Source: Methanomassiliicoccus sp.
GTDB taxonomy: Archaea > Thermoplasmatota > Thermoplasmata > Methanomassiliicoccales > Methanomassiliicoccaceae
Reading direction: 5' to 3'
Assembly (NCBI GenBank): GCA_018262895.1
Contig: JADFDJ010000015.1
Coordinates: 1 to 56,031 of the forward strand
DNA length: 56,031 bases
The position numbers were made by a program, and so were the translations under genes. The notes under the pieces are model-generated. The model was not told the DNA's origin and made no database searches. It was given only the letters and a program-made list of their open reading frames with translations. Below are positions 1 to 56,031 of the stretch, piece after piece. Position 1 is the first letter of the stretch; each line of letters opens with the position of its first letter.

Positions 1-45
1 AAGACGAACGGAGAAAAGATGAAGAAATAAAAAGATGATAAGGGA

Positions 46-66
46 GAGGCCGGGAGGCCTCATTTT
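46..66 (+). terminator. Hairpin terminator of an upstream gene
   Basis: A perfect 6-bp stem (46-51 with 56-61) closes a GGGA loop and is followed by a short T-rich run (63-66). It sits just before the first complete gene and probably ends a transcript that enters from outside the window. Confidence 0.45.
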
Positions 67-116
67 ATCATAGAGGTCTAGCACTTTTTTATGGTATGGC
101 AGCCCTCTGAGGGTTC

Positions 117-1634
117 GTGCAGACTTTCTCCTTCATCGCTAGAATGCCAGATGATCCCGGCGCCCTTCATCATGCCGCGAAGATCATCAAGAGCCATGGT
201 GGCAACATACATCGGGTCGATTACGACCGGAGGATCGACCCCCACATTGTCTTCTTTCAGGTGGACGCGGAGGAGGGGGCACCGGAGAAGATCACTCGGG
301 ACCTCCAGGCCATCGGTTACCTACAGACATCACTAGCTACACTCCGGTTCCTTAAGTTCTCTGTATATTTGCCGGATGAGCCGGGCATGCTCTTCGAGTT
401 CCTCAACCATACGACCGGGGCGGGCGCGAACATCGCGTTCCTGGACTTCGATGACAAGGGAAAGCATCCTGGCCAGCTCACGGTCTCCCTTACTCTGGAC
501 AACGATGGGGTCGCCGATCGTCTCCTCACGGAGCTGAAGGCCCGCTGGAGGTTGGAGATCCTGGAGTATGACGGCACAGGCAAGAAGCTGGACGACACGG
601 TCTTCTACATCCGGTTCGCCCAGGAGCTGCGGGAGATCATCGGAATGGACGAGGATTTCCTCATGCGCCTTCTGCACGATTCCAACCATATCGCCCAGGA
701 GCTGACCTCGCTGGGACGAGACCCTCACATGGTTTTCGAGTCCATACTCAAGACCGGACGGACCTTGAGGCAGACCACGGGGATCGGGTTCTACTCCGTC
801 GTCCAGCAGGTCCCCCTGAGAACAGGGGGGATGCTGTACTGCTTCCAGCTGCCCTGCGGCGGGTCGGTCTACGTTCTCAGCAACCAGGGGCGCATCGCCA
901 TGTTCGACACGGGCTTCGGCATCTACCACCGCGAGATAGTGGAGATGCTGAGCCATTACGGCCTGGACCCCCGGGATATCGAGGGTCTCTTCATCACCCA
1001 TGCCGATGCTGACCACTCAGGAGGAGCGGCCTTCTATGACGCACCGGCATACCTCCACCCCGGCTCGGTGGATATCATCCGGGCCGCGAACCGGGCCTAC
1101 GGGTCGCAGATGCAGGGCTCCATCCTGGGCGAGGTGTACACCAAGCTCATCAACCTCTTCTCCATGTTCAACCCGCCATCCAAGGTGCGCCTCATACCCA
1201 CGGAGCCCAAGGGCTCCCGCTCGGGCCTGCCCATCCTGGAGGAAGTGGTAATATGCGGGCTGAGGTTCCAGATACTGGAATCGCTGGGCGGGCACCTGCA
1301 CGGGCACGTTTTCTACCTGTGCGAGGACGAGGGCCTCCTGTTCACCGGCGACTGCCTGATCAACTTCGACTCCCTCACTCAGGAGATGGAGGACTTCGCC
1401 ACCCTGGCCAAGAACCTCATGACGACGGTCAACGTGGACTCGGAGAGGGCCAGGGAGGAGCGCAAGGACCTCATGAACATCGCCAGGGAACTGGACCCGG
1501 TGCTCAAGGCCCGGGGCTCGCGCCTGCTGGTGTGCGGCGGTCACGGAGCAATATCCACGCTGGAGGCCGACGGGCTGCACACCTTCGGCGAGATGAGGAG
1601 ATATGACGTGGCCGACCACTATCAGGTGAAATAG
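117..1634 (+). CDS. Tandem ACT domain - metallo-beta-lactamase fold protein
   Basis: The protein has 505 residues. Residues 1-70 and 75-150 read as two ACT-like domains, each with the DxPG turn (PDDPGAL and PDEPGML). Residues 235-480 form a metallo-beta-lactamase domain with the metal motif THADADHSGG, a GGHLHGH segment and a TGDCL segment. ACT domains usually bind amino acids, so a ligand-gated hydrolase or redox enzyme is a reasonable inference, but the substrate is unknown. The start is GTG, with GAGGG only three bases upstream; this spacing is short but no better start was found. The stop is TAG. A kinase gene converges on it from the right with a 13-bp gap. Confidence 0.8.
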   Translation: MQTFSFIARMPDDPGALHHAAKIIKSHGGNIHRVDYDRRIDPHIVFFQVDAEEGAPEKITRDLQAIGYLQTSLATLRFLKFSVYLPDEPGMLFEFLNHTTGAGANIAFLDFDDKGKHPGQLTVSLTLDNDGVADRLLTELKARWRLEILEYDGTGKKLDDTVFYIRFAQELREIIGMDEDFLMRLLHDSNHIAQELTSLGRDPHMVFESILKTGRTLRQTTGIGFYSVVQQVPLRTGGMLYCFQLPCGGSVYVLSNQGRIAMFDTGFGIYHREIVEMLSHYGLDPRDIEGLFITHADADHSGGAAFYDAPAYLHPGSVDIIRAANRAYGSQMQGSILGEVYTKLINLFSMFNPPSKVRLIPTEPKGSRSGLPILEEVVICGLRFQILESLGGHLHGHVFYLCEDEGLLFTGDCLINFDSLTQEMEDFATLAKNLMTTVNVDSERAREERKDLMNIARELDPVLKARGSRLLVCGGHGAISTLEADGLHTFGEMRRYDVADHYQVK

Positions 1635-1647
1635 CCGGCGAAGGCGC

Positions 1648-2700
1648 TCACTGGGCGGCGGGGAGGTTCACCACGAACCTCGCCCCCATGTTCCTATCGC
1701 CTGCCACGCGGTCCTCAACCCAGACGCTTCCGCCAAACCCTTCGACGATGTTCTTGACAAGGTACAGGCCCAACCCTCTGCCGGTGGTGCTGGGGCTCCC
1801 CCTCTCGAAGCGGTTGAAGATCCTGAACTTCATATCGTCCGGTATCCCGCAGCCGTTGTCCTCCACCACCACACGGCATGTGTCCCTGCCGTTGAACAGG
1901 GTGCGTTCGGCCCTGACCGTCACATGGACGGGATCGGGGGTGTACTTGATCGCATTGTGGATCAGGTTGGTGAACACGTCACGGAGGAGCTCATTGGCAT
2001 CCACGACAAGCCCTGCCATGATGTCAGTGTCGATCGCCACCTTGCGGCCCGGCGTCTGCCGCCCGAAGGTGACCGCCTCCTCCAGGATCTGCCCCAAGGC
2101 CACGAGGTGATGGTCGGCCTTCCCATTCTCCAGGCTCTGGAGCTTATGGATGTTCTCGACCAGGTTGCTGACCTCATTGAGCATGCGCTCGGCATTGTCC
2201 AGGTAGGCACCTCCCTGTAAACCGGCCCCCGCCCTCGCGCGGTAGAGCTCAAGATTCCCCCTTATGGCCAGGTTCAGGTTGTTCACATCATGGGACAGGA
2301 CGTCCAGGTAAAGCTCCAGTTTCTCCTTGGCCTCCACCATCTCCCGCTCCGCGCGGAGGTGCTCGGTGTAGTCCTGCATGGTGGTGACAGCTCCCAGGAC
2401 CTTTCCGTCCTCCCCCTTCACCGGCACGGTGGTGATTATCACCGTCGCCAGCGTGGAGTCGGGCCTCTTGATGTCCACCATCAGGCCCACCGTGGTCTCC
2501 CCGTTCCTGATCGCTCGCTGGACGGGCCATTCCTCCGGCCTCAGCGGTACGCCGGTGTCCGGCCACCAGCCGTCGTATCCAGAGTGCTCATCGATCTCCG
2601 TGGTGGGCACGTTCCCGCCCCATATGTCCTGGCGGGTCTTATTGGTGTTCTGGATGCGACCGGCATCGTCGACGACAAGTATCCCTATCGGAATGGTCAT
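1648..2700 (-). CDS. PAS-domain sensor histidine kinase
   Basis: Residues 1-120 form one PAS domain beginning PIGILVVDDAGRI. The phosphoacceptor-like helix contains LSHDVNN. The HATPase region has the N box (DVFTNLIHNAIKYT), G1 (VEDNGCGIPD) and G2 (GRGLGLYLVKN). No membrane segment is seen, so it is probably cytoplasmic. I start it at the ATG at 2700, directly before the PAS core. An open frame extends to 2811, but that added stretch is cysteine-rich and unlike a domain. No dedicated response regulator is adjacent. The next gene on the same strand encodes a CHAT-like protease. Confidence 0.85.
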   Translation of the reverse strand: MTIPIGILVVDDAGRIQNTNKTRQDIWGGNVPTTEIDEHSGYDGWWPDTGVPLRPEEWPVQRAIRNGETTVGLMVDIKRPDSTLATVIITTVPVKGEDGKVLGAVTTMQDYTEHLRAEREMVEAKEKLELYLDVLSHDVNNLNLAIRGNLELYRARAGAGLQGGAYLDNAERMLNEVSNLVENIHKLQSLENGKADHHLVALGQILEEAVTFGRQTPGRKVAIDTDIMAGLVVDANELLRDVFTNLIHNAIKYTPDPVHVTVRAERTLFNGRDTCRVVVEDNGCGIPDDMKFRIFNRFERGSPSTTGRGLGLYLVKNIVEGFGGSVWVEDRVAGDRNMGARFVVNLPAAQ

Positions 2701-2821
2701 GAGAAAGGTCCCCAAGCAACATGCGAGTGAGCACCAAATGTGATGAGGTAGGACGTTAACTTTTCCTATACAAATAGGATAACACGAAATATGATTTTCA
2801 CGAACGGGCAAAGGGAACGCA

Positions 2822-3376
2822 TCACGGGACCCACAGCCACCAGTCCCCTCTGACCCCGCTCCTCACCGCACGGTTGAAGGAAGCCTGAATACCCAGCCGC
2901 CGGCGGTTCGTCCAGTAGTAGAACGTTAGGAAGAACAGGGTGGCGTCGATAAAATATGGGCTGCGGCGGGGTCCGATGACGAAGCGGGCGTCCGTGCGCT
3001 CCATGAACGGTGCTACGAACCTCCCCTTGCCCAGGGTGCACGCGGACATGCACACGGTCTTGTTGCGGAAACAGTTCACGGGGAACTCCGAGGCGTTGAT
3101 GGAGCCCCGCGGCAGGAGGAAGTTCGGCTTCTCCTCGTCACCATGCCCCGACATGTGCACGATCTTGAACCGCCTCATGAACGCCCGGTCCTCGAGCATG
3201 TCCAGGAGGTCGCTCTTGTTGGAAACGGTGTGCAGCTCGAAATAGTCTGTGCTAGCCATCTCCAGGACCTCGCTGAGCATGGCCCCTTCGGAGGGGTCCT
3301 GGTACTGAGGGATGCTCTCGATTATCAGGACGCTGCGCCGTTCCACCTCATGTGTACTCCCCGGCCAGGTAATCAA
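2822..3376 (-). CDS. Small stand-alone CHAT/caspase-like protein
   Basis: The protein has 184 residues. The order of elements fits a CHAT (caspase-HetF-associated) fold: strand VLIIES, then the His motif VHMSGHG, a short strand-rich segment, and the Cys motif VCMSACTLGKG followed by ARFVIGPRRS and a helix with DATLFF. His in GHG and Cys in SAC are the expected catalytic dyad. CHAT proteins are normally fused to TPR or other sensor domains; here the domain stands alone. It lies about 120 bp upstream of, and on the same strand as, a PAS histidine kinase. The start is uncertain; its 5' end faces the divergent ligase gene. Peptidase activity is inferred from motif order only. Confidence 0.6.
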   Translation of the reverse strand: MITWPGSTHEVERRSVLIIESIPQYQDPSEGAMLSEVLEMASTDYFELHTVSNKSDLLDMLEDRAFMRRFKIVHMSGHGDEEKPNFLLPRGSINASEFPVNCFRNKTVCMSACTLGKGRFVAPFMERTDARFVIGPRRSPYFIDATLFFLTFYYWTNRRRLGIQASFNRAVRSGVRGDWWLWVP

Positions 3377-3536
3377 TCTGTCTATCCGCCGCTGCTCCCG
3401 GAGCGTGCCTTGTCATCCAGCGGCAGACGGTGGTAAGTGTGAAATATATTGCGTGGCATGCTCTAGCAAGCTTAGGTATGTCCTGCCCGCTGGGTTCGCC
3501 GCAAGCGAACACCACAGGCACTGGATAGGTGATGAT

Positions 3537-4838
3537 GTGAGATACTGGGACCCCCGGATGGAAGAGATGTCGCGGGCCGAACTTGAGGCCCTGCAGTTCA
3601 AGCTTTTGAAGACCCTGGTGTATCGTCTGTACTCCTTCTCCGACTTCTACAGTTCCCGTATGAAGATGGCCAAGGTGCACCCTGACGATATCCGCTCGTT
3701 GGACGACATCTCCAAGCTGCCGTTCATGTACAAGAAGGACCTCCGAGACAACTACCCCGACAAGATGTTCATCGGAAACCAGGAGGACCTAGTCCGCTAC
3801 CACGTATCCTCCGGTACCACCGGGAAGCCTACCGTGGTCGGCTACACGCAGAGGGACCTGGACAACTGGTCCACTTCGGTCGCCAGGGGCCTGACCTCCA
3901 TCGGGCTGGGGCGGAGGGACGTCATCCAGGTGAGCTACGGCTACGGCCTGTTCACCGGGGGCCTGGGGCTCCACTACGGGGCGGAGAAGATAGGCGCCAC
4001 CGTGGTACCGGCCTCGGTAGGCAACACGGAGCGGCAGATCGAGCTCATACAAGACCTGAAGGTCACGGCAGTGGCATGCACTCCCTCGTACATGGTGCAC
4101 ATGTCCGAGGTCGCCCAGAAGATGGGCGTGGACATACAGAGGGACACCAGGCTGAGGACGGCCATCCTGGGGGCGGAGCCCTGGTCCGAGGAGATGCGCA
4201 CCCGCATCCAGGACAACACCGGCATCAAGGCCTACGATATCTACGGGACCTCGGAGCTGTCGGGCCCGCTGTTCACCGAGTGCACCGAGCAGAACGGGAT
4301 ACACATCTGGGGGGACCTAGCCTATGTGGAGGTCATCGACCCCGACACCGGGGAGAGGCTGGGCCCGGGGGAGAAGGGCGAGCTGGTCATCACCATGCTG
4401 CAGAAGGAGGCGCTCCCTATGATCCGCTACCGCATCGGCGACATCACCTCCTACCATGACGATGAGTGTGCCTGCGGCCGCTGCCACACGCGGATCTCGC
4501 GCATCACCGGCCGTGTCGACGACATGCTCATCATCCGCGGAATCAACGTGTTCCCCTCGCAGGTGGAGTACTCGCTCATGTCCATCCCCGAGCTGGGAGA
4601 GCACTTCCAGATAGTGGTGGACCGCAAGGGAGCGCTGGACACCATGATGGTGCGGGTGGAGCTGAAGAGCACGGCGTTCTCGGACAAGCTTGACGATCTC
4701 ATAAGGCTCAAGGGGAAGGTCGTGCACGTACTGAGGAACGATCTGAACGTCGCTGTCGATGTGGAGCTGGTATCGCCGGGGACGCTCGCTCGCTTCGAGG
4801 GAAAGGCCAAGAGGGTCTTGGACAGGAGGCAGATCTGA
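3537..4838 (+). CDS. paaK: Phenylacetate-CoA ligase / coenzyme F390 synthetase family
   Basis: This is a 433-residue AMP-forming ligase of the PaaK family, beginning MRYWDPRMEEMSRAEL, the usual family opening. The AMP-binding loop SSGTTGKPTVVGYT and the C-terminal GRVDDMLIIRGINVFPSQVE block are present. The open frame runs back to 3312, but the GTG at 3537 follows an AGGTGAT Shine-Dalgarno-like sequence and gives the typical family length. In methanogens homologues include coenzyme F390 synthetase, while others activate aryl acids, so the substrate is open. The stop codon overlaps the start of the ACT gene by one base (TGATG), indicating translational coupling. Confidence 0.88.
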   Translation: MRYWDPRMEEMSRAELEALQFKLLKTLVYRLYSFSDFYSSRMKMAKVHPDDIRSLDDISKLPFMYKKDLRDNYPDKMFIGNQEDLVRYHVSSGTTGKPTVVGYTQRDLDNWSTSVARGLTSIGLGRRDVIQVSYGYGLFTGGLGLHYGAEKIGATVVPASVGNTERQIELIQDLKVTAVACTPSYMVHMSEVAQKMGVDIQRDTRLRTAILGAEPWSEEMRTRIQDNTGIKAYDIYGTSELSGPLFTECTEQNGIHIWGDLAYVEVIDPDTGERLGPGEKGELVITMLQKEALPMIRYRIGDITSYHDDECACGRCHTRISRITGRVDDMLIIRGINVFPSQVEYSLMSIPELGEHFQIVVDRKGALDTMMVRVELKSTAFSDKLDDLIRLKGKVVHVLRNDLNVAVDVELVSPGTLARFEGKAKRVLDRRQI

Positions 4839-5263
4839 TGAAGTACATTATCAAGCAGTTATCCATATTCGCGGAGAACAAGCCAGGACGCCTGGCAGCC
4901 ATCGCGGAGGTGCTGGAGTCGGAGGACATAAACATCCTGGCCTTCTCCATAGCGGAGGCCAGCGGGTTCGGGGTGGTCAGGGCCCTGGTCAGCGATCCCG
5001 AGAAGGCCCACCAGAGGCTCACGGACCTGGGTTATGTGGTCTCTTCCACCGACGTCATCGGGGTGAGGATGAGGGATGAGCCCGGCGGCCTCAAGGACAT
5101 CGCCAAGATCCTGGGCGATGCGGACATCAACATCGAGTACGCCTACGCTTACTCCGGCCGCCCCGCCGCGATCCTGATACTCCGCGTGGACCAGGTCGAG
5201 GATGCCATCAAGGCCCTACTGGACGGTGGCGGACAGCTGCTGGAGAGGTCCGAGCTGGATTGA
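4838..5263 (+). CDS. Tandem ACT-domain protein, partner of the PaaK-type ligase
   Basis: The 141 residues form two ACT domains, about 1-70 and 72-141, with NKPGRLAAIAEVL and DEPGGLKDIAKIL as the two ligand-turn helices. There is no catalytic domain, so an amino-acid-binding regulatory subunit is likely. Paired PaaK-ACT genes are common in archaea and are often near indolepyruvate oxidoreductase, which would link them to aromatic amino acid metabolism; that link is inference here. It overlaps the ligase gene by one base. Confidence 0.88.
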   Translation: MKYIIKQLSIFAENKPGRLAAIAEVLESEDINILAFSIAEASGFGVVRALVSDPEKAHQRLTDLGYVVSSTDVIGVRMRDEPGGLKDIAKILGDADINIEYAYAYSGRPAAILILRVDQVEDAIKALLDGGGQLLERSELD

Positions 5264-5267
5264 TCCG

Positions 5268-6305
5268 GTGCCGCTAATCAAGCCTCGACGCCTGAAGGAA
5301 GGGAGCGTGGTGGCGGTGGTCTCGCCCTCCCTGGCGGGCCCATACGTCTTCCCGAGAGTGTACGAGCATGCCCTCTCGGTCCTGAAGGAGGAGCTGGGCC
5401 TCGAGGTCGTGGAGATGGAGCACACCAGGAAGCCCAACTACTACATCCGCCTCAATCCCCACCTGCGGGCCCAGGACATCAACGACGCCTTCAACGACCC
5501 CGGCATCGATGCCGTCCTCGCCACCATCGGCGGGGACGACTCCATGCGGGTACTGCCATACCTGAGGACCAAGGAGATCCTGAAGAGGCCCAAGGTGCTC
5601 ATGGGCTTCTCGGACACCACCACCCTGCTGTCCTACTTCTCCTACAAGGGGATGGTGACCTTCAACGGCCCATCGCTCATGGCAGGGATCTGCCAGATCC
5701 GCCACTATCCCAAGCAGCTTCAGCACATCCGCGACATGCTTTTCGACCCCCGACCAGAGTACACCTACCAGCCCTCCAAGTACTACAGTGAGGGATACCC
5801 CGATTGGTCCTGCGACGATGCTATCGGAAGGATATCCAAGAAGAAGCGCGCCCCCAAGTGGAAGGTGCTTCAGGGAGAGGACAAGGTCACGGGAACGCTG
5901 TTCGGGGGTTGCATCGAGGTCATGGAGATCATGAAGGGAAGCCCCTACTGGCCTCCCCACTACTTCTGGACCGATAAGGTGATGCTCATGGAGGCCTCGG
6001 AGCAGATGGTCTCCCCCATCGCCATGAAGCAGATATTGCGCAACTATGGGACGATGGAGGTGTTCGAGAACATCTCCGCCCTCCTCTTCGGGAGGTGGCG
6101 CGGCTACACCTACCAGCAGCGCCTGGAGGTGGAGCGGATCATCAAGAAGGTGGTGGCCGAGGAGTTCGGGCGACCGGACCTGCCGATCATCATGAACATG
6201 GACTTCGGTCACACCGATCCGCAGATGATACTCCCCCTGGGCGTTCGGGCCGAGGTGGACCCCTCTGTACCATCGCTGACGCTGAAGGAGCCTCCCCTTC
6301 TGTAG
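5268..6305 (+). CDS. S66 family LD-carboxypeptidase / MccF-like protein
   Basis: The protein has 345 residues from the GTG at 5268. It has the S66 features: N-terminal VAVVSPS, the nucleophile elbow MGFSDTTTL (Ser), a central LFGGCIEVM (Glu) and C-terminal FGHTDPQMILPLG (His). Family members hydrolyse L,D-peptides or inactivate microcin C-like aminoacyl nucleotides. Archaea lack murein, so detoxification or peptide turnover is more likely than wall recycling. It follows the ACT gene by 4 bp and ends in TAG. Confidence 0.85.
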   Translation: MPLIKPRRLKEGSVVAVVSPSLAGPYVFPRVYEHALSVLKEELGLEVVEMEHTRKPNYYIRLNPHLRAQDINDAFNDPGIDAVLATIGGDDSMRVLPYLRTKEILKRPKVLMGFSDTTTLLSYFSYKGMVTFNGPSLMAGICQIRHYPKQLQHIRDMLFDPRPEYTYQPSKYYSEGYPDWSCDDAIGRISKKKRAPKWKVLQGEDKVTGTLFGGCIEVMEIMKGSPYWPPHYFWTDKVMLMEASEQMVSPIAMKQILRNYGTMEVFENISALLFGRWRGYTYQQRLEVERIIKKVVAEEFGRPDLPIIMNMDFGHTDPQMILPLGVRAEVDPSVPSLTLKEPPLL

Positions 6306-6429
6306 ATAATTTCCTTCACTCCTATGGGCCCAAAGAAGGTAAACTATTACTTTGCGGCAGGGCATTATCTTACTGTTGGTGACCGTTCCTCAGACGGCCT
6401 CTGATGACGGTCGCCAGGGGGGATTACCG

Positions 6430-6888
6430 TTGGCGGACGATGACCTGACGATAGAGCTGAACTTCAAGACCTTTCCTGCCAGATACACCTGTGAAGGGGA
6501 GGAGGTATCTCCTCCGATACACATATTGGGCTGTACCAGCGAATACCTCGCCTTGATCATGGACGACCCTGACTGCCCCACCGGGACCTTTGATCATTGG
6601 CTCATATGGAACATCAAGGCCACGGATATGATACCGGAGAACATCTCTCGTGAGGAGCATCCCCCGGAGCTGCCGGGTTCGTCCCAGGGACTCAACACCG
6701 GAAGGGAGCTGGGCTACATGGGTCCCTGCCCCCCGAGGGGGAAACCCCATCGCTACTTCGTCAAGGTCTACGGCCTCGGTGAACCTCTTAGCCTCCGGCC
6801 CGGAGCATCGAAGGTCCGTCTGGAGAAGGCGATGGTGGGAAAGGTGCTGCAGTACGGCGAGGCAATGGCCACCTTCCAGCGGGTCTGA
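6430..6888 (+). CDS. YbhB/YbcL-type PEBP (Raf kinase inhibitor-like) protein
   Basis: The 152 residues match the phosphatidylethanolamine-binding protein fold: RYTCEGEEVSPPI, LALIMDDPDCP and FDHWLIWNI, then YMGPCPPRGKPHRYFVKVYGL. The DPDxP and GPxPPxGxPHRY signatures of the ligand site are intact. A TTG start at 6430 with GGGGGG five to six bases upstream fits best; the frame can be extended to 6352. The cellular role of prokaryotic PEBPs is poorly known. Confidence 0.85.
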   Translation: MADDDLTIELNFKTFPARYTCEGEEVSPPIHILGCTSEYLALIMDDPDCPTGTFDHWLIWNIKATDMIPENISREEHPPELPGSSQGLNTGRELGYMGPCPPRGKPHRYFVKVYGLGEPLSLRPGASKVRLEKAMVGKVLQYGEAMATFQRV

Positions 6889-6915
6889 GATACCATCAAA
6901 TATCTTTAGTGTACA

Positions 6916-7464
6916 ATGTGTGCGCAGATGCTACCAGCAGGCCCCCTGATGATAGAGCACCGCCTGATCGAAAGGATGATCGCGGTGATGGACCGACACC
7001 AGAAGAAGATCGACGGGGGGCAGGACCCCGATCCCAGGCTCCTTGATGACATCATTGACTTTCTGAGGTTCTACGCCGACAGGTGCCACCACGGCAAGGA
7101 GGAGGAGCTGCTGTTCCGGGCCCTCGCTGAAAAGCCCCTAACTCAGACCATGAGGTCGGCCATGGAGAGGCTGATCTCCGACCATGCGCATTCCCGGAAG
7201 CTCGTGGGCGAGCTCGATGAGCTTAACGGCAAGCTTCGGAGCGGGGACGGCACTGCGACAGGAGGCATCTCGCGCATCCTCGCGGAGCTGGTGATCATCT
7301 ATCCAGACCACATCTGCCGGGAGGACAGAGTGTTCTTTCCCCAGGCAATGAAATATCTGGACCCTCAGGAGCGTGAGGCAATGCTGCAGGCGTTCACGGA
7401 CTTCGATCGCCGTCTCATCCATGAGAGGTACGGTAATTTGGTGCAAGGAGCGGAGAGAAGATGA
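6916..7464 (+). CDS. Hemerythrin-like diiron (HHE) protein
   Basis: The 182-residue helical protein carries the hemerythrin metal ligands in order: [26 protein letters not shown] and [14 protein letters not shown]. Such proteins bind O2, NO or iron and protect anaerobes. It overlaps the rubredoxin gene by four bases (ATGA), so the two are very likely co-translated and rubredoxin may supply electrons. No clear Shine-Dalgarno precedes the ATG at 6916. A later in-frame ATG before IEHRL is also possible. Confidence 0.88.
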
Positions 7465-7625
7465 AGAAATGGCGTTGCACAGTATGCGGTTATGTCTATG
7501 ACCCCGAGGTCGGGGAGCCTTTGTCCGATCTGCCCCCAGGGACCCCCTTCGAAACCCTCCCAGATGACTGGGTATGCCCCATGTGCGGCGCGCCCAAGTC
7601 CGCCTTCGAGCCCGTGGAAGAGTGA
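7461..7625 (+). CDS. Rubredoxin
   Basis: A short 54-residue gene encodes a canonical rubredoxin. It has the two Fe-binding motifs [11 protein letters not shown] and [12 protein letters not shown], separated by the family's usual spacing and the PDDWVCP segment. It carries one electron at low potential, usually to O2- or peroxide-reducing partners. The ATG at 7461 overlaps the stop of the hemerythrin gene by four bases, after a GGAGAGAAG Shine-Dalgarno-like stretch inside that gene. Confidence 0.95.
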
Positions 7626-7685
7626 ACTCAAAGGCCTGAGCGCAGGAGGACGAGGTGGTGCCGAGCCTCTCTTGACCCTACCTTC

Positions 7686-9092
7686 CTAGCTCTGAGGCTT
7701 GGACGTGAGCCTGTAGCAGCCCTTGGGCACCAGGATCTCGAAGCACGCCCCCCCTCCCCGCGAGGTCTCCTCGATCCGCATGCCAGTCACCGCCAGGGCC
7801 TCCTTTGTCAGGAAGAGGCTGTGATCGAGACGATCGTCGAACAGGAGCTTGTGCTTCTCCGGCGGGATCCCGGTCCCGTTGTCCCTGCATAATATCTTAT
7901 GGTCCTCTCCTGCCTGGGCCTGATAGATATGGACCTCAGTGGCCTTACCATGCAGGAATGCGTTGTCCACCAGCGTCCGGAACACCAGGTCCAAGCTCGG
8001 ATCCGCAAGGACCTCCAGGCCTTCAAGCTCGATCTTGACCGCTTTACGGCCTCCCTGGACCTGCTCAAGCCCCTTCTCCACCGCGGACCTTGCCGGGACC
8101 CACACCGGTGGCGACATGCCCAGACGCTCGAACTCCCGGGAGAGCTCCAGTATCTTACGCATGCGGTTACCGGAAGAGCCTGCCTTATTGAGGAACTCCT
8201 TGACCGACCTGTCCTCCACCTTCATCTGGGACAGGGAAAGAAAACCGTTGAGGGCGGTTAGCTGGTTAAGGAGGTCGTGCCGCACCTGCGAGCCGATGAA
8301 CATCATCTTCCGTTTATACTGCTCAAGGTCCCTCTCCGCCCTCTTCAGCGCGGTGACGTCGGAGAGCATGGTAACGAAGTGCCCTGGCTCCGTGATGTAC
8401 ACGCCCACAGAGAACCACTTGTCACGCTCGGACGACCTCTCGGTGAAACGTGCCTCCATACCGCTGGTGATGACGCTATCGATGGCCAAGGCCAGCCTCT
8501 TTTCGAACATGTCATGGCCGCGGAGTAGTGTACGGATGTCCCTCCCCAGCACGGATTCTTCGGATGGAAGGAACGTCCTTTCGAACACATCGTTGGCATC
8601 GGTGATCATGGTGGTCGGTAGCCCGCCCGCGCTGTCGAAGATGACCTGATGGTAGGCGAAACCATCCGGTATGCGCATAAGCAGGGAGTGATAGGCCTCC
8701 GCGTCCTGCCTGCCGCCCTCATCCTCTGACCGCTGTACCCTCTTCAACAGGAGCGAACGGATCAGGGCGACATCCTTCCTCGAGCCGTCGCACCTGGGAA
8801 GGAAATGGTCAGCCCCGTTTAGTATGGCATCCAGGGCCAGAGCCTCATCGCACTTGTCCGTGAACAGGAGGAACAGGCCCATGTACCCTCTGGCCCTGGC
8901 GTTCCTCAGGAGGTCTATCCCGTTCATGGCCGGCGGCGCCATGTAGTCGCTGATGACCGCATCGAACTTGGCGTTGGCGAGCTTCTCCAATGCAGCCTCT
9001 CCCGAGAGGGCGATATCGACAGAGATATCACCGTCCGCAGACAACTGACCAGCGATAGTCTCCAACTCCATCTGGTCATCGTTGACTAGCAA
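7686..9092 (-). CDS. Receiver-PAS-histidine kinase hybrid
   Basis: The protein has 468 residues. Residues 1-125 are a receiver with the acidic pair in VNDDQ and the probable phosphoacceptor in VISDYMAPP. A PAS domain spans about 140-260, then a dimerisation helix with VRHDLLNQLTALNGF, and an HATPase with LVFRTLVDNAFLHG and CRDNGTGIP. The final lobe is short. The frame starts at a TTG (9092), but the receiver strand reads on as RALLVNDD, so translation may begin a few codons earlier at a non-standard codon after GGGGAG. The stop is TAG. Confidence 0.83.
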   Translation of the reverse strand: MLVNDDQMELETIAGQLSADGDISVDIALSGEAALEKLANAKFDAVISDYMAPPAMNGIDLLRNARARGYMGLFLLFTDKCDEALALDAILNGADHFLPRCDGSRKDVALIRSLLLKRVQRSEDEGGRQDAEAYHSLLMRIPDGFAYHQVIFDSAGGLPTTMITDANDVFERTFLPSEESVLGRDIRTLLRGHDMFEKRLALAIDSVITSGMEARFTERSSERDKWFSVGVYITEPGHFVTMLSDVTALKRAERDLEQYKRKMMFIGSQVRHDLLNQLTALNGFLSLSQMKVEDRSVKEFLNKAGSSGNRMRKILELSREFERLGMSPPVWVPARSAVEKGLEQVQGGRKAVKIELEGLEVLADPSLDLVFRTLVDNAFLHGKATEVHIYQAQAGEDHKILCRDNGTGIPPEKHKLLFDDRLDHSLFLTKEALAVTGMRIEETSRGGGACFEILVPKGCYRLTSKPQS

Positions 9093-9243
9093 TGCTCTTA
9101 TCGTAACTGACTCTCCCCTACCAGAACTAGATTGGCGGACTACGATATAATAGATATCTCCAGCGATATCGATCGGCTGCAGTTCTCCCCAGGTCGGCGT
9201 TCTGAAAAACCATTACCCAGGATACGGAAATCGTAGCCGCCCC

Positions 9244-17399: not shown

Positions 17400-17822
17400 T
17401 TAAGTCCTAAAGACCACTGAGTACTCCATGGACTTGGCCCCGAAGTACTTCTTGCAGAACTCCGCCGTCAGCTGAGGGGGATATTCCTTGCAGGAGAAGA
17501 CGTCGATGAACGCCCGGTCTGTGTCCTCGGCAAAGTGGCCGGAGATCAGCGAGGTCTCGATTAGCTGAGCGAGCGAGTAACCTGCTACTCTAGGATCGGC
17601 CCCGAACCTTACAACGATCGGATCGCCGAATCGCTTCATACTGATGTACTCACAGAGGTCGATAGAGAACTGCGAAATGACCTCCTTGCTAGAGATCTTC
17701 TTGGGGTCGCAGTCATGAAGGTCAATGGAAGTGAGGAGTCCCCACTCTTCTTCCTTCTTGAACTTGTCTATGCATTCCTCATCGCTCAAACACTTGCCCG
17801 TCCGCGGACTCATGCTATACAT
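17400..17822 (-). CDS. S-adenosylmethionine decarboxylase-like protein
   Basis: The 140-residue protein has the prokaryotic AdoMet decarboxylase core. Ser91, His96 and Cys111 (IETSLISGHFAEDTDRAFIDVFSC) keep the S-x4-H-x14-C spacing of the self-cleaving, pyruvoyl-forming family. The preceding IVVRFGADPRVAGYSLAQLIE strand-helix also fits. The usual ESH at the cleavage site reads E-T-S-L here, so it may be a divergent branch. It would supply decarboxylated AdoMet for polyamine synthesis, but no spermidine synthase is nearby. Confidence 0.68.
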   Translation of the reverse strand: MYSMSPRTGKCLSDEECIDKFKKEEEWGLLTSIDLHDCDPKKISSKEVISQFSIDLCEYISMKRFGDPIVVRFGADPRVAGYSLAQLIETSLISGHFAEDTDRAFIDVFSCKEYPPQLTAEFCKKYFGAKSMEYSVVFRT

Positions 17823-18043
17823 GTCCTATTATCACCTTACCGAGATCCAATTTTGGATTGGGAATGCATGATGAAATCCTGGTATTTGAAATTGATTCCA
17901 TAGAAACTTTTCGAGCACTTTCAAACGCCGTTCATCGAACATCGGTTATCGATATAACCTGTCCCTCTTGGATGTCGCTCCCGGGACATCCCTGGACGAG
18001 GTCAGAAGTCTTAAGAGAAAAAGGCCATACAGAGTCCGATACG

Positions 18044-19192
18044 ATGGGAGCTGGGCTGAAGAACCGGGGGAAGACCCGCGAGGACGTCGACGAACGCCGA
18101 AGGGCCGTGGAAGAGGCTACTGGCACCGATCTCCGGCACATCGGTGGGAAGCCCATCGATCCCGAGGCTGCGGAGAAGAACATCGAGAACATGATCGGTA
18201 CGGTCCAAGTTCCGGTGGGCTTCGTGGGGCCCCTGGACATCAAGGGCGACCACGCCGTGGGGCAGTTCCTGATACCCATGGCCACCACCGAGGGCGCCCT
18301 TCTGGCCTCGGTCAACAGGGGCTGCTCGGTTATCACCGCCTCCGGGGGCGCAACCAGCGTGGTCGTGAAGGACGAGATGGTGCGGGCCCCGGTGTTCCGC
18401 GTCCGCGACACCCGGCACGCCGTCAAGGCCGGTGAGTGGGTGAGGGACAACCTCGCCGTGCTGAAGGACGTGGCGGAGGGCACTACCAGGCACGGCAAGC
18501 TCCTCAGCGCCAACCCCTTCGTGGTCGGGCGCTCCCTTTTCGTCCGCCTGGCATACAGTACCGGTGATGCCATGGGCATGAACATGGCCACCATAGCATC
18601 CGAGGCCGTTGCCAAGGTGGTGGAGAAAGAGACCGGGGCGGTCCTCATATCGGTGTCCGGAAACCTCTGCGTTGACAAGAAGCCGGCGGCGATCAACTCC
18701 ATACTGGGCCGGGGCAAGATCGTCCTGGCCGATGCTACCATCCCGCGTGTCGTCCTGGAGGAGAAGATGCACACCACGCCCGAGGCGGTCGCGGAGACCT
18801 GCTACCGCAAATGCAGCATAGGCTCATCCCTCGCTGCCTCGCTCGGATCCAACGCCCATGCCGCCAACATGCTGGCCGCCCTGTACATCGCCACCGGGCA
18901 GGACCCCGCCCAGGTGGTCGAGGGCAGCATGGTCACCACCACCTGTGAGGTCGTGGACGGCGACCTCTACATCTCCGTGCGCCTTCCGTGCTTGGAGGTG
19001 GGAACCGTGGGCGGCGGTACGCGGCTGCCGTGCCAGGCGGAGGCGCTCAGCATGATGGGGTGCGTCGGCGAGGGTAAGGCTTGGAAGCTGGCGGAGATCG
19101 CGGGGGCCGCGGTCCTGGCCGGAGAGCTTTCCACGTTGTGCGCGCAGTCCGCGGGGCACCTGGGTTCGGCGCACAGCCGGCTGGGGCGGTGA
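18044..19192 (+). CDS. hmgA: Hydroxymethylglutaryl-CoA reductase (class I)
   Basis: The 382-residue enzyme of archaeal isoprenoid lipid synthesis reduces HMG-CoA to mevalonate. The family blocks are intact: ENMIGTVQVPVGFVGPL, MATTEGALLASVNRG, the nucleotide motif GDAMGMNM, SGNLCVDKKPAAIN, GTVGGGTR and C-terminal LAGELSTLCAQSAGHLGSAH with the catalytic His. The open frame reaches 17858, but I prefer the ATG at 18044, which matches the usual N-terminal length. A TATA-like GATATAAC lies near 17950. The gene ends in TGA about 65 bp before amrS. Confidence 0.93.
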   Translation: MGAGLKNRGKTREDVDERRRAVEEATGTDLRHIGGKPIDPEAAEKNIENMIGTVQVPVGFVGPLDIKGDHAVGQFLIPMATTEGALLASVNRGCSVITASGGATSVVVKDEMVRAPVFRVRDTRHAVKAGEWVRDNLAVLKDVAEGTTRHGKLLSANPFVVGRSLFVRLAYSTGDAMGMNMATIASEAVAKVVEKETGAVLISVSGNLCVDKKPAAINSILGRGKIVLADATIPRVVLEEKMHTTPEAVAETCYRKCSIGSSLAASLGSNAHAANMLAALYIATGQDPAQVVEGSMVTTTCEVVDGDLYISVRLPCLEVGTVGGGTRLPCQAEALSMMGCVGEGKAWKLAEIAGAAVLAGELSTLCAQSAGHLGSAHSRLGR

Positions 19193-19258
19193 CGCTACCG
19201 TTCGTCGAGGACGGGAGCACCATTGACAATAGGAATGAATTACCATGTGAATGTGGGT

Positions 19259-20335
19259 ATGATGGAGGCAAGGTGGTGGCATGGGGAGAACGGAGAGGTC
19301 AGGTGCGACCTTTGCCCCCACCGCTGCATCCTTCCAGACGGTGATACCGGGCGGTGCGGGGCCCGCAGGAACGTCGACGGCGAGATGATCTCCCTGACCT
19401 ACGGGAAGGTGTGCGTCCGCAACGTGGACCCCATCGAGAAGAAGCCCATCTTCCACTACCGTCCAGGGTCCAGGGTGCTGTCCCTGGGCACGTTCGGCTG
19501 CAACCTGAGGTGTCTGAACTGCCAGAACGCCGCCCTCGTCAACACGCGCGTCGAGGATGCGCAGTGCACGCCCATGAGCCCCCGGGAGGTGGTCGAAGCC
19601 GCGCTGAAGCAGGGTGTCCAGGGCATCGCCTGGACGTTCAACGAGCCCACAGTGTGGGCGGAGCTCATCATCGACACCGCCAACATCGCCCGCGAGCACG
19701 GCCTCTTCACCATGGTCAACACCAACGGCTACATTCTATCGCCCGCCTCGGAGGAGCTTTTCAGGAGCGTCCAGGTGGCCAACATAGACATCAAGGGGTT
19801 CACCGATGACTTCTACCGTGAGCAGTGCGGGGGCAGTCTCCAGGAGGTCCTGGACGCGTGCGAGGAGGCTCGCCGGCAGGGCACCCACGTGGAGCTCACA
19901 TGCCTCCTCATCCCCGGGCTCAACGACTCGCCCCCGGAGGTGGAGAGGCTGGTCCGCTGGATCGTGGAGAGGATGGGTGAGGACACGCCCCTCTTCCTCT
20001 ACCGCTTCCGGCCGTTCCACCGCTCTGCGCACATCCCCGAGCAGTCCATGGAGAGGATGGAGGAGGCATACGGAATTGCCATCAAAGCAGGCCTGAGGTA
20101 TGTGTACTTCGGGGGGACCGTGGGGGAGAGCCACCAGGACACCCTGTGCCCTTCCTGCGGCCATATGGTGGTGCGGCGCAGGAGCCTGCAGGTAGCTGAC
20201 AAGGTGTGCTTCAAGGACGGTGAGGTGAGCCGCTTCTGCCCCACCTTCGCCGATATAAACGTGGACCTGGACGGCGATATCTGCCCGCGGTGCGGCGGGA
20301 GGGTCGCGATCGTACCGCGGGATGCGCCTCTCTGA
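19259..20335 (+). CDS. amrS: AmmeMemoRadiSam system radical SAM enzyme (AmrS-like)
   Basis: A radical SAM protein of about 358 residues. An N-terminal CDLCPHRC motif is followed by the 4Fe-4S cluster motif CNLRCLNC in GTFGCNLRCLNCQN, WTFNEPTVWAELI, NIDIKGF and LLIPGLNDS. A C-terminal CPSCGHMVV and a CPRCGGRV ribbon follow. It belongs to the AmrS group, usually encoded with AmmeMemoRadiSam partners A and B; neither is in the window, so its role is open. Starts at 19223 (TTG), 19235 and 19259 are all possible; I chose the one nearest the conserved Cys region. Confidence 0.85.
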   Translation: MMEARWWHGENGEVRCDLCPHRCILPDGDTGRCGARRNVDGEMISLTYGKVCVRNVDPIEKKPIFHYRPGSRVLSLGTFGCNLRCLNCQNAALVNTRVEDAQCTPMSPREVVEAALKQGVQGIAWTFNEPTVWAELIIDTANIAREHGLFTMVNTNGYILSPASEELFRSVQVANIDIKGFTDDFYREQCGGSLQEVLDACEEARRQGTHVELTCLLIPGLNDSPPEVERLVRWIVERMGEDTPLFLYRFRPFHRSAHIPEQSMERMEEAYGIAIKAGLRYVYFGGTVGESHQDTLCPSCGHMVVRRRSLQVADKVCFKDGEVSRFCPTFADINVDLDGDICPRCGGRVAIVPRDAPL

Positions 20336-20370
20336 TAAACTAAAAATAGTCTCTCCCCTATCGCTTCGCG

Positions 20371-22026
20371 ATGCCAGTAGTGACCTTTTCCTACGATGAC
20401 CTTATATCCTTGATCGGGAAGGAGGTCAGCTTGGAGACCCTCATGGACAGGGTCCCCCAGCTGGGGGCGGACGTGCACTCCTATGATGAGGGGACCAGGG
20501 AGATGTCCATCGAGTTCTTCCCCGACCGACCCGACCTTTACAGCGTGGAGGGCGCCGCCCGCGCTCTCCGCACCTTCCTGGGCTACGAGAGCGGCCTCAC
20601 CCGGTATCAGGTGGAAGACTCGGACGTGGTCCTCAACCTAGACGAGAGCATCAAGGAGGTCCGCCCGTACATGGTGGCGGGGGTCGTCGAGGACATCACC
20701 ATCACCGACGCCTTCATCCGCTCCCTCATGGAGATGCAGGAGAAGCTTCACCTCACCATGGGGAGGAAGCGCTCCAAGGTGTCCATCGGCATCCACGACA
20801 TGGACAGGGTCACCCCGCCCTTCACCTACAAGGCGGTCGAGCCCGGATCGGTCTCCTTCGTCCCCCTGGGGAAGACGGAGAGCATGGACCTGAGGGAGAT
20901 CCTCCAGCGCCACGAGAAGGGCGTGGACTACGCCTACATCCTGGACGGTAAGGAGAGGTACCCCCTGCTGGTTGACAGCAGGGGTGAGGTGCTCTCGTTC
21001 CCGCCCATAATCAACGGGGTACTGACCACAGTTACCGAGGAGACCAAGAACGTGTTCTTGGACGTCACCGGCACCGACCTCAGTGCCATCTCCGGCGCCC
21101 TCAACATCGTCGCCACCTCCATGGCCGAGAGAGGAGGGAGGATCAAGAGGGTAAAGCTCCAGGGAACGCAGCAGGGCATGACCCCTGACCTGGAGCCCAG
21201 GGAGTGGATGCTGGACGTTGCGGCCACCAACGCCCTTCTGGGCATGGAACTGGATGCCGAGGGCATGGCCAAGGCCCTGGCGAAGATGGGCTTCGAGGCG
21301 GCTCCCGCGGGGGAGCAGGTCCGCGTGCTGGCCCCGGCGTGGAGGCTGGACCTCATCCACCCCGTGGATCTCATGGAGGACGTGGCCAAGGGCCACGGGT
21401 ACGAGAACTTCGGCAAGAGCCTCCCCACCCAGCAGACCTTCGGCTCCGAGCTGCTGGTGAACAAGGCCGCGGACGTGGCCCGCCAGCTCATGGTGGGGTA
21501 CGGCTACATGGAGGCGACCACGCTGACGCTATCGTCAGTGAAGGACCAGTTCGAAAAGATGCGCCTGCCTCAGGGCGAGGTGGTGGAGGTGCTGAACCCC
21601 ATAAGCGAGGACCACACCTGCCTGCGCGTGTCGCTGCTGCCCAGCCTCATGCTGGTTCTCCGCCGCAACAAGCATCGCGACCTTCCTCAGCGCCTGTTCG
21701 AGGTCGGGGACGTGATGAGGGGGATAAAGCGCCGCCGGTACCTGGCTGGTGTCAGTATCTCCGCCCGCGCCTCCTTCACCGAGGTGAAGTCGCTGGTGGA
21801 GAGCATCATGAGGGACCTCTCGGTGAGGTGCGTCATCCAGCCCTCGTCCACAGGGACCTACCTGGAGGGGCGGGGCGCTGACGTCATGGTCAACGGGGCC
21901 TGCATCGGCAGCTTCGGGGAGATCCACCCCCAGGTAATCGTGGACTTCGAGCTGGGGTACCCCATCGCCGCCTTCGAGCTGGACCTCGAGGCCATGACCG
22001 AGGGGAAGCTGGAACGCGTGGCGTGA
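20371..22026 (+). CDS. pheT: Phenylalanyl-tRNA synthetase beta subunit
   Basis: The 551-residue archaeal/eukaryotic-type beta subunit begins MPVVTFSYDDLISLIG. It includes the FFPDRPDLYSVEGAARAL B3-type region, LVDSRGEVLSFPPIIN, the B5 domain (LDVAATNALLGMEL), EDVAKGHGYENF and a catalytic-like C-terminal domain ending GEIHPQVIVDFEL. It pairs with PheS (not in the window) to charge tRNA-Phe. A tRNA-Ser gene starts 41 bp after the stop. Confidence 0.95.
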   Translation: MPVVTFSYDDLISLIGKEVSLETLMDRVPQLGADVHSYDEGTREMSIEFFPDRPDLYSVEGAARALRTFLGYESGLTRYQVEDSDVVLNLDESIKEVRPYMVAGVVEDITITDAFIRSLMEMQEKLHLTMGRKRSKVSIGIHDMDRVTPPFTYKAVEPGSVSFVPLGKTESMDLREILQRHEKGVDYAYILDGKERYPLLVDSRGEVLSFPPIINGVLTTVTEETKNVFLDVTGTDLSAISGALNIVATSMAERGGRIKRVKLQGTQQGMTPDLEPREWMLDVAATNALLGMELDAEGMAKALAKMGFEAAPAGEQVRVLAPAWRLDLIHPVDLMEDVAKGHGYENFGKSLPTQQTFGSELLVNKAADVARQLMVGYGYMEATTLTLSSVKDQFEKMRLPQGEVVEVLNPISEDHTCLRVSLLPSLMLVLRRNKHRDLPQRLFEVGDVMRGIKRRRYLAGVSISARASFTEVKSLVESIMRDLSVRCVIQPSSTGTYLEGRGADVMVNGACIGSFGEIHPQVIVDFELGYPIAAFELDLEAMTEGKLERVA

Positions 22027-22066
22027 CCGAAATGGTTAATATCCCCAAGGAATGTGGCCACCACAG

Positions 22067-22153
22067 GCCGAGGTAGCCAAGTCCGGATCACGGCGCCAGC
22101 CTTGAGAGCTGGTGGTGCCCTGCACCCCGGGAGTTCGAATCTCCCCCTCGGCG
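22067..22153 (+). tRNA. tRNA-Ser(TGA)
   Basis: An 87-nt class II tRNA. Acceptor GCCGAGG pairs with CCTCGGC, discriminator G. The anticodon arm is CCAGC-CTTGAGA-GCTGG (anticodon TGA), followed by a long variable arm and T loop TTCGAAT. Its 3' half is repeated, with damage, at 23061-23089. Confidence 0.93.
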
Positions 22154-22302
22154 CTTCTGGCCTTACCAATAATGGGAGGCAAGAACGAGGATTGTGCGAA
22201 AGAATGGCACCAGTCTCCTCAGGCCATCCACTCGGTCAGAGGGAATACTGGATGATCGAGAACGGAATAGATCTCGGCATACTTCACGCACCAGCCTCGT
22301 AA

Positions 22303-22557
22303 GTGAACAAGCCATCGGCCAGCATGAACGATGCCTTCCATCGGTGGCTTCTGACCGAGAAGGTTGTAAGTGAGCGATCGGCGCAGGAGATCAGGCATAT
22401 GGTTCGGAAAAACCTCCGAGAGATGCCTGAAAAAATCTTGGATGAGAAGAAGGCCACTGACCTGTTGATTTCCATCCTCACATCCAGGCTGACATCGCTG
22501 CCGACTTTGAGGAAAGGGCGGTTGCTGATAGGGCTGTATCTCACGATGGGCTCGTAA
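22303..22557 (+). CDS. Short ORF, possible integrase N-terminal remnant
   Basis: An 84-residue frame from GTG (or 77 from the ATG at 22324) reads FHRWLLTEKVVSERSAQEI and then charged helices. The spacing is reminiscent of the core-binding (SAM-like) domain of tyrosine recombinases, but there are no catalytic residues. The location inside a tRNA-bounded interval makes a remnant integrase plausible; the identity is not established. Confidence 0.35.
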   Translation: MNKPSASMNDAFHRWLLTEKVVSERSAQEIRHMVRKNLREMPEKILDEKKATDLLISILTSRLTSLPTLRKGRLLIGLYLTMGS

Positions 22558-22708
22558 CCTGCTCAAATTTCCTTCTTGAGAGAGGCGAGAGCTACCGACC
22601 TCTTCGGCCATTGCAGAGGAGGTAATAGAGATAACTGGCAACAAGCCTTCCCTTAACACGGCAGGTAAGGGAATCAACGCTCTAGCGATTCCAAAATAAA
22701 ATTTTTTG

Positions 22709-22718
22709 TTTATAAATA
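22709..22718 (+). promoter_or_regulatory. TATA box for a leaderless transcript
   Basis: TTTATAAATA lies with its centre about 25 bases before the A of the ATG at 22739, the archaeal distance from TATA box to transcription start. The transcript would therefore begin at or next to the start codon. Confidence 0.55.
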
Positions 22719-22738
22719 TAGCAGCATTTATATTCTAA

Positions 22739-23035
22739 ATGCTCCAACAATGCCTAGTGAGCATATTGAATGATAACTCCAGTCTTCACCCCGATCCAAA
22801 TCCTCATTTGCGAGGCATTGCACTTTACGTTCTCCTCGCTTGCGGGTCTGTTAGTGGGCTGGTTGGTGTGGCGATGGACCTGGACCACCTTGTGCCAGGA
22901 CTCGAACGGAAAACCCACCTTGCAGTCCTTATTGCTTTTGGCGTTGCCAATGTGCTTTGCTGGGGCGCTTATGCACTGCATCATAGATTTCTGCATAGAT
23001 CCCATTATCTGGCTATGTTAGATCAAGAGCAGTGA
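22739..23035 (+). CDS. Small two-helix membrane protein in the tRNA-Ser element
   Basis: The 98-residue protein has two membrane segments (about 27-48 and 61-80) separated by a DLDHLVPGLERKTH loop, and ends ALHHRFLHRSH. The DLDH plus HH pattern recalls the metal-binding motifs of YdjM/DUF457-type inner-membrane hydrolases, but the protein is much shorter, so a fragment or divergent relative is possible. A TATA box 25 bases before the ATG supports this start. A second hydrophobic frame at 22770-23021 overlaps it and was not chosen. Confidence 0.5.
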   Translation: MLQQCLVSILNDNSSLHPDPNPHLRGIALYVLLACGSVSGLVGVAMDLDHLVPGLERKTHLAVLIAFGVANVLCWGAYALHHRFLHRSHYLAMLDQEQ

Positions 23036-23060
23036 TGTCTCGTTATCATGTTATTTATGA

Positions 23061-23089
23061 CCCGGGAGTTCGTATCTCGCCCTCGGGGC
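23061..23089 (+). repeat. Degenerate copy of the tRNA-Ser 3' end (att-like)
   Basis: These 29 bases match 22126-22154, the T arm and acceptor 3' strand of tRNA-Ser, with about three mismatches. Some mismatches would break base pairs, so this is a fossil attachment site and not a tRNA. Confidence 0.7.
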
Positions 23090-23172
23090 ACTCATTTCTC
23101 ACTCCTTGAGAGTCAACAGTAGGCTCAGCAGGGCTCAGTAAGATACAAGTTCACGCCCACCATCCCCCCTCT

Positions 23173-24093
23173 GTGCGACCGAGGGACTTCCTGGGCAACA
23201 ACGCCTACATGATGATAACCGCGTTGCTCGTGGCCCTGGCCTTCGGCGGCTTTCCCGAGGCCTATCCCAAGATGAACAAGGATGTGGCCATGGGGGCCCT
23301 CATGGTCATGATGTCCTTCTCCCTTTGCAGCATGACCTTCAAGGGCCTGCACCTCAGGGACCACATCCTCTCGGTGCGGGCAGCCTTCGCCCTCTCCTTC
23401 CTTCTGTCCACGGGCACGACCGTGGCCATGGCGTTCCTCTTCGAGGGCGATGTCCGGAACGGGTGGGTCCTGATGGCGGCCGTGCCCTCGGCCGTCTCCG
23501 TCATACCCTTCACCCTGGTGCTGGGAGGGGACCTCGAGGGGACCCTGGTATCCTCCGCTGCCCTTTACCTAATGGCCCTGGTGCTGACCCCGCTGCTCAC
23601 GCTGGCGTTCATCGGGCACGCGGTGAGCGTGGTGACGCTGCTGTGGTACGTAGGAATGCTCATCGCCGTCCCCGTGGCCGTCTCCCGCCCCCTCAGGCGC
23701 GCGAACATCGATCCCTACAAAAGGAGCATGGTCATCAACACTGCCTTCGCGGTGCTGGTCATCTCCGTGGCCGGGGCCAACCGCGGTGTCTTCCTCTCCG
23801 AGCAGGGTCTGCTCATCTCCCTCCTGGCCATAGCCTTCGTGCGCTCCTTCGTCATCGGCATCGCCTGGGAGAGGCTGGCCCGGCGCTGGGAGGTCCCCTG
23901 GTCCCAGAGGGTGCCCCAGGTCCTGTTCGCCACACACAAGAACACAGGGATGGCGGCCGCATTGGCGATTGCCCTCCTGGGGGAGGTCGCGGCCATTCCC
24001 GCCACCATCTGCATGACCGTGGACATCGCCTGGCTCATCTACCTGAGCCACTACATGTACCCTCACGACAAGCGCCCAGCCATCCGTCGATAA
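23173..24093 (+). CDS. Bile acid:sodium symporter (BASS) family transporter
   Basis: The 306-residue membrane protein has about nine to ten helices. The first repeat contains FKGLHLRDH and AVPSAVSVIPFTLVLGG, and the second FATHKNTGMAAALAIALLG, matching the paired crossover motifs of the BASS fold. BASS members move organic anions with Na+; the substrate here cannot be deduced. The start is GTG with no obvious Shine-Dalgarno. It is transcribed toward the Lon-like gene, 42 bp away. Confidence 0.78.
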   Translation: MRPRDFLGNNAYMMITALLVALAFGGFPEAYPKMNKDVAMGALMVMMSFSLCSMTFKGLHLRDHILSVRAAFALSFLLSTGTTVAMAFLFEGDVRNGWVLMAAVPSAVSVIPFTLVLGGDLEGTLVSSAALYLMALVLTPLLTLAFIGHAVSVVTLLWYVGMLIAVPVAVSRPLRRANIDPYKRSMVINTAFAVLVISVAGANRGVFLSEQGLLISLLAIAFVRSFVIGIAWERLARRWEVPWSQRVPQVLFATHKNTGMAAALAIALLGEVAAIPATICMTVDIAWLIYLSHYMYPHDKRPAIRR

Positions 24094-24135
24094 CGTCTTT
24101 TTATAACATCGCCTACCATTCTATTTCGATACATC

Positions 24136-26502
24136 ATGATCCCGGAACTTACCTATGACCAGGCCCGAAAGGTGATGGACGAGAAGGCGTTCACATGCGA
24201 CAGCACGGAGGAGATCAAGCCGCTGGAGACGATCCTGGGCCAGGAGAGGGCCCTCAGGGCCCTGAACCTGGGGCTGCGGATCAAGGACAAGGGCTTCAAC
24301 ATATTCATCTCCGGGGTACAGGGGACGGGCAGGAAGTCGGCCATCCAGGACTTCTCCACGGCCCTGGCGGTGAAGCAGCCGGTGCCGTCGGACTGGTGCT
24401 ACGTCAACAACTTCGTCGACTCCTCCCGGCCCCGTGCCATCTCCCTGGTCGCCGGTCAGGGCGCGTCCTTCAAGAAGGCCATGGAGCGCCTGGTGACGCA
24501 GATACCGCCCGCCCTCAGGGAGGCGTTCGAGAGCGCGGAGTACGCCAAGCAGCGGGAGGCGATCGTGCAGAAGATAAACCAGGAGAGGAACGAGATCGTG
24601 GCCAACATCAACGCCCTGGCCAAGGAGGCCGGGTTCCTCCTGCAGCCGTCGCCCGTGGGCATCGCCCTCACGCCTATCGTGGAGGGACGCCCCCTCACCG
24701 AGGCCGACTTCCAGCAGCTGCCCCCGGCGCTGCAGAAGAAGATCAACGAGGAGCGTGAGGCCCTTAACAGCAAGATGGGGGAGATGTTCCGGCCCCTGCA
24801 AGAGACGATGCGCAAGGTGGACAAGGAGCTGCTGGACCTGAACCGGAGGGTGGCGGCCTTCGCAGTGGTGCCGTACATCGGAGGGGTGCGCGACGAGTTC
24901 CGCGAGAACCATGAGGTCATAGAGTACCTGGAGGAGGTGCAGAACGACATCGTGGACAACGTCCCCCTCTTCCTGAGCGCTCAAGCCAAGGAGCAGAACG
25001 CGCCGGTGGTCGATCCCACCCGCAACTACAGGGTCAATCTCATCGTCGACAACTCCAAGACCGTGGGCGCCCCGGTGCTCTCCGAGTTCAACCCCACGTA
25101 CGTCCGCCTCTTCGGCTACTCGGAGCGGGAGGCGAGGTTCGGCGCGCTGGTGACCGACTACACCATGATCCGCGCGGGCACGGCCCACCTGGCCAACGGC
25201 GGGTACCTCATCATCCCGGTGGAGAGGATGTTCCAGGACCCCATGGTGTGGGAGGGTCTGAAGCAGACCATCTCCACGGGCAAGCTGGAGCTGGAGGACC
25301 CGGTCTCAAGGATGGGGTACATGGTGACCAAGACCCTGAGGCCGGAGCCCATACCCTTCGATGCCAAGATAATACTGATCGGGAACCCGCAGGTCTATAA
25401 TATACTATACAACCTGGACCCGGACTTCAAGGAGCTGTTCAAGGTCAAGGCCGACTTCGACACGGAGATGGACCGTACCCCTGAGAACATCGAGCTGTAC
25501 ACCAGCTTCATGTGCTCTCTGGTCACGAAGGAAGGTCTGCTCCACCTCGATCCCTCCGCATTGGCTGCGGTGGTCGAGCACGCCTCGCGGATGGCCGATG
25601 ACCAGGAGAAGATGACCACCCAGTTCGCCAGGGTCGCGGACATCGTCCGGGAGGCGTCCTTCTACGCGCAGCAGGAGGGCTCCAAGACCATCTCCCGCAA
25701 GCACATCCTGCAGCAGCTGGAGGAGAGGGAGTACCGCTCCAACCTGATCCAGAAGAAGATCGAGGAGTCGGTGATAAAGGGACTCTACCTCATAGACATC
25801 ACAGGTGCGAAGGTGGGGCAGATCAACGGGCTGGCGGTGTTCAGCGTGGGAGACTATGCTTTCGGCCGTCCTTCCCGCATCACCGCCACCGTGGGGATCG
25901 GCCGCGAGGGCATCGTGGACATCGAGAGGCTGGCGCAGATGGGAGGGGCCACGCACACCAAGGGCGTCCTCATCCTGAGCGGTTTCCTGCACGAGCGCTA
26001 TGCCCGCACCGTGCCTCTGTCGCTGTCGGCCCGCCTGGTCTTCGAGCAGTCCTACTCCGGCGTGGACGGTGATAGTGCGTCAAGCACCGAGCTCTACGCG
26101 ATACTGTCCGCCCTGTCGGGCGTGCCCATCCGACAGAACATCGCCGTCACCGGCTCCGTGAACCAGAAGGGGGAGGTCCAGGCCATCGGCGGGGTGAACC
26201 AGAAGGTAGAGGGGTTCTACGAGACGTGCAAGGCCCTGGGCCTGACCGGCGACCAGGGGTGCATGATACCATACCCCAACGTGCAGAACCTCATGCTCAA
26301 GGAGGAGGTCGTCCAGGCCATCAAGGACGGCAAGTTCCACATATGGCCGGTGAGGACCATCGACGAGGGGATAGAGGTGCTGACGGCGAGGCCCGCGGGG
26401 GTGAGGAAGGAGGACGGCACCTTCGAGGAGGGTACCATCAACGACCTGGTGCAGAAGAGGCTGCAGGAAATGGCCGAGGCGGTCAAGGCCTTCCACCTCT
26501 GA
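24136..26502 (+). CDS. YcbZ/LonC-type ATP-dependent protease
   Basis: The 788-residue protein has an N-terminal AAA region with Walker A GVQGTGRKSA (about 59-68), a long coiled-coil insertion (about 130-250), the rest of the ATPase (AHLANGGYLIIP), and a C-terminal Lon protease domain. The Ser-Lys dyad lies in GVDGDSASSTELYAILSAL and SVNQKGEVQAIGG. It matches the AAA_32-plus-Lon group common in bacteria (YcbZ) and lacks the membrane helices of archaeal LonB. It probably degrades damaged proteins in the cytosol. Confidence 0.88.
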   Translation: MIPELTYDQARKVMDEKAFTCDSTEEIKPLETILGQERALRALNLGLRIKDKGFNIFISGVQGTGRKSAIQDFSTALAVKQPVPSDWCYVNNFVDSSRPRAISLVAGQGASFKKAMERLVTQIPPALREAFESAEYAKQREAIVQKINQERNEIVANINALAKEAGFLLQPSPVGIALTPIVEGRPLTEADFQQLPPALQKKINEEREALNSKMGEMFRPLQETMRKVDKELLDLNRRVAAFAVVPYIGGVRDEFRENHEVIEYLEEVQNDIVDNVPLFLSAQAKEQNAPVVDPTRNYRVNLIVDNSKTVGAPVLSEFNPTYVRLFGYSEREARFGALVTDYTMIRAGTAHLANGGYLIIPVERMFQDPMVWEGLKQTISTGKLELEDPVSRMGYMVTKTLRPEPIPFDAKIILIGNPQVYNILYNLDPDFKELFKVKADFDTEMDRTPENIELYTSFMCSLVTKEGLLHLDPSALAAVVEHASRMADDQEKMTTQFARVADIVREASFYAQQEGSKTISRKHILQQLEEREYRSNLIQKKIEESVIKGLYLIDITGAKVGQINGLAVFSVGDYAFGRPSRITATVGIGREGIVDIERLAQMGGATHTKGVLILSGFLHERYARTVPLSLSARLVFEQSYSGVDGDSASSTELYAILSALSGVPIRQNIAVTGSVNQKGEVQAIGGVNQKVEGFYETCKALGLTGDQGCMIPYPNVQNLMLKEEVVQAIKDGKFHIWPVRTIDEGIEVLTARPAGVRKEDGTFEEGTINDLVQKRLQEMAEAVKAFHL

Positions 26503-26520
26503 GCCATAAATCCAGACAAC

Positions 26521-26690
26521 ATATAAATTCATAAATATACATATAGTGACCGGGATGGGAAAATGTGCCTTTATGATCAGGGGCATCTCCCTCCGGCCAC
26601 GGCCTCATTTAGGGGCAGGGCGACCGGGGGACGGTGCCTGAGGGTTCGGGAGCGCGCACCCACCTCCCTGATGACCGGGGGGAGTGGTAG
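26521..26690 (+). promoter_or_regulatory. Promoter and GC-rich structured leader of the Cys-rich gene
   Basis: ATATAAATTCATAAATATA (about 26521-26539) is a strong TATA-type region. Transcription from about 26550 would give a leader of some 140 bases. Near its start, GGGA..TCCC encloses an imperfect ATGTGCC/GGGGCAT stem (about 26556-26590). The rest is very GC-rich and likely folded. No open frame is evident in it. Confidence 0.4.
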
Positions 26691-26915
26691 ATGAAATGTT
26701 ACTACCTGCAGAGCGACGGCAAGTGCGACGGCCGCTATAAGGGGTTCGCGTGCATAGGCGCCAAGTGCCGGGCGGACAAGGACCCGCCCTGTGAGCATTA
26801 CGTTCAGGGCTTCTACTGCAGCAAATATAGACGCTTCGGGTGCGTGGGCATCTCCAACTGCACCGGCAGCATTGAGGACCACGCCCGGGTCCGCAGGGAG
26901 AGGGCCAAGACCTGA
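26691..26915 (+). CDS. Small protein with duplicated four-cysteine motif
   Basis: The 74-residue protein has eight cysteines in two repeats: C3-C12-C21-C26 and C34-C43-C51-C57. Each repeat has an aromatic start (CYYLQS and CEHYVQG) and ends GFACIGAKC or FGCVGISNC. Two metal sites (Zn or Fe-S) are likely. No family name is known to me. A strong Shine-Dalgarno (GGGGGAG) precedes the ATG. It is convergent with the CoaD-DUF84 gene, whose stop abuts its own. Confidence 0.75.
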   Translation: MKCYYLQSDGKCDGRYKGFACIGAKCRADKDPPCEHYVQGFYCSKYRRFGCVGISNCTGSIEDHARVRRERAKT

Positions 26916-27881
26916 TCACAGGTCGGTATACAGCTCCTTGCGAACGCGGGGTACCATCGCTGCCATTACTGCCTGCTCAGCGAGAGCTGTACGGTCCAAC
27001 GCCCCTTTGGTGAGGAAGCTGATGGCACCCTCCTTCTTCCCGTCCCTCTCCCAGCCGTAGAGCTCTTGGAAGGAGCGGCCCACCGTCCGCCCCTCGCGGA
27101 CGAGCTCAGCCACCGCCGGGGGGTATCGGAACCCCATGCCGTGGCCGATGGTGTACCGTCCCCGCTGGTCGATGACCGCGCAGTACTGGACGTCGTAGAG
27201 GCCGTCATCGGTGTCGAAGACCCCCGCCTCCAGGCCCACGCCCAGGTCCGCGTCCCTGATCGCCTGTGATGCCCGCACCATCGCGCCCCGGCGGGTCTCC
27301 TCCCCCATAGGCTGCTCCGCCACCCCGGTTTCCACATCCACACCTGCTATCTTGACCTCTCCGTAAAGCCGGGTGAGGACGTTGGTCACGGCATCGACCT
27401 TGATCCTGTTCAGGGAGCCCACGTTCGCCCTCAGGGGGCGCAGGAGGCGGCCCTCGACATCGATGTCCCCCCTCACAATACGGTGGGCCGATATCGGAAG
27501 GAAATCATCAGCCAGGACGTGCGGGACCTCTATGAGCTGAAGGGGCACCAGCCCGCGGGCGATGCGCTCGCGGTTGATGCCCTCGGCCGACCTCCGGGTC
27601 TCCGGGGAGACCACCAGGGCAGAGATGTCCGTGCGCTGGTCCATCCTTCCGGCCACATCGTCGATGACGGACACCTCCCAGTTATCGCCCTTCGTGCGCA
27701 GGTACGCTTCCAGCCTCTCGCGCCTCTCGTTCAGGGGGAGCACCCCTGTCTTGCGCTGACCGGCGAACTCGTCAGAGGTTATGCCGATGACGACCTGGTC
27801 CCCCGTCTCGAAGGCCTTGTCTAAGAGGGCGCGGTGGCCCCGGTGAAAGATGTTGAAGGTACCGCCCAGCCCCACCTTCAT
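26916..27881 (-). CDS. coaD: Phosphopantetheine adenylyltransferase fused to DUF84 (ITP/XTP phosphatase-like)
   Basis: Residues 1-150 are the archaeal-type CoaD nucleotidyltransferase with GGTFNIFHRGHRALL (HxGH-type site) and VVSPETRRSAEGINRER. They transfer AMP from ATP to 4'-phosphopantetheine in CoA synthesis. Residues 155-321 form a DUF84 (YjjX-like) inosine/xanthosine triphosphatase domain with VGSLNRIKVDAV, DLGVGLEAGVF and GFRYPPAV. The fusion would join coenzyme synthesis with nucleotide-pool cleaning; a functional link is inference. The 27884 gene starts 3 bp upstream on the same strand. Confidence 0.9.
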   Translation of the reverse strand: MKVGLGGTFNIFHRGHRALLDKAFETGDQVVIGITSDEFAGQRKTGVLPLNERRERLEAYLRTKGDNWEVSVIDDVAGRMDQRTDISALVVSPETRRSAEGINRERIARGLVPLQLIEVPHVLADDFLPISAHRIVRGDIDVEGRLLRPLRANVGSLNRIKVDAVTNVLTRLYGEVKIAGVDVETGVAEQPMGEETRRGAMVRASQAIRDADLGVGLEAGVFDTDDGLYDVQYCAVIDQRGRYTIGHGMGFRYPPAVAELVREGRTVGRSFQELYGWERDGKKEGAISFLTKGALDRTALAEQAVMAAMVPRVRKELYTDL

Positions 27882-27883
27882 GA

Positions 27884-28078
27884 TCAGACGCCCACGAACA
27901 GAAGGGCCGCGATAAGGACCACAACAGTCATACCATAGAGGATGAGGAGCTGGCGCTTCCTCTTCTTCAGCAGCTCACTGTTACTGACCTTGCATTCCTC
28001 GGAACAGAAGCGTTCCTCCCCAAGGAAGGCCTTCCCGCACTTGGAGCAATGGCGATGCTGGGGGATCTTCTCGGTCAT
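27884..28078 (-). CDS. DUF2116-type zinc-ribbon membrane protein
   Basis: The 64-residue protein has an N-terminal treble-clef-like ribbon with HCSKCGKAFLGEERFCSEEC, a basic stretch KKRKRQ, and one C-terminal membrane helix. This is the DUF2116 layout common in archaea. The function is unknown. It is just upstream of coaD and probably co-transcribed. Confidence 0.82.
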   Translation of the reverse strand: MTEKIPQHRHCSKCGKAFLGEERFCSEECKVSNSELLKKRKRQLLILYGMTVVVLIAALLFVGV

Positions 28079-28264
28079 ACTCGCCTCATGTCAGCCTGGC
28101 GATAAAGGCTTTGCTGTTCTCGCCCCTCTTGGGACCGCATCACACACCCATGCCCTTCATTTCCCTCAGCCTCATTCTCAACCTCCCTGGGACCATGACG
28201 GCGTTAGGAAAAATGGCTCTGCCGGTCTTTGACCCACGTTCCAGAAGCTTATGACGCGATGTAC

Positions 28265-28852
28265 CTAGCCCCTGCGGTCAAGCTCGTTGAGCATTATGGT
28301 GATGCAGTGGTCCGCGTGGTAGGACAGCGGCCCCAAGGTCAGCTTTATGGGCTCTCGTGACAGCAGCTCGGCCTCCTCCTCCTCTTTCAGGTCCTGGTGG
28401 TCGGAGATGATGAAGGTGAGGTCCCCATCCAGCTCCTGCGTGCGCACGTCCGCGCCGTCCTCCTTGAGGTACACCAGGCGGGAGATGGGCTGGAGATCGT
28501 CCAGCACCTGCTTGAACGAGCGTTTGGAGATGTATATCCCGGGAGAGGAGCGGATCTCCTCCCCGTCCAGGTGCTTCAGCAGCGCGTTGCGGACCAGGGC
28601 CCCGGTGGATCGCTCATCCGGGTTTAGGTAGCGGACCTCGGAGCCGTTGATCCGTATCGTCCGCGGTGAGTTGGGCTCCCCCTGCAGCACCAGGTACACC
28701 TCCGTGTCCCGACGGATCCCGTGAGACAGGAAGAACGAGGAGTTTACGCATCTCAGCAGGATGTCCAGCCTTCCCGCGCCGCCCGCCATGTCGTCGAGCT
28801 TGAAGTCCCCGGAGGTCGCCGCCTTATGGCCGATGACCACGAAGCGCTTCAT
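28265..28852 (-). CDS. trmY: tRNA (pseudouridine54-N1)-methyltransferase
   Basis: The 195-residue SPOUT enzyme begins MKRFVVIGHKA and includes DDMAGGAGRLDILLRCVNSSFFLSHG, VYLVLQG, FIISDHQDL and the knot segment LGPLSYHADHCITIMLNEL. TrmY methylates pseudouridine 54 in archaeal tRNAs. Its ATG overlaps the srp54 stop by four bases, so it is translated with srp54. The stop is TAG. Confidence 0.92.
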   Translation of the reverse strand: MKRFVVIGHKAATSGDFKLDDMAGGAGRLDILLRCVNSSFFLSHGIRRDTEVYLVLQGEPNSPRTIRINGSEVRYLNPDERSTGALVRNALLKHLDGEEIRSSPGIYISKRSFKQVLDDLQPISRLVYLKEDGADVRTQELDGDLTFIISDHQDLKEEEEAELLSREPIKLTLGPLSYHADHCITIMLNELDRRG

Positions 28853-30186
28853 TCGGACTGCCCCATCTCGGAAGAGAACTGCTTCATCAGCTGCTTGCGC
28901 AGCTTGCGGTTTCCCATGAAGCCCTTGACCGCCTTCTTGGACATGTTGTACTGCTTTAGGAGCTCCCTCACGTCCTTGGCCTCCACCCCCGCCCCGCGGG
29001 CTATGCGGTTGATCCTTGTGGACTTGATGAGCTTGGGGTCCTCCATCTCCTCGTCGGTCATGGAGTCCATGATGAACTTGAACCGGCGGAGCTTCTTCTG
29101 CGATTCCTCCACGTCCATCTTCTCGCTGAGCCCGGGCATTCCCGGGAGCATGGACACCAGCTTCTTCAGGGGGCCCATGTTGGTGAGCATCTCCATCTGC
29201 TCGTACATCTCCTTGAGGGTGAACCGCCCGCCCATCATCTTCTTGACCGTCTCCGCCGCCTGCTCCTCGGACACGGTGTCCTTAGCAGCCTCCAGGAGGC
29301 TCTGGATATCGCCCATGCCCAGCAGCCGGGAGATGAAGCGCGTGGGATCGAAGGGCTCGAGGTCGGTGAGGTGCTCCCCCACGCCGATGAACACGATGGA
29401 GGCCTTGGTCTGCGCCACCGCGCTCAGCGCCCCGCCGCCCTTAGCGGTGCCGTCCATCTTGGTGATGATGACGCTGGTGACCCCTACCGCGTCGTGGAAG
29501 GCCTTGGCCTGCGGCCCCGCCTGCTGTCCCACCGCGGCATCGAGGACCAGGATGCGCTCCGTGGGCTTGACGACGTCGGCGACATTCTTCAGCTCGGCGA
29601 TGAGGTCGTCCTCCAGCGCGTGCCGTCCGGAGGTGTCCACCAGCACGACGTCGATGGTGGAGTAGTGCTTCATGCCGTTGGCGGCGATCCTGGCAGCGTC
29701 CTTCTCTCCCGGCTCGCCGTAGAACAGGACGCCCACCTTGTCGGCGATCTGCTTCAGCTGATCGTATGCCGCGGGACGGTGCACATCCGCGGCTATTACC
29801 CCGACGCTCAGCCCCTTTTTGTGGAAGTAACGGGCCAGCTTCCCCGTGGTCGTCGTCTTCCCCTGCCCGTAGAGGCCGACCATCATGATGGTCTGCTTCG
29901 CCACCGGCAGGGGGCGCGGCTGTCCCAGGATGCGTATCAGCTCATCATAGATGATGCGGACCACATGCTCCTTGGGGCTGGTACCCGCCGGAGGCTCCTC
30001 GCTCAGCGCTCGACGCTCGACCTCCTTGGTCATCTCCAGGACCAGCTTGACGTTGATATCGGACTGCAGCAGGGCCCGCTGGATGTCCCGGGTGATCTCC
30101 TTTACCAAGGCCTCATCGATGTGGGAGGCGCCGGTGATCTTCTTTAGCACGTTCCGGAGGGATTGCCCGAGGTTTTCCAGTACCAT
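28849..30186 (-). CDS. srp54: Signal recognition particle 54 kDa protein
   Basis: The 445-residue SRP GTPase has an N domain (1-90), then the G domain with GLYGQGKTTTTGKLA, VDTSGRH, TKMDGTAKGGGAL and FDPTRFISRLLGMGDI, and a methionine-rich M domain (300-445). It delivers ribosome-nascent chain complexes to the membrane. The M domain and G motifs are complete. It forms an operon with trmY. Confidence 0.97.
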   Translation of the reverse strand: MVLENLGQSLRNVLKKITGASHIDEALVKEITRDIQRALLQSDINVKLVLEMTKEVERRALSEEPPAGTSPKEHVVRIIYDELIRILGQPRPLPVAKQTIMMVGLYGQGKTTTTGKLARYFHKKGLSVGVIAADVHRPAAYDQLKQIADKVGVLFYGEPGEKDAARIAANGMKHYSTIDVVLVDTSGRHALEDDLIAELKNVADVVKPTERILVLDAAVGQQAGPQAKAFHDAVGVTSVIITKMDGTAKGGGALSAVAQTKASIVFIGVGEHLTDLEPFDPTRFISRLLGMGDIQSLLEAAKDTVSEEQAAETVKKMMGGRFTLKEMYEQMEMLTNMGPLKKLVSMLPGMPGLSEKMDVEESQKKLRRFKFIMDSMTDEEMEDPKLIKSTRINRIARGAGVEAKDVRELLKQYNMSKKAVKGFMGNRKLRKQLMKQFSSEMGQSE

Positions 30187-30266
30187 CTGCGCACCTGGTC
30201 AGCTGAGAGCGAAATACCGTTTTAAAGCTTGCCCTCTGACACTCCCCCGATGGCGCCCAGGCCCGC

Positions 30267-31098
30267 TCACGCCAGCGTGTTGACCGCGATCGTCCATCTC
30301 TCTCCCAATATGCTGACGATCGTCCAGGCGACCCTCTTCTCCACCAACCCTCCGTTCTGCTGGAACGAGTGACGGTCGTTTCCGCTGATCTCGTTTACCA
30401 TGCGTTGGGCCACCGCCTTGATCTGAGGGAAGCCCTGACAGATGGGATCGGTGAAGGTGTCCCTCCTCACCCGGGAGGTGTCAGGATCATAGAGGACCAG
30501 ACCATCTGCCTGCATGACCATGGCATTGATCCCCATTTCCGTGAAGGCGGTCATGCTCTCCATCAGCTGGTCCGGCCGGAGCAATGAGGATATGGCGCCG
30601 GACAAGGTCCCCTCAGCATCGAAGATGGGGTGACCGATGGCGACCGCCTCGTAGCCCTCCAGGGTCATGAGCAGGGGGCTCATGACCGGCAGCCCCTGCT
30701 CCATGACCACCCTGACCGGGCCGTCATCATTCAGCATCATACCCTCCAGAGCCGTGTACACATCATGACATGCATCCTGATGGTGCCGTTCCGGTCTACG
30801 GTGACGGCATTTATCAGGTAGGGCGAGGAGCTGACGAGATAACTGAGCACCTCGTACGCATGGCTATCTTTCAGAGACCTGCCGAACAGCTCGGCCGTCG
30901 CATTGGAGGTGGCCTTCTCCATGAGCGACATCTCCCCCTGCAGCTGAGAGGTGATGTTCACCAGATTGGCCGACATGCTCGCCCGCGCGTCTCCTCCCGC
31001 AGGTCCGGCTCGACATCGGACTTTACGTTATAGGTCCACACCAGGATGCCGGTCAAAACGATCACTGCGGCTATCAGCAGCTCCAACGCGACCTGAAA
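30267..31098 (-). pseudogene. Frameshifted membrane-anchored Cache-type sensor protein
   Basis: Three frames join into one protein on the minus strand. First comes a membrane helix (ALELLIAAVIVLTGILVW, about 31050-31090), then SDVEPDLREETR. A shift near 30980 leads to MSANLVNITSQLQGEMSLMEKATSN and TVDRNGTIRMHV. A second shift near 30755 leads to YTALEGMM, VAIGHPIFDAEGTLSGAISSLL and a C-terminal WTIAVNTLA. The order fits an extracellular dCache-like ligand-binding domain without any output domain. Two shifts suggest a dead gene, unless the sequence has errors. Confidence 0.6.
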
Positions 31099-31248
31099 AA
31101 CCCTCCCTACCGCCGCTGGACCACCTCATCCAGGATACCGGTCCAAATAGGTCATTGTTTATGTTCTCTCTCTCCTCGGTGGCCGCATCCAACACGATAG
31201 GAGCAGAAAGGCCGCGATATCCGACGGTCCATGAAGATCGATCTAGGC

Positions 31249-31938
31249 TCAGAACCTGATGCTCTCACCGGGGCTTAGGATAGAAACCTTTGCCGAGGTC
31301 TCCCTTTCTACCGTTTCCTTGAACACCAGGGGATCGGCCTTCAGCATGTGCATGGGCACGACCATTGAGGGGGATATGATCCTCACCGCCTCCACCGCCT
31401 CCGCGATGTCCATGGTGAACTTGCCGCCTATGGGAAGGAAGGCCAGGTCTATGCGCCCCAGCCCCTTCATCTCATCTATGAGCCCGGTATCCCCGGCATG
31501 GTAAAGTCGCCGTCCCCCCACCTCCAGGACGAAGCCGACGCACTCCCCCTTCTTGTGGAAGGTCATGGAGCGCGAGCCCGGGGGGTTGTACGCGTGGACC
31601 ACCTCGACCTTGATACCCTCATGCTCGAGCGACTGCCCAGCGGCCACCGCCCTCCCGCCGCGGGGTATCTTACCCATGCACTTTTCCGGTGCCAGCACGA
31701 GCGTCCTTTCGCTGGTGAGCTGGCGGACGATGTTCCTGTCCAGATGGTCGTTGTGGTGGTGCGAGACCAGGATCACATCGGCAGGGACCATGCCCTGAGG
31801 CAGGGGCCTCCCTTTGCCAACGGGAACGAAAGACCTCAGTATATCCCCCACGGTGTCCATCATGGCAGGGTCGATGCATACCTCATGCTCATCCGTGCGC
31901 ACTTGCACGAAGGACTGCGGGAACCATCGTATGTTCAA
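31249..31938 (-). CDS. UPF0173/UlaG-like metal-dependent hydrolase
   Basis: The 229-residue metallo-beta-lactamase fold protein has the metal motif VSHHHNDHLD, a later LYHAGDTGL (metal-bridging Asp) and VVPMHML (final His). Members of this group act on diverse phosphodiesters or lactones; the substrate is unknown. AT-rich DNA upstream (31940-32000) probably holds its promoter. Confidence 0.85.
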   Translation of the reverse strand: MNIRWFPQSFVQVRTDEHEVCIDPAMMDTVGDILRSFVPVGKGRPLPQGMVPADVILVSHHHNDHLDRNIVRQLTSERTLVLAPEKCMGKIPRGGRAVAAGQSLEHEGIKVEVVHAYNPPGSRSMTFHKKGECVGFVLEVGGRRLYHAGDTGLIDEMKGLGRIDLAFLPIGGKFTMDIAEAVEAVRIISPSMVVPMHMLKADPLVFKETVERETSAKVSILSPGESIRF

Positions 31939-32164
31939 GAAGACCCAATGTAGAACGCGATATTACAATTTAATAGGTATATAATATCCAAAAGGAAGTG
32001 GGAAGGGCTAGCTCTGTCAGAAGGGATGGGATGCACTCTGTAAACTAGCCCAACGCTTCCCGCTTCTAATATCATCTCAGTGATATTTATAGCTTGTGCA
32101 ACAGGTAATCAATATTATACTGGAGAAAAAATATGCCGTTAGAAGGGGTTTATTTTAAAGCGGT

Positions 32165-33034
32165 TCAGAGATAGCCAGACTTCTGTAGGGCCATCAGGTC
32201 CTCGGTGCTGAGCTTCTCTCCGGCCTTGAAGCGGTCGAAGATCTTCTCCGCCTCTTCCTTCGCAGAAGCCTCGTCATCCTTCTTCTTGGCCTTGCGGGCC
32301 TTCTGCCTCATGCCTGCGATGATCTTGTCGTAGTCATGGACCTGCCGGATGTTCTCGATGTGCTTCTTGTGCTCCTCGTCGGCGTTGAGCTTGTTGGCGA
32401 TGAACGATTCCTGCGCGGCGTCGGCCTCCTTCCTGAGGGAATCGGCCTGCTCGTAGAGCTCGATCATGGCGTCGTGCTCCGCCTGGGCCTTCTCAGCGCA
32501 GTCGGAGACATCGTGATGGTAACCCTCGGCCTTCTCCTTGGCCTCGCGCAGCTCCTTGATGGCACTCTTGACCTCTTCGTTCTGGTCGTAAGCCTTCTCC
32601 CTCTCCTTGATCTGGGCCTGGAGCTGCCCCATCTGGTCGATCAGCTCCTGCTCCTTCTCCTTGGTGAGGACAGAGGTCATCTGCTTGAACTCTAGGTTCT
32701 TCAGCTCCTTCTTGAGCTTGGAGACCGGGGGTCCGTTCTTGGGGAGGTTCTCCTTCTTGATCTTGGTGACCTTCTCGTTCAGCTCGTTGACCAGCTTGTT
32801 CCACTTGTCCCGCTCCTCCTTGGCCTCGCGGACCTTCACGTTCAGCTGGTCCCTGGCCTCGCGGTGTTTGGCGGCCTGGTCTACAAGTTCTCTGACCTTC
32901 GCGTTCAGAGAGTCCCTCTTCTCAACCCATTCCCTGGTCTTCTCATTCAATTCGTCGCGGACTTTGCGGTGCTTCTCAGCCTCGACGTTATGGAGTTGAC
33001 GCTTCTGTTCAAGCTCCTCCAAGAGTTCAGTCAT
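32165..33034 (-). CDS. Archaeal long coiled-coil protein (COG1340 type)
   Basis: About 289 residues are almost entirely heptad-rich coiled coil (EKRQLHNVEAEKHRKVRDEL and similar), interrupted near 105-115 by LPKNGPPV, and ending with a short helical tail LSTEDLMALQKSGYL. It is highly charged with no membrane segment. The layout matches the widespread archaeal COG1340 proteins of unknown function, probably structural or scaffold. I start at the ATG at 33034; the frame extends to 33076. Confidence 0.8.
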   Translation of the reverse strand: MTELLEELEQKRQLHNVEAEKHRKVRDELNEKTREWVEKRDSLNAKVRELVDQAAKHREARDQLNVKVREAKEERDKWNKLVNELNEKVTKIKKENLPKNGPPVSKLKKELKNLEFKQMTSVLTKEKEQELIDQMGQLQAQIKEREKAYDQNEEVKSAIKELREAKEKAEGYHHDVSDCAEKAQAEHDAMIELYEQADSLRKEADAAQESFIANKLNADEEHKKHIENIRQVHDYDKIIAGMRQKARKAKKKDDEASAKEEAEKIFDRFKAGEKLSTEDLMALQKSGYL

Positions 33035-33147
33035 ACGTTCACACTCGATTAGCAAGCGAATAAAATTGCTTGGCAATTATGGGCATACTGACACTCGTTT
33101 ATAATATTTGCTATTTTGAGGTCTGGCACCGCGGCCAGGCCAGAGAA

Positions 33148-33612
33148 TCACTTTTCGCCCTGGTCGGAGGCCCCGTTATCGAGGTCCTCGCCCTCACCGT
33201 TGTCGGAGCGGGACTCGGGCTCCAAGCGAACCTCGTGCCAGTCGTTCCCGAAGCGATCGGCGCCCCCGGTCTTGAGCTGGAACTTCACTCTCAGGTGGCC
33301 GTCCTCGAAGAAAACATAGGCGTTCTTTAGCATGGAGATGTACAGCGAGACCCTCTTGCCCTGCTGGGACAGCCGACGCTCCTGACACACCAGCAGGCCA
33401 GCGTCCTCCAGGTCCTTTATCCGCCGGTAGCATGCAGCTATGGGAATACCGAACTTCATCGCGATGTCCTGGGCGGAGCGGGGCACCCTGACCGTGGCCA
33501 CTAGGATCTTGACGGAGTACTCATCGGTCAGCAACTGCGATACCTGAAGTACGTCTATGCCCATCCCCACCTGGCGTTCATTATCAGCTGGTGCCCTGGT
33601 CGTTGTCTCCAT
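33148..33612 (-). CDS. Winged-helix (ArsR-like) transcription regulator, paralogue 1
   Basis: In the 154-residue protein, residues 20-95 form a winged helix: LLTDEYSVKILVATVRVPRSAQDIAMKFGIPIAACYRRIKDLEDAGLL. A beta-rich segment (YISMLKNAYVFFEDGHLRVKFQL) and an acidic C-terminal tail follow. It is closely related in layout to the next gene at 33742-34104. No metal-site cysteines are evident. Confidence 0.82.
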   Translation of the reverse strand: METTTRAPADNERQVGMGIDVLQVSQLLTDEYSVKILVATVRVPRSAQDIAMKFGIPIAACYRRIKDLEDAGLLVCQERRLSQQGKRVSLYISMLKNAYVFFEDGHLRVKFQLKTGGADRFGNDWHEVRLEPESRSDNGEGEDLDNGASDQGEK

Positions 33613-33741
33613 TCTTCGACCGTCCTCCTCCCGACACCGATTCTCTTATCAAGGAAAATACCTGAAGTATAATAATGGTTATGGAATCTTCTACATTCAG
33701 ATGGAATTGAAATTATAATAACCGACCTGACCATTCTTCTT

Positions 33742-34104
33742 TTAGGCCTTCCCGGTCTGTTCTCCGTGGTGCTCACCTACATGGACCATCTCGGTCTCGG
33801 GGAGATAATCGATTTCCACATTGAACCGACCGTTGGTGAAGGTGACCTTGGCCACGCTCACTGCGCACTGGTAGTAGGAGACCTTCTTCCCGCGGTACAC
33901 CTCTTCGTAGCCTACGCATTTGACCAGGCCGAACTCTTCCATGCGTGCCACCCGACGATAGGCCACGGCGATGGGAATACCGCAGCTTCGGCTGAGCTGC
34001 TGCACCGACATCGGATGCTTGAACGTCGCGGTCAGGATCTTGCCAGCGTAATCGTCGGAGATGAGCCGGGACAGCTCCTCATCGCGGGAGACATTTTCTT
34101 CCAT
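33742..34104 (-). CDS. Winged-helix (ArsR-like) transcription regulator, paralogue 2
   Basis: The 120-residue protein has the same architecture as its neighbour: LISDDYAGKILTATFKHPMSVQQLSRSCGIPIAVAYRRVARMEEFGLV, then a beta hairpin region (YYQCAVSVAKVTFTNGRFNVEI). The recognition helices are similar (GIPIAxxYRR), so the pair may bind related sites. AT-rich intergenic DNA on both sides (33640-33740 and 34105-34150) likely holds promoters. Confidence 0.82.
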   Translation of the reverse strand: MEENVSRDEELSRLISDDYAGKILTATFKHPMSVQQLSRSCGIPIAVAYRRVARMEEFGLVKCVGYEEVYRGKKVSYYQCAVSVAKVTFTNGRFNVEIDYLPETEMVHVGEHHGEQTGKA

Positions 34105-34174
34105 CGAACAAGAAAAGTCCGAGGCATTTATATTTTTTCTTATATTAATATCATGGCTGATAGGTACAACCCCC

Positions 34175-35812
34175 TTAGATCATCGGCACTAGGCGGGGAG
34201 ACGGTAACCTGTCATCCATGCCTGCGAAGTCCAGATAGTAGTATGGTGTGTGAGGTTTCATCCCGCCGGCCATCACGCAGCCGGCCATGTTCTCGAACTT
34301 GATGTGGATCTTGGCCTGCTCCCTCAGTGAATCCAGCGAGCAGGAGGTGGAGGAGGCTATGGCCATGACCACATGTCCGTTCCTCCTCATGGCGTCGATG
34401 TGGGCCAGGCTCTGCTTGAACACGCCGGAGCCGTAGACGCCCTCCATGGCGTCGAAGCCCAGAATGCTGAGGTAGGGCCCTGAGGACTCTCCGAGCATGT
34501 ATTTCATAGAGGACATGCGCAGGTCCTGGGCGGCGTCCTCGCCCTCGATGGCGGATATGAAGGGCAGGTGCTGCTCCTGTGAGGCCTCGGTGTCAAGGAT
34601 ACGGAAGCTCTTGGTCAATGCATCCTCGTTGACGAGCATCTTCATCTGCTCGTCGATCAGGGAGTAGTCGGTGGCGTACATGGGCAGCCACACCACGCCC
34701 CTCCCCTTCATGAGGAAGTCGCTTATGACGCCCAGCTCCAGGCAGCGGACCACGTCCTGATGGACGTCCAGGTCGAACTCCAGCAGGACCAGGGACCCTC
34801 GGGGGAAGCCGCCGATGGACTTGTCCAGGTAGGCATTACCGGACGATACCGTCCGGGGGGTGGGGTCCGGCACCACCTCGTGGCGCCTCATCTTCTCAGG
34901 TATCTTGACCCAGGTAGGCTCGAACACGGACATCCGGCCGCCGGTCAGCGTGAGGTAGTACTTCCACTGGTCCACGCCCACGCCGCGGAGCTTCTCGATG
35001 ACCATCTGCCGAACCCGGCGTCCGCCGCGGTCCTCTGAGACCATCTGGATAACACCATCTCCAAGGTAGTCGAGCATGGTCTTGCCCGATTCCTCCAGGG
35101 TGTACACGATATTGGTACCGGAGTTCTCCACGAGGTCCTTCTGCAGGGTGTTGATTATCCTCGCCGACCCTATTCCGTAGCGCTCCGATAGCGCGTCTAT
35201 GGAGTCGACCACCATCAGCGTCTTGCGCGGGAGGTTGGACTCCGCGAGGTCGTAGGCGACCTCCAGCTCCGGAAGCATGATGCCCAGGTCCAGGGTGATC
35301 TCGTCCTCGGTGATCTCCCCGGTGAAGCCTCCTTCCTCCTCCCCTCCGACCTCTCCCGCCTCCACCTGCCCCTCCAGCTTCTGCAGCTCGGAGCGGACCA
35401 CGGTGAGGCTGTTGTCCTGGTGGTTCAGCGCCTTCAGCAGGTCCTTCGCCGCGGCGATGGTCAGCTGCTGGCCGCCGGGCGACTCGGCGAGCATGGGGGC
35501 CTCCTTGTTGCGCCTGAGGAAGGTCTTGCCGGCCTTGAGGATGTTGTCCCTCTTGGCGCGGTCGCGCGCCCAGGGGAACTGACGGAACAGGGCCTCGTCC
35601 GAGACCCTGGTAGAGAGATAGTAATCGGGCTGCTCCTCCGATAGCTCTTCGATGATCTGCAGGGCAAGGGTGGTCTTACCGGTACCGGCGTCCCCTTTGA
35701 GCATCAGCGAATGCCCTCCCGGCGCTCGCATGAAATCCAACAGTACCTGGGGTATCTTGCCCCTGTGATTCTCCAAGGATGGGGAGGACAACATATATTC
35801 AGCCCTTACCAT
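34175..35812 (-). CDS. GvpD/KaiC-like two-domain RecA-fold ATPase
   Basis: The protein has about 545 residues. The N-terminal domain has Walker A LKGDAGTGKTTLALQ and a Walker B-like KTLMVVDSIDALS. The C-terminal domain (about 325-545) begins SSGNAYLDKSIGGFPRGSLVLLEFD, a KaiC-like start whose P-loop has decayed. An acidic insertion lies between strands of the first domain. Such GvpD-like proteins act as regulatory ATPases in archaea. It is next to the two winged-helix genes, and a joint regulatory role is only suggested by position. The start could also be 35794. Confidence 0.78.
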   Translation of the reverse strand: MVRAEYMLSSPSLENHRGKIPQVLLDFMRAPGGHSLMLKGDAGTGKTTLALQIIEELSEEQPDYYLSTRVSDEALFRQFPWARDRAKRDNILKAGKTFLRRNKEAPMLAESPGGQQLTIAAAKDLLKALNHQDNSLTVVRSELQKLEGQVEAGEVGGEEEGGFTGEITEDEITLDLGIMLPELEVAYDLAESNLPRKTLMVVDSIDALSERYGIGSARIINTLQKDLVENSGTNIVYTLEESGKTMLDYLGDGVIQMVSEDRGGRRVRQMVIEKLRGVGVDQWKYYLTLTGGRMSVFEPTWVKIPEKMRRHEVVPDPTPRTVSSGNAYLDKSIGGFPRGSLVLLEFDLDVHQDVVRCLELGVISDFLMKGRGVVWLPMYATDYSLIDEQMKMLVNEDALTKSFRILDTEASQEQHLPFISAIEGEDAAQDLRMSSMKYMLGESSGPYLSILGFDAMEGVYGSGVFKQSLAHIDAMRRNGHVVMAIASSTSCSLDSLREQAKIHIKFENMAGCVMAGGMKPHTPYYYLDFAGMDDRLPSPRLVPMI

Positions 35813-35926
35813 AATTGCTGGCCGCATTATTTGCCGTATCAATATAAACTCCTTTCGGCGCCAGTTCGCTACTGAGAAATCAAGAAAGGGGTATAGGATT
35901 AATTATTTATTACGTGGCCATAATCC

Positions 35927-37300
35927 ATGGCGGTTATCATGCTCATTTGCCCTCTTGATTATCGTTATGGAAAGAAGGAGATGAAGGCCGTGTTCTCTGA
36001 GGAGAACCGCCTTCGGACCCAGCTCCTCGTGGAGGCGGCCCTGGCGCGCGCCCATGCCGCGGTAGGCAACATCCCTGAGGAAGCGGCGGAGACCATCACC
36101 GAGAAGTGCTCACCGGAGCACGTCAGGCTGGAGAGGGTCAAGGAGATCGAGGCGGAGACCAAGCACGACGTCATGGCCATGGTGAACGCCATATCCGAGC
36201 AGTGCGGGGATGCCGGCCGCTACGTCCACCTGGGCGCCACGTCCAACGACATCGTGGACACCGCCGCGGCCCTGGAGTTCAAGGCCGCCCTGGACATGAT
36301 CGAGAGGGACCTCGACATGCTCATAATCACGCTCTGCGCCCTGGCTGCCAGGCACCGGGACACGGTGATGATGGGCAGGACCCACGGGCAGTTCGCCATC
36401 CCCACCACCTTCGGCTTCAAGATCTCCGGCTACGTCATGGAGATGCTGCGCCACCGCGACCGCCTGAGGGAGGCGCGCTCGCGGGTGTGCGTGGGGAAGA
36501 TGTCCGGGGCCATCGGCACCGGCGCCGGCTTCGGGGACAAGTTCTTCCGCATCCAGCAGCTGGTCATGCAGGACCTGGGCCTGGGGGTGGAGGAGGCGGC
36601 CACGCAGATCGTGGGCCGGGACCGCTACGCTGAGCTCGTCTTCCTGTTCAGCATCATCGCCACCTCCTGCGAGAGGTTTGCCACCGAGGTGCGCAACCTC
36701 CAGCGTTCGGAGATAGCCGAGGTGGCGGAGGCCTTCGACGCCAAGAAGCAGGTGGGCTCCTCGACCATGGCCCAGAAGCGGAACCCCATGCTCTCCGAGA
36801 ACGTGTGCGGGCTGGCGCGGATCGTGCGCGCCTACCTCGACCCCCAGCTGGAGTGCATGGTCCTGTGGCACGAGAGGGACCTCACCAACTCCTCCGCGGA
36901 GAGGTTCATCCTCCCCCACGCCGCCGTGCTCACCGACGACATCCTGAGCAAGATGACCGATGTGTTCGCCCACCTCACGGTGAACGAGGCCAACATGCTG
37001 CGCAACATCGACTCCGCCGGGGGTTTCATCATGGCCGAGTCCGTGCTCCTGGCCCTGGCCGGCAAGGGCATGGGGCGGCAGGAGGCGCACGAGCTGGTGC
37101 GCAAGGTGAGCAGGAAGGCGGAGGACGAGGGCAAGGACCTGAAGGAGGCCCTGAAGGCCAACCGTGCGGTGACGAAGCTTCTCAGGGGCAAGGAGCTGGA
37201 CAAGGTCATGGACCCTACGAACTACGTCGGCAAGGCCCCGGAGATGGTCGACCGCACCATCGCCTACGCGGAGGCCAAGCTGGGACGCAAGATCATCTGA
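35927..37300 (+). CDS. purB: Adenylosuccinate lyase
   Basis: The 457-residue fumarase-superfamily enzyme acts in purine synthesis, cleaving SAICAR and adenylosuccinate. Motifs include ICPLDYRYG, TKHDVMAMV, VHLGATSNDIVDTA, GRTHGQFAIPTTFG and the signature SSTMAQKRNPMLSE with the catalytic Ser loop. The likely start is either the first ATG or the fifth codon (ATGCTCATT). It converges on the hydrolase gene, whose stop abuts it. Confidence 0.95.
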   Translation: MAVIMLICPLDYRYGKKEMKAVFSEENRLRTQLLVEAALARAHAAVGNIPEEAAETITEKCSPEHVRLERVKEIEAETKHDVMAMVNAISEQCGDAGRYVHLGATSNDIVDTAAALEFKAALDMIERDLDMLIITLCALAARHRDTVMMGRTHGQFAIPTTFGFKISGYVMEMLRHRDRLREARSRVCVGKMSGAIGTGAGFGDKFFRIQQLVMQDLGLGVEEAATQIVGRDRYAELVFLFSIIATSCERFATEVRNLQRSEIAEVAEAFDAKKQVGSSTMAQKRNPMLSENVCGLARIVRAYLDPQLECMVLWHERDLTNSSAERFILPHAAVLTDDILSKMTDVFAHLTVNEANMLRNIDSAGGFIMAESVLLALAGKGMGRQEAHELVRKVSRKAEDEGKDLKEALKANRAVTKLLRGKELDKVMDPTNYVGKAPEMVDRTIAYAEAKLGRKII

Positions 37301-38140
37301 TCAGTGCCCGTCGTACTTGTACCGCAGGTGGGACCTTATGGTCCGGGCGACCATGGGATTGGCCTGCGCCTCCGGGAGGTGCAGGTCCCTCATCACTGCC
37401 GCCATCAGCTCCGGCGTGACCTCGGGGCCGGAGGAGTTGCGCACCACCGAGCGGTGGACGGTCTGCACCAGGAGCGAGGCGTCGTCGAGACGCTTGTTGA
37501 TCTCCCTCCCCTCCAGCGGCCTCTCCCAGGCGGACAGCATGATCTCCGCCCCCAGGCCTCGAAGGCGGCGCAGGGAGCCCAGGGTGGAGAATGCATCATC
37601 GTAGATGGGCAGGTCCCCGGGGACGGGGACGGCATCCCCGGTGATGACCGTGCGGCCCTGGGAGGACCACAGGGAGATGTGCCCGGGGGAGTGACCGGGG
37701 GTGAACACCACCGAAAGCTCCCCGCTCCCGATATCGATCCGGTCACCGTCCCTGAGCACGGTGTCCACGGACACGGGCCCGGACACCAGGGAGTCGAAGC
37801 CGGGGACCGGCCTCTCCGCCTTCTGCACCGCGGGGTCCTCGATCCACGTCCTCTCGCCCTCGTGAGCGAGGACCTCGCAGCCGGTGGCCTCGACGATGTC
37901 CTTGGCCGCACCGATGTGGTCCGGGTGCGAGTGCGTCAGGACCAGCCTCCTCAGCTCCTTGGGCCTCCGTCCCAGAGAACGCACATTGTGTAGGATAACG
38001 CTCTCCGCCCCCTTGACCCCTGAATCGATGAGGGTCAGCTCGTTCCCCTCCACGAGGAAGATGTTGACGAAGCGGTCGAGGGAAACGGTGGGGGAGATGG
38101 GCACCTTGAAGGGTATGGTGATGGGGTGGATGGAGACCAT
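37301..38140 (-). CDS. Metallo-beta-lactamase superfamily hydrolase
   Basis: The protein has about 279 residues with the motif LTHSHPDHIGAA, PGHSPGHISLW and a VITGDAVP segment, followed by a C-terminal helical domain (EINKRLDDASLL to the end) of the glyoxalase II-like/LACTB2 type. Some relatives are thioesterases or RNases; the function is not assignable. The ATG at 38140 gives MVSIHPITIPFKV, which starts the fold; the frame extends to 38227. Confidence 0.83.
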   Translation of the reverse strand: MVSIHPITIPFKVPISPTVSLDRFVNIFLVEGNELTLIDSGVKGAESVILHNVRSLGRRPKELRRLVLTHSHPDHIGAAKDIVEATGCEVLAHEGERTWIEDPAVQKAERPVPGFDSLVSGPVSVDTVLRDGDRIDIGSGELSVVFTPGHSPGHISLWSSQGRTVITGDAVPVPGDLPIYDDAFSTLGSLRRLRGLGAEIMLSAWERPLEGREINKRLDDASLLVQTVHRSVVRNSSGPEVTPELMAAVMRDLHLPEAQANPMVARTIRSHLRYKYDGH

Positions 38141-38295
38141 GTCGCTCGGCCACGTTACGCCGCTTCGATATATAGGCATTTCCGCTGACCAGCATACTGA
38201 GGGGGCTTTGCAGTGCGGCACGGGCAAACTTCATAGCGGTGGGCCCCGTATCTCGGGACGCCGATCTCATCGCAGGTCGGCATCAGGTCAATCTC

Positions 38296-38778
38296 ATGAA
38301 GGGCATAGTGGCGTTCGACAGCGTGTACGGCAACACCCTCAAGGTGGCCGAGGCTATCGCCGAGGAGCTGAGGGGGCAGGGTCAGGAGATCGAGGTCATC
38401 GACCTGGGCAAGAGGATCCCCCGGGGGGCCGAGGCGGACTTCGCGTTCATCGGCTCCCCCACCAGGATGACGAAGATGACCGGCCGCACGAAGAGGTTCC
38501 TGAGGCGCCTCAGGAAGGAGCACTGGAGCGGCCATACCATCGTCGCCTTCGACACCGTCCTGAAGCTTCCCGAGGACCCCGAGAAGAGGGCCAGGTCCGC
38601 GAAGTGGACCGAGGACGGAGCGGGTCCCAAGATCAGGGCTTTCGCCGAGGAGAGGGGGATGAAGGTCCATCCGGAGGTGCTCAGGGCCGAGGTCGTGGGG
38701 ATGAAGGGGCCGCTGGCGCCGGACGCCCTGGACAAGAGCAGGGAGTTCGCCCGCAGGGTGATCAGGGACCTTCATTGA
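38296..38778 (+). CDS. Flavodoxin family protein
   Basis: The 160-residue protein begins MKGIVAFDSVYGNTLKVAEAIAEEL, the FMN phosphate-binding loop, with GSPTRMTKMTGRTKRF as the second flavin loop. It is probably an electron carrier or NADPH-independent flavoprotein. The ATG at 38296 is chosen because the flavodoxin strand starts there; the frame extends to 38239. It converges with the gene at 38862-39323 across a strong hairpin. Confidence 0.85.
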   Translation: MKGIVAFDSVYGNTLKVAEAIAEELRGQGQEIEVIDLGKRIPRGAEADFAFIGSPTRMTKMTGRTKRFLRRLRKEHWSGHTIVAFDTVLKLPEDPEKRARSAKWTEDGAGPKIRAFAEERGMKVHPEVLRAEVVGMKGPLAPDALDKSREFARRVIRDLH

Positions 38779-38836
38779 CCTATATTCGTCAGAGGCCGAC
38801 TCGCCTGCATCTTAAGGAGCATGCGCTGTCGATCGG

Positions 38837-38870
38837 GAGGTCGAGACCCGGCCCTCCGGGTCTAGACCTC
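38837..38870. terminator. 15-bp hairpin between convergent genes
   Basis: Bases 38837-38851 pair with 38856-38870 with one mismatch (38843/38864) around a CCCT loop. The TAG stop of the minus-strand gene lies inside the right arm. It probably ends transcription from both sides. The following T content is low. Confidence 0.6.
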
Positions 38871-39323
38871 TTGCATCGTGCGCCCGTCGTTGGAGTACAA
38901 GAACCCCTGGATGGTCACCTTGTCCCGGACATCCTTCTCCTGGATGTCCACCCACAGCTCTGAGATCCTCTTTATCACCGACCCCTCGGGCATGATGAGG
39001 CCGGGGTAGTGGATCGCCAGCCTCCCGTACCTGCGGGCGGCCTCGATGTACTCGCTGTCTAGCTCCTTCTTGCCGGCGGAGAACACGCTCTCAATGAACT
39101 CCTTCCTCAGCACGGTCCCGTCCTTCCCCAGCAGCCACAGGACCGCCCGGGGCTCGTTGTCCTCGAACTCGTGCTCCACCCTCGCTCCGGGGTTCTCCTT
39201 CAGCAGCTCCTCCGTGCGGTGGTACAAGGCCTTGTGGACGATGTCGACCAGAGAAGATCTAGCGGACATCGGGCCTTGCTCGGCGTCGGGGTCCCGATCG
39301 ATATTCCCTTCCCTGAAGTACAT
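38862..39323 (-). CDS. Conserved-looking protein of unknown function
   Basis: The 153-residue soluble, charged protein has helix-rich SLVDIVHKALYHRTEELLKEN, then a strand AVLWLLGKDGTVLRKEFIESVFSAGK and a C-terminal LWVDIQEKDVRDKVTIQGFLYSNDG. No known family is recognised. Composition and codon use look like a real gene. An alternative start is the internal ATG before SARSSLVD. Confidence 0.6.
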   Translation of the reverse strand: MYFREGNIDRDPDAEQGPMSARSSLVDIVHKALYHRTEELLKENPGARVEHEFEDNEPRAVLWLLGKDGTVLRKEFIESVFSAGKKELDSEYIEAARRYGRLAIHYPGLIMPEGSVIKRISELWVDIQEKDVRDKVTIQGFLYSNDGRTMQEV

Positions 39324-39377
39324 GCTATCTATTTCTACCCTTCACGGATAAAAATGCTGCCGGCCAACCTTCTGAAA

Positions 39378-39486
39378 TGACGATGGAACGTCAGGGACAG
39401 GCCTTCTAGGGGAGGTTAACGATCCTCGTACGTGTCCAGGTGATCATCTTGGGGCGGAGATCGTATGAGCAGGCAGCTCATTTTTC
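39378..39486 (+). ncRNA. Candidate small RNA ending at an orphan terminator
   Basis: A TATA-like GATAAAAA at 39347-39354 and a perfect intrinsic terminator at 39465-39485 bracket about 110 bases with no open frame. Inside, TGACG-ATGGAA-CGTCA (39378-39393) forms a hairpin and AACCT (39366-39370) can pair with AGGTT (39413-39417). The neighbouring gene on the left is on the other strand, so no known plus-strand transcript needs this terminator. Transcription is not shown. Confidence 0.35.
39465..39485 (+). terminator. Intrinsic-type terminator without an upstream gene
   Basis: ATGAGC-AGGCA-GCTCAT forms a perfect 6-bp hairpin followed directly by a run of T residues. It lies between a minus-strand gene and a plus-strand gene whose start is 75 bp further on. 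Confidence 0.55.
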
Positions 39487-39559
39487 AGGAAGGAACAAGT
39501 ACCCCTTTTTCTATTTGCATTTGTAATCGATAGACAAATATCTAATTGGAGTTGGAAAT

Positions 39560-42178
39560 TTGAGCATTTCGGAAAAGATGACCAACACCGGTCTCCCTGG
39601 CCTCGATGAGATACTCAACGGTGTCATTCTTGGCGACAACGTCGTCTACCAGGTGGACGACATCGAGGACTACATGCGCTTCGTGAGCCCCTTCTGCCTG
39701 GAGGCGCGCAAGGGGGGGAAGGACCTCATCTACTTCCGCTTCGCCGATCACCAGGTTGTGATCCCCCAGGGATCGTGCGACCACATCTACGAGCTCCACC
39801 CCGAGGCCGGCTTCGAGAACTTCATCTCCGAGATATTCAGCGTCATCGAGGAGTTCGGCAAGGGCGCGTTCTACGTCTTCGACTGCCTCTCCGAGCTTAC
39901 GGCGGACTGGTACAGCGACCGCATGCTGGGCAACTTCTTCATGCTCGCCTGCCCCTACCTCTACGACTACGATACCGTCGCCTACTTCGCCCTCTACCGC
40001 AACCACCACACCACCTTCGCCCTGGATGCCATACACTCCACGGCGCAGGTGGTCATGGATGTGTACAAGCACAAGGACGAGATCTACGTGCACCCCCTCA
40101 AGGTCGACGGGCGGCAGTCCAAGACCATGTACATGCTTCACCGCTGGGACGGGGAGGAGTTCGTGCCGGTGCTCACCAGCACCACCACCGCGGAGATCCT
40201 CACCGAGGTCCCTCAGCCGTGGCTGGACTACTCGCTGCACCAACAGGACATCTGGACGATGTGCTTCCTTCACGCCCACAAGGTCGTCGACGCCACCAGC
40301 GCGGACCGGAGCGAGGACTGGAGGGGGAGCAGCCTGTTCAACCGCCTGGTGCGCATGGCCTTCACCCGCGACGAGAGGCTGATGAAGCTCATCGAGCAGT
40401 ACCTGGAGTTCTCCGACCTGGTGGACGTCGGGAAGCGGATGATAGGCACCGGCCTCATCGGGGGGAAGTCCGTGGGCATGCTCCTGGCCCGGGCGATACT
40501 GAAGAAGAAGGACGACAGGTGGGCGGTCAGGCTGGAGCATCACGACTCGTTCTTCATCGGCTCCGACGTGTTCTACACCTACCTCATCCAGAACCGCTGC
40601 TGGTGGATACGCAGGAAGCTCAACGATTCCAACTCGGGGTTCGTTCTGGACGAGGACGCGGAGAGGCGCCTGCGCACGGGCAGGTTCCCCAAGGACATCG
40701 AGGCCCAGTTCATCAAGATGCTGGAGTACTTCGGGCAGTCGCCCATCATCGTCCGCTCCTCCAGCCTCCTGGAGGATGCCTACGGGAACGCCTTCTCCGG
40801 GAAGTACGAGAGCGTCTTCTGCGCCAACCAGGGGACCCCCCAGGAGAGGCTGGAAAAGTTCCTCGACGCCGTGCGCCGGGTGTACACCAGCACGCTCAAC
40901 AAGGAGGCGCTCGCCTACCGCGCCCACTGGGGCCTGCTGGACCGCGACGAGCAGATGGCCATCCTGGTCCAGCGCGTCTCCGGATCCGTCTACGGGGACC
41001 AGTTCTTCCCCCAGATCGCGGGGGTGGGGGACTCCTTCAACCCCTACGTGTGGAGCAGCGACATCGATCCCAAGGCGGGCATGCTCCGCCTGGTGTTCGG
41101 CCTGGGGACGAGGGCGGTGGAGCGCATAGATGACGACTACACCCGCATCGTGGCGCTGAACGCACCGCTGCGCCGGCCCGAGGCCGGCTCCGAGGACGTG
41201 AGGAGGTACTCCCAGAAGAAGGCGGACATACTGGACCTGACAGCAAACCGCCACACCTCCCGCGACTTCCGCGAGATCGTCGAGCCTCTGAGCGACTTCC
41301 CCCTGGACATCTTCGCCACCCGCGACCTGGCGCTGGAGAGGCGGGTCCGCGACGCCGGGGGCGATGAGGTGTTCTCGTGGACCCTCACCTTCGACGAGCT
41401 GCTGTCCCAGGGCTCGTTCGTCAAGGACATGCGGGACATGATGAAGGTGCTGGAGGAGGCGTACGAGCACCCGGTGGACATCGAGTTCACGGCCAACTTC
41501 AACGACCTCTCGGACTACAAGATCAACCTCGTGCAGTGCCGGCCGTTCCAGACCAGGGGTGACATCCTGAGCGTGGAGAGCACCTGCTCCGTCCCCGCGG
41601 AGCAGAAGGTCCTGGAGTCCGCGGGCCCGGTCATCGGCAGCAACATCGCCGCCACCGTGGACCGCGTCATCTACGTCGTCCCCGAGGTCTACGGCGGGAT
41701 GAAGCTCTCGGACCGCTACACGGTGGCCCGCGCCGTGGGCAAGCTGGCTCACCTGAAGGACAAGGGTGGGAAGCCCACCATCCTTCTCATCGGGCCGGGG
41801 CGGTGGGCCACCGCCGATCCCTTCCTCGGGGTCCCGGTTTCATTCTCGGAGATAGACACCGTGTCCGTACTGTGCGAGGTGGTGGCCATGCACGAGGGCC
41901 TGGTGCCGGAGGCGTCCCTGGGCACCCACTTCTTCAACGACCTTGTGGAGTACGACATGCTCTACTGCGCCGTCTATCCCGCAAGGGAGGGGCATGTGCT
42001 CAACGGCGAGTTCTTCGCGTCCTCGGAGAACAAGCTGGCCGCTCTCCTGCCGGACGCGGAGGAGCTCAGCTCGGCCATCAAGGTCATCGACGGCGGCCAG
42101 GATGGCTCACACATCTGCGTCAGCTCCGACGTGCTCAAGCAGAAGCTGACCTGCTACTTCGATAAATCATCGGAATGA
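39560..42178 (+). CDS. KaiC-like domain fused to PEP-synthase-type (PPDK_N) ATP-grasp domain
   Basis: The protein has 872 residues. The N-terminus (about 1-230) starts TGLPGLDEILNGVILGDNVVYQVDD, the KaiC/RadA opening, but the Walker A lysine loop is absent. Residues 290-680 resemble the ATP-binding domain of PEP synthase (MIGTGLIGGKSVGMLLARAIL, IIVRSSSLLEDAYGNAFSGKYESVF, INLVQCRPFQTRGD). The C-terminal 180 residues contain GRWATADPFLGVPVSF and LGTHFFNDLV. The phosphohistidine and PEP-binding domains are missing. The TTG start has GGAG at good spacing; an ATG six codons later is possible. Confidence 0.78.
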   Translation: MSISEKMTNTGLPGLDEILNGVILGDNVVYQVDDIEDYMRFVSPFCLEARKGGKDLIYFRFADHQVVIPQGSCDHIYELHPEAGFENFISEIFSVIEEFGKGAFYVFDCLSELTADWYSDRMLGNFFMLACPYLYDYDTVAYFALYRNHHTTFALDAIHSTAQVVMDVYKHKDEIYVHPLKVDGRQSKTMYMLHRWDGEEFVPVLTSTTTAEILTEVPQPWLDYSLHQQDIWTMCFLHAHKVVDATSADRSEDWRGSSLFNRLVRMAFTRDERLMKLIEQYLEFSDLVDVGKRMIGTGLIGGKSVGMLLARAILKKKDDRWAVRLEHHDSFFIGSDVFYTYLIQNRCWWIRRKLNDSNSGFVLDEDAERRLRTGRFPKDIEAQFIKMLEYFGQSPIIVRSSSLLEDAYGNAFSGKYESVFCANQGTPQERLEKFLDAVRRVYTSTLNKEALAYRAHWGLLDRDEQMAILVQRVSGSVYGDQFFPQIAGVGDSFNPYVWSSDIDPKAGMLRLVFGLGTRAVERIDDDYTRIVALNAPLRRPEAGSEDVRRYSQKKADILDLTANRHTSRDFREIVEPLSDFPLDIFATRDLALERRVRDAGGDEVFSWTLTFDELLSQGSFVKDMRDMMKVLEEAYEHPVDIEFTANFNDLSDYKINLVQCRPFQTRGDILSVESTCSVPAEQKVLESAGPVIGSNIAATVDRVIYVVPEVYGGMKLSDRYTVARAVGKLAHLKDKGGKPTILLIGPGRWATADPFLGVPVSFSEIDTVSVLCEVVAMHEGLVPEASLGTHFFNDLVEYDMLYCAVYPAREGHVLNGEFFASSENKLAALLPDAEELSSAIKVIDGGQDGSHICVSSDVLKQKLTCYFDKSSE

Positions 42179-42290
42179 GGAGGCGGGCGGGCACATCTCC
42201 AGGCAGTCTCGGTTGCGGCGTCACGCCGCATGATGGCCTATGGGGCGGCATGATAAGGGTTATGAGGGTGGAAAAGCGGTCAGAGTCCCG

Positions 42291-42788
42291 ATGAACGCCT
42301 TGTTGGTATCGCTCTCCTACCATCACCATAACACCAAGCAGGTAGCCGATGTCATCGCCAGGGTCATCGGCGCCGAGGTACGGGCGCCGCAGGAAATTTC
42401 GCCTGGAGAGGTCTCTGATTACGACCTCCTGGGAATGGGCTCCGGCATATACAGCGGGAGGCACCACCAGACCCTGCTGGACCTCGCTGGGGCGTTGCCT
42501 CCGGTCACCTCCAGGAGGGCGTTCCTGTTCTCCACCAGCAGCGCGGTCATGGTGGGTGACGCCGACAGCAGGCGCTTCCAGGACTACGTCGGAGAGATCA
42601 ACGCCCCCCTCCGCGAGAAGCTAGTCTCCAAGGGCTACACCATCATCGGGGAGTTCAGCTGCCCGGGCTTCAACACCAACAGCTTCATCCGGCACTTCGG
42701 GGGCCTGAACAAGGGCAGGCCGAATGCCGAGGACCTCGCCCGTGCGGAGGGCTTCGCCAGAAAGGTGTTGGCAGGTTCTACGCGATGA
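42291..42788 (+). CDS. Flavodoxin-domain protein
   Basis: The 165-residue protein begins MNALLVSLSYHHHNTKQVADVIARVIGAEV. The FMN-binding loop SYHHHNTKQ replaces the usual Ser/Thr-rich loop with histidines. GMGSGIYSGRHHQTLLDL and FSTSSAVMV follow the flavodoxin_5 pattern. A reductase or protoporphyrinogen-oxidase-like role is possible but unproven. The start is set at the ATG at 42291; the frame extends to 42240. Confidence 0.82.
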   Translation: MNALLVSLSYHHHNTKQVADVIARVIGAEVRAPQEISPGEVSDYDLLGMGSGIYSGRHHQTLLDLAGALPPVTSRRAFLFSTSSAVMVGDADSRRFQDYVGEINAPLREKLVSKGYTIIGEFSCPGFNTNSFIRHFGGLNKGRPNAEDLARAEGFARKVLAGSTR

Positions 42789-42895
42789 ACACCGAAAACG
42801 GCCATATGAAAGAGTGAATGGCCATTATCAACACAGTATCATCGCATGACGCGAGCTTGCACAGGATCCACTGGTCGTTAGCGTTCGCCCACCGG

Positions 42896-45800
42896 CTAAG
42901 CGATCCTGAAAGAGCCAGCAGGCACGACGATCTCGAACCTCACGCCCCTGCCGGGCTCGCCGTTCTCCCTCATCGTCGCGCCCGTTATGTCCAGGATCTC
43001 CCTGCTCAGGAACATGCCGAGACCATGGTCCGTACCGTGTCCTCTCTTGAAAAGGTTCTCCTTATCCGCTATCCCGTTCCCGTTGTCGGTGTACACGATC
43101 ATCAGGTCCCCTCCCGACCTCTCGGTGCGCACCTCGATCCTGTCCACCTTCCCCCCGTGCTTCAGGGAGTTGTCGATGAGGTTGTGGAACACCTTGTACA
43201 CTAGGGGATCGGCGAGGACCTCGACGTTCTCAAGCTCCGCCTCCACCGCCACCTTGTCCAGGTCGGCGTTCCGGACCGCCCTGGACCAGATCTCGCGCAA
43301 GGATTGCCACTCCGGACGACCCACGCCGATGCCCTGGTACTCTCTCGTGGCGTCGGCCTGCTCCCGGAGGAAACGGACGTTCCTCTCCATGTTGTCCAGC
43401 CTCTCCGCCCTCTTGGCATCCTTGTTCCCCATGCGCTCCAGGTCGATGTAGCCCTGGAGGGCCACGAGCTTGTTCAAGGTGTCATGCCTGGTGATCCCGT
43501 CAAGTATCCTGAGCCTCCGGTCCGCCTCCCTGAGCCTGTGCTCCATCTGCCTCCTCTCGGTAAGGTCCCGGCAGACGAAGACCAGCCCCGTGGGCTCACC
43601 GTCAACGTCCCGCAGCACGTCCCCGTTGGCCTCGAAGAGCAGCCTCTCGCCGTTCCTCATGATGAGGTGGTACTCCTGCGGGCCCAGCGCCCTGTCCAGC
43701 ATCCGCACGGCGTTGTTGAGGCACCTCTCCCGGTCCTCCTCATCTACGAAGGAGAACAGGCTGCGACCGAGCAGCTCGTCCCGTGAGTACCCGCTCAGCT
43801 CCAGGGCAGGCTCGTTCACCAGGACTATGGCGCCGTCCAGGTCGGTCCTGATGACGATGTCCGGTATCGCGGACACCAGCTTGGCGTATTCCTCCTCGCT
43901 CTCCCGCAGGGCATCGCTCATCATTCGGCGTTCGGTGATGTCATCGACGATCGTCAGCACCTTCTCCGGCCGGCCATGGGGATCGACCAGCATGCTGGAG
44001 AACAGACGGGTCCAGACCACGGTCCCGTCCTTCCGCTTGAACCGGACCTCTTTCTTGAAGTGGTCGATGGCGCCAGCTTTGAGAGAGGCGTAAAGCCCAC
44101 TGATCGCGGTGGAATCGTCTGGGTGGGCGTGGTCCTTGAGCTTCATCTTCATCAGCTCCCGGTGAGAGCATCCGGTTATCTCGACGAACCTGTCGTTGAG
44201 GTCGATGGGCCTGCCTTCCAGGTCCGTGGTGATGATGCCCACGGTGGCCCCATCGAAGATGGCCTGGAACTTCTGCATGCTCTTCCGCAGCTCCTCCTCC
44301 CTCTCGCCCAGCCTCCTCTCCCAGTCCCTCCTCTCTGTGATGTCCTCTATGAAGGCCATGGTGCTGCCGTTGGGCAGGTCCACGGCGAAGACGGAGACCG
44401 GAACGAACGTGCCGTCTTCACGGAACAGGCGGGCCTGCATGGAGCCCGTCCCGTTATCATGGAGCAGGGGGAGGTTGTCCTCCACCCTGTGCTGGTCATC
44501 CGGCTGCATGAGGTCCTGCGGCCTCCGGCCGAGCACGTCCTCCAATGAGCACCGCATCATGCTGCAGAACCGCGGGTTCACTTCCACAATCTTACCCGAG
44601 GGATCGGTGAGGGCGAAGGCCAGAGGCGAATGCTCGATGATGGTGCGGTACTTCTCCTCGCTCTCCTTGAGCATCGACCCCATTGCGAACCTGTCGCTCA
44701 TGTCCGTGAAGAAGGCCAGGAACGCCTTGCGCGACGAGATCTCCACCTCTGTCATGAGGACGTGCATGGGAAACTCGCTGCCGTCCCTGCGGAGGCCGAA
44801 GGTGGTGGCCTCCTCCACCCGGCGAAGGTGCCCATCTTCGAGGACCGGCCTTATCCGGGCTCGCTCCCGGGGAGAGATGAGGTCCAGTATGTGCCTCTCC
44901 CGCAGCTCCTCGCGGTCATCGTAGCCAAAAAGCCGAACGAACCGCCGATTGCACTCCCGCCTCACCAGGTCGGTGGTGATGCTGATGGCTATGGGCGCCT
45001 CCTCGAACAGGGTGCGGAAGCGCTCCTCGCTCTTCCTCAACGCGCTCTCCGCCCTCAGCTGCCGCTCCTTGGCCCTCAGGCCCAGGATGCCGAAGGCGAG
45101 GTCCGCGGTCATCTCCTCCAGGAGCTCGACCTCCTCGGGGGTGAACCCCTCCGGGTCCTCCATGTAGATGCCGATGGCCCCGAAGGCGAGAGAGGAGTCG
45201 ATTATGGGGATGGCGACCATGGAACGTAATCCCAGCTTCCGCAGCTCCTCCCGCCAGGGGAGCATCAGGGGGTTGGTGTCCAGGCTCCGCATGGTGACAG
45301 ACCTCCTGGTCCGGATGGCCGTGCCCATGGCCCCTCTGCCCCTATCGCCGTCCGACCAGCTCACCTTCAGTCCCTTGACGTAATCGTCGATGTCCCCGCT
45401 CCAGGCCACCGGACGCACCGACCTCTGCTCGTCGTGCTCGGCCATTCCGATCCACGCCATCTTGTACCCTGCGACCTCGCACACGATGCGGCAAATGTCG
45501 TTGACCAGCTCCTGCTCCGTGCGGGCCCTGATCATGGCCTTGTTGCACTCCTTTATGGCCATTAGTTCCTTGTTCAATCGGTTCAGGCGCTCCTCCGCCA
45601 ACCTCCTGACGGTGATGTCCTGGATGACACCGACGATTTTGGCCGGCCTTCCATCCGGATCGCGGAGCAGCTCCGCGCTGGACCTCACGAAGCGGCGGGG
45701 GCTCCCGTCCGCCGGCAGTACCTGGTACTCCATGTCGTACGCTGAGCCGTTCTTTATGAGATCCTGGAGCGCCTGGACGGCGTACTCCTTCTCCACGATG

Positions 45801-46366
45801 CGCTCGGTGATTATGGACCAATCGGTGGTGCCGTCTTTGGGCCGGGGCATGCCGAAGATTCGCCAGGACTCCTCTGAGCCCCACAGGTGGCCAGAATCGC
45901 CGTTCCAGGTGTACTCCCAGCTCCCGATCTGCCCGATGGCCTGGGCCTTGGACAGCCGGGCCTCGTTCATCTTGAGGGCGCTCTCGGCCCGGATGCGGCG
46001 GACCGCCTCCTTGACCTTGTGCTCCAGCTCCTTGAACTGCGCGGTGGGGTTCCCGCCCTTCTGCATGTAGAAGTCGGCGCCGGAGTTGAGGGCCTCGATG
46101 ACCACCTCCTCCCGGCCCTTGCCGGTGAAGAGGACGAAGGGGATGCCGTTGCCCTGGGAGCGCAGCATCTTCAGGAATTCGATGCCGTTCATCTCCGGCA
46201 TCTGGTAGTCCGAGATGATGGCATCGTACCTCTTCTCGGCCATCAGCGCCCAGGCTCCCTTGACCGATGTGGTGGTGTCCACGATCATGTCCCCGGAAAG
46301 CTCCAGGAACGCCTTGCCGACATCGAGCAACGCCTCTTCGTCGTCGATGTATAGAACGTCCATCAT
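42896..46366 (-). CDS. Receiver / multi-PAS / GAF histidine kinase
   Basis: The protein has about 1156 residues. A receiver (VLYIDDEEALL, ISDYQMPEMNG, FTGKGREE) is followed by a PAS domain (about 145-270), a GAF domain (about 290-440) and four more PAS domains (to about 960). The kinase core has HDTLNKLVALQGYIDLERM, FHNLIDNSLKHGG and YTDNGNGI. The GHGTDHGLGMFL lid ends the ATPase. It resembles the cytoplasmic sensor kinases of methanogens. The first open codon is TTG at 46378; ATG at 46366 is preferred, about 30 bases after a TATA box. Confidence 0.87.
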   Translation of the reverse strand: MMDVLYIDDEEALLDVGKAFLELSGDMIVDTTTSVKGAWALMAEKRYDAIISDYQMPEMNGIEFLKMLRSQGNGIPFVLFTGKGREEVVIEALNSGADFYMQKGGNPTAQFKELEHKVKEAVRRIRAESALKMNEARLSKAQAIGQIGSWEYTWNGDSGHLWGSEESWRIFGMPRPKDGTTDWSIITERIVEKEYAVQALQDLIKNGSAYDMEYQVLPADGSPRRFVRSSAELLRDPDGRPAKIVGVIQDITVRRLAEERLNRLNKELMAIKECNKAMIRARTEQELVNDICRIVCEVAGYKMAWIGMAEHDEQRSVRPVAWSGDIDDYVKGLKVSWSDGDRGRGAMGTAIRTRRSVTMRSLDTNPLMLPWREELRKLGLRSMVAIPIIDSSLAFGAIGIYMEDPEGFTPEEVELLEEMTADLAFGILGLRAKERQLRAESALRKSEERFRTLFEEAPIAISITTDLVRRECNRRFVRLFGYDDREELRERHILDLISPRERARIRPVLEDGHLRRVEEATTFGLRRDGSEFPMHVLMTEVEISSRKAFLAFFTDMSDRFAMGSMLKESEEKYRTIIEHSPLAFALTDPSGKIVEVNPRFCSMMRCSLEDVLGRRPQDLMQPDDQHRVEDNLPLLHDNGTGSMQARLFREDGTFVPVSVFAVDLPNGSTMAFIEDITERRDWERRLGEREEELRKSMQKFQAIFDGATVGIITTDLEGRPIDLNDRFVEITGCSHRELMKMKLKDHAHPDDSTAISGLYASLKAGAIDHFKKEVRFKRKDGTVVWTRLFSSMLVDPHGRPEKVLTIVDDITERRMMSDALRESEEEYAKLVSAIPDIVIRTDLDGAIVLVNEPALELSGYSRDELLGRSLFSFVDEEDRERCLNNAVRMLDRALGPQEYHLIMRNGERLLFEANGDVLRDVDGEPTGLVFVCRDLTERRQMEHRLREADRRLRILDGITRHDTLNKLVALQGYIDLERMGNKDAKRAERLDNMERNVRFLREQADATREYQGIGVGRPEWQSLREIWSRAVRNADLDKVAVEAELENVEVLADPLVYKVFHNLIDNSLKHGGKVDRIEVRTERSGGDLMIVYTDNGNGIADKENLFKRGHGTDHGLGMFLSREILDITGATMRENGEPGRGVRFEIVVPAGSFRIA

Positions 46367-46394
46367 GCGCGAGTTCAAAAAACCAACCCGGCCG

Positions 46395-46406
46395 TTGTTA
46401 TATAAA
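46395..46406 (-). promoter_or_regulatory. TATA box of the multi-PAS kinase gene
   Basis: On the minus strand GATTTATATAAC lies roughly 30-40 bases before the ATG at 46366, which would give a very short leader. Confidence 0.5.
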
Positions 46407-46618
46407 TCATGCCCACCGTGAGTTCGATTTTGATAACATTAAATATTCCTAAATGAATAATATAATAAAAAGTGAGCGATCCGTCGATCGGTCAAAGGTA
46501 TAATCCCTCGGAAGTACCCCCGGAGGTCATATGGTACTCCTTTAGAAAGTGTCCTTTCCCTCAACATCTTCGCCATGGCCTGAGAGGTCAGGTCCATCAG
46601 GTAAGGCCCCACACTATA

Positions 46619-47401
46619 CTACGGTCTCGCAACGATGAACAGCCGCTTGAAGGGGAAGAGGACGGAGCCGTCGCTCTGACAGGGGTAGCAGGTCTTCAGC
46701 CTCTCGATGACGGCCCGCTTGAACGCAGGCCACTGGGACGAGGGCAGCCTGTCGAGGTAGGGCCTCAGGCCGGTGGACTCCATCATGTCCATGATGGCCG
46801 CATGGGACGGCATGATGTGGTAGTAGTCAATGGACCAGAGCTGCATGTCCTTGGCCACACCGCTGAGGATGTCATAGTATGCCCGGGCCGGACGGAACGT
46901 GAACCCCGGCTCGAAGCCCGAAAAATATGCGCTCCACGCGCTTGACGTTATCGTTTCGGCCAGGGCCTTGGAGATCGGCATCTCATCGAACTGGGGGATC
47001 TGAACGGCCAGGACGCCGCCTGAGCGCAGTATGCCAAGGAGGCGTGGAAGAAGCGCCTCATGGTCCGGTATCCACTGGAGCGAAGCGTTAGCGAAGACCA
47101 GGTCGAACTCTCCCAGGGTTGAAAGGTCCTTTCCAGCATCCATGACGATGAACTTTATGTCAGGATGATCTCATTGAGCCCGGTCGACCATGGCCGGGGA
47201 GTTGTCGATGCCTACGATATCCGAAAAGGGCCATCGTTCCCTGAGGGGCGCCGTGCTGTTACCAGGCCCGCAGCCTATGTCAAGGATGCGCTCCGGCTCC
47301 TGCAGCTCTACGCGGGATATCAGGTCGTGGACGGGACGGGTGCGCTCTTGCTTGAACTTCAGATACTTCTCAGGTTCCCAATCCGACATGCTATCATCCA
47401 A
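46619..47401 (-). pseudogene. tam: Trans-aconitate methyltransferase-like gene with in-frame TGA
   Basis: The N-terminal part reads MSDWEPEKYLKFKQERTRP, the SAM motif RILDIGCGPGNSTAPL and IVGIDNSPAMVDRAQ. A TGA at 47171-47173 follows. In the same frame DHPDIKFIVMDAG, FDLVFANASLQWIPDH and the rest of the methyltransferase continue to 46619. The frame is otherwise intact and the order is that of Tam. It could be a recent nonsense mutation or a sequencing error. Recoding as selenocysteine is unlikely, since nothing marks this site as catalytic. Confidence 0.75.
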
Positions 47402-47786
47402 TCTGTTAAATGCCCCTCACGTGCGGCCTTCCGCCATCACCACGCTCTTATTTGAACGTGGCTTCGTTCGCACGAGCGGCCGCTGCGATCCCACCAAGGT
47501 CCTGGGAGCGAACATCCCTCCCCTTAGGAAAGACGATCTCCAGATCCAGGAGGTCGCTCAGAACGCCCTATGGTCTGGAATTCGAATTGGGAGCACCAAG
47601 TACGATGAAATGGGGGACGCTGAACACACCACTTCTCAGCACTGTCCGTGCATTTCGTTCAAGCAGAATGAGCGTTCAGCACGGTCCAAGCTGTAGGTTC
47701 TGACGACATGCCCAGGATAAGCGCCGATCGGTCCGACCCGCGTTAAATCTACACCCTGTTCTCCTCACATTTCCTAAGGTGAGCGC
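47402..47786. other. Gene-free stretch
   Basis: Plus-strand frames here are extensions of the antisense of tam and have no protein-like character. I see no RNA gene or repeat. A promoter for the 47787 gene may lie in the last 60 bases. Confidence 0.35.
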
Positions 47787-48044
47787 ATGGTAAAGAAGGA
47801 GCGCAAGAAGCCAAGCAGAGATTCTGAGGAGTTCGTCTTTGAGGAAGGTGAGGAGCCTCAGGACATCTACGATGAGGATGTCAGGGAGGAAATGCTCGAG
47901 AACGATGAGATAACCGCCACCGAGGAGGGGTTCATGCGCGGCTGGGATGGGACCGTGGAGGATGAGAAGAGGAAAAAGAAGGTGGGAGATCACAAGGATA
48001 CCTTATCGGTAGAGCTTGTGAAGGACCAGTACGCGGAGGATTAG
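47787..48044 (+). CDS. Small acidic protein of unknown function
   Basis: The 85-residue protein has a basic N-terminus (MVKKERKKPSRD), a very acidic middle (EEFVFEEGEEPQDIYDEDVREEM) and a conserved-looking EEGFMRGWDGTVED segment. It is probably disordered and may bind nucleic acid or protein. The ATG follows AAGGTGAGC, a fair Shine-Dalgarno. The stop is TAG, followed at 48067-48083 by a perfect GGACGG-CCGAT-CCGTCC hairpin that may end the transcript. Confidence 0.6.
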   Translation: MVKKERKKPSRDSEEFVFEEGEEPQDIYDEDVREEMLENDEITATEEGFMRGWDGTVEDEKRKKKVGDHKDTLSVELVKDQYAED

Positions 48045-48298
48045 AGGTCTTCACATCGTCCTGTTAGGACGGCCGATCCGTCCAAAGCGGTCCCTCCTCG
48101 GTAATAGATTTGCACAATCCCTTCGTTGACATTCCTCGCCCCACTTTAATAAGTCTCGGGACCTTCCTTCCAGATGCTCGCTCATTATATGCCTTAATGC
48201 TGGCTCGGAATGGTCTTTTCAACGCTATCCCGCATCATGCCCCCCTCTCCACCAGCGAGCCCCTCTCGACGAGGTTAACGGGGGCATGCTGCGGAACG

Positions 48299-48583
48299 TC
48301 ACAGCGGGGCCAGATCGGGAAGGATACCACCATACATGGTGACGAACTCGTTCCATAATGCAATGCTGCGATCCGTGTACCTCTTTGACAGCTCCCAGTC
48401 GCATTCGATGTCACCTGAGTCGTCGAACATGACCACATGGTCGTGCCTCCAGCTGTTCACCAGCAGGTTGGTGATGAACGCGGAGTAGGGGTAGCTCACC
48501 GGATCGCTCCGATCGATAGGCAGCCCTTCAGGGTGGACGTACTCCTTCTTGGTGTGGTTGAAGACCGCATACACTATGCCCAT
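48299..48583 (-). CDS. Small conserved-looking protein of unknown function
   Basis: The 94-residue protein starts MGIVYAVFNHTKKEYVHPEGLP and contains FITNLLVNSWRHDHVVMFDDSGD and WELSKRYTDRSIALWNEFV. It is soluble and aromatic-rich. Similar short proteins occur in diverse prokaryotes, but I cannot name the family. Confidence 0.55.
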   Translation of the reverse strand: MGIVYAVFNHTKKEYVHPEGLPIDRSDPVSYPYSAFITNLLVNSWRHDHVVMFDDSGDIECDWELSKRYTDRSIALWNEFVTMYGGILPDLAPL

Positions 48584-48682
48584 GGACCTGTCTATGGCAG
48601 GAAGGTCTAGATATCCTTACCCATTCAGTGCGGACCTTATGCTGTGCAATTCATGATCGGGGATCGATCGGAGCCCATCACA

Positions 48683-49304
48683 TCAAAGGTCGAGACGGCT
48701 CCCGCATGAAGGGCACGACACGAAAACATCGATGGCGCACCCGAACGGGCTGGTCTCCGGCACTCTGACCGATCTTCCTGCCAGAACGTCGTCCAGCGCA
48801 TTCCTGAGGTCGCTGGTCGTCATGAAGGCCAGCTGGGGCGAGTCGTCGATCCTCCCGCGATATCTTTACTCTTCTATTCTGGTCGAGCAGGAAGGCATGC
48901 AGGGTCAATATGGCACCGTAGTCCTGAGCGACCGTCCGGTCCTCGTCCTTGAAGTACGGAAAGGAATAACCTCGCTCCTTGGCGACCCTGACCATATCCG
49001 GGCAGCTGTCAGTGGGTAGCAGGTCCGGATTGTCGGAGTTGATGGCCACTATCTGCGCTCCCGAGTCCAGATAATCGCTATGAATCGCCTCTATCCGTTC
49101 GGTATAGGCCAGCTTTGTGGTGCAGCGTTTCGCCATGAAAATTATGATCAGGACCTTCTTATCATCGAACGAGGATAGTGAGTACACTTTCCCGTCGACT
49201 CCCAGCAATCCCTGGAACGACGGGGCCTCATCACCGATGGCGAGAGCGTGGGGCTGTTGAGGCAAGGTCAATTTTTCTCTCCATGCAACTTTTTCATGAA
49301 CCAT
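48683..49304 (-). pseudogene. AhpC/TSA-type thioredoxin-fold protein, frameshifted
   Basis: The N-terminal 148 residues read as a redoxin: LAIGDEAPSFQGLLGVDGKVYSL, VLIIIFMAKRCTTKLAYTERI, AIHSDYLDSGAQIVAINS and FLLDQNRRV. Near 48860 the frame shifts by one base. The alternative frame continues sensibly as YRGRIDDSPQLAFMTTSDLRNALDDVLAG, then SPFGCAIDV and a CPSC motif, to a TGA at 48683. The CTTK site lacks a second Cys, so peroxidase-like or other one-Cys chemistry is implied. It is dead or a sequencing error. Confidence 0.7.
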
Positions 49305-49508
49305 GCTATCACTGACAGGGTTGAGATCAAACTTATCCCCTTCCTATTTCAGCTTCTCATTTATCAACAAGTTGACATATTAGCACGGACGCCAAGAACG
49401 TTCTCGGTCGTTCAGCTGTGATCATCCTCATCTCTTGAAAAGAACAAGATGCCTGCGGGTCGAGGTCTAACGATACCTATAACTGGTTGCAGTACAAATC
49501 GTCCCGAC

Positions 49509-49910
49509 ATGCTTCCTGATGATTATGCCGTCGTCAAAGACCAGGTGGCCCCGTGCGGGATACGGTGCGGCGAATGCGACCTTGGCAAGGGCTGTGTGGC
49601 CGAGGCCGCGATGAACCTGAAGGACTACCTCAAGAGGTACGATGTGCCCAGCTGGGCCCACATGCTTCCGGGAGGGGAGGGTGTCGACTTCAAACAGCTC
49701 GATCAGGACCTCATCTGGGTCAGCAACATGATGAGATGCTCGGGCTGCCTCCGAGGGGGCGGTAATCCCGATTGCCCCATACGATTGTGCTCGAAGGAGA
49801 AAGGGTTCTCCTCCTGCGGCCAATGCTCAGACCTGGAAGGGTGCGCGAAGTTCGACTACCTGGGCGACTCCGCGGTGAGGTTGAAGAGGGAGCTGGCAAA
49901 GGGTCCCTGA
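49509..49910 (+). CDS. DUF3795-like cysteine-rich protein
   Basis: About 133 residues from the ATG at 49509. Cysteine pairs are APCGIRCGECDLGKGC, MRCSGCLRGGG, CPIRLCSKEKGFSSCGQC and a final GCAKFD. This is the DUF3795 pattern, thought to bind zinc or an Fe-S cluster. The frame extends to 49449 without good support. Its function is unknown. Confidence 0.72.
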   Translation: MLPDDYAVVKDQVAPCGIRCGECDLGKGCVAEAAMNLKDYLKRYDVPSWAHMLPGGEGVDFKQLDQDLIWVSNMMRCSGCLRGGGNPDCPIRLCSKEKGFSSCGQCSDLEGCAKFDYLGDSAVRLKRELAKGP

Positions 49911-50107
49911 ACGCAGGGGAATGATCACTTTGGCCAGGACCTGACCGCCTCCAGCGCTCATGATGATGCGAACTTGATGATGCTTCACTATTGGGAACTC
50001 AACATTGAACGAGACATATCTTTTTCAGATAATTTGCTTAGGCAAAATGATCATCGAGATGGCATAAGAAGGATTATATCCATCCTTTCTTTATGTGTGG
50101 CTAACAC

Positions 50108-50180
50108 GGGCAGATAGATCAGCTGGAAGATCGCGACATTCGCAATGTCGAGGCCGCGGGTTCAAATCCCGCTCTGTCCA
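50108..50180 (+). tRNA. tRNA-Ala(CGC)
   Basis: A 73-nt tRNA. Acceptor GGGCAGA pairs with TCTGTCC including the G3:U70 wobble that identifies alanine tRNAs. D arm GATC/GATC; anticodon arm CGACA-TTCGCAA-TGTCG (anticodon CGC); T arm GCGGG-TTCAAAT-CCCGC; discriminator A. The integrase gene's stop lies within its T loop. Confidence 0.95.
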
Positions 50181-51127
50181 CTCAAACCATCTGGCTCGAC
50201 CCCTGTTTTGCTGTAACTTACAGCAGCCTGATATTTCGCCAATTTCACCATCGCATCGGCCTTGTCGTCCATGTTCAGTCCCAGGTACAGTATCGTCGTC
50301 CTGGGGTCCGAGTGGCCGAGCAGGTCCATGATGGTCTCGATCGGCACGCCGGCGAGCCACAGCATCCGGCCGTAGGTGCGGCGCAGCGTGTGGTTCGTGA
50401 ACTTCACCCCGAGGCGAGCGGCCACGGCCTGCACCCTCTTGTCGACGGCGGTCCGCTTGTACGGATGCAGCCGTCCGTCCCTCGCGTAGATGAGCAGGGC
50501 ATCCGGGACCATTACGGCCGGGTTCTTGGCCCGGGCCTTGGATATCTCCGTCTCCCTGATGAGCCGGTAATGTTCCAGCGCTGACAGGGTGTGCGGATGG
50601 AACGCCAAGGACCTTGGCTTCCCGCCCTGCCTCCCTTTGCCGAGCACGTTCATGTATCCCAGCTTGATGTCCGATACCTTGAGCCGCAGGACCTCGACGC
50701 GGCGAAGCCCCATCTCCAGCTCCAGGTGCAGCACTATGCGCTCCATGCCCTCGGCCATCTCCAGGGCCTTGACGGCCTGTGACGGCGAGATCCAATCGGC
50801 GTTGGGCCTGGTGTCCGGCGGCCACTCCAGGTTCAGGTCCTTGATGATGGTGTTGCGGTGGAACATGGCATAGCTGTTCAGGACGCTCATCTCCCTCCTG
50901 GTCATGCCCGGCTGCTCCCGGAGCCAGAGCACGGTGTCCTTGTCCCACTTGCGGGGATTGGCCTCGTACCCTTCCTCGTTGAGCCGCCGTGACCACTTGC
51001 CGATGAGCCAGCGGTAGCCGTTCACCGTCACATCGGCCCTCCTTCTCTCCTTGAGGTGATCTATGAAGTCGTTTTGCAGGGAGCTGAGGTAGATGGCCTT
51101 GGTGGTCATTCTTCTCAGCCTGCCCAT
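50162..51127 (-). CDS. Tyrosine recombinase/integrase overlapping tRNA-Ala
   Basis: The 321-residue integrase has an N-terminal core-binding domain (1-105). Catalytic residues are Arg in MGLRRVEVLRLK (about 142), Lys in GKGRQGGKPR, H246/R249 in NHTLRRTYG, H272 in LGHSDPRTT and the nucleophile Y281 in ILYLGL. All are present, so it is likely active. The last six codons and the stop are the antisense of the tRNA-Ala T arm and acceptor. The attachment core therefore lies inside the 3' end of the gene. A start at the second Met (51109) is possible. Confidence 0.92.
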   Translation of the reverse strand: MGRLRRMTTKAIYLSSLQNDFIDHLKERRRADVTVNGYRWLIGKWSRRLNEEGYEANPRKWDKDTVLWLREQPGMTRREMSVLNSYAMFHRNTIIKDLNLEWPPDTRPNADWISPSQAVKALEMAEGMERIVLHLELEMGLRRVEVLRLKVSDIKLGYMNVLGKGRQGGKPRSLAFHPHTLSALEHYRLIRETEISKARAKNPAVMVPDALLIYARDGRLHPYKRTAVDKRVQAVAARLGVKFTNHTLRRTYGRMLWLAGVPIETIMDLLGHSDPRTTILYLGLNMDDKADAMVKLAKYQAAVSYSKTGVEPDGLSGQSGI

Positions 51128-51192
51128 GAATGGAACGGTGAATATGATAATCCTTCCATGCTTCCTTCCCTTCTCCCATTCTCCTTCCCCTG

Positions 51193-51357
51193 TCAGTCCC
51201 TTATGATGCCCGATACCTCGTCCACGAGCTCGTGGTCCTCGTGCTCCGGCGGCACCGAGGCCCGCGCCAGCCGGCGGTCCAGGACGCGCTGCATCACCGC
51301 GTCCAACCTCCCCTGGTCGATGAGCTTTCCGATGCTCTCCTGGAGCACGGCCTCCAC
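51193..51357 (-). CDS. Small helical protein upstream of the integrase, or a C-terminal remnant
   Basis: The readable sequence ends VLQESIGKLIDQGRLDAVMQ, RVLDRRLARASVPPEHEDH and ELVDEVSGIIRD. A GTG at 51357 with GGAGAGG upstream would make a complete 54-residue protein. The same frame continues upstream (DRLDDLIETKAERI) to about 51400, where it meets the methylase fragment on the other strand, so a truncated larger protein is equally possible. It is 65 bp upstream of, and co-directional with, the integrase. Confidence 0.45.
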   Translation of the reverse strand: MEAVLQESIGKLIDQGRLDAVMQRVLDRRLARASVPPEHEDHELVDEVSGIIRD

Positions 51358-51403
51358 GATCCTCTCCGCTTTGGTCTCGATGAGGTCATCGAGACGGTCG
51401 CCG

Positions 51404-51965
51404 GCATCGGCTTCGACGTCCTCCTGGTTTGCGGCTTCGCCTTCGACCCCCACGTCTCCGAGGACGTCAAGAACTACTGTAAGATCACCGTCATCCCGGT
51501 GAAGATGAACCCTGACCTCACCATGGGCGATGAGGTACTGAAGAAGACCGGCGCAGGGAACCTGTTCATGGTCTTCGGGGAGCCGGACCTCGACCTCAAG
51601 AAGCACGCCTATGGGACTGTGGAAGTGGAGCTCAGGGGCCTGGACTCCTACGATCCGACGACCGGGGCGATACGATCTTCGACCACGGACGACATCGCCT
51701 GCTGGTTCATCGACACCGACTACAACGGGTAGGCGTTCTTCGTCCGCCACGCATACTTCACCGGAGCGGACAAGCCGTACGGGTCATTGAAAAGGACGCT
51801 GAGGCTGAGGTTGACGAGGCGGCGTGGGAGAGCCTTTACAGCACCAAGAGCCGGCGGTTCCTCATACCTCATAGCGGCAGGATCGCCGTCAAGGTGATCA
51901 ACCACTACGGGGACGAGGTACTGAAGGTCTATGATCTGAAAAAGAATGACGGGCCAGCCTCCTAG
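51404..51965 (+). pseudogene. C-terminal remnant of an adenine-specific DNA methyltransferase (Mod type)
   Basis: From FDVLLVCGFAFDPH the frame reads KITVIPVKMNPDL, GNLFMVFGEPDLDL, GLDSYDPTTG and IACWFIDTDYNG. These are C-terminal blocks of COG2189-type methylases. A TAG at 51730-51732 interrupts it, the frame goes on as AFFVRHAYFTGADKPY, and a one-base loss near 51807 shifts to AEVDEAAWESLYSTKSRRF and GRIAVKVINHYGDEVLKVYDL, ending at TAG. The catalytic DPPY and FxGxG parts are gone. It is a dead modification gene. Confidence 0.78.
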
Positions 51966-52077
51966 CCCGGTGCGGATCGGAAATTGCCCGTTGTGCTCTG
52001 AGGCTGCACTATTTATTGATGAGCCAGACAAGTTACGATGCCATTGATCATGTATCGTCATAATCCCGATCTAGAGT

Positions 52078-52124
52078 TAGATTTATCATGGGTGATATTA
52101 TTTCACCTTTCTAACTTAGGGAGG
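52078..52124 (+). promoter_or_regulatory. Promoter, dyad and Shine-Dalgarno shared with the paralogue at 16115
   Basis: TATA-like GATTTATCAT (about 52079-52089) is followed by the inverted repeat GGTGA-TATTATT-TCACC (52091-52107), then AACTTAGGGAGG (Shine-Dalgarno 52119-52124) and ATG at 52134. The paralogue has GTGATATCAC at the same place and an almost identical Shine-Dalgarno block. It is a candidate operator for a common regulator. Confidence 0.55.
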
Positions 52125-52133
52125 TAGAGAAAA

Positions 52134-52895
52134 ATGGCTATGTCCAAGAAAAAGTTGCTGATCATTGCCGTGGTCGCGTTAGTTGCCATCGTAGCCATTG
52201 CTGCCGCGGCGGCCGGTGGCAACAAGAACGCAACGAACGATGACAACAACAGCAACATCAACAACGACAATAATAACAGCAACACCAACACCAGAGAGCA
52301 GATAGCGAACGTCACTCTGACCGGCACGTCCGATAAGGTCACGGACAAGTTCAACCTGCAGGCCGGGGTCACGATCTTCCACCTGACGTATGGCGGTGCA
52401 GGCAACTTCGCGGTGACGCTCAAGGACGCGGATGGCGGATACGTGGACCTGCTGGCCAACGAGATAGGGGCCTACTCTGGCGAGACATTGATCGGCGTGA
52501 AGACAGGCAACATCGTGGGCGCAGAGCCAGGCGAGCACTTCCTGGACATTCAGGCATCCGGTCCATGGAACGTGACAATCGAACAGCCCCGTGTATCCTC
52601 CGGAGCAGCTCTCCCGCAGACTCTGTCCGGCAGCGGCCCAGAGGCATCGATCCCCATCACCCTGACCTCCGGGGTGGCCGTGTTCAACATGACGCACACT
52701 GGGACCTCGAACTTCGCCGTGACGCTGTGGGCCGATGACGGGGACTACGTGGACCTCCTCGCCAACGAGATAGGGGACTACAGCGGGGAGAAGTCGGTCA
52801 CGGTCAACGGCGGGATCCTCAACGCCTCGCCAGGCATCCACTGGTTAAAAATCGACGCGGACGGTCCGTGGACGATCAAGATCACCAAGATGTGA
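52134..52895 (+). CDS. Exported anchor protein with two tandem beta-rich repeats (tRNA-Ala island)
   Basis: The protein has 253 residues. A KKK-preceded hydrophobic segment (about 8-27) leads to an Asn/Asp-rich linker with NDDNNSNINNDNNNS. Repeat 1 (about 58-150) and repeat 2 (about 160-253) share FAVTLxxxxGxYVDLLANEIGxYSGE, PGxHxLxIxAxGPW and a closing VTIEQP or IKITKM. The whole protein aligns end to end with that at 15381-16115, including NTREQIANVT, EQPRVSSG and LPQTLSGSG. It is probably held at the cell surface. Asn-x-Thr sites are frequent, so glycosylation is plausible. Confidence 0.82.
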   Translation: MAMSKKKLLIIAVVALVAIVAIAAAAAGGNKNATNDDNNSNINNDNNNSNTNTREQIANVTLTGTSDKVTDKFNLQAGVTIFHLTYGGAGNFAVTLKDADGGYVDLLANEIGAYSGETLIGVKTGNIVGAEPGEHFLDIQASGPWNVTIEQPRVSSGAALPQTLSGSGPEASIPITLTSGVAVFNMTHTGTSNFAVTLWADDGDYVDLLANEIGDYSGEKSVTVNGGILNASPGIHWLKIDADGPWTIKITKM

Positions 52896-52899
52896 GCGA

Positions 52900-52937
52900 G
52901 GTTTAAACATCATTTAAACCGCTTCCTATTTTTATTT
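52900..52937 (+). terminator. Terminator of the exported repeat protein gene
   Basis: GGTTTAAA-CATCA-TTTAAACC is a perfect 8-bp hairpin (52900-52920) followed by GCTTCCTATTTTTATTTC. The tail is nearly the same as that after the paralogue at 15381, so both genes carry their own terminator. Confidence 0.7.
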
Positions 52938-52959
52938 CTTAACAGACTATGTTGATAGA

Positions 52960-53110
52960 CTAGATCGAAGCGACCCAATCTTTTCGAGCCAGTAAGAACA
53001 AGTTGAACATCGAGAGCTTCGCCTGGACCTCGTTTTTCCGGCCGATCTCGGTGCGGCATCTAAGGCGATAGCCGAAGCGGCCTCCGGATTCGATGTCGTT
53101 CCGAGGTTGG
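52960..53110 (-). pseudogene. Transposase C-terminal scrap
   Basis: On the minus strand a frame reads NDIESGGRFGYRLRCRTEIG, then RKNEVQAKLSMFNLFLLARK and DWVASI before a TAG. The basic RKNEV..K....N pattern resembles the ends of DDE transposases (IS4/IS5 type). There is no DDE triad and no clear terminal inverted repeat. The family is not certain. Confidence 0.4.
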
Positions 53111-53366
53111 CAGAATAAACGAGGTCCGAACGAAGATCGCGTCGCACAACATCAGGATGCTGGCTTTGATGTCGTTCAAGTTAGCAGACTAGTTTAGCGT
53201 CAGGGCCAATTGACTTAAATGGCCCATCAAGAACCAACATTTCTAAAATTAAAAAATGTATTAGGGTGAGTTTAATCCCGGATATGTAATACCTTGTTTC
53301 TGGGGAGAACTTTGCCAATGGCTACAGTTTTCAGGTTTGAGTCAAAAGAGTCCTTTTTTGTAGAGA

Positions 53367-55712
53367 ATGAGCGATCCTCAGACTTACTTCCATCATGGTG
53401 AGTTGCTTATGGAGGTTCCTGAAGTCGGGAAATATGTCATTGTTCGTAGAAGACCAGGCATCATTCGCAATGTAGTTCCGATCGAAGACACCTCCGAGGG
53501 CAGATTGAACCTGGTAGAGGTGGACTATATCGATGGGTACGAACACCCTGATGAGGACCGTTTAATATGGGAGCGTGAGTTCAACGCTAACGTTCTCAAG
53601 GTTATCGATAACCCTGCGATCAATGACCCTTCCTCGAGACCGGACGATCCCGATCGTTTCAATAGCTTCCTCAATTCTCTCAGCTGGACATCCAATACAA
53701 AATTTTGGTCGGACTCCAAAGGTGTTCACTACGAGCGTTTACCTATTCTCAGCCCATGGTTCAGCTCCGTTCAGGTCGAGGATTATCAGTTGTTCCCGGT
53801 CCTTCAGGCTCTATCCATGCCTCGGGTGAATATGCTCTTGGCCGACGATGTTGGCCTGGGTAAGACCATCGAGGCGGGGCTGATCGTTCAGGAACTGATC
53901 CGTCAGCGTCGAATTAGAAGGATCATGATCATCTGCCCCTCTTCTCTCCAAGTGCAGTGGCAGGACGAGATGAGGGATAAGTTCAGCCTGGATTTCACCA
54001 TCCTCGATAGCGAACAAGTTTATTCCATTCAGCGTGAACTAGGTATGGACGCCAATCCCTGGACCGTTCATCCTCGAATCATTACCTCAATGGATTATCT
54101 TAAGCAACAAGATGTATGGAAGAATATGATACGAGGCTCCGAGGGCCTCTTATCAAAGGCCTCGGCGATGTTGCCATGGGATCTGCTCATCGTAGATGAG
54201 GCGCACAATTTCTCTCCGCGTTTCAGGGACCGAAGCGAACGCTATACCATGCTGAAGAACGTGACCCCCCTGTTCGAGCATCATTTGTTCTTGACCGCAA
54301 CCCCTCACAACGGTTATACCGTCTCTTTTACAGGACTCCTGGAACTCCTCGATCCCATTCGATTTCAACAAAAGACCAAACTGAACGATGATGACAGGAG
54401 ACAACTGCAACTGGTCATGGTCCGCCGAATGAAGGAGGAGTTGAACAAGGATCGTCAACAACCCCGGTTCGCCAAACGAGGCATCGTGGGAATACCGATC
54501 GAGCTGACCCCTGTCGAGGTCAAGCTCTACCAAGAGATGAGAAAGTACCGTTTAGGTGCTCGTAAGGAACTTGCCCGCATCGGTAAGAAAGAAAAGAATC
54601 TGGGGGATTTCCTTTTCACGTTACTGACCAAGAGGTTGCTATCCAGTTCCTATGCGTTCGCGAGGACGTGGTGGAACCATGTGGAAGGATTCGACCTTGA
54701 GGGGTTCGGGTTCGAGGATGCCGATAGATCCAGGGAGCGTGCTGAGCAACCCGTTGCCGAGGATGACGAAAAGGAGCTGCGCGAGATCGATGCCGTTCGC
54801 CACGGGGCGGCCTGGTTGAGGAAGTATAGCAAAACATTGGAAAACTACATTCGTTCCGTCTCTAGGGCATTGGAGGAGAACGGATGGACAATGGAAGCGA
54901 CCAGACAACCTCTCGACAGGATGACCATGCTGCCTGAGGATCGTAAATGGGACCGCCTTTTAGATTGGGTACGCAAGAACTTGCAGCAGGGGAAAAAATT
55001 CCATCCTGATGAACGGTTGATCGTGTTCACCGAATACAAGGACACCATGAACTATCTGGTGGAGCGGTTCCGACGAGAGAAGATCACTGCGCCAACACTA
55101 CAAACGTTATATGGTGGCGCGGAAGCGAAGGTCCGGCAGGGCGTGAAGGACCAGTTCAATGATCTGACCTCCGATCTTCGGATCTTAGTGGCCACGGACG
55201 CCGCCTCAGAAGGTCTGAACCTGCAGACCTCCTGCCGTTACGTCATTCATCAAGAAATCCCCTGGAACCCCATGCGCATGGAGCAGCGAAATGGGAGAGT
55301 GGATAGGCATGGGCAATACCGAGACGTGACGGTCCATCACTTCGTATCCGACCAGATAGAGGACCTCAAGTTCCTGGACTATGTTGCCAAAAAGGTACAC
55401 ACCGTTCGTGATGAGTTGGGCTCGGTGGGCAAGGTTCTCGATGAAACGGTTATGGATTATTTTGCCCTAGGGAGCGTGGATACGAAGGAGGTCGATAGGC
55501 GGGTCAAGGTCACTGAGAGCGTGGCCCAAGATAGGCAGCCTCAGAACCTGGCGGTCCCGCTCACACAGGTCGTCCCGGTGTGTCCCACCTGCCATGCTAT
55601 GATCCACTCAGTTACACCAGCGCTTGCACCGGATGAGGTCCGCTCGATGATGGCATTGCATGGTACAGGCCACATACCCTGCTCAAGCCCGCCCTCTGCT
55701 CCCCTCCCCTAG
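53367..55712 (+). CDS. drmD: DrmD-like SNF2 helicase truncated and fused to an HNH nuclease tail
   Basis: The protein has 781 residues. The opening VPEVGKYVIVRRRPGIIRNVVP and ILSPWFSSVQVEDYQLFPVLQAL are typical of DISARM DrmD. Helicase motifs are complete: DDVGLGKT (160-167), VDEAH (276-280), TATPHNG (310-316), ATDAASEGLNLQ (609-620) and RNGRVDRHGQ (641-650). After about residue 725 the DrmD C-terminus is absent. Residues 726-764 instead read as the end of an HNH endonuclease (VPVCPTCHAMIH, PALAPDEVRSM), followed by a Pro/Ser tail. GC is lower than in the neighbours, suggesting transfer. The other drm genes are not in the window. Confidence 0.75.
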   Translation: MSDPQTYFHHGELLMEVPEVGKYVIVRRRPGIIRNVVPIEDTSEGRLNLVEVDYIDGYEHPDEDRLIWEREFNANVLKVIDNPAINDPSSRPDDPDRFNSFLNSLSWTSNTKFWSDSKGVHYERLPILSPWFSSVQVEDYQLFPVLQALSMPRVNMLLADDVGLGKTIEAGLIVQELIRQRRIRRIMIICPSSLQVQWQDEMRDKFSLDFTILDSEQVYSIQRELGMDANPWTVHPRIITSMDYLKQQDVWKNMIRGSEGLLSKASAMLPWDLLIVDEAHNFSPRFRDRSERYTMLKNVTPLFEHHLFLTATPHNGYTVSFTGLLELLDPIRFQQKTKLNDDDRRQLQLVMVRRMKEELNKDRQQPRFAKRGIVGIPIELTPVEVKLYQEMRKYRLGARKELARIGKKEKNLGDFLFTLLTKRLLSSSYAFARTWWNHVEGFDLEGFGFEDADRSRERAEQPVAEDDEKELREIDAVRHGAAWLRKYSKTLENYIRSVSRALEENGWTMEATRQPLDRMTMLPEDRKWDRLLDWVRKNLQQGKKFHPDERLIVFTEYKDTMNYLVERFRREKITAPTLQTLYGGAEAKVRQGVKDQFNDLTSDLRILVATDAASEGLNLQTSCRYVIHQEIPWNPMRMEQRNGRVDRHGQYRDVTVHHFVSDQIEDLKFLDYVAKKVHTVRDELGSVGKVLDETVMDYFALGSVDTKEVDRRVKVTESVAQDRQPQNLAVPLTQVVPVCPTCHAMIHSVTPALAPDEVRSMMALHGTGHIPCSSPPSAPLP

Positions 55713-56026
55713 CAGCTGCCAGTCCCTACAGTGTTGGCTGCGAATGCGCATAGGCAGTGGACAGGACAGCCCTGGCAGTCGGGGTTTCTTGGCCTGCAAT
55801 GCGCGTGAGAGAGGTCGATGATGGCAGAGTGCAGCTCCCTTGAGGCGTAAGGCCTACCCAGCTGCTCGTATATCCCCGCCACCCTTGATGCCTTTACCTT
55901 ATCCTTACCCATTACAAGACGCCCAAGCACCCTCTCCACATTGCTGTCGACCATTGGTATCCAAAAGCCGTATCCGAAGGAAAGCACACAATCTGCCACA
56001 TAGCCTCCGACCCCCCTCATCTCCAT
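55709..56026 (-). CDS. MIG/MutY-like HhH-GPD DNA glycosylase (5' end outside the window)
   Basis: The visible 105 residues are the C-terminal part of an HhH-GPD glycosylase. They contain hairpin GVGGYVADCVLSFGYG, the catalytic Asp in PMVDSNVERVLGRL, and the 4Fe-4S loop CRPRNPDCQGCPVHCLC (C-x6-C-x2-C-x5-C). Tyr replaces the EndoIII Lys in the hairpin, as in MutY and the G:T mismatch enzyme MIG. It would remove mispaired bases, possibly T from deaminated 5-methylcytosine. Its stop overlaps the end of the drmD-like gene. The gene continues past the right edge. Confidence 0.8.
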   Translation of the reverse strand: MEMRGVGGYVADCVLSFGYGFWIPMVDSNVERVLGRLVMGKDKVKASRVAGIYEQLGRPYASRELHSAIIDLSHAHCRPRNPDCQGCPVHCLCAFAANTVGTGSC

Positions 56027-56031
56027 CAGAT

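What the first reader, a model, noticed from the sequence alone, without database searches (positions are those of the whole stretch)
53367..55712. DrmD-like helicase fused in frame to the tail of an HNH nuclease
All helicase motifs are intact but the DrmD C-terminal region is replaced after about residue 725 by the last 40 residues of an HNH protein (CPTCHAMIH). A deletion from within drmD to within a downstream HNH gene would give exactly this and would have removed the remaining DISARM genes. It may be a dead locus or a new single-gene product.
Basis: partly seen in the sequence, partly recalled or inferred. Interest (0 to 1): 0.7.

Follow-up and report, generated by a model that had tools for sequence, protein, structure and literature searches.

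The report
Cut-off ARMADA helicase gene, contig end
A helicase gene from a known antiviral defence family is joined after about two thirds of its length to the last bases of an unrelated nuclease gene, only 496 bases from the end of an assembled DNA piece, so it is best read as a broken gene or an assembly error and not as a new fusion protein.

Summary
The 781-residue ORF at 53367-55712 is a DrmD-family SNF2 helicase up to Arg723 (base 55535). It then runs in frame into 58 codons whose middle part matches the end of HNH endonucleases. A second cut gene, the C-terminal 106 residues of a MutY/EndoIII-type glycosylase, follows on the other strand.

Two facts change the reading. First, the window is a whole contig: the join lies 496 bases from its end and the glycosylase runs off it. 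So nothing shows that downstream genes were deleted. Second, close homologues are full length with an ordinary C-terminus, and none has an HNH tail. The same-genus MAG copy (92% identical) and one from the same order (62%) head an operon of helicase, type IIG/PglX-like methylase and one-piece YprA/DUF1998 helicase. That is ARMADA Type I in its archaeal gene order, not DISARM.

The remaining genes and the lost 376 residues are not in this 99.7%-complete, 30-contig assembly. The tail lacks the first half of the HNH fold with its catalytic His, so no nuclease was gained. I take the ORF as non-functional: a contig-end chimera (about 0.5) or a real deletion joint (about 0.38). Reads or PCR across the join would decide.

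The parts
53367..55535 (+). 5' two thirds of an armA/drmD-family SNF2 (BrxHII/RapA-like) helicase gene, codons 1-723; the homologue in the same genus starts at the ATG corresponding to 53409 (Met15)
   Evidence: NF038317 652 bits; 83.5% DNA identity to the same-genus copy, ending at 55535
55536..55712 (+). unrelated in-frame tail: C-terminal end of an HNH endonuclease gene (VPVCPTCHAMIH...), 58 codons plus stop, without the first half of the HNH fold
   Evidence: 47-50% identity over about 36 residues to Klebsiella HNH endonucleases, 39% to the HNH protein at L046:8946-9752
55709..56029 (-). 3' part of a MutY/EndoIII-superfamily DNA glycosylase gene with the iron-sulfur cluster region, convergent with the ORF and cut by the contig end
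   Evidence: TIGR01084 E 5e-15; PDB MutY E 2e-13; the rest of the gene is not in the assembly
50108..50181 (+). tRNA-Ala(CGC), probable integration site of the island that carries the helicase gene
50162..51127 (-). tyrosine recombinase gene whose 3' end overlaps the tRNA-Ala 3' end, as in integrative elements
   Evidence: (PF00589 E 3e-17)

Best explanation
The ORF is the first 723 codons of an ARMADA Type I-like armA (DrmD-family) helicase gene, carried on an island behind a tRNA-Ala/integrase pair. It is joined by chance and in frame (1 in 3 by luck) to unrelated DNA that holds the end of an HNH nuclease gene and part of a DNA glycosylase gene. The joined product is not a working defence protein. 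It has both RecA-like helicase lobes but lacks the 376-residue C-terminal region kept in the close homologues; its tail lacks the HNH catalytic His; and the methylase and YprA helicase that ARMADA needs are not in the assembly. The join most likely arose in assembly at a contig end (my estimate 0.5), otherwise by a recent deletion or recombination in the island (0.38). Shown: the junction, its distance from the contig end, the full-length homologues and the missing partners. Inferred: the origin of the join and the loss of function.
For: Window = entire 56,031-base contig; the join is 496 bases from the end, a place where about 1.8% of random joins would fall. DNA homology to the same-genus MAG contig (PtaU1.Bin030) stops abruptly at codon 723. 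Close homologues G004 (92% identical), G027 (62%), G471 (5'-truncated by its contig) and G019 (41%) all keep the ordinary C-terminus. The operons of G004 and G027 are helicase, IIG/PglX-like enzyme, fused DUF1998 helicase. The lost C-terminus and the methylase gave no match in this genome, and the YprA helicase only short generic helicase matches. The tail DNA occurs nowhere else in this genome or 100 relatives. The only full HhH-GPD gene in the genome is a different one on contig C5. The tail retains only the second half of the HNH domain. In ARMADA Type II, deletion of any one gene abolished defence (PMC12458937).
Against: The tail's codon usage is as atypical for the host chromosome as the helicase gene's, as expected if both lay on one acquired island. 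The join is in frame and the tail ends at the HNH gene's likely own stop. The helicase portion is under strong purifying selection (dN/dS 0.04 against the same-genus copy), although that mostly reflects time before any join.
Confidence: 0.87

Rival explanations
1. A real deletion or recombination inside the island removed the end of armA, armB, armC and the start of an HNH gene, leaving a dead fused remnant, which is the first reader's version with ARMADA in place of DISARM. (It shares the non-functional reading with the best explanation and differs only in the origin of the join.)
For: The helicase gene sits beyond a tRNA-Ala/integrase pair, such islands rearrange often, the tail and helicase have similarly foreign codon usage, and the partner genes are absent from a 99.66% complete assembly.
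Against: The join is 496 bases from the contig end. No relative found here has an HNH gene at the matching place downstream of an ARMADA operon. Absence from 30 contigs is weak, because island contigs are often left unbinned.
Confidence: 0.38
2. A working single-gene product: a DrmD-like helicase with a new short zinc-finger-like tail.
For: The open frame is intact, all helicase motifs are present, and the CPTCH...H motif could bind zinc.
Against: One genome only. The catalytic half of HNH is absent, 376 native residues are lost within a conserved region, and no partner genes are in the assembly. The join lies at a contig end.
Confidence: 0.04
3. A native architecture: a family of helicases with an HNH-like C-terminus.
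For: None found beyond this ORF.
Against: About 100 relatives and 390 genomes of the phylum plus a scan of 84,980 species genomes gave only homologues with the ordinary C-terminus. The genome-contig scan used only two short patterns, so it sees close relatives alone.
Confidence: 0.01

Closest known systems
ARMADA Type I (Bell et al. 2025, PMC12458937): BrxHII/RapA-like helicase ArmA, PglX-like methylase ArmB, YprA-like helicase ArmC with a C-terminal Vsr-type nuclease
   Same: The 92% and 62% identical homologues head operons with this gene order, the order described for many archaea. In G027 the third gene is one 1795-aa DEAD-DUF1998/MZB protein with a C-terminus that reads like a Vsr/PD-(D/E)xK nuclease.
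   Different: The window has only the first 723 codons of the first gene; nothing of armB or armC is in the assembly.
Class 1 DISARM (drmD, drmMI, drmA, drmB, drmC)
   Same: The helicase passes the NCBIfam DISARM_DrmD cut-off. Plasmid relatives at 30-36% identity (Rhodococcus, Planktothrix, Pseudanabaena) are in DISARM loci with drmA, a DUF1998 protein and drmC.
   Different: The close archaeal relatives have no separate drmA and drmB and no drmC; the window has no other drm gene.
HNH endonucleases (PF01844), such as one on a Klebsiella plasmid and one beside a GHKL ATPase gene in G086
   Same: The last ~36 residues, VPVCPTCHAMIH...DEVRSMM, align.
   Different: The first half of the domain (CxxC...HVHH) is absent from the fusion.
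MutY/EndoIII-family glycosylases, including short ones beside cytosine methylases on plasmids and in G328
   Same: The C-terminal 106 residues match the family and the iron-sulfur loop.
   Different: Fragment only; the subfamily is not resolved and no methylase gene is in sight.

Membership tests
DrmD family (NCBIfam NF038317) | score above the curated cut-off of 610 bits | tested here: met
   652.5 bits, profile 2-710 of 1021
DrmD family (NCBIfam NF038317) | full length, including the C-terminal ~370 residues | tested here: not met
   Homology ends at residue 723; the homologues continue to 1083-1085 aa
Class 1 DISARM | separate drmA helicase and drmB DUF1998 genes, plus drmC PLD gene, beside drmD and drmMI | tested here: not met
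   No such genes in the window; close relatives have a fused helicase-DUF1998 gene and no drmC recognised next to it
ARMADA Type I | BrxHII/RapA-like helicase gene | tested here: met
   PADLOC BrxHII 263 bits, RapA-family hits; incomplete in the window
ARMADA Type I | PglX-like methylase gene next to the helicase | tested here: not met
   Present in G004 and G027 (Eco57I/type IIG, 1683 aa or split in two frames); not found anywhere in this assembly
ARMADA Type I | one-piece YprA helicase with DUF1998-type module | tested here: not met
   Present in G027 (1795 aa, MZB) and cut by the contig end in G004; in this genome only short generic helicase matches
ARMADA Type I | Vsr-type nuclease at the YprA C-terminus | tested here: inconclusive
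   G027 C-terminus reads PDF...AIYLDG...H...RD by eye; no Pfam or PDB hit on that part
HNH endonuclease | both halves of the HNH motif, including the first catalytic His | tested here: not met
   Only the second half is present; no Pfam HNH hit on the tail

The most novel reading that the evidence does not exclude
The join is real and the shortened helicase with a CxxCH...H zinc-finger-like tail is expressed and does something on its own, for example as a dominant regulator of, or decoy for, other ARMADA/DISARM systems.
Probability: 0.03. Interest if true: 0.55.

Novelty: new member of a known kind. Interest (0 to 1): 0.13.

Why it matters
It shows how an in-frame join at a contig end can look like a new fusion gene. 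It also corrects the label: the nearest relatives in Methanomassiliicoccales carry ARMADA Type I-like operons, so a 'DISARM_DrmD' hit alone does not show a DISARM system. If the join were real it would document decay of an ARMADA locus inside an archaeal tRNA-integrated island.

Tried and rejected
Native helicase-HNH architecture: no homologue with that tail. Missing half on another contig: the lost C-terminus and armB gave no match and armC only generic helicase matches; the tail DNA is unique in the genome; the only other HhH-GPD gene is unrelated. Source of the tail: no close DNA or protein match in 100 relatives, 400 class members, viral contigs, phages or plasmids. Second att site of the island: the tRNA 3' end has no second copy in the window; the weak partial hit on contig C20 is a separate tRNA-Val. 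Codon usage to tell island DNA from a foreign chimera: tail and helicase both atypical, so not decisive. Structure prediction of the full-length homologue with two sequences gave pLDDT 31 and was not used.

Full report
What is there. The ORF at 53367-55712 (+) is open for 781 codons. Residues 15-721 match the DrmD family of SNF2 helicases strongly (NCBIfam DISARM_DrmD 652.5 bits against a cut-off of 610; PADLOC DrmD 645 bits; BrxHII about 263 bits). Both helicase lobes are found by Pfam. The profile match stops near position 710 of 1021, so about a third of the protein is missing at the C-terminus.

The junction. The same-genus genome G004 carries the gene full length (1085 aa from the corresponding ATG). 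It is the same contig as MVRB01000058.1 of the MAG Methanomassiliicoccales archaeon PtaU1.Bin030. DNA identity with the window is 83.5% from 53387 and ends at 55535, the last base of codon 723 (Arg), after which nothing aligns. G027 (62% identical), G019 (41%) and G471 (the C-terminal 809 residues on a short contig) continue with the same native C-terminus; the window alone departs. The window part is under strong purifying selection relative to G004 (59 amino-acid differences in 709 codons, dN/dS 0.04).

The tail. Residues 724-781 have no relation to the native C-terminus. The segment VPLTQVVPVCPTCHAMIHSVTPALAPDEVRSMM aligns with the last part of HNH endonucleases: about 47-50% identity to annotated HNH endonucleases of Klebsiella plasmids (tblastn E 5e-4) and 39% to a 268-aa HNH protein of a genome of the same order (E 3e-6). 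The alignment shows that the first half of the domain (CxxC and HVHH, with the catalytic His) is absent, so the fusion carries no HNH active site. Directly after the stop, on the minus strand, lies the C-terminal part of a MutY/EndoIII-type glycosylase (E 5e-15 to TIGR01084; PDB MutY E 2e-13), which runs off the sequence. Short glycosylases of this superfamily sit beside cytosine methylases on some plasmids and in G328, so the tail may come from a restriction-modification locus; that is inference.

The contig end. The window is the whole contig C6 (56,031 bases) of a 30-contig assembly estimated 99.66% complete. The join is 496 bases from its end. For a random join the chance of lying so near either end is about 1.8% (2 x 496 / 56,031). 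Contig ends do tend to fall in variable islands, which softens that number. The tail DNA has no other match in the genome or in 100 relatives beyond short chance hits. The remaining 376 residues of the helicase and the methylase gene have no match in the assembly, and the YprA helicase only short generic helicase matches.

What the intact locus looks like. In G004 the helicase is followed by a 1683-aa Eco57I/type IIG-like enzyme (PADLOC type IIG 1199 bits, DrmMI 493 bits) and a DEAD helicase most similar to DruE, cut by the contig end. In G027 the same order is seen, with the methylase split over two overlapping frames and a complete 1795-aa helicase with an MZB (MrfA-type) domain. Its last ~120 residues contain PDF...AIYLDG...H...RD, which reads like a Vsr/PD-(D/E)xK nuclease; this is by eye and not confirmed by Pfam or PDB sequence search. 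This composition and order match ARMADA Type I as described for many archaea (PMC12458937). More distant relatives at 30-36% identity on bacterial plasmids are in DISARM loci with separate drmA, DUF1998 gene and drmC. So 'DISARM' in the finding should read 'ARMADA-like', and the DrmD profile does not separate the two.

Context. The helicase gene lies about 3.2 kb beyond a tRNA-Ala/tyrosine-recombinase pair (tRNA 50108-50181, integrase 50162-51127), the layout of an integrative island. The far attachment site was not found.

How it most likely works. It most likely does not. ArmA-type helicases act with the methylase and the YprA helicase; in the tested Type II system every gene was needed (PMC12458937). 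This ORF lacks the C-terminal third, has gained no catalytic domain, and has no partner gene in the assembly. Whether the join was made by the assembler or in the cell cannot be settled from one consensus sequence. I put the contig-end chimera at 0.5 and a true deletion joint at 0.38, with about 0.05 for a working or native fusion and the rest for other artefacts such as a chimeric read.

Novelty and interest. The helicase is a member of a known family, the fusion is probably not a gene product, and the useful result is the correction to ARMADA and the warning about the contig end. Interest 0.13.

Noticed in passing
L027:10054-15085 (G027, single-contig genome): The type IIG/PglX-like gene of this ARMADA-like operon is split into two overlapping frames (978 and 730 aa, overlap about 98 bases): a frameshift, a sequencing error or possibly phase variation.
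   Followed up: no
window 50108-51127: tRNA-Ala(CGC) with a convergent tyrosine recombinase gene overlapping its 3' end, the start of a probable integrative island whose other end is beyond the contig.
   Followed up: partly
L046:5496-9752 (G086): SNF2-type helicase, a GHKL-type ATPase and an HNH nuclease gene in a row in a genome of the same order; a possible uncharacterised defence cluster.
   Followed up: no
L093:9344-9637 (Planktothrix plasmid NZ_LR882964.1): A small HNH endonuclease gene directly upstream of drmD in a DISARM locus; the HNH gene is before drmD, not after it, so it does not explain the fusion.
   Followed up: no
L079:1031-2620 (G328): Cytosine methylase gene followed directly by a short HhH-GPD glycosylase gene, as on Thermus and Caldicellulosiruptor plasmids.
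   Followed up: no
L058 (G000 contig C20, 6336 bases): Second island-like piece in this genome: tRNA-Arg(TCG) next to an integrase gene and a 433-aa frame beyond it that was not identified.
   Followed up: no
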